This document shows, piece after piece, positions 1 through 36,423 of a DNA stretch of 36,423 bases (the first letter of the stretch is position 1; each line of letters begins with the position of its first letter). The translations under genes were made by a program, and so were the position numbers. The notes beneath the pieces were generated by a model. The model made no database searches. It saw only the letters and a list, made by a program, of their open reading frames with translations, and was not told the DNA's origin. Source of the DNA: an uncultured bacterium (GTDB lineage: Bacteria; Bacillota; Clostridia; Lachnospirales; Lachnospiraceae); NCBI GenBank assembly GCA_947381965.1, contig CANCXX010000045.1, forward strand, positions 1-36,423. The letters are read 5' to 3'.

Positions 1-98
1 GCACATTTCCACAATGCTTGTCTTTTGGTCTTTGGTTTCTTTGGTTCGGAATAGTTTGGTGCTGGCGGTCTATCTCTTGTTTTCGGTTGCTTGCTTCT

Positions 99-239
99 TT
101 ACCGTACATGAGCATTTGCACCTGGGTTATCATTCCCGTAACCCTCAAGCAGGTTGATGACGCCCCATACCGCAAGACCAGCGCCAAGGGCAACTACCAG
201 TGTCTGTAAGATTGTGATTGCTGAAGTAAAAAATGCCAT
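99..239 (-). CDS. Maff2-family small membrane protein, shortened
   Basis: A 46-residue hydrophobic protein missing from the long-ORF list. It begins MAFFTSAITI and continues through the family's signature segment around residues 31-40 (LEGYGNDNPG). The start is ATG behind an AGAGAGG ribosome site. Maff2 proteins sit between virD4 and the TrbL/VirB6-like gene of these ICEs and are thought to belong to the mating pore. Family members as I recall them run to about 60-70 residues and go on with a second hydrophobic stretch. Here the frame departs after NPGA and stops six residues later, so the second half is missing. The sequence from 98 down to 1 does not resemble a Maff2 tail. This could be a frameshift, or the edge of an inserted element (maff2 is a known integration target in related ICEs). 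The window ends too soon to decide. Confidence 0.7.
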   Translation of the reverse strand: MAFFTSAITILQTLVVALGAGLAVWGVINLLEGYGNDNPGANAHVR

Positions 240-375
240 ATAACTACCTCTCTTTCTGCCGCTATGCGGCTTGATAAATTGATGGTTTTCTTTTTTCCAA
301 AAATGAACTGACCGGATTTTTCACTGTCCTGTCCATGTTACGGGTAAAAAAACAGCAGCCATTCTCTGACTGCCA

Positions 376-403
376 CAAAAAAAGCCGCTGATAATCTGCG
401 GCT
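376..403 (-). terminator. Intrinsic terminator after the virD4 operon
   Basis: On the minus strand, AGCCGC (403-398) pairs with GCGGCT (388-383) across a 9-nt loop and is followed by a run of seven T (383-377). It lies about 140 bp after the last gene of the PcfB-VirD4 transcript and before Maff2, so Maff2 probably needs read-through or its own promoter. Apart from this hairpin I see nothing definite in the gene-free stretch 240-544. Confidence 0.75.
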
Positions 404-544
404 GCTTCCATGCTGTAATATTTTACATCATGCTATATTCAGTTTTTAAAATGCATTCCTATCAGGCGCAAATGGACGCACCTGTTTTCTTTATCCTTCC
501 ACCTCCCCTGCATGATAAATACTGCCATAGTCTTTTCTCCCCTT

Positions 545-823
545 TCACTGCCCCTCTATCCCTAAATGCTGGTATTCCCCTGCCAGCTCCATAAGTTCAT
601 TCCCTAACGGATCATCATAATCCCATGAATCAGAAATCCCCCTTGGATAATAAGTATAAAACCCCCGGCTGCCGCATTTCAAACGCATAATCTTTAGTTC
701 TTTCAGAATAAATTCCAGATGTTTTTCCTCATAACTGCCATTTCCCGTCCGGCATTTCTGACGTTCTTCCTCTACAAGCCCATAAACATGGTCTAAATGT
801 ATGATAAAATCCTCTTTTCCCAT
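545..823 (-). CDS. Hypothetical small ICE protein
   Basis: I do not recognise this 92-residue protein. It is acidic, rich in Glu, Leu and Tyr, and begins MGKEDFIIHLDHVYGL. It has no signal peptide, no membrane helix and no obvious metal motif, so it is probably cytoplasmic. It follows the gene at 866-1132 by 42 bp on the same strand and ends before the terminator at 376-403. It therefore looks like the last gene of the PcfB-VirD4 transcript. Purine-rich sequence with GGAG lies just before the ATG. Accessory genes at this spot vary among related ICEs, so a cargo or entry-protection role is possible, but nothing in the sequence shows it. Confidence 0.6.
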   Translation of the reverse strand: MGKEDFIIHLDHVYGLVEEERQKCRTGNGSYEEKHLEFILKELKIMRLKCGSRGFYTYYPRGISDSWDYDDPLGNELMELAGEYQHLGIEGQ

Positions 824-865
824 AGCTCCATTATCTCCGTATCAATACGCTTTCCCAAACAGCAA

Positions 866-1132
866 CTATCTTCGCAGTACTCCATCAATATATTCAAGAA
901 TTTCCTGCTCCGATATGTCATATGGCATAGGATCAACGTCTTCAAAACAGCCATTTTCCGCATAAGAACGGTTATCCGTCCATTCCAGCACCCAGAAGTC
1001 TTTCAGTGTTGTCACTTTGAAAAATTCTCCGTAAAGCGTCCAGCAGTTACCTGAAGGTGCCAGTTCCACCCTCTCTGCACCCAGCCTATAAAATCTGTTT
1101 TCAACGATTGCCCTGATTTGTTCCCTGTTCAT
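866..1132 (-). CDS. Hypothetical small ICE protein
   Basis: An 88-residue soluble, acidic protein with no recognised family. It has no signal peptide or membrane helix. The N-terminal half is Arg-rich (MNREQIRAIVENRFYRLGAE); the middle is aromatic, with several Trp and Phe; the end is helical and acidic. It lies 108 bp downstream of virD4 and 42 bp upstream of the next small gene in the same direction, so it is probably co-transcribed with both. The ribosome site before its ATG is weak (a GGGGT stretch), which could mean low or coupled translation. I assign no function. Confidence 0.58.
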   Translation of the reverse strand: MNREQIRAIVENRFYRLGAERVELAPSGNCWTLYGEFFKVTTLKDFWVLEWTDNRSYAENGCFEDVDPMPYDISEQEILEYIDGVLRR

Positions 1133-1240
1133 TTTTACCCCAATCCAATTTTCCCTTTACAGAGTAACTTTAGCATATGGGAAATCACTTTTCTACCCTA
1201 TTGTGTTTGCATAATTCTATCTGCCTCCTTTTCTGCTTCC

Positions 1241-3169
1241 CTACTCTCTTCCACTTTCCATATCCCCAAGCGTTGTTCCGTCCACCTCAATCAGTTCAAA
1301 TTCTTCATCTGCCCGCAGTTTCAGCCTGTGTCCCAGATACCCTTCCACATCAAAAGTATTCTTCTTGTCATAGTCTGACAGTTCCTTATACCGCTTGTGA
1401 CTGGTAATGTCAAACTTATTGCTCAAAAACGGTCGCACCCCACGGAGCTGCAAAATACATTTATCCCCGTCCATAACTGCAAGCTCATCCCTGCTCATAA
1501 GCTCCTTTCCAGTCTTTTGAAAGTTTGTGCCATAGGATCGGCTCTGCCCACGGGTATCGGACGTATTATAAAGATCAATGGTCTCTTTTCCTAAAGTCTC
1601 TGAAATCTCCTTTAGGGTAGTGCTCTCCTTCCCTCCGAGAAATAACATGCTGTCACAATTCCCTAAAATAGTCTCACTGGCGTCCTTATAGATTGTCTTA
1701 AGCTGGCTCTGCGACTGCAAAATAATAGAAGCAGAGATTTCCCTGCTCCTGATGGTGGCAATCAGCTTGTCAAACTTTGGTATCTGTCCAATATTCGCAA
1801 ATTCATCAAGCAGGAGCCTTACATGGTACGGAAGCCTGCCCCCATGTACGTCATCTGCCCTATCACATAAAAGGTTGAAAAGCTGGCTGTACATTACCGC
1901 CACGATAAAGTTGAAAGTGTCGTCCGTGTCGGAGATAATGACAAACATGGCTGTCCTTTGGTCGCCCAGCATATCCAGCTCCATCTCATCATAAGAAGTC
2001 AGCTCCCGGAGCTCCGCAATGTCAAATGGCGCAAGCCTGGCTCCGCATGAAATAAGTATACTTTTTGAAGTTTTGCCCGCCGCAAGCTTAAATTTTTTAT
2101 ATTGGCGCACCGCAAAGTGTTCTGGCTTCTCCTGTTCCAGTTCCTCAAACAGTTCATCTACCGCATTTTTAAATTCCTCGTCATCTTCCCTTGTCTCCGA
2201 GGCATTGATAAATTCCAGTAATGTGGAGAAATTCTGTTCCTCCTCCGGGGCTTCATAGTAGATGTACCCAATTAGGGCACAGTATAAAAGCCTTTCAGAT
2301 TTTACCCAAAAATCTTCGGCGGATTTTTCCCCTTCTCCTTTCGTGTTGGCAATAATGGTATTTACCAGCTTTAAAATATCCTTTTCGGAACGGATATACC
2401 GAAAAGGGTTATAGTGCATGCTTTTCTTGAAATTGATAGTATTCAGCACCTTGATCCGGTAAGGCTCATAAACCACCCTCCCGTTTTTATCCCTGACCGG
2501 CTTTCCGTTTTTCATCTTCGGCGTACCCCTGCTTAACATTTTTCCGCATTCCAGCAGGATAGTACCTTTCGGATCTGTGGTCACGAAACTGACATTTGAA
2601 GGCATCTGCATGAGCTGGGGCTTGACATAGAACCTTGTCTTGCCGGAGCCGGAGCCGCCAATTACCACCACATTTTTATTCCTTGCGTACTTTGGCTTTT
2701 TCGGTCTGCCATTCATGGTAAGTCTCTCCGTCTGAGTGAAAAGGATATTGTTGTCAAACACCGGATCAATAAATGGTGCGATATCTTTCTCATTTCCCCA
2801 TCTTGCAGAACCGTATTCCACTCCCTGCCTGTATTTCTTCGCATTTTTCCCTTTCAGGTACACCATGCCTTTCACTATGGCAGCGCCGACTGCCCCGGCT
2901 GCCAGATCGTGGGCGCGGAAGCTGGGAACCGGATTTTCAAACGCCATCTGGAAATTCAGAAAAAGTACCCCTGCCCTCTCCGCAAAAGAATTTCCCATGC
3001 AGTGCCGGTACAGCCATGCCAGCTTATCCGTCAGGTAAAATATAATAATATAAGGCACATTCATCATGAGCAGACGCTTTTTATCTATCATGGAAAGTTT
3101 CTCTGCGAAGCTTCCCGCTATTTTGTCTGTCAGGTTATGCAGTGATATATTCTCTTTTTTCCCGCTCAT
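1241..3169 (-). CDS. VirD4/TraG-type conjugative coupling protein (T4CP)
   Basis: This 642-residue membrane ATPase would link the relaxase-DNA complex to the mating channel and pump single-stranded DNA. Two N-terminal hydrophobic segments are visible (about 35-55 and 88-104). The Walker A motif GGSGSGKT is at 171-178 and the Walker B region RLLLDEFANIG at 451-461, followed by the conserved segment IATIRSREIS that is typical of TraG/TraD proteins. Length and motifs fit the VirD4-like CD1115 family of Clostridia ICEs, and no key motif is missing. Its ATG overlaps the end of pcfB by 4 bp, so the two are translationally coupled. The partner relaxase lies outside the window. Confidence 0.95.
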   Translation of the reverse strand: MSGKKENISLHNLTDKIAGSFAEKLSMIDKKRLLMMNVPYIIIFYLTDKLAWLYRHCMGNSFAERAGVLFLNFQMAFENPVPSFRAHDLAAGAVGAAIVKGMVYLKGKNAKKYRQGVEYGSARWGNEKDIAPFIDPVFDNNILFTQTERLTMNGRPKKPKYARNKNVVVIGGSGSGKTRFYVKPQLMQMPSNVSFVTTDPKGTILLECGKMLSRGTPKMKNGKPVRDKNGRVVYEPYRIKVLNTINFKKSMHYNPFRYIRSEKDILKLVNTIIANTKGEGEKSAEDFWVKSERLLYCALIGYIYYEAPEEEQNFSTLLEFINASETREDDEEFKNAVDELFEELEQEKPEHFAVRQYKKFKLAAGKTSKSILISCGARLAPFDIAELRELTSYDEMELDMLGDQRTAMFVIISDTDDTFNFIVAVMYSQLFNLLCDRADDVHGGRLPYHVRLLLDEFANIGQIPKFDKLIATIRSREISASIILQSQSQLKTIYKDASETILGNCDSMLFLGGKESTTLKEISETLGKETIDLYNTSDTRGQSRSYGTNFQKTGKELMSRDELAVMDGDKCILQLRGVRPFLSNKFDITSHKRYKELSDYDKKNTFDVEGYLGHRLKLRADEEFELIEVDGTTLGDMESGRE

Positions 3170-3684
3170 AATTCCTGCCCCCTGTCTTTGTGCTTTGTCT
3201 TTTCCTTCTCCCTGTGCTTTGCCACGCGCTCCTTGGCAAGCTCCAGCTTTTTCCGGACGGAAGGCTTTTTCGTCTTGTTTAACGTCCTGCCGGTATACTC
3301 CTTGAAGGCGGCAGTGATGGAATCCACGTCCTTTGCCCGGAAGAATACAAAATACCGGGGCGACGATGCGGACTTATCTTTCATCAGGCTGTAAAGCACA
3401 TGGTACTTACGGGCGCATTTCTCAAAAGATTTGATGTTCCCATCCGTAATCTCAATGTTGGAAAGCTGTGCCCCGTTCTCCGCAAGTTTCTTAAGACTCT
3501 GTTTCCCGGTGCTTACCGTCTGCTTTTTCTCTTTCTGCTTTGCCGGGGCATGGTGCCGCGCCTTCTGCTGTGAACGCTCCATTTCAGCAAGCGCCTTTTC
3601 CATTGTTTCCTTCAATATCCGCGCCGAAATCTTTCCGCCACTGACACAAAGCGATAAAACCTTCTCATTTACCTCGTCCTGCAT
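3166..3684 (-). CDS. pcfB: PcfB-family (DUF3801) conjugation protein
   Basis: A 172-residue, strongly basic, soluble protein. The N-terminal helix-rich part (VNEKVLSLCVSGGKIS and following), the central FFRAKDVDSITAAFKEY region at about 118-134, and the Lys/Arg-rich tail match DUF3801/PcfB. This family is encoded directly upstream of the coupling protein in pCF10-like plasmids and Tn1549-like ICEs. In pCF10, PcfB is an accessory factor of DNA processing at the coupling protein; I transfer that role by family only. It overlaps virD4 by 4 bp (ATGA) and follows the Cys-rich gene by 21 bp, so the three appear to form one operon. Confidence 0.88.
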   Translation of the reverse strand: MQDEVNEKVLSLCVSGGKISARILKETMEKALAEMERSQQKARHHAPAKQKEKKQTVSTGKQSLKKLAENGAQLSNIEITDGNIKSFEKCARKYHVLYSLMKDKSASSPRYFVFFRAKDVDSITAAFKEYTGRTLNKTKKPSVRKKLELAKERVAKHREKEKTKHKDRGQEL

Positions 3685-3705
3685 AAATTTTCCTCCCTTC
3701 CTGCC

Positions 3706-3942
3706 CTATACTTTCACATTCAGTTCCCGGACAATCTTTAAAAGGCAAAAGCCGATACAGGGGGAATGCTTCCCATAAGGGCAGTCCGCACAGGTCTCCT
3801 CTTCCTTCTTTTTCGGCTTCTCCGGGAGCAGGTAGTAACATTCTTTCAGCCTGCAGACGCCCTTCTTTTTACGGAAATAGCAGTAGGCGCAGTCCGGTTT
3901 ATCTTCCGCATACTTTCGTTTCTCTCCTTTCTCTCCCTGCAC
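3706..3942 (-). CDS. Small Cys-rich, probably metal-binding ICE protein
   Basis: A 78-residue Lys-rich protein with two Cys clusters: CAYC near residues 18-21 with further Cys at about 30 and 35, and CADC near 52-55 with Cys at about 62 and 67. The spacing suggests two zinc- or iron-sulfur-binding knuckles. It starts with GTG, chosen because AGGA lies 8 nt upstream; the nearby ATG is in another frame. It is the first gene of the run that continues into pcfB and virD4, so it is probably expressed with conjugation genes. I do not know its family. A DNA-binding or regulatory role is a guess from the Cys spacing and basic charge. Confidence 0.68.
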   Translation of the reverse strand: MQGEKGEKRKYAEDKPDCAYCYFRKKKGVCRLKECYYLLPEKPKKKEEETCADCPYGKHSPCIGFCLLKIVRELNVKV

Positions 3943-4139
3943 TCTGGTTTCCTCATTTCTATGATTTTTTAATGTCTATGAGCAACGATATAAATAGCAA
4001 TTACCCTGTTATATTTCATACAAAAACGTCCACAAAACTATCCATGAACGCTTTTTCCCTCCACACCATCCCTGCGTACGCCACCCTTGACAGCGCACAG
4101 TGGAAATGCACTCCGGTCTCACCGACGGCTAAGGAACTC

Positions 4140-4300
4140 AGGAACAGTCAGTTCTTCTCCGTCGGGAGCGGTATCGTAGCATTTCCCCTGCACACTGTCA
4201 AGGGCTCGGTCATAAATGACCGGTCAGAAGCCAATGGGCTTCTGATGTCTGGTTTCTTCCCTCTGGCACAGAATCTAGGAACAGTCATTTTGCCCGACGG
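4140..4300. repeat. Structured non-coding block with nested repeats (possible oriT or ssDNA origin)
   Basis: This is the 368-bp gene-free stretch between the sortase gene and the Cys-rich gene. It holds two direct copies of AGGAACAGTCA (4140-4150 and 4277-4287). Just inside or beside them are inverted copies of CCGTCGGG (4159-4166) and CCCGACGG (4293-4300). Between these lie two adjacent perfect hairpins: CGGTCAT-AA-ATGACCG (4207-4222) and TCAGAAGCC-AATG-GGCTTCTGA (4224-4245). No T-run follows, so these are not ordinary terminators. Nested hairpins in front of transfer genes fit an origin of transfer, a single-strand origin or a regulator-binding block. I cannot tell which. Confidence 0.6.
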
Positions 4301-4310
4301 AAAGCTATTA

Positions 4311-5213
4311 CTAACATTTCCCCGCCACAATGACCAGCCTCCCGTCCTTCCCAAACTCGGAACGGTCACAGGTGGAAAGAGTGAGTATCTCTGCCGGGGC
4401 ATGGTCAGGCTCCGCATAATAAAGGGCATATTCCTGAAGCTGTTCCATCCAGAGATTATAGCTTTCCATATCTGCATGGTTTCTTGTACGGAAATCCCAG
4501 CTTCCGATATCCCCGGCATTGTATTTTACTACCGCCATGATCTGATATTCTGCGGTTATCCCGTAACACCGCGTATAATAGAGCTGCCTGTGCGCCACAA
4601 AATAATCTTCGTCCTTAAATTTTAAGAGCGGGGAGAACATGGCGTCAGAGGTTTTGCCCATGTTGTGGGCATAGATTGTTCTGTTGAAGTCCCACTGGCT
4701 GGTATCTTTATCCATAAACGGGCAGCCTGTGCTCTTTTTCTGCTTCCAGAAATCATGGGTTAAGTAGTAATCATTATCGGAAGTACCGACTACAGGAAGG
4801 TCGATAGGCGTATCCGGCAAAAAAAGCCAGCCTTTAACATCTCCATTTGCTTCAATCAGGGAATCCCAATCATAGGTAAATACTATGGTATTTTTATCAA
4901 TCTGCCCCATATCCTTCGCACCGTTCCCATTTTCTCCCTCCTGTGTTTTTTCTTTTGCGGATTCTGCCTCTTCTTCTCCCGCCATATTGGACAGCATATC
5001 CGGCGGTATTTCCGTCAGGGTAATCTCCGCCCCTTTTAGCTGCTGAAATTTCTGCTGTTGTTTCACTTCCTGATGACTGTAGAAAAGCATTCCGGCTATA
5101 GAAAGCAGGGCAATGGAAAGCCCTGTGGCGATCTGTATCACAATCCGTCTGCCCTTTTTCTCTTCCACCTCAGGAAAAATCAGTTTTGCCAGCTTTCCTG
5201 TCAGATCCTTCAT
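4311..5213 (-). CDS. srtB: Class B sortase
   Basis: A 300-residue membrane-anchored transpeptidase that would attach the neighbouring surface protein to peptidoglycan. It has an N-terminal cytoplasmic stretch, one membrane helix (about 24-46) and a Gln/Glu-rich linker. The catalytic domain shows His183 (IYAHNM), Cys282 (TLSTCDR) and Arg292 (GRLVIVAG), the class B triad. I chose the ATG giving MKDLTGK rather than the upstream one 13 codons earlier, because AAGGAGG lies about 12 nt before it, although the spacing is slightly long. It starts 59 bp after the adhesin gene on the same strand, which makes enzyme and substrate a pair. Sortase B genes are a regular part of CD1115-type ICEs. Confidence 0.93.
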   Translation of the reverse strand: MKDLTGKLAKLIFPEVEEKKGRRIVIQIATGLSIALLSIAGMLFYSHQEVKQQQKFQQLKGAEITLTEIPPDMLSNMAGEEEAESAKEKTQEGENGNGAKDMGQIDKNTIVFTYDWDSLIEANGDVKGWLFLPDTPIDLPVVGTSDNDYYLTHDFWKQKKSTGCPFMDKDTSQWDFNRTIYAHNMGKTSDAMFSPLLKFKDEDYFVAHRQLYYTRCYGITAEYQIMAVVKYNAGDIGSWDFRTRNHADMESYNLWMEQLQEYALYYAEPDHAPAEILTLSTCDRSEFGKDGRLVIVAGKC

Positions 5214-5272
5214 TCTGTCACAATGCCTCCTTCTTACAAAATACAGGGGCATAACACCCCTGCGATAAAACT

Positions 5273-8200
5273 TTATTCCCCAGAACTGCGTTTCCCCTCA
5301 CGGACAGAAAGCGCCGCCAAAAGAATACCAGCCATTCCAAGGACTGCAAGAAGATAAATCGGCGAGGTGCGTCCAGTCTGGATCACAGGACCATTCTCTG
5401 TCCCTGCTCCAGGTCCTCCCGCTGCTGTATTCCCGGATTTTCCCACTGTAGGAATGTCCGTTTTTTTATCCGCACTGACACCTGAACCGGTATCTGCTAC
5501 AGCAGCTCCCGTTTTGGTGCCAGAACTGCTGTTGGTATCTTCAGCACTGCCACCGGCTGATTTATCCCACCCCGCATAAAGGCAGATATCCTGATCCGGC
5601 TTATAAGTACCTCCTGCTTTTCCAATAAATTCCTTCCTGTCAGTATACCAGCCTTTGAAGGTAAATCCTTCCCGTTCTGCGACAGGAAGCTTTACGTCCG
5701 CGCCCTTTGCCACTCTGACAGAGGATTCCTTTACCGTGCCGCCATTGGCGTCATATTTTACAGTGTAAGTATCCACTACCTCTGCGGAATTGCCCTGATC
5801 CGTACTGTCATCTGCATTATCACCATTTTTATCCTCTTCCCTGGTTTTCTCCCATTTTGCATAAAAATCAGTGTCCTTCGTGATACGGTAGGAATCCCTG
5901 TATGCCCCTGCAAACTGTGTCAGGGACTTGTCCAGATACCAGCCGGTGAAATCATAACCCTTTTTCTCCGGCAAAGGCAGGTAAAGTCCTGCGCCCTTTA
6001 CAATGGTAAGCGTCTTATTTTTCAGTGTGCCTTCCTCTGTGTGGAATGTCACTTTGCATGTCTCCTGCCCCTTATCGCCGGTTTCTTCCGCTTTTTCCTT
6101 TTCCCAAAGGGCATAGACCGTCATATTCTTTGACACTTCCAGCTCATCACCGGCAAGACCGAGAAGGATGCCGCCCTTTTTCTCCGTATACCAGCCAAGG
6201 AATACATAGCCGGATTTTTCCGTGCCGGGCAGGATAATTTTTTCCCCTTTTGCCGCCTTTACGGGTGCGGCTTTCCTTCCTCCATTGGGATCAAAGGTAA
6301 TGAGATAAGTAATCTCCGCTTTCTTTTCATAATGCGCTTTCAAAATGATATCTCCGGTGACAGTAAATTTCTCTCCTGCCTGTCCGGCACAGATATCCCC
6401 GTCATACCAGCCCGTAAATTCATAGCCATCTTTGGTACAGGCAGGAAGCATAATGGTATCGCCCACTTTTGCGGTAATATCCCCGCCTTCCATCTCTCCC
6501 CCGTCCGCGTCAAAAGCAACGGTGCATGCAGACGCTTCTTTCTTCACATAATGGGCTTTCAGAATAACATCATCAGCGACAGTATAGTCTTCCCCTGCCT
6601 GTCCGGCACAGGTATCCCCATCATACCAGCCTACAAATTCATAACCTTCTTTGGTACAGCTGGGAAGGGTAATAGTATCGCCAATCTTTGCGGCAATATC
6701 CCCGCCTTCCATTTCTCCCCCGTCCGCGTCAAAAGCAACGGTTGCTTCTGTTTTCTCCCATGCGGCATAATAGGAAGCGTCCTGCCGGGGCGCATAATAC
6801 TTCTCCCCTGCATTTCCTGCAAATACAGTCAATTCCTCGTCTTCATACCAGCCCTTAAAGCGGTAGCCCTTTCTGGAAGCGTCTGGGAATACCGTATTCG
6901 CACCGGGAATAACCTGCTCACTTTCCGTCTCCCCCGTCCCACCGTTAAAGATATAAGTCAGGGTGATCGGATCTTTTTCCTGCCACTGTGCGTAGAGGAA
7001 AAGGTCATCTGTCAGACTGATTTCCTGTCCGGGCATATAGCTGGTACCTGATCCGTCCTTCTCCGTGTTCCACCCGGTAAAGTCACAGCCGAACTTCACA
7101 AGATATCCCATAAGCGGAAAAAGCTCTTCTTCCCCCATGATGACCACGGTATCTTCGCTGGTATAGTCATTGGGATCTGAGCAATACACGCTGCTGTATC
7201 CAGGGGAACTGTTATTCGCATCATAAGTTACCGTATAAATCTTCGGCACTTCCGCAAGATAAAGGTTCTCTCCCCGTTTTTCCGTGCGGTAATTCGGGCA
7301 GTGCCACACAAACTGTTCCGTGCTGGCGTCCTTATGGTAAAGCGTCCCGTCAATTAAAACCCTGCCCGGCTTGATCGTGTCGTAACCGCCCAACACAAAG
7401 GTGGAATCGCTTTCAAAATCTTCATCCAGCAAGATGGAAGCACCCGTATTGTAAAAATAATGGATATCGCAGGGTTCATAACCCACGGAAAGGTTATCTT
7501 CCATGACAATATGCCCGGATAAGATAATCCCCGTCTCGTTCATGTAACAGATTGTGCCCCCTGCATGGATTTTTTCCCCCGAACGGTTTCCGGTAATCGT
7601 GCAGTCGCGGATGACCAGCGCCTTTGTACCTTCCCCTTTGCTCGTCTGTATTGCACATCCCCTTGGGGCTGTGTTTCCGGTAATGGTACACCGTATCAGC
7701 TTCGCCTGATCCCCTGTAGTCATATAGACGCCGCCACCGTCATAGCCGGAGCTGTTGCCTTCAATGACACAGTCAGTCATAACCAAAGATAAGGTTGACC
7801 ATACCGCGCCCCCTGTCGAATCGGAATTGTTCCCGCTCAGTTCCATGTTGGACGCTTCGGAAGGCCCCATGAGCCCAAGCGCCCCTCCCCATACAGCCGC
7901 ACAGTGGCGGATCGTGCCTGATGTGATTGTAACTTCTGCGGTCTTTGAGGACTGGATGCCGCCGCCTGCTCCCAAAGTATAGCAGTCCTGTATTAAACCG
8001 CCATCCATGACCATGCCAGCGTCCCATGTGACATCTACCGCCCCTGCAGTCCTTACGCTTCTGGAACTGTCCACGCTTTCAGAATAATCGGTGTTATAGT
8101 TATTCTGGAGAACTGTCCCTGCTTTCATAGAATAAAAGCCTTTCACATAGATGAGGGGACTGTCCCATACCTGTCCAGTGTTGTTGAAATCCTTATCCAG

Positions 8201-8863
8201 CACCGCACCACCATCAAGAATAATATTCTGCGTGACAAGACTGCCGCTGCTTATCCCGACCAAAGCATTTCCAGCATCTTCGGCATAATTTTTACCGGCA
8301 AACGCTTCTTCCCTGCTAATAGTTACCGGGGTTTCCGCATTTTCACTCTCTAAGGTAACGTTATCAGCAGTAACCTCAAGCGTCTTTGACACGCTGCAGT
8401 CCTTAAGGACAGTAATCGTGTCGCCAGCCTGTGCATTGTCAAAAGCCTCTTCCAGCTCTTCATACTGGATATCCCCGATCCTTGCCTCATAAGTAACAGT
8501 AGTATCCTGCTCCTGATTTGGCTTCCAGTTGGCATATAACCGCATGTCACGTTCCGGTGTATAGACACTCCCTGCCTTTCCGATCGCTGTACATACAGTC
8601 ACATCACCTTCATCATTCACATCCACCCAGCTTTCCAGATAATGCCCCTCATAGAATGCGTCAGGTAATATAATGCTTTCTCCTCTGGGTACAGAAATGC
8701 TTTCCGTCTCGCATGTTCCCTCATACGCCTCAAACTTGACCGTATAACTGCCCTCTTCGGCTGCCTTAACGGGAAGCGGGACGCTCCCAAGGATTCCCGT
8801 TACAACCGTGGCTGCCGCCGCAAAGCATGTAAGAAGCTTTGTCATGATTTTCTTTCTTCCCAT
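5273..8863 (-). CDS. Sortase-anchored surface protein with beta-helix and InlB-type repeats
   Basis: This 1196-residue protein is probably displayed on the cell wall and may act in adhesion or mating contact. A signal peptide covers about 1-34 (hydrophobic core, then VKAAEE). One InlB B-type repeat (about 40-115) is followed by a right-handed parallel beta-helix region (about 125-530) rich in short ITGN/GGA turns. Seven more InlB B-type repeats (FxGWY...YAxW pattern) fill most of the rest. The C-terminus has a Ser/Thr/Gly-rich spacer, a sorting-like motif PVIQTG, a hydrophobic helix and a basic tail (REGKRSS). The motif is not LPXTG and fits the divergent motifs used by class B sortases. The start ATG has AAAGGAAG upstream. 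The gene for the likely processing sortase lies directly downstream. Confidence 0.9.
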   Translation of the reverse strand: MGRKKIMTKLLTCFAAAATVVTGILGSVPLPVKAAEEGSYTVKFEAYEGTCETESISVPRGESIILPDAFYEGHYLESWVDVNDEGDVTVCTAIGKAGSVYTPERDMRLYANWKPNQEQDTTVTYEARIGDIQYEELEEAFDNAQAGDTITVLKDCSVSKTLEVTADNVTLESENAETPVTISREEAFAGKNYAEDAGNALVGISSGSLVTQNIILDGGAVLDKDFNNTGQVWDSPLIYVKGFYSMKAGTVLQNNYNTDYSESVDSSRSVRTAGAVDVTWDAGMVMDGGLIQDCYTLGAGGGIQSSKTAEVTITSGTIRHCAAVWGGALGLMGPSEASNMELSGNNSDSTGGAVWSTLSLVMTDCVIEGNSSGYDGGGVYMTTGDQAKLIRCTITGNTAPRGCAIQTSKGEGTKALVIRDCTITGNRSGEKIHAGGTICYMNETGIILSGHIVMEDNLSVGYEPCDIHYFYNTGASILLDEDFESDSTFVLGGYDTIKPGRVLIDGTLYHKDASTEQFVWHCPNYRTEKRGENLYLAEVPKIYTVTYDANNSSPGYSSVYCSDPNDYTSEDTVVIMGEEELFPLMGYLVKFGCDFTGWNTEKDGSGTSYMPGQEISLTDDLFLYAQWQEKDPITLTYIFNGGTGETESEQVIPGANTVFPDASRKGYRFKGWYEDEELTVFAGNAGEKYYAPRQDASYYAAWEKTEATVAFDADGGEMEGGDIAAKIGDTITLPSCTKEGYEFVGWYDGDTCAGQAGEDYTVADDVILKAHYVKKEASACTVAFDADGGEMEGGDITAKVGDTIMLPACTKDGYEFTGWYDGDICAGQAGEKFTVTGDIILKAHYEKKAEITYLITFDPNGGRKAAPVKAAKGEKIILPGTEKSGYVFLGWYTEKKGGILLGLAGDELEVSKNMTVYALWEKEKAEETGDKGQETCKVTFHTEEGTLKNKTLTIVKGAGLYLPLPEKKGYDFTGWYLDKSLTQFAGAYRDSYRITKDTDFYAKWEKTREEDKNGDNADDSTDQGNSAEVVDTYTVKYDANGGTVKESSVRVAKGADVKLPVAEREGFTFKGWYTDRKEFIGKAGGTYKPDQDICLYAGWDKSAGGSAEDTNSSSGTKTGAAVADTGSGVSADKKTDIPTVGKSGNTAAGGPGAGTENGPVIQTGRTSPIYLLAVLGMAGILLAALSVREGKRSSGE
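6325..6744 (-). repeat. Near-identical tandem InlB repeats within the adhesin gene
   Basis: Two consecutive InlB-type repeat units (about 6325-6532 and 6547-6744) are nearly identical in DNA as well as protein. Both encode the FDADGGEMEGGDI start and the GWYDGD-CAGQAGE middle. The other six repeats of the protein are far more divergent. This points to a recent tandem duplication, a place where repeat number may vary between strains. Confidence 0.8.
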
Positions 8864-8964
8864 ACGTTCTTCCTTTCTTCCATATTTTTATAAATACTAA
8901 ACGTTCTGCCTGTGTTCCTCCCAAACCCGTTCCAGTCCCGACTCCTATTGCCGCAACGTTCCCT

Positions 8965-9000
8965 CCGGCAGGGTGCGCCAGATGCACACTCCTCTGCCGG
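8965..9000 (-). other. Leader hairpin upstream of the adhesin gene
   Basis: CCGGCAG (8965-8971) pairs with CTGCCGG (8994-9000), with a shorter inner pairing GTGC/GCAC. It lies about 100 bp upstream of the adhesin start and would fall in its 5' untranslated RNA. No T-run follows, so it may be an mRNA-stabilising or regulatory leader. A TTGACA box lies upstream on the minus strand (9032-9027), but I find no convincing -10 at the right distance. The rest of the gene-free stretch 8864-9230 shows only the divergent promoter at 9193-9201. Confidence 0.4.
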
Positions 9001-9192
9001 GTATCAATCCGGGCAGGCTATGAAATTGTCAAGGTCCGATGAAAGGGAAATTGTGATGAATTGAAAATGAGATTTATTTACCCCTTCACTAATAGCAGGC
9101 GGGAAGGGGCGAAAATTAAACAGTTTAGAAAAATTTTAGAAATTATTTTTATGAGATATACTTTTATAAAACTGTAGCTTCTTTGATAAATC

Positions 9193-9201
9193 TGATATAA
9201 T
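9193..9201 (+). promoter_or_regulatory. Extended -10 promoter of the Ig-like membrane protein gene
   Basis: TG-A-TATAAT (9193-9201) is a perfect -10 with the TGn extension and ends 29 bp before the ATG at 9231. The -35 region is poor, which is tolerated by extended -10 promoters. AAAGGA (9217-9222) is the ribosome site. Confidence 0.65.
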
Positions 9202-9230
9202 CAATTTACATGATATGAAAGGATTCCTTT

Positions 9231-9785
9231 ATGAGCAAAAGAAGAAAAAAGAATGCAGATACCACTAATACTATGAATCGTATGGACAAAAATATAGAAG
9301 TTATTGCCAAAAATTCTGCGGAAACAAATAATAATGTTGCAGAACTGGTAAAAAACAGCAGATCCAAACTGCCTATTATTATATCCATTATTGCATTATT
9401 TTTTACAATCAGCGGTGTATCTGTTTATGGCATTATCAAAGATTTTATCAAAAAGCCTCCGCAATACGAAATTTACCTGAGTTCAGAATATTACACATTG
9501 GAAGTGAACACTAATACGGATATACTTGCAACATTAAATTTTGATACCAGTTCCATTAGCATAGCTGGATACCTTAATTCAGTCAGGGATGGCAAAATCT
9601 TGGAAATGAAGCAAAAAAATGAAACCGAATGGCAGCGGAAGGTTTCGTTTGAACATACGGGCATTTATAAAGTTGTTGCTACTGCAACCGCCCCGAACGG
9701 AGAAATTATAGAAGGCTGTGTTGAAATAGAAGTCATTCCTGCTGGCAGCAATATAATTAACCAGTTTTTTGAGGGGCTCAATTAA
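9231..9785 (+). CDS. Membrane-anchored protein with extracellular Ig-like domain
   Basis: A 184-residue protein and the only plus-strand gene of the ICE part. A basic, Asn-rich cytoplasmic head (SKRRKKNADTTNTMNRM) is followed by a helical segment, one membrane helix (about 48-70: IIISIIALFFTISGVSVYGII), and an outside domain of about 110 residues. The beta-strand pattern of that domain (YYTLEVNTNTDI...GIYKVVATATAPNG) looks Ig- or PKD-like. It is AT-rich like the genes to its right and unlike the ICE backbone, so I place it in the cargo. It converges on the three-gene operon ending at 9854 and shares its terminator. The function is unknown; a receptor, immunity or sensing role is possible. Confidence 0.8.
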   Translation: MSKRRKKNADTTNTMNRMDKNIEVIAKNSAETNNNVAELVKNSRSKLPIIISIIALFFTISGVSVYGIIKDFIKKPPQYEIYLSSEYYTLEVNTNTDILATLNFDTSSISIAGYLNSVRDGKILEMKQKNETEWQRKVSFEHTGIYKVVATATAPNGEIIEGCVEIEVIPAGSNIINQFFEGLN

Positions 9786-9806
9786 TCTCTATCATACACA
9801 AATAAA

Positions 9807-9839
9807 ATGCTGGGAACTCTCCTATCCTGTTCCCAGCAT
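9807..9839. terminator. Bidirectional terminator between convergent cargo genes
   Basis: A perfect 11-bp stem, ATGCTGGGAAC (9807-9817) with GTTCCCAGCAT (9829-9839), lies between the stops of the plus-strand gene (9785) and the minus-strand operon (9854). The minus-strand side is followed by TTTTATTT and the plus-strand side by a weaker T-rich tail. Confidence 0.8.
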
Positions 9840-9853
9840 CTTATTATTTACCC

Positions 9854-10291
9854 TTAAGATTCTTTTTTATATTTTTCCTCGAAATACCGGCACCATGCAT
9901 TTATCCCCATTTTAAGCATACCCAATACTATTAAATTTGTAAGTCCAGTCGCAATAAAGACATCTATATGATACAAATTAGCTACACTTGTTGCAGCCGC
10001 ACTTATTAGCGATGATGTTAAAATTTCTGCTTTCCCTCTATTCTTTTCTGAAGACAACATCTGGTATAATTCATTTTCCAAGTAATAAGTAATCTTTAAA
10101 TCAGATTTAGATGAAGCAAACGAATCTCCCTGCTGCAATACATCTACTGCGAAATAATCCACGATCTCCATATACGCCTGTCCCGGAAATATCTCATTTT
10201 CTATCATTTGATGCCATTCACTGAGTTTAAATACATTAACATTATATTTCTCCAAAAATAACGAGCAGTCTGATATTAATTTCCTTTCCAT
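9854..10291 (-). CDS. Small two-helix membrane protein, third gene of the cargo operon
   Basis: I do not recognise this 145-residue protein as a known family. The first 90 residues are soluble and partly acidic. The C-terminal part has two hydrophobic helices (about 92-106 and 109-127: ILTSSLISAAATSVA and IDVFIATGLTNLIVLGM) and a short charged tail, arranged like a hairpin in the membrane. The gene starts 12 bp after the metallopeptidase-like gene and is surely co-transcribed with it. AT-rich codon use matches its operon partners. In a protease-effector module it could be an immunity protein, a membrane anchor for the peptidase or a second effector. This is inference from position only. Confidence 0.72.
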   Translation of the reverse strand: MERKLISDCSLFLEKYNVNVFKLSEWHQMIENEIFPGQAYMEIVDYFAVDVLQQGDSFASSKSDLKITYYLENELYQMLSSEKNRGKAEILTSSLISAAATSVANLYHIDVFIATGLTNLIVLGMLKMGINAWCRYFEEKYKKES

Positions 10292-10303
10292 TCCTATCCT
10301 CCT

Positions 10304-11755
10304 CTAGTACAGCATTATATTATCCAAAAATTCCTGTCGTGACCCTAAACCATCTTTTATTTCTGAGGCATATAATACAATATTGTAAAATGTTCTCCAC
10401 TCATCAGGGTTTCTGCAGAATATGCCGTCCACACAATCTGAATCATCAAAATCTACTTTTTTATAGTAACCCGCCGCAATGTCTTCACGCACATAATCTA
10501 AATTAATCATACTTTGGCATGTAAAAAATATATCATCGCCTCTGCCTGCAACAAAGATAAAGAACGCACCATGATTTAAACGATATAAAAAAATGTAATT
10601 AAAGTCTGCGGTATAAGGCTCAATATAGTTTTTAAACTCTGAATACCTGTTTTTTAACTGGAAGAAAATCCTTCTATTAAAAACCTTTTTCCAATAATCC
10701 TTTACGATTCTTACATCATCAAAATAGAAAACAATTGCACACTCACCGGTCCATTGATTATTTGCCACATCCTCCTTATTAGATGATACACTATACATCC
10801 TGCCATGTAATGTATCTGTTAATTCTAACAGGGTATCCTCACCATAATCGTATATTGTTGCCACAGAAATAGTCTTTTCGTTAATAAGAGCCATGTCATT
10901 TTCTAAAGCTTCAAACACATAGTTCTGGGTAAGACAATCCGGTAAAATTGCTTCATGAAATTGTCTTTCAAAATCATCTCCTCTTTTTAGATTATAGCCC
11001 AGCTGTATTTCATTTTTCAATAAGTTCTCAATGTTTCTCCCCAACAGGCTTGTAGAAATATTATTCTGTCTGAATTGTTCCGTCAGCTTCTCCAGAAAAG
11101 CAGTCATATTATTACTTGTCCACTCATCCACAATAATGTTGCTTCTTGTTATGATCTCTTCATCTGTAATATCCACACATTGTCCTGAAACAACCATTTG
11201 GCGCAAAGCCTGTAATATCCTTTTCAATCTGAAATCAGGATAGCACTCTCTGCCTTCTGCAAGAAAAAATTGCAACAACTGCATATCAGAACTCCAGCAG
11301 GAAGCTTCAATATGTTTAGTCACATCAATATTCATTGCCAACGTAAATATCCTGTCAATCAAATTACTTTTCTTTGAGGGTTCCAGCTTTAAATTCATTA
11401 GGAAATCTAATTCCTGAAACTGATATTTTGAATAATACTGACCGGTCTTTAATTCATCATAAAAACTGTCATATAAGTCCGGTCTCTGCGATTCAACGAA
11501 GACCAACTCGCTGCACATGGCATAGCATTCATTTGTACGTTCAGATGCATCATGAAGTACCTTGACGATTCTATATAATTTTTTCATCCCCGGCTCTTCG
11601 CTGATCTGTTTTACTAAAAAGTTTAATATACCGAATAAAGTGTTTTTAGCCAGCCCCCAATGTGCCATCTCATGGACATACACATTTATCTGTGCATATG
11701 CATTATTGCAGTCAATCTTCACAACATCATCAAAACCATATGTTCCCTGTAGCAT
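10304..11755 (-). CDS. Putative HExxH zinc metallopeptidase of the cargo operon
   Basis: A 483-residue soluble protein with an N-terminal metallopeptidase signature: HEMAH (His28, Glu29, His32) in the context INVYVHEMAHWG, then TNECYA 43-44 residues later, which could give the third ligand Glu as in gluzincins. The rest (about 100-483) matches nothing I know. It is mostly helical to about 270, then mixed with many aromatic and acidic residues, perhaps a sensing domain. I use the ATG at 11755, because GGAGGG lies 7 nt upstream. The ATG 12 codons earlier has no ribosome site and lies 1 bp from the previous stop. It is the middle gene of a three-gene operon with a channel-like protein and a small membrane protein. 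The target could be one of its partners; this is not shown. Confidence 0.78.
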   Translation of the reverse strand: MLQGTYGFDDVVKIDCNNAYAQINVYVHEMAHWGLAKNTLFGILNFLVKQISEEPGMKKLYRIVKVLHDASERTNECYAMCSELVFVESQRPDLYDSFYDELKTGQYYSKYQFQELDFLMNLKLEPSKKSNLIDRIFTLAMNIDVTKHIEASCWSSDMQLLQFFLAEGRECYPDFRLKRILQALRQMVVSGQCVDITDEEIITRSNIIVDEWTSNNMTAFLEKLTEQFRQNNISTSLLGRNIENLLKNEIQLGYNLKRGDDFERQFHEAILPDCLTQNYVFEALENDMALINEKTISVATIYDYGEDTLLELTDTLHGRMYSVSSNKEDVANNQWTGECAIVFYFDDVRIVKDYWKKVFNRRIFFQLKNRYSEFKNYIEPYTADFNYIFLYRLNHGAFFIFVAGRGDDIFFTCQSMINLDYVREDIAAGYYKKVDFDDSDCVDGIFCRNPDEWRTFYNIVLYASEIKDGLGSRQEFLDNIMLY

Positions 11756-11762
11756 CTTACCG

Positions 11763-11768
11763 CCCTCC
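11763..11768 (-). promoter_or_regulatory. Ribosome binding site that sets the metallopeptidase start
   Basis: GGAGGG on the minus strand lies 7 nt before the ATG at 11755-11753. It is the only good ribosome site near the 5' end and excludes the longer form starting at 11791. Confidence 0.75.
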
Positions 11769-11792
11769 AATCCAAACCTGTTCCGGTTCATC

Positions 11793-13367
11793 TTACTTAA
11801 TTACTTTTCTGGTATAAGAAACAACAAATACAGAAAACATGGACAGACCAATAATCTTTTCAGCAACCATAAAATAGTAAGCACTGATCGCTCTCGGCAC
11901 TAAGTCCCCTCCCTCTATCTGCAGGAACACCTGAAGACTGTATAACCATGCCGCATTCCATGCTTCCATCACCTGATATAATGTCCCTTCCATCTGAAAA
12001 TTCATACTATTTATCCCGATACAAGAGACATATATCCATGCAAACCCTGTAACAATTCCCAAAAGCCAAAACAAGAACTTTGAAGGCTTTGTTGCATAGT
12101 TCCCGCACAATACATCAAGAAATACTTTTTCAAAAATCCATGCTATAGACGCTCCCAAAAGCCTTATTGTAATGGTGAAATATGCCCATATCCTTTTTAT
12201 AATGGAATTTCTATATTCTGTACTTCTTCCAACCGCCGCATAATCTGTCCAGATATCGTGTACCCTTCCTGTACTCCGATAACGCTTACTAAGCACATAT
12301 GCCGCGTCTGCATTATCTGATTCCCCTTCACTCTGATAATTCTCTGAAAGAATTATCAGTTGATTCGCTTTATCGGTTGCTGAAGTCGAGCATAAAACAA
12401 TCTCGCCCTGAGCCGGGTCATATACATATTGCAGTTGCTTATGAAAAAGACGTTTTGAAAATTTGTTTTGAATACGTATCCTTCCCAACAAAGTTGATTT
12501 CTTCAGGGAATAACAAGTGAAATTCTTATATCCCTGATTGCCCAACAGCACACAATCCCGGATAACACTTTCCTGAATTACAATATGCTCCGCCTCCGAT
12601 ATCCTAAAGTCGAGCAGACCATTAACATTTGCCTTATACATAAGAATCATTCTGACAAATGAATCGACAAAGTCAATGGGTGTTGAAGGTGTTTCCACCT
12701 CCCAAAAACTGAACTGCCCTTTCGGACATCTCATATATGCAAAATTAAGAGTCTTTTGGCCAAAGCTACATTTATAAAACTCAATGCTTCCGTTTATTCC
12801 CTGCATATAATCGAAAGACACTTCGCCTTCCTCTCCAAAATCTGTTCCTGAAAATACTACTTCACATTTTTCATCATCGAATACTGTTTCATTAAAATAG
12901 ATGTCTTTATTTCCAAACACTGTATATGCAAAATATACATTGCAATCAATGAATCGGCACCCTTTCATGGAAAAGTCCAAATCCCCTATGAAACTGTATG
13001 AAAAATCAACCCTGCCATAATAGAATATGTTATCATCCAGCATAATGCCAGACTCCATGTCAACAGCAGCAAATTGACAATTAGAAAAATCTGCCGCTAT
13101 TCCATCTTTCCCACAAAATATGCTATTAGTGATAAAGTCTATTTTGATTTCAACTTTATCGTCCTCACTAACTCCATACTTTTTACGATATTCTTTCATG
13201 GAAAATCCTTCTGCACACACACCGTCCAGAGCCAACGGAATTCCTTTATGTATTGCCTCATACAGCTTTTCCATATCAATGATCTCATAGCTTATTTGAT
13301 CCATACCTGATATTTTAGGACATACATAGGTTACATTACCTTTTTTCTCTAAAGTTGCATGAATCAT
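11793..13367 (-). CDS. Pentapeptide/beta-helix-like protein with C-terminal channel-like membrane module
   Basis: A 524-residue protein with two parts. Residues about 85-300 show strand-turn periodicity with many Phe/Tyr/Asp (ADFSNCQF, DFSYSFIGDLDFS, SGTDFGEE), resembling pentapeptide-repeat or right-handed beta-helix scaffolds. Residues about 400-524 hold two or three hydrophobic helices with the layout of a two-helix ion channel (Ion_trans_2): helix (FLFWLLGIVTGFAWIYVS), a re-entrant-like segment ending LQIEGGDLVP, and a last helix (YYFMVAEKIIGLSMFSVFVV). The segment sits where potassium channels have TxGYGD, but only GGD is kept, so ion selectivity is doubtful. It is the first gene of the cargo operon, with its own promoter at 13467-13495. 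Such fusions are known in bacteria but poorly understood; here it is the candidate membrane effector. Confidence 0.8.
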   Translation of the reverse strand: MIHATLEKKGNVTYVCPKISGMDQISYEIIDMEKLYEAIHKGIPLALDGVCAEGFSMKEYRKKYGVSEDDKVEIKIDFITNSIFCGKDGIAADFSNCQFAAVDMESGIMLDDNIFYYGRVDFSYSFIGDLDFSMKGCRFIDCNVYFAYTVFGNKDIYFNETVFDDEKCEVVFSGTDFGEEGEVSFDYMQGINGSIEFYKCSFGQKTLNFAYMRCPKGQFSFWEVETPSTPIDFVDSFVRMILMYKANVNGLLDFRISEAEHIVIQESVIRDCVLLGNQGYKNFTCYSLKKSTLLGRIRIQNKFSKRLFHKQLQYVYDPAQGEIVLCSTSATDKANQLIILSENYQSEGESDNADAAYVLSKRYRSTGRVHDIWTDYAAVGRSTEYRNSIIKRIWAYFTITIRLLGASIAWIFEKVFLDVLCGNYATKPSKFLFWLLGIVTGFAWIYVSCIGINSMNFQMEGTLYQVMEAWNAAWLYSLQVFLQIEGGDLVPRAISAYYFMVAEKIIGLSMFSVFVVSYTRKVIK

Positions 13368-13466
13368 TTCGTTATCCCCACCCTTATATACCGTATATTC
13401 ACGTATATTGTATTATACATTTCCTAATCTCTTTCGATTGTCCCATTACAAATCACTTTTTATTTA

Positions 13467-13495
13467 ATTATATCGTTTATTTACATATTGTTCAA
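13467..13495 (-). promoter_or_regulatory. Sigma-A-type promoter of the cargo operon
   Basis: On the minus strand, TTGAAC (13495-13490) and TATAAT (13472-13467) are separated by exactly 17 bp. It points into the channel-like gene with a leader of about 90 nt. A second TATAAT (13417-13412) has no good -35. The -35 box begins only 2 bp after the stop codon of the sigma-like gene, so the cargo carries its own promoter directly at its border with the ICE backbone. Confidence 0.8.
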
Positions 13496-13497
13496 AT

Positions 13498-13941
13498 TTA
13501 ACTCGAAATTTCTTCTTTCATCGCCGCATTTAATATCTCTAATGCCTTTCTATTTCTATTCTTCACAGTTTTTCGGCTACATCGTAAGATTTCTGCTGCT
13601 TTCTTTACCGTAATCTCTTTAAAATACAATAATTTTACCAACTGCATATCCTGTTCTGGCAGTTTTCCTATAGCCTCCCACAACTTCTCTCTTTCAATAT
13701 TCCTCAAAGCAATTTTTTCCGTCGCCTCTGCCCTGCCAGCCACACTCCCCGAAAAGTTCCTTTTTTCCTCCAACCCTTCAAGGCTGCACACCCCGTATTC
13801 CCGATCGCGTTCCTTCTGGTATCGCTCCTTCCGTCTGGACTGGTGCCATTCCAGATAAATTTCCCGGTTCACTTCCACCAGCGTATTACCGTCCAGCCGG
13901 ATAAAATATTTTTCCCTGTCTTTTGGCTTTTTTCCCCTCAT
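13498..13941 (-). CDS. Sigma-70 family-like protein (region 4 HTH)
   Basis: A 147-residue basic protein. The N-terminus (FIRLDGNTLVEVNREIYLEW) is the shared start of many small ICE-borne sigma-like proteins. The C-terminal 60 residues hold a region-4-type HTH (LPEQDMQLVKLLYFKEI, then VKKAAEILRCSRKTVKNRNR) that would contact -35 elements. No clear region 2 is seen, so it may be an accessory transcription factor and not a complete sigma factor. Its ATG overlaps the stop of the upstream sigma-like gene by 4 bp (ATGA). The pair probably controls ICE genes; their targets cannot be seen here. Confidence 0.83.
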   Translation of the reverse strand: MRGKKPKDREKYFIRLDGNTLVEVNREIYLEWHQSRRKERYQKERDREYGVCSLEGLEEKRNFSGSVAGRAEATEKIALRNIEREKLWEAIGKLPEQDMQLVKLLYFKEITVKKAAEILRCSRKTVKNRNRKALEILNAAMKEEISS

Positions 13942-14576
13942 ACAGCCGCCACCACCTTTTCTGTCTGGTCTTTTGACAGGTATTTTTTCCGCAATCTCCG
14001 GACCGCCTGTGAAAGTATAATTGACACTGCCGAGTTAGTAATACCAAGTTCTTTTGCCGCTTCTTTCCTGCTTTTCTGCTGAAAAAAGCAGAGACTGGCT
14101 GCCATTTTCTGCCGCTCCGTCAGGCAGTCTAACAGTTCGTCCATATTCTCCCTTTCCGTCAAATCTTCAAACAGATCCACACGTGTATCCTCCAAAGCTT
14201 CCCACTCTTCTGATATGGCACTATAGGAAATAGTCCTGCCCTGCTCTTTTGCCCTCTGGTTGCGTTCCAGCCTATCCTCCCCTTCAAGAACAAGCCGGAT
14301 ATGCCATGACTCTTTCGCAAAGAAATGTTCCGATAGGTAGCTGCTTACCCCGCCTGATACATACAGATAATCTCCACATGTATGAATCGGAAATACGGTA
14401 TAATGACCATAGGCATGGTACATTGCATAGCCATTCTGATAGGCTGCAATCCATATATCATTTATCAGCTGTTTTTCCGCCACTGCCCTGCCTGTTTCCC
14501 TTAAATTTTTAGCAGTGGGCATTTTCCTCCCCTCTTCTGGAATTTCGGTAATCTCTTTCAGTTCCTGCAATGTCAA
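13938..14576 (-). CDS. Sigma-70 family-like ICE regulator
   Basis: A 212-residue protein. The C-terminus (about 145-200) carries a region-4-like HTH: LTERQKMAASLCFFQQKSR, then KEAAKELGITNSAVSIILSQAVRRL. The middle (about 30-110) contains tyrosine-rich and acidic sequence that I cannot assign. I take the TTG at 14576 as start, because AAAGGCGG lies 6 nt upstream; no ATG is better placed. It overlaps the next sigma-like gene by 4 bp, implying coupled translation at similar levels. Pairs like this occur in Tn1549-type ICEs, where they are annotated as sigma factors without tested targets. Confidence 0.8.
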   Translation of the reverse strand: MTLQELKEITEIPEEGRKMPTAKNLRETGRAVAEKQLINDIWIAAYQNGYAMYHAYGHYTVFPIHTCGDYLYVSGGVSSYLSEHFFAKESWHIRLVLEGEDRLERNQRAKEQGRTISYSAISEEWEALEDTRVDLFEDLTERENMDELLDCLTERQKMAASLCFFQQKSRKEAAKELGITNSAVSIILSQAVRRLRKKYLSKDQTEKVVAAV

Positions 14577-14639
14577 TTCTGTCCGCCTTTCTAACGGGCG
14601 GCACCAGTTGCTGGCTGTATGTGCTGCCCTCCATTGCAG

Positions 14640-14714
14640 GACAGGCAGTAAAAAACAGCTTCCGGCGCACCCGTTTTTTTTGACGGGGCTGGAAACTTTT
14701 CTTTACTGCCTGTC
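14640..14714. repeat. Long inverted repeat with inner hairpin, terminator-like on minus strand
   Basis: GACAGGCAGTAAA (14640-14652) and TTTACTGCCTGTC (14702-14714) form a perfect 13-bp outer stem. The 49 bp between them fold again through TTCC/GGAA and CCCGT/ACGGG around an A-rich loop. On the minus strand the inner hairpin is followed by TTTTTT, as expected for termination downstream of the XRE gene. The outer stem is more than a terminator needs. It lies just upstream of the sigma-like pair, so it may be an attenuator controlling them. Confidence 0.65.
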
Positions 14715-14811
14715 TTTATCTTATGGATATATTTTAACGGAACCAGCGGCTGCTTTCCTCACCGGGCAGGTAGAAATTCTTTCCTTTTTCCACCATATCC
14801 GTAGAATCCTT

Positions 14812-15165
14812 TTACCTTTTCTGCCGCAGATTTTCCACCAGCACCTCAACCGTCCTCAGCACAATCTCCTGTTCCGCCGCCCGTAAATGGCTGACATGGT
14901 AACACATATCCCGGTAACGCTTTTCTTCCGATATCGGTGGAAGCCCCAGCAGGCTGCCCGCATCTGTATCCAGCGCCTTTACCAGCTTTATGAAAGTCCC
15001 TATGCCCATAGACATCTGCCCTCCCTCGATCCGGCTCACCGTGTTGGCGCTGATCTCCGCTTTCTCTGCAAGTGCTTCCTGTGACAGGCACAGTTCCATC
15101 CTCCGCTCCCGTATGCGTTCCCCAAGTGCCACAAGCTCCTGGGATGCTGCACGTCTGCCCAACAC
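14812..15165 (-). CDS. XRE-family helix-turn-helix regulator
   Basis: A 117-residue Cro/C1-type DNA-binding protein. The HTH covers about 15-70: GERIRERRMELCLSQEALAEKA, then ISANTVSRIEGG, the classic XRE pattern. The C-terminal 45 residues are helical and may dimerise. The start is GTG with GGGGGAG just upstream; a TTG one codon later is an alternative. It lies between the repA gene and the sigma-like pair on the same strand, with hairpins on both sides, so it probably forms its own transcript. In ICEs of this group such a gene is a likely repressor of mobility genes; this is inferred from family and position. Confidence 0.88.
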   Translation of the reverse strand: MLGRRAASQELVALGERIRERRMELCLSQEALAEKAEISANTVSRIEGGQMSMGIGTFIKLVKALDTDAGSLLGLPPISEEKRYRDMCYHVSHLRAAEQEIVLRTVEVLVENLRQKR

Positions 15166-15207
15166 GGTCTCCCCCTTTCTTCACAGATTTCCATTTACTT
15201 TGTCAGC

Positions 15208-15238
15208 AAAAGACAGCCTGATGTTACATCCGGCTGCC
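15208..15238 (-). terminator. Intrinsic terminator after repA
   Basis: On the minus strand, GGCAGCCGGATGT (15238-15226) pairs with ACATCAGGCTGTC (15224-15212), with only two imperfect positions and a 1-nt centre, followed by TTTT. It lies about 40 bp after the repA stop. Confidence 0.65.
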
Positions 15239-15277
15239 TCTATGGATTATGTATCTGCATTTATACCGGCAGGAACG

Positions 15278-16282
15278 CTATCCGCTCCCATACAAGTCAT
15301 GATTGACCTCCGCGCGGTAATAATTGTCTATGGTCAGCGAGGCATTGTAAAGCGATGCCAACAGATATGCCTTGATATTCCCTACTTTGCTTGTATTTCC
15401 CTGCAGGCAGGCAAGCACATAGGATATATGCGAATCGTCCAGCTTCAGGAACCGCTCTTTTACCAACGCCGCAGACCTTTCCGCTCCTGCTATCCGCAAA
15501 ACTGCATGATCGGGCATTATCATCACGTCCACCATAAGCTCTACCAGCTCGTCCAGTTCCTCCTTCCGGCAGCCCCTGTCACCCAAAAAACACTCATAAG
15601 AGATATTGTTTCGTATGGCGGCACGGTAACGCTCCATCTGTCTTATCGTATCAGATGGATAAGGTTGGATAAGATTAGTCTCATTAAAATCAGTTTTATT
15701 AAATTCAGTCTTATTAGGTTGTGATTTTGGAAATTCTTGAATTGTGGATTTCACTATTCCTGAATTGTGATTTTCATCATTCTTGAATTGTGATTTTAAT
15801 AATTCCTGATCTGTGATTTTCACAACTCCTCCATTATGATTATTGACTGTCCTGTTTTCTCCTGCTGTTTCCTTTTCATCAGGTTTTTCCTCTTCCTCCG
15901 GCAATATCGGCTCTTCCCGTATCATGAAATTCTTTACATAAATCACGTTTGGTCTGCCCAATCCCAGACGCTTTTTCTCTATCAGACCGATACCTTTGTC
16001 CGCATCCAGTTCCTTTATCAGCTTTACCGCTTTCTGCATACCGCAGTTCATCAGCTCTGCTGTCTCTTCCACCGTAAAGACAATGTAAACCCTGTCCTCT
16101 TCATCAATCCACCTGTTTTTAATACTAAGCCCCATGCGGTCCAACATCAGCCCGTATAAGACCTTTGCTTCACAGGAAAGGCTTCTGAAACATTCCGCTG
16201 TGAACAGCATTTTGGGTATGCGATAAAAACTGTACTGCCCTGCTTCCATTCCATGAAAATAATCAAACTGGATTCCCTGCAT
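15278..16282 (-). CDS. repA: RepA_N-type replication initiator
   Basis: A 334-residue initiator protein. The N-terminal 120 residues show the RepA_N winged-helix domain (YRIPKMLFTAECFRSLSCEAKVLY and the following AELMNCGMQKAVKLIKEL segment). The C-terminus (about 205-330) is a separate helical domain like those paired with RepA_N in Firmicutes ICEs. The linker (about 150-190) is low in complexity because the DNA there holds 23-bp repeats (15714-15828). RepA_N plasmids such as pAD1 and pSK1 carry their origin inside rep, so this gene probably includes the ICE's replication origin. The ATG follows AGGA by 7 nt. parB lies upstream, separated by a terminator. Confidence 0.92.
   Translation of the reverse strand: MQGIQFDYFHGMEAGQYSFYRIPKMLFTAECFRSLSCEAKVLYGLMLDRMGLSIKNRWIDEEDRVYIVFTVEETAELMNCGMQKAVKLIKELDADKGIGLIEKKRLGLGRPNVIYVKNFMIREEPILPEEEEKPDEKETAGENRTVNNHNGGVVKITDQELLKSQFKNDENHNSGIVKSTIQEFPKSQPNKTEFNKTDFNETNLIQPYPSDTIRQMERYRAAIRNNISYECFLGDRGCRKEELDELVELMVDVMIMPDHAVLRIAGAERSAALVKERFLKLDDSHISYVLACLQGNTSKVGNIKAYLLASLYNASLTIDNYYRAEVNHDLYGSG
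15714..15828. repeat. Five 23-bp iterons inside repA (likely origin)
   Basis: Five consecutive units of exactly 23 bp begin at 15714, 15737, 15760, 15783 and 15806. They share the core TGAATTGTGATTTT; the first and last units are degenerate. A sixth, weaker unit may follow to 15851. Because 23 is not a multiple of three, each unit is read in a different frame, so the similarity is kept at the DNA level. Beside them, 15678-15722 holds three 15-bp repeats that are in frame and give NKTEF/NKTDF/NETNL. Confidence 0.82.
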
Positions 16283-16311
16283 TCTCCATTCCTCACAATC
16301 TTTTTATGGTT

Positions 16312-16320
16312 TTATCCACA
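16312..16320 (+). promoter_or_regulatory. Perfect DnaA box upstream of repA
   Basis: TTATCCACA is an exact match to the DnaA-box consensus and lies 30 bp upstream of the repA start codon. With the iterons in repA it supports host DnaA taking part in replication of the circular ICE. It partly overlaps the base of the parB terminator stem. Confidence 0.6.
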
Positions 16321-16356
16321 TAAAAACAGAGGTCGTTTTTCCTCTGCTCTTATGTG
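16317..16356 (-). terminator. Intrinsic terminator after parB
   Basis: On the minus strand, CAGAGG and CCTCTG (16346-16341 and 16332-16327) form a stem followed by TTTTT. An outer stem CACATAA/TTATGTG (16356-16350 and 16323-16317) encloses it. It ends the parA-parB transcript before repA. Confidence 0.75.
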
Positions 16357-16401
16357 AAACAATATTCTGCTTTCCCTGCCAAAAATATCTATCCGCCAAT
16401 G

Positions 16402-17337
16402 CTATTCTGCCTGTATATCCCCCTGCTCAAATCTCCATTTTTTCAGGAGATCATAGATTACTTCTTCCATCTGCTCCGCTGAATAGTCTGCCGGAAAATA
16501 TTCATTCAGCTTCTTTCTCTGCAGTCTGACTGTCGGGGCTGCCGGTTTTTCATCAGAAAGAATAATCTCCATTCCGTTTTCGTCCAGTTTTCCTTCCCTG
16601 CTCAACTCCTTAAGCTTCTTTGCCTGTGCCAGATTAGGGAATACGCATAACCGCTGCATGATCTGATAAAGCTGCTCCTGCCCTTCCAGCTCCAGATAGG
16701 ATAATTCCACCCCGGCACCAAAGGCGATACGCTTTTCATCTACATAGTCAAGCATAGGCTTTATAAGGAAAGTCAGGCGGATATAACGCTCAATCTGTTT
16801 ATAGCTTTCTCCGCTTCCCTCCGCCACCATTTCCGTAGATTTCTTTCCCAGATAATCAGAGACAACTTGTCCCTCTTTTTTAGGTCTGCCTTTTACCCTG
16901 TCTATCGCGTCCAGCTTCATCTTGTAGGCATAGGCTTTTTCACTGTACAGAAGCTCTTCTCTCTGGATATTGGAATCCACCATGATCACGGTGGCTTCTT
17001 CATCTGCCATGCTGCGGACAAAGCAGGGAATCGTCTTAAGCCCCAGCAGTTCACAAGCTCTCTTCCGCCTGTGTCCCGATATGATCTCATACCCGCCTTC
17101 TTTCCCCGGTCGGACAATCAGAGGACTGATAATTCCATGCTCCCTGACGCTTTCCACAGTTTCCTGCATTTTTTCATCGTCAAGTACACGAAATGGGTGG
17201 GAATTGAATGAATGCAGCTGGTCAATGGCTATTTCTTCTATCTTTTCCGCTGCTCCTCCTGCTCCCTCTTCCAGCCCGAACAGAGCGTTTACATCCGGCA
17301 TTTTAATATTAGAAGCGCTGCTTTTCCTACCTGCCAT
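16402..17337 (-). CDS. parB: ParB-type partition protein
   Basis: A 311-residue protein that would bind centromere-like sites and work with ParA in segregating the ICE or its circular form. The N-terminal ParB/Srx nuclease-like domain is clear (about 35-130): FRVLDDEKMQETVESVREHG, LIVRPGKEGGYEIISGHRR (the CTP-binding box) and the DSNIQRE motif. A helical HTH domain follows (about 140-230). I start at the ATG giving MAGRKSS, because AAGGAGG precedes it; a longer frame upstream is the parA sequence in another frame. It overlaps the parA stop by 11 bp. No 16-bp parS of the chromosomal type was noticed nearby. Confidence 0.93.
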   Translation of the reverse strand: MAGRKSSASNIKMPDVNALFGLEEGAGGAAEKIEEIAIDQLHSFNSHPFRVLDDEKMQETVESVREHGIISPLIVRPGKEGGYEIISGHRRKRACELLGLKTIPCFVRSMADEEATVIMVDSNIQREELLYSEKAYAYKMKLDAIDRVKGRPKKEGQVVSDYLGKKSTEMVAEGSGESYKQIERYIRLTFLIKPMLDYVDEKRIAFGAGVELSYLELEGQEQLYQIMQRLCVFPNLAQAKKLKELSREGKLDENGMEIILSDEKPAAPTVRLQRKKLNEYFPADYSAEQMEEVIYDLLKKWRFEQGDIQAE

Positions 17338-18130
17338 GCGCCAGCACCTCCTTTGTAAGCGCTTCATAAGCTGCCGAAGCCCGTCCCTTCGGATCATGTG
17401 CAAATATGCTCTTCCCCTCCGCACTTGCTTCCGACACACGCACCGACAAAGGGATATAGTTCTCAAATACCGGTATCCTCTGCCCGTAGTTTCCGCGCAC
17501 CATCTCCATGATTTCCCTTGCATAATTTGTCCGGGCGTCCACCATAGTCAGCAGGATTCCTTCAAAAGCCAGTGCCGGGTTAATCCGCTTCTTTATCCTC
17601 ATAATCGTTGCAAACAGCTGTTCCAGCCCCTTTAAGGACAGATACTGTGCCTGCAGGGGGATAAGCACCGTATCCGCTGCCGCAAGCGCATTGATTGTCA
17701 GCATTCCAAGGGAAGGCATGCAGTCCACGATAATGTAGTCATAATATGGCGCTACCGCCTCTATGTACTCTTTCAGCATATACTCCCTGCTCATGGCGCT
17801 GATCAGCGACACTTCCACCGCCGCAAGGTCAATGTTTGCCGGAAGGAACCACACCCCTTCCTCATGGGAAAGCAGCCCATATTCCGCTTCTATTTCCTGC
17901 CCTTCCATGATGGAAGTTATCACTGTGGCAAGCGTTTTATCCAGCCTGTCCGGCTCCCTGCTTCCCATGCTTGCGGTAAGACTTGCCTGTGGATCAGAAT
18001 CTATGAGTAAAACCCTGTTCCCTGCCCTTGCAAGCCCGATCCCTAAATTTACCGTGGTTGTTGTCTTTGACACACCGCCCTTCTGGTTTGCGATGGCGAT
18101 GACCTTGCATTTTCTTTCTGTCCTTTCCAT
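17327..18130 (-). CDS. parA: ParA-family partition ATPase
   Basis: A 267-residue Walker-type ATPase of the Soj/ParA family. The deviant Walker A motif KGGVSKTTT is at 17-25, the Walker A' region LIDSDPQAS near 42-50 and the Walker B region IIVDCMPSLG near 134-143. It lacks an N-terminal DNA-binding domain, so it is type Ib-like in length and is probably not an autorepressor. AAAGGAG precedes the ATG. parB overlaps its end by 11 bp, the usual translational coupling of a partition pair. It would place and stabilise the element when replicating outside the chromosome. Confidence 0.95.
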   Translation of the reverse strand: MERTERKCKVIAIANQKGGVSKTTTTVNLGIGLARAGNRVLLIDSDPQASLTASMGSREPDRLDKTLATVITSIMEGQEIEAEYGLLSHEEGVWFLPANIDLAAVEVSLISAMSREYMLKEYIEAVAPYYDYIIVDCMPSLGMLTINALAAADTVLIPLQAQYLSLKGLEQLFATIMRIKKRINPALAFEGILLTMVDARTNYAREIMEMVRGNYGQRIPVFENYIPLSVRVSEASAEGKSIFAHDPKGRASAAYEALTKEVLAHGR

Positions 18131-18147
18131 ATATTCTGTTCTCCTTT

Positions 18148-18585
18148 CTATCTCACACGGACTTTCAGCCCTTTCATGGGGATATCTTCATATCCCATAA
18201 GATAATAATCTTCCCCGTCATGCTCCACTTTTGTCTGCACCCAGCAGGGCTCTTCATGGGTATCTTCCTGCAGGAAAGCTTCAATCAGACTTCCACTGCG
18301 GTAACAATATCCTTTCTCCGTCCTATATTCCCCGTTTTCATCTTTATGAAGAGTACTGTTCTCCTGAACCGGTCGGAAAAGGTACTCTATGCTACCACCT
18401 ATGTCAGCCAACTTCCCCATGATTCTTCGTATTTCCCTTAACTGAAACATCTGATCACTGTCCCTATGGTCCACATGCAGCCCCCGCAGGTCTGCATGTT
18501 CATCATAAGTGGTGACACTTAAAATATCATCAATCCGGCATTTCAGCCCTTTCATCTGTACTAAAGCCATACTTAGTTCTGCCAT
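18148..18585 (-). CDS. DUF5348-type ICE protein
   Basis: A 145-residue soluble protein of unknown function. The C-terminal half (about 85-145: a Tyr/Gly-rich segment, SGSLIEAFLQED, WVQTKVEHDGEDYYLMGY, ending in LKVRVR) matches my memory of DUF5348, a small beta-rich domain common beside parA in Firmicutes ICEs and plasmids. The N-terminal half is helical and may pair with itself. A strong AAGGAGG precedes the ATG. It lies 17 bp upstream of parA and is probably in the same transcript. Family name moderately sure, role unknown. Confidence 0.75.
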   Translation of the reverse strand: MAELSMALVQMKGLKCRIDDILSVTTYDEHADLRGLHVDHRDSDQMFQLREIRRIMGKLADIGGSIEYLFRPVQENSTLHKDENGEYRTEKGYCYRSGSLIEAFLQEDTHEEPCWVQTKVEHDGEDYYLMGYEDIPMKGLKVRVR

Positions 18586-18637
18586 ATTACCCTCCTTCTA
18601 CACATGGTTCCACCGCGCCTTAACACGCTATCCTGCT

Positions 18638-19081
18638 TTATATCCCAAACTCCGATAAATCTATCGGGAAACAGTATTCCGGATAGCGCACCTTAACCGC
18701 TTCCCAGAAATATATTGCGTATTCACAGCAGAACAGGTCTTCCACTGTATACCGCTGACACTCCTTTACTTTTTCATCACCCTCAAGGGCATACGCGCTG
18801 GGCGTACCGTTGCAGAAAAGATTGAACGCCATACGCACCACCCTTGCGCTGCCGCTGGTGATCCAACCCTCTTCCAGACACTTTGGCTTTACGCTCCCTT
18901 TTTTGAAATCAAAAATTCTCTCTACATTCCGCCTTGTATCGCCGCTGATCCCAAGACAGTAAACCAATGCTTTATGGTATACGTCCTGCTGCCTGCACTT
19001 TTGCAGACAGTTTCTGTAAAATATTTCGTGTTCCTGATCTTTAAAGGTAATTGTACGTTTATTTCCTCTATTCATATCCAT
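18638..19081 (-). CDS. DUF6075-type ICE protein
   Basis: A 147-residue protein with several Cys and aromatic residues (FYRNCLQKCRQQDVYHKALVY, FCCEYAIYFWEAVKVRYP) and no signal or membrane segment. I believe it is DUF6075, a family found almost only in Clostridia ICEs near the replication genes; its function is unknown. I use the ATG at 19081, since GGCGG lies 7 nt upstream. A GTG two codons earlier, overlapping the SymE-like stop, is an alternative. The gene sits 3 bp after the SymE-like gene and 52 bp before the DUF5348 gene, probably in one operon running into parA. Confidence 0.7.
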   Translation of the reverse strand: MDMNRGNKRTITFKDQEHEIFYRNCLQKCRQQDVYHKALVYCLGISGDTRRNVERIFDFKKGSVKPKCLEEGWITSGSARVVRMAFNLFCNGTPSAYALEGDEKVKECQRYTVEDLFCCEYAIYFWEAVKVRYPEYCFPIDLSEFGI

Positions 19082-19083
19082 TG

Positions 19084-19326
19084 TCACACCGCCTTCCCCT
19101 GATATTCTTCAGTTCCTTCCGCTACCATCCCCGCCCCTTTTGGATCAGACCATATCCTGCCTGTCCTTTCCACAATAAGCCTGCCGCCCTCACAGGTTAC
19201 TGATATTCTGTCACCTGTGGAAAATCCTAAATCCCGCAGCCATTTTCCCTGCAGCATGATCAATGGATTGTTTATCTCTATGCTGGTTCCCCTTGCCCTG
19301 TAAACCGTCATTTCCCTCTGCTTCAT
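19084..19326 (-). CDS. SymE-like small protein
   Basis: An 80-residue protein whose middle (GKWLRDLGFSTGDRISVTCEGGRLIVE, about 27-53) follows the SymE pattern, an AbrB-like swapped-hairpin fold. E. coli SymE is the toxin of a type I toxin-antitoxin pair, now thought to act on nucleic acid. In Firmicutes ICEs similar genes are common and untested, so an AbrB-like DNA-binding role is equally possible. TAGGAGGAG precedes the ATG. I see no obvious antisense promoter over its start that would give a SymR-like RNA. It precedes the DUF6075 gene with almost no gap. Confidence 0.72.
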   Translation of the reverse strand: MKQREMTVYRARGTSIEINNPLIMLQGKWLRDLGFSTGDRISVTCEGGRLIVERTGRIWSDPKGAGMVAEGTEEYQGKAV

Positions 19327-19341
19327 ATGTTCTCCTCCTAT

Positions 19342-19491
19342 TTAATCCGGGATAATCTCAACGATCCCATTACATTCAAGAATTTCCCGAATCCTGTTTA
19401 TGCCATCTTCCAGCCTGTCGGAATCATGGATTGCGTCCATAATTTCCCCTGCAATAAATTCCATGCTTCCCCTGGTAATCTGGTTACTCAT
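19342..19491 (-). CDS. Very small ICE-end protein (49 aa)
   Basis: A 49-residue acidic, helical protein (MSNQITRGSMEFIAGEIMDA, ending VEIIPD). The longer frame upstream to 19572 lacks a ribosome site; the chosen ATG has AAAAGGAG about 8 nt before it. It begins the run SymE-like, DUF6075, DUF5348, parA, parB, all in one direction with short gaps. I do not recognise a family. Position suggests a regulator or small accessory factor at the first transcribed end of the ICE. Confidence 0.62.
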   Translation of the reverse strand: MSNQITRGSMEFIAGEIMDAIHDSDRLEDGINRIREILECNGIVEIIPD

Positions 19492-19665
19492 ATAGATTCT
19501 CCTTTTTCTATTTCTGAACAGAAAAGAGGACCAAGCAGCTAATAAATTAACAAACTTAGTCCTCAATATCATTCCACTTCTCTCCGAACACTTTTCCGGG
19601 CAGATCGCTTCCCCTGCACCTCCTTAAAGCGTACTTGTCCCGTTCCTGACAGCTTTATGGTAATT

Positions 19666-19809
19666 TAGTGTCAAGTAGTATGATTTTCAGTTTCAAGATT
19701 AAAAACAGGCCTGTCCCAATCCTTTTTTACTGCTTTTGCAGTGAAAAAATATTTGGACTAAACCAGCGGAACACCTTGATTTTACTGGCTCCCTGCTGAC
19801 TTGACACTA
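19666..19809. repeat. 11-bp inverted repeats around the truncated S8 3' end (possible small insertion or ICE border)
   Basis: TAGTGTCAAGT (19666-19676) faces ACTTGACACTA (19799-19809), enclosing 122 bp, with TAAT next to both outer ends. The right arm lies exactly where the S8 frame leaves the expected family ending (after YPNREWG plus a few residues). The enclosed part gives the last residues of the present reading frame, FSLQKQ. It could be a MITE-like insertion or the border of the ICE. Apart from these arms, I see nothing definite in the gene-free stretch 19492-19726. Confidence 0.45.
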
Positions 19810-21154
19810 TAATATCATAATCCCCCCACTCCCGGTTAGGATACCGTTCTCCTTCCATCCGGTCCGCCCCCCGCATCAGGTAATGCTTTAGTTCCAGGCT
19901 TTCCACTCTGATTTGGTTTCTTTCCACCACAGCCCACTGCAAAAACAGCGCCGATGCCCCTGACGCTATGGCAACCGCCATACTGGACCCGGTTCTTGGA
20001 CCCAAAACCGTACTGATATTCACTCCCGGAGAGCAAATATCCGGTTTTATCTCCCCCAATCTGCTAAATCCCCTTCCAGAGTCCATCCAAAAACTGCCAT
20101 TAACATCATTGTATGTGGTGGTAGTAATCACCTCCTCCACATTAGAAGGCTCTGTCAGGGTGTAGTAAGGGGAGGGACGCAGAAAGTAGGTATCATCCCC
20201 CAAAAATTCCGTTAAAGGAAGCCACATATGGAAACGACTGTTTGAACCGCTGTTTTCCGTAATCGTAACCTGAACCGTCCAGACGCCGGGCGAAGGGTCG
20301 ACAAACCGGAAAAAAATCAATTCTTCCCCTGACTTTTGTTCCACCAGCACATGGTCCACTTGTACCCTTGCCTTGTCATATATAAAGAGAAACTCCCGGC
20401 TGTTCTGCTCCCTGAAATCTACTTTCGGCGTAATCTCGCCCCCAGGAGTACGGATGGATATTGCATGTTGGGCCGGAATATCACCCCAAAGCTCTGCCAC
20501 AAATCCCCTTGTATTCTCCCCCACACGGATTTCCACATTATCAATTGTCTCCCTAAGACCTTCCATTGAGGTTCCCATATAATGGTGTGCACTGTTGCCT
20601 TCATTTCCTCCGCAGACGATTACGGCACGGCTGCGTTTTGTGGCAATCTGTCTTAAATAATCCGCCAGAACGGAATGGCCCGCGTGGTCCCCCATATTGG
20701 TGCCAAGTCCCACACAAATGACCAGCGGCCTTGCCAGCGATATGGCATAGCTTTCCAGATACCTAAGGGCCAACAGTATATCGCTTTCCGCAAACGCCAC
20801 CGCCTGGTCAGACACCAGATAAAAATCCCTAAGATACTGTTTGGCCTGCCGCAGCTTAACCATCACAATACCTGCTTCCGGTGCCGCCCCCAAAAAGCCA
20901 AGTCCGCCCCTTATCACACTCCCTGCCGCAACGCTTGCAAGCGCAGTGCCATGCCCATCCTCATCATAGCTGGGAACGATTTCCCTTGGATTGTCGCTTT
21001 TAAGGGCCATGTCAATAATTTCCTTACGGTACTCTGTTCCGTAAAGAATACCTGCCGGGGGCTCTCCTGTCTGGATTGTCTGATCCCATATGCCGAGAAT
21101 ACGGGTAGTTCCGTCAGGATTTCTGAATACCTCTTCATCATAACGTATTCCCTC
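19727..21154 (-). pseudogene. S8 (subtilisin-like) protease, C-terminal fragment
   Basis: The larger part of a split subtilase gene. From 21154 it reads in frame EGIRYDEEVFRNPDGTTRIL, then ILGIWDQTIQTG, the usual sequence just after the DTG motif in Clostridia S8 proteases. The catalytic His is in DEDGHGTALASV and the catalytic Ser in RTGSSMAVAIASG; the catalytic Asp is in the other fragment at 26618-26956. Excision of the element between them would join the fragments in frame. The protein resembles the CspB/CspC group, some members of which act in spore germination. Its 3' end looks truncated after YPNREWG. The internal ATG at 21010 has no ribosome site, so it is not taken as a real start. 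Confidence 0.85.
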
Positions 21155-21157
21155 TCC
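21149..21157 (-). other. Left att core of the recombinase element
   Basis: GGAGAGGGA on the minus strand (21157-21149). Its GAGGGA part is shared with the other end at 26623-26618, in the same codon phase (GAG GGA). The stop of the nearest recombinase lies about 20 bp away, as is usual for serine integrases placed next to their att site. Confidence 0.72.
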
Positions 21158-21175
21158 AGTTAAATAAATGCAAAA

Positions 21176-22681
21176 TCAGGTATCCGTATTGTTTTTCTTC
21201 CAATAGATTTCTATCTGATTTTCCTTATAGACCAGAATTTTATCAACTAATTGGTCCACTATTTCTGCTGATAATGCAGTAAACCAGTTTTGATGATCTA
21301 ATTCCTCTCTTTCCCTTTCAAGATTTTCAATACTTGCATTTAAAATTTCCATCTCTCTCCTTATTTTTATCCTTATTGTATCATCCGGATCGAAGCTTTC
21401 TGCACTGCCCGACACATAGCAACTGTAAGCCTCAAATTTCTGCTGTTTTATCTTCTTTGTTTTTGCCAGTAATGCGGTTTTCTTCTTTTTTAGATTCCTA
21501 AGCTCTTTATCCATCCTTTCCACAGTTTCCCTGTGCAGTTTATCCAATTTTTCCTCCGCCTGCAGCTTCTCCTGAATTTTAAAAAGAACATGCTGCTCCA
21601 GAAAGTCTGCATAAGCCTTAACCACACAATCTTCCATTAGGTTGGTATACCGGCCCTGACAGGTAAAATAAGGATTTTTTCCCATGCGGTACCGCAGATT
21701 TCTTTTGCAGCAGCCGCAGGCCAGTTTCCCTGTAAGGGGATGGGAGGGCGCATGTCGGGCGTTTCTCTTTTTTCCCCGCCCCTTCTGTACCTTGTCAAAT
21801 ATCTCTCTGTCAATTATCGGTTTATGATGATTATAGGCTGTTATCCATTCCTCACAGGGTCTTAAATGGGTTTTTCCGTCTGCCGGATTCTTTTGGTATT
21901 TCTTCTGCACAATGTTTCCTATATAAATTTCGTTTCGGAGGATTTGACAAATGGTACCGCTGCTCCACAAAAATCCTTTTCCCTTCGGCACTCTGCTTGT
22001 TCTTCCTTTTTCAATTTTATACGAAACAGGCGTCCTTACTCCCATCTGATTGAACAGTCTTGCTATCTCCACAGATGTATATCCTTCCACCGTTAAAGAA
22101 AAAATACGTCTGACTACTTCCGCCTCATCTTCCGCAATCAACAGATTGTGTCTGTCCGTTGGATCTTTTTCATAACCAAATGGGCAGTTCCCACTTACAT
22201 ATAATCCCTGCTCCTTTCTGACGGCAAGAGAAGAACTTACCTTTCGTGCTAAATCCTTACTGTACAAATCATAAAGCAGGTTCTTGAAACTGACATTAAT
22301 GTCACAAATATTTTCCTGACAGTTTTTACTGTCATAATTGTCATTTACAGATATAAACCGTACTCCCATAAACGGAAATATCTGTTCCAGATAGGCTCCC
22401 GCCTCAATATAATCTCTTGCAAACCGGGAAAAATCCTTCACTACGATACAGTTGATTTGGGAATTTCTCACCAGTTTAAGCATATTCTGTATGCCAGGGC
22501 GTTCAAAATTAGTTCCTGTATATCCGTCATCGCAAAATTCCAGTAAATCATAGTCAGAAAAATTATCGGCAACATACCTGCGCAACAGGACTCTCTGCAT
22601 GGTAATGCTGTTGCTTTCGCCTCCTTCTCTGTCATCTTCCTTTGACAGCCGGATATACATTGCAATCTGATATCTTTTCAT
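21176..22681 (-). CDS. Large serine recombinase 1 (att-proximal)
   Basis: A 501-residue TnpX/Ccr-type site-specific recombinase. The N-terminal resolvase domain has the nucleophile Ser13 in YIRLSKED and the DGYTGTNFERPG and VKDFSRFARDYIEAG motifs. The recombinase domain follows (CPFGYEKDP, TSVEIARLFNQMGV). A zinc-ribbon-like part (LACGCCKRN ... YFTCQG) and a coiled coil complete the fold. I start at the ATG giving MKRYQIAMYIRLSKED, with GGAAGG 9 nt upstream; another ATG lies 8 codons earlier. All catalytic elements look intact. It is the last gene of the recombinase operon, ending about 20 bp from the element's left att core. Confidence 0.93.
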   Translation of the reverse strand: MKRYQIAMYIRLSKEDDREGGESNSITMQRVLLRRYVADNFSDYDLLEFCDDGYTGTNFERPGIQNMLKLVRNSQINCIVVKDFSRFARDYIEAGAYLEQIFPFMGVRFISVNDNYDSKNCQENICDINVSFKNLLYDLYSKDLARKVSSSLAVRKEQGLYVSGNCPFGYEKDPTDRHNLLIAEDEAEVVRRIFSLTVEGYTSVEIARLFNQMGVRTPVSYKIEKGRTSRVPKGKGFLWSSGTICQILRNEIYIGNIVQKKYQKNPADGKTHLRPCEEWITAYNHHKPIIDREIFDKVQKGRGKKRNARHAPSHPLTGKLACGCCKRNLRYRMGKNPYFTCQGRYTNLMEDCVVKAYADFLEQHVLFKIQEKLQAEEKLDKLHRETVERMDKELRNLKKKKTALLAKTKKIKQQKFEAYSCYVSGSAESFDPDDTIRIKIRREMEILNASIENLEREREELDHQNWFTALSAEIVDQLVDKILVYKENQIEIYWKKNNTDT

Positions 22682-22762
22682 TTCCAACTTCCTTCCTGTT
22701 AACATACAAAACTGTCATTAACTTGAAAAAACTGTTTCAAATTCTAGATTGTGCTTAATCAC

Positions 22763-24448
22763 TCATTCCTGCACATTCTGACCTTTAAAGGAAAATATTA
22801 TTTCTACCCGGTGATCCTGATAAATTTTGATTTTGCTAATCAGCGCCCCTGCTGCTTCCACCTGAAGCTCATTTACTTCATTTCCATTTTCCAATATACG
22901 TAAAAATTGGTTTTTTCGGGCCGCTTCACAGTCTATTGCCTTAAGCTTTTCCGCTATATGGTCCTGTTGTTTTTGTAAAAAACACAATTTTTTCCTGTTC
23001 TCTTCTTTTATTTGTTTAAAGCGCTCCTGGTCCGTATCTCCTGCCCGGTATCTTAGATACCACTCGCTTTCAAGTTTCTTTATATTTCCAATCTTTTTTT
23101 TATTATGAGACAGCTGTCTGTTTTCTTTTTCTTTCAGCTCTTCCGCTTTCCCTTTATTGCTTTCCACAAGGGGCTGTATTTCAATTGAGAATAATATAAC
23201 TTCCCACCGGACAGCTTCCTTTATAATATCCTGCAGCTCATCTTGCGTTATACTTTTTGAAATACATTTACCTGCGTCAATGCGGGAAATATTGGGACAA
23301 TTATAGCGGTATGCCCTGACGGGTTCTTTAGCGCAGAACTTTTTTTGGGAAGCTATTGTTTTCATTCTTAAACCGCAATTACCGCAATAAAGAATGCCTG
23401 CAAATATGTTCTCGTCTCTGGGGATTTTTTTTGTGCATCCGCTTTTATTTCGCTGTCCGGAAGGCTTTTTAAACTTTTGGGCAGCTGCATAAAACATCTC
23501 TTCATCAATAATCGCTTCATGGGTTTGGGACTTTACAGACCAGTTCCCAGAATCTGTCTCACTTCTTCTTTGTATCCTTTTACCTCTTTCTCCATTTTGG
23601 CGCCAAACCAAACATCCCATATAGACCGGATTAGTCAATACCATTTTAATGCTTGCCTCCGGCCACTGTCTGAGCCTGTTTTTATCCCTGCAGTAAGTCT
23701 CTCCCGTTTTGTGATATTCTGAAGGGCTTACAACTCCTTCTTCATAGAGCCATACAGAAATTTCTTTTATGCTTTTGCCGGAAAGAAACAAATAAAAGAT
23801 ATTTTTGACAATATCAGATGTAATTTTCTGTGAAAAAAGGCATCTTTTACCTTCTGCCTGCTTTGCAAAATATCCATAGGGAGCAACTCCCCCCATATAA
23901 CTGCCCTGTTCCCTCTTTGCCTGTCTGCTGGATTTCACCTTTATGGCGATATCCTTTGCATACATTTCATTTACCAGATTTTTCAAATTTACACCCAGTT
24001 TTTCATTTTGTCCGGTTGTGCATATGCTGTCAAAATTGTCTGTGACAGCTATCAGCCGGACTCCCAGAAAGGGAAAAATCTTTTCAATATAGTTTCCGGT
24101 TTCAATGTGGTTTCTGCCAAAACGTGATAAATCTTTTACAACAATACAGTCTATCTTTTGTGTTCTCACATCCTGCATCATACGTACAAAGCCTTCTCTA
24201 TCAAAGTTGGTCCCGGTTTTCCCTGTATCTGTATAACAGCCTGAAAGAATCATATCCTTCTGGCTGCGGATAAACGCCTTTGCAATTTCTATCTGGGCTT
24301 CAATCGAATCCTTTTTGTTTCCATGTATCTCACAGTCCCGCCCGTCCACAGACAATCTTGCATAAATCCCGGCCCGATATATCCTTTGCGGCCTTTTTTC
24401 CGACTCCATGCCCGGATTTATCTTTTTCTTTTTTGAGACTCTTGCCAT
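22763..24448 (-). CDS. Large serine recombinase 2
   Basis: A 561-residue serine recombinase with Ser33 in GIYARLSVDG, the motifs TGTNFDREGF and VKDLSRFGRNHIETG, the recombinase domain (APYGYF; IKEISVWLYEEG), and a zinc ribbon (YCGNCGLRM ... YNCPNISR ... GKC). A long coiled-coil tail (about 400-520) is probably used for synapsis control. The Lys-rich N-terminus is longer than in its neighbours. It is clearly a distinct paralogue and not a recent copy of recombinase 1 or 3. Gaps of 81 bp and 85 bp separate it from them. In related triplets all three proteins are thought to be needed together; this has not been shown here. Confidence 0.93.
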   Translation of the reverse strand: MARVSKKKKINPGMESEKRPQRIYRAGIYARLSVDGRDCEIHGNKKDSIEAQIEIAKAFIRSQKDMILSGCYTDTGKTGTNFDREGFVRMMQDVRTQKIDCIVVKDLSRFGRNHIETGNYIEKIFPFLGVRLIAVTDNFDSICTTGQNEKLGVNLKNLVNEMYAKDIAIKVKSSRQAKREQGSYMGGVAPYGYFAKQAEGKRCLFSQKITSDIVKNIFYLFLSGKSIKEISVWLYEEGVVSPSEYHKTGETYCRDKNRLRQWPEASIKMVLTNPVYMGCLVWRQNGERGKRIQRRSETDSGNWSVKSQTHEAIIDEEMFYAAAQKFKKPSGQRNKSGCTKKIPRDENIFAGILYCGNCGLRMKTIASQKKFCAKEPVRAYRYNCPNISRIDAGKCISKSITQDELQDIIKEAVRWEVILFSIEIQPLVESNKGKAEELKEKENRQLSHNKKKIGNIKKLESEWYLRYRAGDTDQERFKQIKEENRKKLCFLQKQQDHIAEKLKAIDCEAARKNQFLRILENGNEVNELQVEAAGALISKIKIYQDHRVEIIFSFKGQNVQE

Positions 24449-24533
24449 TTACATCCCTTCCCCGCTTCCAGTTTTATTCCCCTATATCAGACCAAAGTGT
24501 CGCTAACGCCAGATACAAAAATGTTTGCCCTTA

Positions 24534-26144
24534 CTATACTTTTGAAAACAGCTCCTTATATTGGTATTCCAAATATACCCTTTTATCTTCGTATACCAAA
24601 ATACGTTTTACAAAGGAAACCAGCATTTCTCTGGAAAGTTCCTTTATCTGTATGTCTGTTTTCATCTGCCCCAGACATTCATCCGCCAAAACCTTCGCTT
24701 TATAAAGCTTTTTCATTGTTTCTTCCTGACAACAGATGGCTTTTTGAAGCTCCCTGTAGCGGCTTTTGTATATTTCCCCAAAATCTTTAAAATCCTCCTC
24801 TGTAATAACACCCTTTTTCCAATCTTCATGCAAACCATCTTTAATCATTGAATATTTATCCAGCTGGCCCTTCAATTTCTTAATTTCCCTGTCAAAGACA
24901 ATTCCTTCTGCAAAGTTAATTTTTATTTGTTCCACAGAGCTTTGTACGAACTTTTTATTTAAAAATAAAGCTGTCTGCTGCCTAAGTCCGGTCAAAACAA
25001 GACCGTTTAAATCCTCCTCAGAAATCCTGTGCCTGCTGCACGCTCCTCCCTTATTTCTGGTGGGACAGATAAAAGAAACTGTTATTTTTCCTTTATAATG
25101 GTTTACTCTGCGTATCATGGGCTCCCTGCAGTCCCCGCAGAACAAAATTCCGGCATAAATATGGGCTTTTTTTTCTCCCCTTCCTGCGCGGGTATCTATT
25201 TTAAGCTGCTCCTGCACAGTTTTAAAATCTTCCATGGATATTATGGCTTCATGTGCATTTCTCACCTTTGTCCATTCTTCCTCCGGCTTTCTTACAGATT
25301 TTTGTATTTTGTAATTTACCTTTTCCCCTTTTCCCTGCACCAGCGTTCCGGTATAATTTTCGTTTACCAGTATCCTTTTTACCGCAGCTGCAGACCATTT
25401 CATATTTACCCTTGTTACAAAACCTGTCTGGTATTTCTCTCCCTGCAGCTTTTTATATTCCATTGGAGAAAGGATTCCCATCCCATCCAGTAATTCTGCA
25501 ATTGCCAGATTACTGTATCCGCTAATTTTCCATGCAAAAATCCTGCGTACCATACTTGCAGCGTAATCGTCCGGGACCAGCAGGTTTTTGTTATTTTCGC
25601 TTTTCTTATATCCATAAATGGCGAACGCACCGATAAAATCACCCTTTTCTCTTCTGATTTTCTGATGGCTTCTCACCTTACCGGATATATCTCCTGCATA
25701 CGAATCATTGACAAAATTTTTTACCGGAACTACCAGCGATGTCTCATTATAGTCGGCGGTTAAGGAGTCAAAATGATCCGTCAGGGCAATAAAACGCACT
25801 GAAAAAGCCGGAAAGGTCTTTTGAATCAACCGTCCGGCTTCTATATAATCCCGTCCCAGTCTGGACAAATCCTTTACTATCACACAGTTTACATATCCTG
25901 CTTCTATATCCTGCATCATCCGCTTAAATTCCGGTCTGTCATAATTTGTTCCTGAAAAACCATTATCGGAATAAACATCATAAATTTCCATGTTGTTCTG
26001 CTCTTTGATGTAGGACTGTATCATATCCTTTTGGGAACGAATACTATTGCTTTCTGTTTTGCCTTCCCTACCATCCCCGGCGGAACAATCATCACGACTT
26101 AAACGAAGATAAACGGCTGCCTTATAAAATTCCTTTTCTTTCAT
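24534..26144 (-). CDS. Large serine recombinase 3
   Basis: A 536-residue serine recombinase. Ser16 lies in VYLRLSRDD, followed by the resolvase motifs SGTNYDRPEFKRM and VKDLSRLGRDYIEAG, the recombinase domain (FAIYGYKKSE; NLAIAELLDGMG), a zinc ribbon (FCGDCREPM ... FICPTRNKGGACSRH) and a coiled coil. The frame is open for 34 codons upstream, but the ATG at 26144 has GAGAGGG about 7 nt before it and gives the usual short N-terminus, so I use it. It is the first of the three recombinases and starts 56 bp after the small DUF6870-like gene. Confidence 0.93.
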   Translation of the reverse strand: MKEKEFYKAAVYLRLSRDDCSAGDGREGKTESNSIRSQKDMIQSYIKEQNNMEIYDVYSDNGFSGTNYDRPEFKRMMQDIEAGYVNCVIVKDLSRLGRDYIEAGRLIQKTFPAFSVRFIALTDHFDSLTADYNETSLVVPVKNFVNDSYAGDISGKVRSHQKIRREKGDFIGAFAIYGYKKSENNKNLLVPDDYAASMVRRIFAWKISGYSNLAIAELLDGMGILSPMEYKKLQGEKYQTGFVTRVNMKWSAAAVKRILVNENYTGTLVQGKGEKVNYKIQKSVRKPEEEWTKVRNAHEAIISMEDFKTVQEQLKIDTRAGRGEKKAHIYAGILFCGDCREPMIRRVNHYKGKITVSFICPTRNKGGACSRHRISEEDLNGLVLTGLRQQTALFLNKKFVQSSVEQIKINFAEGIVFDREIKKLKGQLDKYSMIKDGLHEDWKKGVITEEDFKDFGEIYKSRYRELQKAICCQEETMKKLYKAKVLADECLGQMKTDIQIKELSREMLVSFVKRILVYEDKRVYLEYQYKELFSKV

Positions 26145-26200
26145 CAGTGTCCCTCTCGTAAAGTACCCGTTAATCCATTTCCTTTCAGCGGCTTTTTGTT

Positions 26201-26473
26201 TTACACCATAAGCTGGATTTTTCTTCTTGCAAACAGCGCCATACACTCATCAATTGAAATCTTTGCATCCTCCATAAATCCTGTCTGTAAAATGTATTGC
26301 CCTACATTTTGCGCAAAAGGGTTGCCTGTTTGTTTCATAAAGGATTTAATGCGGTCTTCCATAGGTTCCTCTGCATCAATCATTATTTTATCCGCTTCTG
26401 CCAGCTCTTCTCTCTTTAAATCCATAATATTCATACTCTGCATACGCCTTAATTCTTCTATTGACAAATCCAT
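26201..26473 (-). CDS. Small DUF6870-like protein, possible directionality factor
   Basis: A 90-residue protein (MDLSIEELRRMQSMNIMDLK and onward) with the pattern IDAEEPMEDRIKSFMKQTGNPF in its middle, which I recognise as DUF6870, a small family commonly encoded next to serine recombinases. It is the first gene inside the element, 56 bp upstream of recombinase 3. It is also in frame with the S8 N-terminal fragment, so an unbroken 251-codon frame runs from the S8 start through the att core into it. A purine-rich GGGAAAG lies before its own ATG. Recombination directionality factors of serine integrases are often small unrelated proteins, so it is a candidate; no motif proves it. Confidence 0.68.
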   Translation of the reverse strand: MDLSIEELRRMQSMNIMDLKREELAEADKIMIDAEEPMEDRIKSFMKQTGNPFAQNVGQYILQTGFMEDAKISIDECMALFARRKIQLMV

Positions 26474-26617
26474 CGCTTTTCTTTCCCACAAATTATGATT
26501 TTCTTTCTTTTCTATTTTATTTTTCTGCCGGAATGTCCTATGACACACGGTTCCCCTCTTTTTCCGTAAACGGCGCCTGAAAAGTCTGATACTTGGCCAT
26601 TTTGACAATATAATGAC

Positions 26618-26626
26618 TCCCTCCCC
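26618..26626 (-). other. Right att core of the recombinase element
   Basis: GGGGAGGGA on the minus strand, ending at 26618. The GAGGGA part matches the left core at 21154-21149 and lies in the same codon phase. Coordinates are fixed from the S8 reading frame (residues 111-113, Gly-Glu-Gly). The next three bases differ between the ends (GTC here, ATA at the other end), which helps limit the crossover to the shared bases. Confidence 0.7.
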
Positions 26627-26956
26627 CGTATCCAAAAAGCCAATTACCACTCCTCTTCCTGTCAGGTTAAGTGCGCCTCCCTGCACCTGCGTAATTCCGC
26701 TGCGGATTAAGGGGGTAGAGTCAAAGGCTCTTCCCTGCTGGTCCTGCATCAAACCATACAGTTTAGGGATAACCGGATAGGTAAAGCTGCTGACACTCAT
26801 GGGAATCACAGAGGAGCGTTCCACATAAGCCACTCCCATTTCCCCGCTGACCGGCTGGTAAACCACTCCTTCCAGTCCGCTCATCTCTGCTGACAATGTA
26901 TAGTCTGCAATTAAATCATAATAGTCGTTGGAAATAATCTTTTCACGGTCTGTCAT
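26618..26956 (-). pseudogene. S8 (subtilisin-like) protease, N-terminal fragment
   Basis: The first 113 codons of the split subtilase, from the ATG at 26956 to the att core. It contains an N-terminal prodomain-like part (DYYDLIADYTLS, VAYVERSSVIP) and the start of the catalytic domain, GRGVVIGFLDTG with catalytic Asp109. Its continuation is at 21154-19727. As it stands, the frame runs on into element sequence and the DUF6870-like gene. The promoter probably lies between 26957 and the clpX terminator at 27003-27060. A TATATT box is visible there, but its -35 is poor, so the sigma factor cannot be named. Confidence 0.85.
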
Positions 26957-27002
26957 TTTCTTAATAAATCCTGCCTGCCGTCTTTAGTGTAATATATGTG
27001 AA

Positions 27003-27060
27003 AAACAAAAAAACGCCCGCAAAATGCACTTTATGTTTCCTGTGCATTCCTGCAGGCGTT
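27003..27060 (-). terminator. Intrinsic terminator after clpX
   Basis: On the minus strand, AACGCC (27060-27055) pairs with GGCGTT (27017-27012), with further pairing of TGCA-type sequence inside, and is followed by a long T-run (27013-27003). It separates clpX from the S8 gene, so S8 must have its own promoter. Confidence 0.85.
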
Positions 27061-27124
27061 CTCCTGTTGCACTCTGCTGGTTTTTACTTCCGGTAAACAG
27101 CAGCCCTCTTTTCCTGTCTATGGT

Positions 27125-28636
27125 TTATTTTTGTTCAATCATCTTCAGATTATCAGGGTTCTCTCCGCTGGTACTCCGTATGTCAATCACCGGCCCTCCG
27201 GTTCCCTCTATATACGCTCTGGTAATTGTTACCCTGCCAATATTATCATCCTTGGGAATTTCATACATAATATCCAGCATAAATTCCTCAATGATTGCCC
27301 GCAGCGCTCTTGCTCCGGTATCCTTCTCCATCGCCTTATCCGCAATAGCTTCCAGCGCGCCTTCGTCAAATTCAAGTTTAACCTCGTCTAGCTCAAGAAG
27401 CTTCTGGTACTGTTTCAGAATTGCATTTTTCGGCTCCTTTAAAATCTTGACCATCATGGGCTTATCCAGCGCTGCCAGTGTGTAGACTATAGGCAGACGT
27501 CCCAAAAATTCCGGAATCATGCCGAACTTTTTTAAATCCTCCACCGTTACCCTGCTTATAATATCCTTTTCCTTGTCAAACTTATCCTTAAGCTCCGCAT
27601 TAAAGCCAATGGAAGTCTGCTTTTTCAGACGCTGCTTGATAATCTCTTCCAAATCCGGGAAGGCTCCCCCGCAGATGAAAAGAATATTTCTGGTGTTGAT
27701 TGTAGCAAGGGGCACCATGGCGTTTTTGCTGTTAGCGCCTACCGGCACTTCCACGTCCGCCCCCTCCAGAAGCCGCAGCATCCCCTGCTGAACGCTCTCT
27801 CCGCTGACATCCCTGCTGGTAGTGTTTTTCTTTTTGGCAATCTTATCAATTTCATCAATGAAAACAATACCTCTTTCCGCCTTTTCCACATCATTTCCTG
27901 CCGCAGTAAGAAGCTTGGAAATCACGCTTTCAATATCATCCCCAATGTATCCGGCCTCTGTAAGGGATGTGGCGTCCGTAATGGCAAGGGGCACGTCCAA
28001 AAGCCTTGCAAGGGTTTTGACCAGATACGTTTTCCCGCTGCCTGTAGGCCCAATCATCAGCATATTGGACTTTTCAATTTCAATATCATCCAGAGTTCCT
28101 GTGGCTACTCTTTTATAATGATTATAGACAGCCACAGAAATTACCTTTTTGGCATGTTCCTGTCCAATCACATAATCATCAAGCTGGGCTTTGATTTTGT
28201 GAGGCGGCGGGATATTCTTTATATCCAGTACTATCTCCTGCCCGGTTTTGGGCTTTTTCTTTTTAATTCTCTGCTTATTGGGTATTCCGCCTTCTCCCTG
28301 CAAATCCGCAATATTCACAAACCGGATATTGGGAAATCCCTTTCCTCCCATATTTTTATTTAAGTCGTCCATCAGTGATGGATTATTCAACATCCCCTGA
28401 TAATCAAACTGGCTCACAGTGTCCATGGTCTTGTGCATACAGTCATTGCATACGGAAATATGGTTAGGAAGCTTGAACATCTTTCCTGCTTTGCTCTCCG
28501 GCCTCCGGCAGATAAAACAGACATCTTCATATTCGCTTTCTTTTTTTTCTTCCTTTTTCTTCTCTTCCTCTTTTTCTTCTGTTCCCTGCGCTTTATCTTC
28601 TAACTGGTTTTTATCTTTTTCATCAAACTCTGACAT
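27125..28636 (-). CDS. clpX: ClpX-type AAA+ unfoldase with long N-terminal extension
   Basis: A 503-residue ATPase that would unfold proteins for the ClpP peptidase. It has a zinc-binding domain with Cys40, Cys43, Cys63 and Cys66 (VCFICRR, CNDC), Walker A GPTGSGKT, Walker B IVFIDEIDKIA, pore loop GYIGDD in place of GYVGED, and the ClpP-docking loop IGF. ClpX is usually 410-430 residues. Extra length comes from a Glu/Lys-rich head (about 1-35) and a longer linker after the zinc domain (about 70-125). Divergence in the pore loop and linker suggests a second, specialised ClpX paralogue; whether another clpX exists cannot be seen here. AAAGGAA precedes the ATG, and a terminator follows the gene. 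Confidence 0.9.
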   Translation of the reverse strand: MSEFDEKDKNQLEDKAQGTEEKEEEKKKEEKKESEYEDVCFICRRPESKAGKMFKLPNHISVCNDCMHKTMDTVSQFDYQGMLNNPSLMDDLNKNMGGKGFPNIRFVNIADLQGEGGIPNKQRIKKKKPKTGQEIVLDIKNIPPPHKIKAQLDDYVIGQEHAKKVISVAVYNHYKRVATGTLDDIEIEKSNMLMIGPTGSGKTYLVKTLARLLDVPLAITDATSLTEAGYIGDDIESVISKLLTAAGNDVEKAERGIVFIDEIDKIAKKKNTTSRDVSGESVQQGMLRLLEGADVEVPVGANSKNAMVPLATINTRNILFICGGAFPDLEEIIKQRLKKQTSIGFNAELKDKFDKEKDIISRVTVEDLKKFGMIPEFLGRLPIVYTLAALDKPMMVKILKEPKNAILKQYQKLLELDEVKLEFDEGALEAIADKAMEKDTGARALRAIIEEFMLDIMYEIPKDDNIGRVTITRAYIEGTGGPVIDIRSTSGENPDNLKMIEQK

Positions 28637-28737
28637 ATCTGTTCCTTTCTTTCTGCCTGCCGCAGGTTCTCCTGCAGCGCCGTTTTAACCCATCATCCGA
28701 AAACACCTTCGGACTCCTTCCCCCTTTAGCCGTCCTT

Positions 28738-30072
28738 TTATACTATTCTCCGTACAGAAAGAATCTCTTTATAAGTGGCGTTGGTAATTTTAATTCCTGT
28801 TCTCTGGGTACTTGCATGGACAATCTGTCCATTGCCAATATATATCCCCACATGTCCCGCATAACAAACAACATCGCCGGGCTGCGCTTCTGAGTAGGAC
28901 ACGCTGCTACCGGAGCTTCTAAGGGAATAGGAAGTCCGCGGCACGCTGTAGCCAAAATCCTTGTACACCCGCCATACAAACCCGGAACAGTCCGCCCCTT
29001 CCGTCAGGCTTGTGCCTCCCGGCACATAAGGATTGCCAATAAACTGACAGGCATAATTGGCAATCTGCTGCCCCTTGCTTCCTGTGCCTGAATAATTGGA
29101 CGCCGACGCATAGCTTTTGCCGGAAGAGGAACTCTTGCCGGAAGATTTATCTTCTGTGTTCTTTGACGAGCTCTGGGAGTCGCCGGAAGCTTCCTGGGCT
29201 TCCCTTTGTGCCTGCTGCAATGCAAGCTCCTGGGCTCTGCGGGCTTCTTCCTCTGCCTTTTTTGCAGCGTCAATTTCTGACTGCTTTTTGGAGGCTTCTG
29301 CTTCTAACTTACGGATTTCATCATTCTGCTTCTTTATGTTTGCCTTAAAAACTGCGGCCTCCTGTCTTGCATGGGCCAGCTGGACCTCGTAGTCCTCATA
29401 TTCTTCCTGTTTCTTTGCAAGAAGAATTTCCAGACTTTCTTTTTCTTCCATCAGCTCATGCTCCTGTGCTTCCAGTTCGGCCCGCTCTTCCTCCAGCTTT
29501 TGCTTTAATGCTTCCACCGCTTCCCTGGCAGCCTGATATTCCTCCAGACGCTCCCTGTCGTAGGCATAAAGCTGTTCCACATAATCCATCTTATTGAGCA
29601 TATCCGAAAAGCTGCGGCTCTCCATAAGGATCTGCAGATAAGTTGTGTCCCCTTTTTCGTACAGGTATTTAATTCTGAGCTTCATTGACGCATACTGGTC
29701 TTCTTCTGTGGCAATAGCCTCCGCCAGCTCCTGCGTGGTTTCTTCAATCTGGCCTTCCTTTTTCTCAATGTCCTCTTCAATCAGCTCCACACTGGCAATG
29801 GTTTCTACTAGCGCCGCGTCGATTTCATCAATTTCTTCCCCTACCTCATCCGCTTCGGACTGAATGGCATTTACTTTACCGGAAGCATTGTTGTACTTCT
29901 GCTGTTCCTGGCGTTTTTTTTCATCGGCCTCTTTCTTTTGCTGTTCAAGTTCCTGCTTTTGTTTTTCCAAATCGGAAATAGTGGTAGCCCATACCGGCTC
30001 TACCACTAAAATCGCCATAGCACATCCCAAGATTCCAATAATTGTTCTGACCCTTCTTTTTTTTCTCCCCAT
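28738..30072 (-). CDS. PcsB/CwlO-like secreted NlpC/P60 peptidoglycan hydrolase
   Basis: A 444-residue exported protein. The signal peptide covers about 1-29 (KKRRVRTIIGILGCAMAIL, then PVWA). A long coiled coil follows (about 30-300) with the PcsB pattern, including LKIRYLYE-type sequence (here LRIKYLYEKGDTTYL). A Ser-rich linker (about 300-330) leads to an NlpC/P60 domain at the end: catalytic Cys in ADCSGFVWR, His in GHVGIYIG, and a second His in IVHAS. Such proteins cut peptide cross-links at division sites, and the coiled coil answers to FtsEX in relatives. I start at the ATG giving MGRKKRRV, with GGGGA 7 nt upstream. It lies 67 bp after the lipoprotein gene and about 100 bp before clpX, perhaps in one transcript. 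Confidence 0.92.
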   Translation of the reverse strand: MGRKKRRVRTIIGILGCAMAILVVEPVWATTISDLEKQKQELEQQKKEADEKKRQEQQKYNNASGKVNAIQSEADEVGEEIDEIDAALVETIASVELIEEDIEKKEGQIEETTQELAEAIATEEDQYASMKLRIKYLYEKGDTTYLQILMESRSFSDMLNKMDYVEQLYAYDRERLEEYQAAREAVEALKQKLEEERAELEAQEHELMEEKESLEILLAKKQEEYEDYEVQLAHARQEAAVFKANIKKQNDEIRKLEAEASKKQSEIDAAKKAEEEARRAQELALQQAQREAQEASGDSQSSSKNTEDKSSGKSSSSGKSYASASNYSGTGSKGQQIANYACQFIGNPYVPGGTSLTEGADCSGFVWRVYKDFGYSVPRTSYSLRSSGSSVSYSEAQPGDVVCYAGHVGIYIGNGQIVHASTQRTGIKITNATYKEILSVRRIV

Positions 30073-30139
30073 TTTTATTCCCCTGCATACCGCCAGCCAT
30101 GCCACAATATTGCGCCATTCGTGAATTTCTTTCACACCT

Positions 30140-31219
30140 TTACTCTGAAACGGGAAGGTTTACGGCGTTTTCTGACAGAAAATCCATTACCTCCTGCACC
30201 AGAAGAAATTCTCTATAGGCTTCAATATCAATGGCCTCTTTATAGGCATCCACGTCCTCATAATTTCTCTCTGCCGCTTCCTTTGCAAGAGTTTCCTCAA
30301 ACTCTTTCTCTGTTATCTCAATTCCTGCTTCCCCGGCAATGGCGGACATCATTATATAACGCTGTGCTGCCATAAGTGCCTGGTTCGCTAATGTCTCTTC
30401 ATAAGCGTCTGCTTTTCCGCCATACATATAAGCCACATAAGTTCCAATATCCACACCATTCATTTGGGCGCCTGCCGCAGCATTGTTTGTCAGGTTCTCT
30501 TTCAGCCGGTTTAGCATTCCCTCCGGCGGGGTCTTAAATTCCGCATTTCCGGCCGCCGCTTCCACCACTGCATCTACTTTGGCCTCTTCAAAAGAAGAAT
30601 TTAATCCCTCCATCAATATGCTGCTCATATAATTTCTGTAATCTTCCGCCGTCTGGCAGTCCGGAAGACCCAGTCCTGCCACATACTCATCTGTAAGGGG
30701 CTTCCTGCTGATGCTGTTTACCGTTACAGTAAAGACCACCGGCTTACCTGACAGATCCGGATTCGGTTTATATGGATCCGGAAAAGACAAATCAATATCT
30801 TTTGTCTCACCAATTTCCATTCCCATCACCCCATCTTCAAATCCGTCAATAAACTGTCCTGAACCGATAACAAGGTCTGTTCCCTGGGCTGTCCCTCCTT
30901 CAAAGGGCACACCGTCCATTTTCCCTTCATAGTCAATATTGGCAATGTCCCATGTTTCAACGCTCCGCCCTGTAACAGGCTCCGGCGTTATAGAAGCATC
31001 CATAGACAGCCCATAATTGATATAGCTCTCCAGATATTCCTCCGTCACCTGGGGTTCGGGGATTTGGATTTCCAATCCTTTGTAATCCCCCAGCGTAACA
31101 TAATCCCCGGCGTCAAAATCCTTTAAATACTTAAGCTCACTTTCATCCTTCTCCCCGCATGCGGTGAGAATCCCTGCCACTGCCAGAAAAGGCAGCAGCT
31201 TCAAAATTTTCTTATTCAT
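30140..31219 (-). CDS. Trigger-factor-like lipoprotein (FKBP-type prolyl isomerase)
   Basis: A 359-residue lipoprotein. A short signal ends in the lipobox LTAC with Cys21, so it is anchored on the outer face of the membrane. The middle (about 90-175: IDYEGKMDGVPFEGGTAQGT, LVIGSGQFIDGFEDGVMGM) is an FKBP-type isomerase domain. The rest is helical like the trigger-factor C-terminal chaperone domain, with the ribosome-binding domain replaced by the lipoprotein anchor. It is likely a foldase for exported proteins, comparable in role to PrsA but of a different fold. AAGGAG lies upstream of the ATG. The next gene, the NlpC/P60 hydrolase, is a plausible client; this is inference. Confidence 0.9.
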   Translation of the reverse strand: MNKKILKLLPFLAVAGILTACGEKDESELKYLKDFDAGDYVTLGDYKGLEIQIPEPQVTEEYLESYINYGLSMDASITPEPVTGRSVETWDIANIDYEGKMDGVPFEGGTAQGTDLVIGSGQFIDGFEDGVMGMEIGETKDIDLSFPDPYKPNPDLSGKPVVFTVTVNSISRKPLTDEYVAGLGLPDCQTAEDYRNYMSSILMEGLNSSFEEAKVDAVVEAAAGNAEFKTPPEGMLNRLKENLTNNAAAGAQMNGVDIGTYVAYMYGGKADAYEETLANQALMAAQRYIMMSAIAGEAGIEITEKEFEETLAKEAAERNYEDVDAYKEAIDIEAYREFLLVQEVMDFLSENAVNLPVSE

Positions 31220-31365
31220 TGAACTCCATTAATCTCCTTCTTTTCTTTCAAAAAAGCACCCTTTTTTTTATACCATAAAATACGCCCACCGAAAAGTGTT
31301 TGTCCATCTTTTAATGAATATTTCATAATTATATACCTATTTCCCCCGAACTTCAATGAAACCCC

Positions 31366-31394
31366 TTGCCTATTTCCTGCAATAATGCTAAAAT
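31366..31394 (+). promoter_or_regulatory. Promoter of the plus-strand membrane protein gene
   Basis: TTGCCT (31366-31371), a 17-bp spacer, and TAAAAT (31389-31394), 55 bp before the ATG at 31450. GGGAGGTG is the ribosome site. Confidence 0.6.
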
Positions 31395-31449
31395 GGTTAA
31401 TGTTCAGGCAAAAAACAGTAAAATACTGCTGACAGCAGGGAGGTGAACC

Positions 31450-31926
31450 ATGAGCACATTTGCAATTGTAATGCTTATTATTCTGGCCGTTTTAGTTATT
31501 GCACTGGTTGCGCTGTATTTTCTTGGAAGAAAAGCCCAGAAGCGCCAGGAAGAACAGCAGGCACAGATCAACGCCATGAAACAGACCGTTTCCATGCTGA
31601 TTATTGATAAGAAACGGATGAAAATTAAGGAGGCCGGACTTCCACAGATGGTTCTTGACCAGACCCCCAAGCTTCTGCGCAATTCCAAGCTTCCAATCGT
31701 TAAAGCAAAAATTGGTCCCCAGATTATGACCCTTGTCTGTGAGGAAAAGATTTTTGATTTCGTTCCTGTTAAAAAGGAAGTAAAGGCCGTCATCAGCGGC
31801 ATTTACATTACGGACGTAAAGGGACTTCACGGTAAAACCGTTCCCGTTCCTCCAAAGAAAAAAGGATTTTTCAAGCGTGCCATTGAGAAAGCACAGGAAA
31901 AAGCCGGAGCCAAACCAATCAAATAA
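31450..31926 (+). CDS. Small conserved membrane protein with cytoplasmic basic domain
   Basis: A 158-residue protein with one N-terminal membrane helix (about 4-27: FAIVMLIILAVLVIALVALY), then a Gln/Lys-rich helix (RKAQKRQEEQQAQ). A compact beta-rich domain follows (about 50-135: KRMKIKEAGLPQMV, PIVKAKIGPQIMTLVCEEKIF), then a Lys-rich tail. I believe it is a conserved Lachnospiraceae protein without a named function. It is the only plus-strand gene in the middle of the host part, has its own promoter and ends in a hairpin shared with the DUF1934 gene. A good ribosome site supports the start. Confidence 0.82.
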   Translation: MSTFAIVMLIILAVLVIALVALYFLGRKAQKRQEEQQAQINAMKQTVSMLIIDKKRMKIKEAGLPQMVLDQTPKLLRNSKLPIVKAKIGPQIMTLVCEEKIFDFVPVKKEVKAVISGIYITDVKGLHGKTVPVPPKKKGFFKRAIEKAQEKAGAKPIK

Positions 31927-31944
31927 CTGCTAAACGTAATACAT

Positions 31945-31972
31945 AAAGGATGTCCCATGGACATCCTTTTTT
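31945..31972. terminator. Bidirectional terminator
   Basis: AAAGGATGTCC (31945-31955) and GGACATCCTTT (31959-31969) form a perfect 11-bp stem with a 3-nt loop, followed by Ts on the plus strand to 31972. It sits between the convergent membrane protein gene and the DUF1934 gene and would end both. Confidence 0.88.
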
Positions 31973-32414
31973 ACATCAGGCCGATTCCCTCTTCTCTTGG
32001 GTGCAGCTCCATCTCTATTTTACAATCTGCCAGATACTGGTAATTCGCTTCCAGCGTATACGCCACCTGCACCTTAATCTGATTTTCTTTTTCCTCTACC
32101 AGAATAGATTCCGTGTCAAGGCCAATCATTATATTTCCGTAAGGCGTCACATAGCTGGTAATGTTTTTCTTATTTTCTTCAAAGACCATATGTACATTGA
32201 TAAGCCCCTTCTTGAAAACCTCAAGACATGTATCGCTGAATTTAATCATATTTCTGGTGCTTTCGGTAAACCCCTCCATCATTTCTTCATAGATAACGTA
32301 ATGACTGCCACCTCTCCAGTAATAATCTGCCGGTGTAATTGTCTCCATCTCCCCGGCTTCCTCGTTCTGCTCTATCTGAAGCCCTTTCAAGGAGAGAAAA
32401 ATTTCTTTTGTCAT
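31971..32414 (-). CDS. DUF1934 family protein
   Basis: A 147-residue beta-rich protein of the DUF1934 (YwiB-like) family, which has a lipocalin/calycin-like barrel in known structures. The typical features are visible: an N-terminal LSLKGLQ strand, ADYYWRGGSHYVIYEE, NIMIGLDTESI, and an acidic C-terminal strand ending IEMELHPRE. No signal peptide. The cellular role is not known. The gene starts 4 bp after the murI stop, with GAGGAG inside the end of murI, so the two are translationally linked. This pairing suggests a link to cell-wall metabolism, which is only inference. Confidence 0.87.
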   Translation of the reverse strand: MTKEIFLSLKGLQIEQNEEAGEMETITPADYYWRGGSHYVIYEEMMEGFTESTRNMIKFSDTCLEVFKKGLINVHMVFEENKKNITSYVTPYGNIMIGLDTESILVEEKENQIKVQVAYTLEANYQYLADCKIEMELHPREEGIGLM

Positions 32415-32418
32415 ATTT

Positions 32419-33240
32419 TCAGTACTCCTCTATATTTACGATTTTTGCAGATAAGATGCCATACTTAATAATAGAATTTGCAAACCGTTTAAATTTTTCC
32501 GCCGCATCACTTACATAAAAACGGTACCGTTCTTCCCCAAGCTTTGCTCCGGCGTCGCTTAGCATGTTTTTTTCCTGTAGCAGCTCTTTCAGCTCCCTGG
32601 CTGTCTCATAGGCAGGGTTTACCAGCGTAACCTCTTCCCCCATCAAACGTCCCACTGTGGAACGGATTAAGGGATAATGAGTGCAGCCCAGTATCAGCGT
32701 ATCAATCCCTGTGTCAATCAATTCCTCCAGATACCTTCCCGCAATATCATCTGTTACCGGATCCTGCCATAATCCCTCTTCCACAAGGGGAACAAACAAG
32801 GGACAGGCTTTTCCGATAACACTGGCCTTTGGGTTGATTTTTTTTATGTATTCGGAATAAATCCCACTGCTTATGGTTCCTTCCGTTCCAATAACCCCTA
32901 CCCGGCCGTTTACTGTAGCTGCCGCCGCCACCTTCGCCCCTGGTTTGACTACTCCGATAATGGGAATATCCGTTTCTTTTTCAATTTCCTCCAGTGCATA
33001 GGCACTGGCAGTATTGCAGGCCACCACTATCGCCTTTACCTCTTTGGACTGCAGAAAGCGTACAATCTGTCTGGAATACTTTGTCACTGTATCCCTGGAC
33101 TTGCTTCCATAAGGAACTCTGGCCGTATCGCCGAAATAAATTATTTTTTCATTGGGAGTCTGGCGCATAATCTCCCGCATCACCGTAAGTCCTCCTACCC
33201 CGGAGTCAAAAACCCCTACAGGCGCATTTTTGTTAATCAT
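32419..33240 (-). CDS. murI: Glutamate racemase
   Basis: A 273-residue enzyme that converts L- to D-glutamate for peptidoglycan peptides, in the cytoplasm. The active-site signatures are all present: VFDSGVGGLTV near 10-20, VACNTASA with Cys75, and LGCTHYPLI with Cys186, the two catalytic Cys. Length is normal for the family. GAGGGATAG lies before the ATG. The DUF1934 gene follows with a 4-bp gap in the same transcript. Nothing unusual is seen. Confidence 0.96.
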   Translation of the reverse strand: MINKNAPVGVFDSGVGGLTVMREIMRQTPNEKIIYFGDTARVPYGSKSRDTVTKYSRQIVRFLQSKEVKAIVVACNTASAYALEEIEKETDIPIIGVVKPGAKVAAAATVNGRVGVIGTEGTISSGIYSEYIKKINPKASVIGKACPLFVPLVEEGLWQDPVTDDIAGRYLEELIDTGIDTLILGCTHYPLIRSTVGRLMGEEVTLVNPAYETARELKELLQEKNMLSDAGAKLGEERYRFYVSDAAEKFKRFANSIIKYGILSAKIVNIEEY

Positions 33241-33293
33241 ATCTATCCCTCTGCATACCGCAAGCTGTGCTTACGGTACTGCCACCAATAAAT

Positions 33294-33317
33294 AGTTTGG
33301 AAGTTTACTTCCAAACT
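33294..33317 (-). terminator. Perfect hairpin after the small signal-anchor gene
   Basis: AGTTTGGAAG (33294-33303) and CTTCCAAACT (33308-33317) form a perfect 10-bp stem with a 4-nt loop, 60 bp after the stop at 33377 and 54 bp before the murI start. The minus-strand tail ATTTATT is weakly T-rich, so termination may be partial. Confidence 0.5.
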
Positions 33318-33376
33318 TCATTCTCTTTTCTGCCTCAGTATTTTCATCCATCTTTTAGATGCTGCAAATGGCAGGA

Positions 33377-33820
33377 TTATCTGCCTCTTTGATATAAATA
33401 TTCCACAAGCCGGCTTTTTATGCAGATATCCCCAATCCACAATCCCCCTGCCCCTTGATTTTTTAAAGAATCGTTCCCGCTTTCTCCTTCCTTCTGCCCG
33501 GCTTCCATACGAAGAGGGCTCTGTGCCACAGCCCCTTCCGGTGTCCGGCACGCTCCCGTCTCCGCTCCACTGCCTGGTTCTGTATAGTCCCTTTCCCTCC
33601 GCGCTGTAGCGCCTGATTCCCTCTGACCTGCCCTCACCTGGCCCCCAGCGTCCTGCTCTGCATGCGCCTCTTCTATCTGAATCATTTCCTCTGTTTCCAG
33701 CTGACCTGCTTCTGATTCCTGCCCGCAGACATCCTCCGTAAAGCATAACTCCGGGTACACAAATCCCCACCAGCCCAAAGTGCCAATCAGTATCACAGCG
33801 GTTTCATATATCTTTCTCAT
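33377..33820 (-). CDS. Small secreted or membrane-anchored protein of unknown function
   Basis: A 147-residue protein with an N-terminal hydrophobic segment (about 5-27: YETAVILIGTLGWWGFVYPEL). A low-complexity hydrophilic part rich in Glu, Gly, Ala, Gln and Arg (about 33-115) and a short mixed tail follow. The first 30 residues are similar to a conserved Lachnospiraceae family as I remember it, whereas the rest is poorly conserved in composition. GGAAGGA lies 9 nt before the ATG. A second minus-strand frame runs across the same DNA but lacks a ribosome site. Function unknown. Confidence 0.65.
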   Translation of the reverse strand: MRKIYETAVILIGTLGWWGFVYPELCFTEDVCGQESEAGQLETEEMIQIEEAHAEQDAGGQVRAGQRESGATARRERDYTEPGSGAETGACRTPEGAVAQSPLRMEAGQKEGESGNDSLKNQGAGGLWIGDICIKSRLVEYLYQRGR

Positions 33821-33934
33821 TCTCTCTCATCCTTCCATGCCTGTCTTCGGCTTTATGCAAATACCACAGCCACCTTTCAAGGAGGTTTTGCAGCCGCTAA
33901 GCCATAATCATTTCCTGATAAGAGTTTTGCCTAT

Positions 33935-34633
33935 TTATGAACGTTTATTCAGTCTGCTTTCATTTTCCATCCGTATCTGTCTGATAATTGATCTTTCCTG
34001 ATTATCAATATGAAGCCTTACCGCCGCCGCTGCCCGTTCCTTATCCCGACAGGCAATGCTTTCATAAATCTCCCTGTGCTCGGATACCAGAATATCATGC
34101 TGGCTTTCCTCCTTAATATACACAAAACGGTAGCGGTACATCTGCTCCGAAAGATTATTTACCAGCTGCATCAGACGCTGATTGCCGGTAGCTTCCACAA
34201 TAATGTCATGGAGAGCCACATCCGCTTTGGCAATTATTGAAGCATCTTTTCCCATTGCGGCCTTTTCAAACGCAACGCAGGCTTCAAAAAGGCGTTCGAT
34301 ATCCTCCTTCGTAATGCGGTCACAGGCAAGCTCCACGCTCAGCGCGTCCAGCGCCCGCCGTACTTCCAGCACATCTTTTAAGCTTTTCTCTGTAATCCTT
34401 GCCACTTCCGCTCCACGCCTTGGAATCATAATCACCAGTCCTTCCAGCTCCAGCTTCCGGATGGCTTCACGGATTGGGGTTCTGCTGACTCCCAGCCGGT
34501 TCGCCAGATGCACTTCCATCAGGCGCTCCCCAGGCTTTAACTGCCCGGTCAGAATTGCTTTGCGCAAAGTGTTGAATACCACATCCCGAAGAGGTAAAAA
34601 TTCGTCCATGTCTACCTGTAACTGCCCGTCCAT
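33935..34633 (-). CDS. GntR-family regulator, FCD (FadR-like) type
   Basis: A 232-residue DNA-binding regulator. The N-terminal winged HTH spans about 12-75 (LRKAILTGQLKPGERLMEV, LANRLGVSRTPIREAIRKLE). The C-terminal FCD ligand domain (about 85-220) carries the usual metal-binding residues: ADVALHDI, SEHREI and RLHIDN. The effector cannot be told; FCD regulators often sense organic acids or sugar acids. GGAGG precedes the ATG. It lies 46 bp after ispE on the same strand. A TGTATA-type palindrome in the ispE promoter (35653-35667) is a candidate operator, so it may control its own transcript. Confidence 0.92.
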   Translation of the reverse strand: MDGQLQVDMDEFLPLRDVVFNTLRKAILTGQLKPGERLMEVHLANRLGVSRTPIREAIRKLELEGLVIMIPRRGAEVARITEKSLKDVLEVRRALDALSVELACDRITKEDIERLFEACVAFEKAAMGKDASIIAKADVALHDIIVEATGNQRLMQLVNNLSEQMYRYRFVYIKEESQHDILVSEHREIYESIACRDKERAAAAVRLHIDNQERSIIRQIRMENESRLNKRS

Positions 34634-34679
34634 TCCTTACATCCTCCTTTTCTGTCTTCAAACACTCTGGTTCCTATTG

Positions 34680-35558
34680 TTACCTCCCGGCCCTTTCCCC
34701 GAAAAATCCGGTCACAAAAACCTGCCCTGCAAGACCAGCCTTTCTGATTTTTTCCACTGCTTCTTTGGCCGCTTCCCTTTCCAGAAAAATGCCAAATACG
34801 GTTGGGCCGCTTCCGCTCATCAGCGCATTTTCTGCCCCTGCCTGACACATAATCCTTTTGATTTCCCCTATAACAGGATATCTGGGAACCGTTACCGTTT
34901 CCAGAACATTTCCCAGCCTTTGGGCAATTCCCAAAAGATTCCCATGCCGGATTGCTTCCGCCATACCGTCAATATCCGGATGCTGCGCCAGTTGGTCCAA
35001 ATGGAGATTTTCATAGACAAATCCGGTGGAAACGTTAATCTCCGGTTTAGCCACCGCCAGTACACACTCCGGCGCTGGTGGCAGGGAGGTAAGCCTTTCC
35101 CCAATGCCCTCTGAAAGAGCCGTTCCTCCCATCAGACAATAGGGTACATCCGCGCCGATTTTCACTCCCAGCTTCTGCATATCCATCAGGGTCATGGAAA
35201 GTCCAAACAGATCATTCATTCCATAAAAAACAGCTGCCGCATCCGTACTCCCTCCGGCCATACCCGCCGCAATAGGAATATGCTTTTCCAGATGAATTTC
35301 CACCCCTTCTCTTATGCCATATTCCTGCCGGAGCATCTTCGCCGTCTTATAAATCAGATTGTCTCTGCCTGCCGGAACCTCCCTGTTATCTACTGATAAA
35401 AAAATATCCGGTTCCCCGCACTTTTTAAAAGTTAACATATCCCAGATATCTACTGTCTGCATTATCATCTTTACTTCGTGATACCCGTCCGGGCGCCGCT
35501 TAAGCACATCCAGCCCCAGATTAATTTTCGCATATGCTTTTCTTTTTACACAGTCCAT
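34680..35558 (-). CDS. ispE: 4-diphosphocytidyl-2-C-methyl-D-erythritol kinase
   Basis: A 292-residue GHMP kinase of the non-mevalonate isoprenoid pathway, phosphorylating CDP-methylerythritol with ATP. Family signatures are present: KAYAKINLGL at the N-terminus, the glycine-rich ATP loop PIAAGMAGGSTDAAAV (about 95-110), the catalytic Asp in IGADVPYCLMGG, and the C-terminal LMSGSGPTVFG motif. Length is typical. GGGGAG lies 9 nt before the ATG. The gene begins a transcript that also holds the GntR regulator. Nothing in the sequence is odd. Confidence 0.96.
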   Translation of the reverse strand: MDCVKRKAYAKINLGLDVLKRRPDGYHEVKMIMQTVDIWDMLTFKKCGEPDIFLSVDNREVPAGRDNLIYKTAKMLRQEYGIREGVEIHLEKHIPIAAGMAGGSTDAAAVFYGMNDLFGLSMTLMDMQKLGVKIGADVPYCLMGGTALSEGIGERLTSLPPAPECVLAVAKPEINVSTGFVYENLHLDQLAQHPDIDGMAEAIRHGNLLGIAQRLGNVLETVTVPRYPVIGEIKRIMCQAGAENALMSGSGPTVFGIFLEREAAKEAVEKIRKAGLAGQVFVTGFFGERAGR

Positions 35559-35652
35559 ATTCCATATCTCCCCTATGAATTTACCGCCGGATTTACGCTA
35601 TACCTTTTATCCAAAACAAAACGCATTCCAGAAACGCTCTGACTGGATTGAT

Positions 35653-35667
35653 TGTATACATTATACA
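35653..35667 (-). promoter_or_regulatory. Palindromic operator over the -10 of the ispE-gntR promoter
   Basis: TGTATA-CAT-TATACA is a perfect palindrome with a 3-bp centre. A TATAAT box on the minus strand (35665-35660) lies inside it, about 100 bp upstream of ispE; the matching -35 is weak. The sequence resembles operators of FCD-type GntR regulators (GTnnnAC-like), and such a regulator is encoded in the same transcript. Binding would block the -10 directly. Confidence 0.5.
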
Positions 35668-35817
35668 CTATATTGTATTTAATTATATACATGGAAAACG
35701 TATTTCGTCAAGGCTTATCCTGTTTTATCATTTGCTTTTAAGGCACATAAATGCTGGAAACTGTAATACAATTTTCAAATTGTCTTTATTTGTCAGTGAA
35801 TGCCGTCCGGCTGCCTT

Positions 35818-35852
35818 TTGGGGTAGAATTGGGGTATAAATTGGGGTATAAA
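35818..35852 (+). repeat. Three short direct repeats TTGGGGTA(T/G)AA
   Basis: Units at 35818-35828 (TTGGGGTAGAA), 35829-35840 and 35841-35852 (both TTGGGGTATAAA) are head to tail with no spacer. They lie in the gene-free stretch 35559-36047, followed by a strong terminator. Such tandem G-rich repeats resemble arm-type sites seen near tyrosine-integrase attachment regions. No integrase gene is present here, so they may be a scar. Confidence 0.6.
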
Positions 35853-35884
35853 TTTCCCATAGTCCCATCATCCTTTAAGGGTAT

Positions 35885-35915
35885 AAGGCAGCAGGGTTTA
35901 TGCCTGCTGCCTTTT
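35885..35915 (+). terminator. Strong hairpin terminator in the region right of ispE
   Basis: AAGGCAGCAGG (35885-35895) pairs perfectly with CCTGCTGCCTT (35903-35913), 7-nt loop, followed by TT on the plus strand. No intact plus-strand gene precedes it, so it may be left over from a lost gene or end an unseen small RNA. Confidence 0.65.
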
Positions 35916-36047
35916 AAAAAGCTATTGTAATGCTGTCCATTTCCTGCTGTTTCGTATTTGTGTCCTGTTTCCCAATCTCAAATCGGGAAGCTGCTTTTCG
36001 TATAACCGGAAGAAATTATTTATTTCAAATGAAGAAAGGCCACCTCT

Positions 36048-36311
36048 ATGACAAAATCAGAATTGGAAAACAGAGCTTTTGAACTTGAAAAACTATTGGA
36101 ACAAAAGGAAAAAGAAATACAACGCCTGAAAAACCGGGGAGCCGGACGCACCCCCAAATTCAGTGACCGCGAAAGAGACAACATGATTGCTGAATATCAG
36201 ACTGGAAAGTCTATCAGAAAAATAGCTGAACAAAATAAATGCTCTGCAGGCTATGTTCACAAATTAATTAGTGAACATAGGCGATTTACCGAAACGCAAA
36301 TACCGCACTGA
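36048..36311 (+). CDS. Small HTH protein with coiled-coil N-terminus
   Basis: An 87-residue protein. Residues about 3-28 are a charged coiled coil (ELEKLLEQKEKEIQRLKN). Residues about 32-80 carry an HTH like the Hin/resolvase C-terminal domain (GRTPKFSDRERDNMIAEY, GKSIRKIAEQNKCSAGYVHKLI). The catalytic resolvase part is absent, so it is a stand-alone DNA-binding protein and not a recombinase. AAAGG lies about 10 nt before the ATG. It faces right, away from ispE, and is followed by a hairpin at the window edge. Function unknown; a remnant of, or regulator from, a mobile element is possible given the repeats upstream. Confidence 0.75.
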   Translation: MTKSELENRAFELEKLLEQKEKEIQRLKNRGAGRTPKFSDRERDNMIAEYQTGKSIRKIAEQNKCSAGYVHKLISEHRRFTETQIPH

Positions 36312-36395
36312 TAGCAGAATGCTGTCATGGCAGCAGGCGTCTGACCTTAAAATTCAGGCTGTATCATGGTTACTATTCATGGCTTAGCCGATAAA

Positions 36396-36422
36396 GCCCC
36401 CGCAAGCATTGAATGCGGGGGC
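36396..36422. terminator. GC-rich hairpin at the right window edge
   Basis: GCCCCCGCA (36396-36404) pairs perfectly with TGCGGGGGC (36414-36422), 9-nt loop. The following bases lie outside the window, so a T-run on the plus strand cannot be checked; on the minus strand the tail is not T-rich. Confidence 0.5.
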
Positions 36423-36423
36423 A

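Follow-up and report, generated by a model that had tools for sequence, protein, structure and literature searches.

A three-recombinase element interrupts the catalytic aspartate motif of a Csp-type subtilase gene and may be excised in the mother cell

Architecture of the intervening element

In the 36,423-nt stretch of DNA analysed here (the window), which comes from a gut bacterium related to Parablautia, an intervening element splits the protease gene csp1 exactly within a codon of its active site. The element is one of a family of non-viral mobile elements with a specific insertion site. They carry a DUF6870 gene and up to three large serine recombinase genes, and their attB is the Gly-codon GG of the Asp-Thr/Ser-Gly catalytic motif in subtilases. 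The window element occupies positions 21152..26626 of the minus strand (5,475 bp, counting the GG core once), limits that are derived from the junction reading described below. The csp1 5′ fragment (26624..26956, minus strand; 111 codons) ends in F-L-D-T-G and carries the catalytic Asp, and the 3′ fragment (19727..21151, minus strand; 474 codons) starts with GIRYDEEVF and supplies His in HGT and Ser in GSSMA; the final ~27 codons of the 3′ fragment are absent from most orthologues. The two halves share an identical codon phase, and their counterparts are contiguous in 25 of 30 csp1 loci of the genus, the N-terminal part matching residues 1–111 and the C-terminal part matching from residue 4; the other five loci are split. 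An earlier note on this DNA had described an S8 protease gene split by a three-recombinase element, with Asp, His and Ser all present and both ends in one codon phase, such that exact in-frame restoration is possible, and this description is borne out.

All four genes of the element lie on one common strand with both csp1 halves. The first, D (26201..26476, minus strand), encodes a 91-aa DUF6870 protein (PF21757, E 2.4e-17) in the reading frame that continues from the csp1 N-terminal fragment, and its position, and only that, makes it a candidate directionality factor. It is followed by three large serine recombinase genes, R1 (24534..26144, minus strand; Resolvase, Recombinase and Zn-ribbon domains, motif YLRLS), R2 (22763..24448, minus strand; motif YARLS) and R3 (21176..22705, minus strand; motif YIRLS), of which R1 is listed as an open reading frame starting at GTG 26246, ATG 26144 being the likelier start, and R3 has CcrB and XisF as its nearest curated models, both below cut-off. 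In Pfam the four genes match only recombinase-type families and DUF6870, and no phage structural gene was found among these main open reading frames (D, R1, R2 and R3). The view that there is no cargo beyond the recombinases and one small gene applies to the window copy and fails for some relatives. A self-splicing intron or intein was rejected because the Pfam matches of the element include no intein, splicing or homing domain and an Rfam search of 19000–28000 returned 0 matches.

The crossover dinucleotide

The left crossover dinucleotide (attL, GG at 26625..26626, minus strand) forms positions 1–2 of the Gly codon and opens the left end of the element, GGGGAGGGAGTCATTATATTGTCA, as placed by 12 aligned left ends. 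Its counterpart (attR, GG at 21150..21151, minus strand) is preceded by the right end of the element, TTTAACTGGAGAG, as placed by 12 aligned right ends and 6 more. In intact csp1 genes of the genus the motif reads D-T-G-I-R-Y in 25/25 and holds that Gly once. The base 3′ of GG on the right side varies with the host, A, G, C and T all occurring; on the left side, 11 of the 12 aligned ends have G at this position, and the remaining one, G015 csp2, has A. Given the single Gly of intact copies and the host-dependent base 3′ of GG on the right, the crossover falls on the Gly-codon GG of the Asp-Thr-Gly catalytic motif, and excision would thus yield DTGIR, not DTGEGIR. The earlier note had instead proposed a DNA core GAGGGA and a restored joint Gly-Glu-Gly-Ile-Arg. 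Both were rejected on the 25 intact loci, all of which read DTGIRY; the shared GAGGGA derives from the element's own two ends. Its expectation that related genomes would hold an uninterrupted gene was right, and the predicted GEGIR joint is absent from these genes, which removes the joint and leaves the idea of a restorable gene standing.

Beyond the 12 right and 12 left ends that were aligned, the junction set comprises further right ends in G190, G255, G373, G397, G341 and G455 and a further left end in G397. Both ends lie on one contiguous stretch in the window, G004, G013 (csp1 and csp2), G034, L041, G331 and G397; in G000 csp2 and G029 csp2 they lie on a single contig that was read in parts, and in G015 the halves are on different contigs. 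The right end alone was read in L040, G190, G255, G373, G341 and G455 (S3). The weakest of all the junctions is the right one of G341, which rests on alignment and has a less typical end. The same GG dinucleotide was placed at 18/18 right and 13/13 left junctions read, in three kinds of subtilase from at least 7 Lachnospiraceae genera. Such uniform placement across three subtilase genes exceeds chance.

Distribution of the element family

Recombinases of the subtilase-splitting elements form clades apart from sister elements (R1, 14/14, support 0.976; R2, 12/12, support 0.89; R3, 11/11, support 0.846). Outside the genus, 6 of 7 family-wide matches of this recombinase group adjoin a subtilase 3′ fragment, and the seventh, G299, stops at a contig edge; the clade also includes an orphan R2–R3 pair (G029:C139) that was not found beside a subtilase. 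Several relatives have lost D, R2 or R3 or carry a nested insertion that disrupts R1. Within the genus, csp1 is split in 5/36 genomes and csp2 in 5/35, three genomes (G000, G013 and G015) having both genes split, and the nearest copy by dN to each split csp1 is an intact one. Plain vertical inheritance of the element was rejected, since split copies are scattered among intact ones in the csp1 tree, and it is also countered by R1 identity to the window (53–68%), which does not track csp1 identity. The behaviour of the elements is that of site-specific insertions that move horizontally.

An 18-base right-end pattern searched in 397 family genomes hit 38 places in 36 genomes, versus 18 for a reversed-pattern control. 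A subtilase fragment was present at 1 of the 30 loci examined (L143, in G331), and G397, outside those 30, later also proved real. Among viral contigs, the R3 search gave 7 pattern stretches with no relative among them. R1 matched 4 plasmid records at 1e-80, every one below 60% identity, and 22 phage records at 1e-40, all below 60% identity, the 6 examined being unverified linear scaffolds. Among the papers listed by searches of an open-access library, none had a title or abstract opening that describes an element of this kind in a csp or subtilase gene.

The host protease

The intact orthologue L010 has Clostridium perfringens CspB as its best PDB match (4i0w, E 4.6e-58), in agreement with the earlier suggestion that the host gene resembles CspB/CspC-type proteases. 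The NCBIfam CspBA and CspC scores of the host gene fall below their cut-offs, and for that reason we do not claim orthology. By sequence relationship and catalytic triad, csp1 is a CspB/CspC-type subtilase of the Csp germination-protease family; this family and the promoter described below make it a candidate sporulation gene, with a presumptive function and expression.

The reading frame stays open over roughly the natural length in 18/18 downstream fragments. Only 11 of these 18 C-terminal fragments gave a match to a canonical Ser motif. Pairwise dN/dS medians for csp1 are 0.0746 between split copies (10 pairs), 0.0753 between split and intact copies (125 pairs) and 0.0739 between intact copies (300 pairs). 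For csp2, pN/pS is 0.291 (split–split, 6 pairs), 0.235 (split–intact, 24 pairs) and 0.176 (intact–intact, 15 pairs), and split csp2 copies look less constrained than intact ones. The window csp1 breaks the most family-invariant residues of all copies (6/178, against 0–3 in other split copies and at most 5 in intact ones).

The csp2 gene of the source genome is itself split, by 19.2 kb in which no relative of D, R1, R2 or R3 was found. This stretch holds the best GluRS match of the genome (273 bits; the sole other, 93 bits; both under cut-off), so excision from csp2 should harm a growing cell. SpoIVA is present in the source genome, as is a sigK-like gene that scores below its cut-off.

A mother-cell-type promoter upstream of csp1

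A sigma-K/E-type −10 box, CATATATTA, lies at 26990..26998 on the minus strand, 33 nt before the csp1 ATG. The corresponding pattern, CATANNNTA, occurs in 26/29 csp1 upstream windows versus 25/525 background windows, and the CATATATTA box is its sole occurrence on the minus strand between 19.7 and 27.2 kb. The available text of PMC3789822 gives sigma-K promoters a −10 of CATATAAT and a −35 of AC, and has the Clostridioides difficile csp operon depend on sigma-E. Among 25 copies of CATANNNTA located at most 60 nt from the ATG, 16 carry AC at a distance that suits sigma-K, against a random rate of 0.12, and none carries the ATA of sigma-E; the window copy is without AC at −35. The single terminator-like site on the minus strand is at 23897, and none was predicted from the start of csp1 to R1. 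By these sequence features csp1 has a conserved promoter of the sigma-K mother-cell type that reads toward the recombinase genes.

Proposed excision and alternative readings

The most likely reading, in our view slightly more probable than not, is that the element is a gin-like intervening element that is excised in the mother cell, with the csp1 promoter as timer. Activation of sigma-K/E in the mother cell would drive transcription of 5′csp1–D–R1–R2–R3 from the csp1 promoter; at least one recombinase would join attL and attR, D or another factor setting the direction. Excision would release a 5.5-kb circle and, in the terminal mother cell, leave csp1 with its complete reading frame (DTG-IR); the spore would retain the element. 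The element would act in the manner of gin of Bacillus cereus gerE, the timer here being the promoter of the interrupted gene itself. A search of the source assembly for the 92-base attP junction of the circular form returned its two half-matches only, and three junction patterns gave 0 matches in viral contigs. This reading, which takes up the earlier note's hypothesis of excision during sporulation, is favoured by the DTGIR joint of the 25 intact copies, the repeated use of one dinucleotide, the open C-terminal fragments and unraised csp1 dN/dS, the conserved promoter followed by no predicted terminator before R1, the presence of SpoIVA and a sigK-like gene, the separate recombinase clades with their subtilase neighbours, and the precedent of gin. 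Against it stand the failure to find an excised form in these searches, the weaker constraint on split csp2, the csp2 insertion with its GluRS match, the lost or broken element genes of several relatives, the invariant residues broken in the window csp1, the missing AC at −35 of its promoter, the Ser motif matched in 11/18 fragments only, and the orphan R2–R3 pair.

The main alternative is a plain site-specific genomic parasite that uses the most conserved subtilase codons as a landing site and inactivates csp1 with no regulated excision, csp1 being dispensable because paralogues exist; we regard this as a serious if less probable account. It gains from the scattered distribution (csp1 split in 5/36 genomes, csp2 in 5/35), from the intact nearest relative by dN of each split csp1, from decayed or nested elements among relatives, from the raised pN/pS of split csp2, from the double splitting of csp1 and csp2 in G000, G013 and G015, and from the failure to find a circular form in the source assembly or viral contigs. 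The open C-terminal fragments (18/18) and a csp1 dN/dS that is not raised in split copies count against it, although recent insertion could account for both; further difficulties are that every junction falls at one and the same in-frame dinucleotide and that a conserved mother-cell-type promoter precedes csp1. Phase variation, in which infrequent excision and re-insertion during growth would let cells with the protease on and cells with it off coexist, seems improbable to us. Three recombinases could conceivably serve both directions, and the available text of PMC10747680 describes integrated and excised subpopulations of yin in Clostridium botulinum yabG that shift with growth phase; however, the sequence holds nothing favouring reversibility, the excised form was not found in the source assembly, and excision of gin needs GirX (PMC5595907) and that of the C. 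difficile skin CD1234 (PMC5025042, as far as its available text goes), each tied to sporulation. An assembly artefact or chimeric contig, in which the halves and the element were wrongly joined, has a negligible chance of being the explanation: the assembly has 92 contigs and 7.31% estimated contamination, but the same structure and conserved ends recur in independent assemblies of several genera, on which ground the artefact was rejected. In addition, clpX lies directly upstream of the window N-terminal fragment and shortly upstream of intact csp1 in 2 of 3 relatives examined (G020 and G028); in the third, G008, it lies about 11.5 kb from intact csp1.

Returning to developmental excision, a broader version is possible but, in our judgement, doubtful: the elements would be a family of DNA-level 'inteins' specialized on the catalytic Asp-Thr/Ser-Gly codon of subtilases. 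They would persist through the interrupted gene's mother-cell promoter driving the recombinases, the protease being reassembled only in the terminal mother cell and the element kept in the spore line, and in a number of gut Lachnospiraceae the supply of germination protease would hinge on DNA rearrangement. Occupation of one catalytic codon in three subtilase types from at least seven genera would make the target a protein-family motif, not a single gene, a situation that we did not meet in the literature searched. Were the promoter of the split gene to control excision, this would explain how such elements persist without harm to the host, and spore germination of commensals would come to depend on DNA rearrangement. 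The recombinases also constitute a set of enzymes that share a two-base core and for which empty sites are known.

Comparison with known systems

Inteins and homing introns offer an analogy, since they too settle in strongly conserved, catalytic codons within a protein family; in the window element, removal would instead be at the DNA level. In SCC cassettes several large serine recombinases (CcrA, CcrB and CcrC) act at one conserved chromosomal site, in rlmH. CcrB is the best curated model for R3, at 105.6 bits, far under its 900-bit cut-off, and the element does not qualify as SCC. The fdxN element of Anabaena undergoes developmental excision by the large serine recombinase XisF, which ranks first among curated models for R1 and R2 and second for R3 (89–120 bits versus a cut-off of 375), and differs from the window element in host and development. 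Only a small number of sporulation genes are known to carry developmentally excised elements, spoVFB being one. Developmentally excised elements in sigK, spsM and gerE are described in the available text of PMC5025042, PMC4191935 and PMC5595907, and that of PMC10747680 reports yabG as a further case.

As described in the available text, the C. difficile sigK skin (PMC5025042) and SP-beta in spsM (PMC4191935) resemble the window element in that a serine-recombinase element splits a gene, there a sporulation gene. Both are prophages or prophage-like and use a single recombinase for the rearrangement (PMC5595907), whereas the window element is without phage structural genes. The sigK skin, which the earlier note took as the model arrangement, is for this reason less close than gin of gerE in B. 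cereus ATCC10987, a non-phage element with three serine recombinases that is excised in sporulation (PMC5595907). Like gin, the window element is non-phage, carries three serine recombinases and lies within a coding region whose frame removal restores, excision being a prediction here; gin has a small extra factor, and the DUF6870 gene occupies a suitable place for one. Cargo varies in both, between strains in the case of gin; gin measures 28.6 kb with 31 genes (PMC5595907), whereas cargo can be nil in the element family. In gin, girC lies away from girAB and only GirC and the 42-aa GirX are needed (PMC5595907); in the element family, by contrast, the three recombinase genes form one collinear row with the DUF6870 gene, and the elements target the catalytic Asp codon in subtilases of several kinds, across several genera.

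Organization of the split protease gene

csp1, a CspB/CspC-type subtilase gene, lies on the minus strand of the window in two pieces: an N-fragment (26956 to 26624) of 111 codons ending in F-L-D-T-G, and a C-fragment (21151 to 19727) beginning G-I-R-Y-D-E-E-V-F, which is not a complete protease alone because the catalytic Asp sits in the N-fragment. The reading of an S8 protease split by a three-recombinase element, made in the earlier note, was borne out: the halves enclose an intervening element of 5,475 bp, a closely spaced, same-strand row of four genes, namely D, which encodes a DUF6870 protein, and the large serine recombinase genes R1, R2 and R3, these last three each retaining a Y-x-R-L-S motif. 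The top PDB matches of an intact orthologue (L010) were germination proteases such as C. perfringens CspB (4i0w), which upholds the claimed similarity to CspB/CspC-type proteases; NCBIfam scores (CspBA, 227 bits; CspC, 208 bits) were both far under the cut-offs, so csp1 is a Csp family relative, not a proven orthologue.

At the csp1 end, a short stretch (19666-19813) with inverted TAGTGTCAAG / CTTGACACTA at its borders looks like a MITE and gives csp1 a C-terminal tail of ~27 codons that is absent from most orthologues; the csp-like ends at G009:C27 and G000:C11:21916 are followed by comparable tails. Elsewhere in the window, a probable surface protein of 1,196 aa is encoded at 5273-8863; it combines a beta-helix with Listeria-Bacteroides repeats (seven Flg_new stretches).

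The crossover core and the restored frame

A tblastn comparison of the two halves (N, 111 aa; C, 447 aa) with csp1 loci identified the uninterrupted gene that the earlier note had proposed to look for in relatives: in 25 of the 30 loci from the genus, which represent empty sites, the halves are contiguous, and a single Gly serves as residue 111 of N and residue 4 of C. The predicted joint Gly-Glu-Gly-Ile-Arg was found in none of these 25 intact loci; all 25 read D-T-G-I-R-Y. Every junction read (18 right, 13 left) was assigned to the GG in the Gly codon of the D-T/S-G motif. At the right-hand ends of the aligned junctions, the third base of this codon matches the host; among the 12 left-hand ends it is G in 11 and A in the twelfth, that of csp2, a second subtilase gene, in G015. 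Therefore, the exchanged core is the GG dinucleotide, the size expected for serine integrases according to PMC5595907. By a 70% rule, the left-end consensus is GGGGA..GTGTTATT.TATTGTCA and the right-end consensus GCA..T..TT.ACA..AGAGGG. Judged from sequence, exact excision would almost certainly put the csp1 frame back together.

From the GG onward, every one of the 18 C-fragments stays open until a stop near the natural length (csp types, 447-495 codons; the third subtilase, S3, 266 and 273 codons). HGT is kept in 17 of them (GHGS in L040), and the Ser pattern matched in 11, with variants in five more and none in G373 and G341, which may reflect decay or a pseudoprotease state, pseudoproteases being known in this family. 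Median pairwise dN/dS for csp1, with dS near saturation in most pairs, hardly differs among the classes: 0.0746 (split-split), 0.0753 (split-intact) and 0.0739 (intact-intact). Changes at 178 family-invariant residues numbered six in the window, three in G015, two in G013 and zero in G004 and G034, against 0 to 5 in intact copies (P = 0.32). The coding state of split csp2 is less favourable, with pN/pS of 0.291, 0.235 and 0.176 for the same pairings (four split and six intact sequences; pS saturated).

Subtilase splitting across the family

Of 36 genomes from the genus, five have a split csp1, namely that of the window (G000), G004, G013, G015 and G034; the 31 unsplit copies comprise 25 intact as read, five by frame length only, and that of G023, whose halves are contiguous at a contig edge. 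The csp2 paralogue is split in 5 of 35 (G000, G013, G015, G455 and G029, Parablautia muri), and in G455 the gene for S3 is interrupted at DTG as well; S3 of G341 was also placed as split at DTG, less securely, with a less typical end and without an intact near relative for comparison. Beyond the genus, csp-type genes are split in G331, G190, G255, G373, G397, L040 and L041, the last two titled Candidatus Acetatifactor stercoripullorum and uncultured Lachnospiraceae bacterium. A search for R1 in 397 family genomes (E <= 1e-170) gave 14 places in 12 genomes: one in G291 and 13 whose neighbourhoods were read. Besides the window, a subtilase 3' fragment adjoins R1 in G190, G255, G373 (one of two places), G397, G341 and G331; in G299 the contig ends after R3. 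Subtilase queries detected no fragment beside the second G373 place or those in G199, G407, G028 and G000:C3. Split subtilases are a real, precise and family-wide phenomenon.

The recombinase trees (FastTree, one per recombinase, each with outgroups taken from the remaining two recombinases of the window; the second, non-subtilase G373 copy, labelled SUB_G373_1, was left out of counts) each place all copies from subtilase-splitting elements in one clade: 14/14 for R1 with G299 and G001 (support 0.976; 0 of 12 other sequences inside), 12/12 for R2 with G299 and a G029:C139 copy entered twice from two overlapping loci (0.89), and 11/11 for R3 with G299 and G029:C139 (0.846). Clade and landing site therefore go together. 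The one exception is the G029:C139 R2-R3 pair, beside which a subtilase was not found; G001 counts neither for nor against.

Sister elements (G000:C3:104061-105683, or L172; L168, L171, L174-L177, L226 and L227) mostly share the order D-R1-R2-R3, their R2 and R3 being only about 33-37% identical, and no subtilase fragment was found alongside them. Serine recombinases 32-40% identical to R1 also occur in 5-8-kb scaffolds obtained from human faeces and deposited, unverified, as 'Bacteriophage sp.' (MT837953, MT838759, MT837243, MT837168, MT837700 and MT838398; L228-L233); these are possibly mobile elements catalogued as phage.

Mobility, cargo and decay

By dN, the nearest relative of every split csp1 is an intact copy: G009 for G004 (dN 0.007, dS 0.14), G010 for G034, G021 for G013, G032, G031, G002 and G027 for G015, and G020 for the window (dN 0.151), so the insertions were repeated or repeatedly lost. 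The claim that the element has no cargo beyond recombinases and one small gene holds for the window copy but not for all of its relatives: G034 carries FapA and an HD-domain response regulator, G331 a similar regulator, L041 NACHT-pentapeptide and Na+/H+ antiporter genes, and G004 an APH-family kinase and a MatE protein. The related cargo of G034 (L097) and G331 (L181) spans two genera, FapA being a Pfam assignment in the former and a similar start in the latter.

In L116 (G004), L173 (G029), L170 (G001) and L122 (G015), a recombinase gene (R1 three times, R3 once) is disrupted or begins only around residue 53-60, at a site adjoining D-G-x-S-G; the gap in G004 and G029 holds other serine recombinases. 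Recombinase genes may be the target of a second family of elements.

The csp1 promoter

Within 100 nt upstream of csp1, CATANNNTA occurs in 26 of 29 windows and CATATANTA in 24, against 25 and 5 of 525 background upstream windows, which may include a few csp windows. The box lies 19-33 nt before the ATG in 24 windows; two others, at 59 and 90 nt, may be chance. It also precedes csp2 in 8 of 13 windows. Among 25 csp1 boxes within 60 nt, AC stands at a gap of 15-17 nt in 16 (random rate 0.12) and ATA at 12-16 nt in none; the window promoter lacks AC at -35. As described in PMC3789822, sigma-E controls the C. difficile csp operon, the -10 boxes of sigma-E and sigma-K promoters resemble each other, with ATA and AC, respectively, at -35, and one sigma-K promoter bears CATATAAT. 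The only CATANNNTA on the minus strand of 19.7-27.2 kb is that of csp1, and a scan from the csp1 start to R1 predicted no terminator. The genome encodes SpoIVA (E 3.3e-120) and a sigK-like gene (275.8 bits, below the 298.65 cut-off).

Parasite or developmental element

Several observations speak against developmental excision and fit a parasite that sometimes simply kills its target gene. Its circular junction (attP) was seen in the window's own assembly as just two half-matches, and three junction patterns had no match in viral contigs. Decay points the same way: R3 and D were not seen in the G013 element, nor R2 and R3 in that of G034, and nested insertion breaks R1 in G004 and G029. The csp2 split of G000 (G000:C11:36945-57840; L120, L204), at the Asp-Ser-Gly codon, is 19.2 kb long, lacks relatives of D, R1, R2 and R3, and holds the genome's best GluRS match (273 bits; the sole other, 93 bits). 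Chemosensory-type and ABC-transporter-type genes, named from sequence, also lie within; in G020 these chemosensory genes stand directly upstream of intact csp2, so the G000 split is apparently a chromosomal rearrangement at an att site, not a simple insert. In G015, the csp1 halves lie on different contigs beside apparent housekeeping genes; the halves of both csp1 and csp2 (L203, L206, L118, L122), on separate contigs, adjoin enolase-like, biotin-type and coaBC-like genes, named from sequence starts, which hints at large rearrangements between att sites.

The layout of the element, its att core, the empty sites and the conservation of the csp1 promoter are established from sequence. Developmental excision of the window element we regard as an even proposition. 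The trigger would probably be transcription from csp1's own promoter, with the recombinases presumably co-transcribed and D having a putative role; Csp1 function is likewise presumptive. We propose excision in the mother cell because of the precedent of gin in Bacillus cereus gerE, an element of non-phage type that has three serine recombinases and that GirC and GirX excise during sporulation (PMC5595907). Both gin and the window element are non-phage, carry three serine recombinases and lie inside a gene; the subtilase-splitting elements belong with the intervening elements, among which gin is the closest known.
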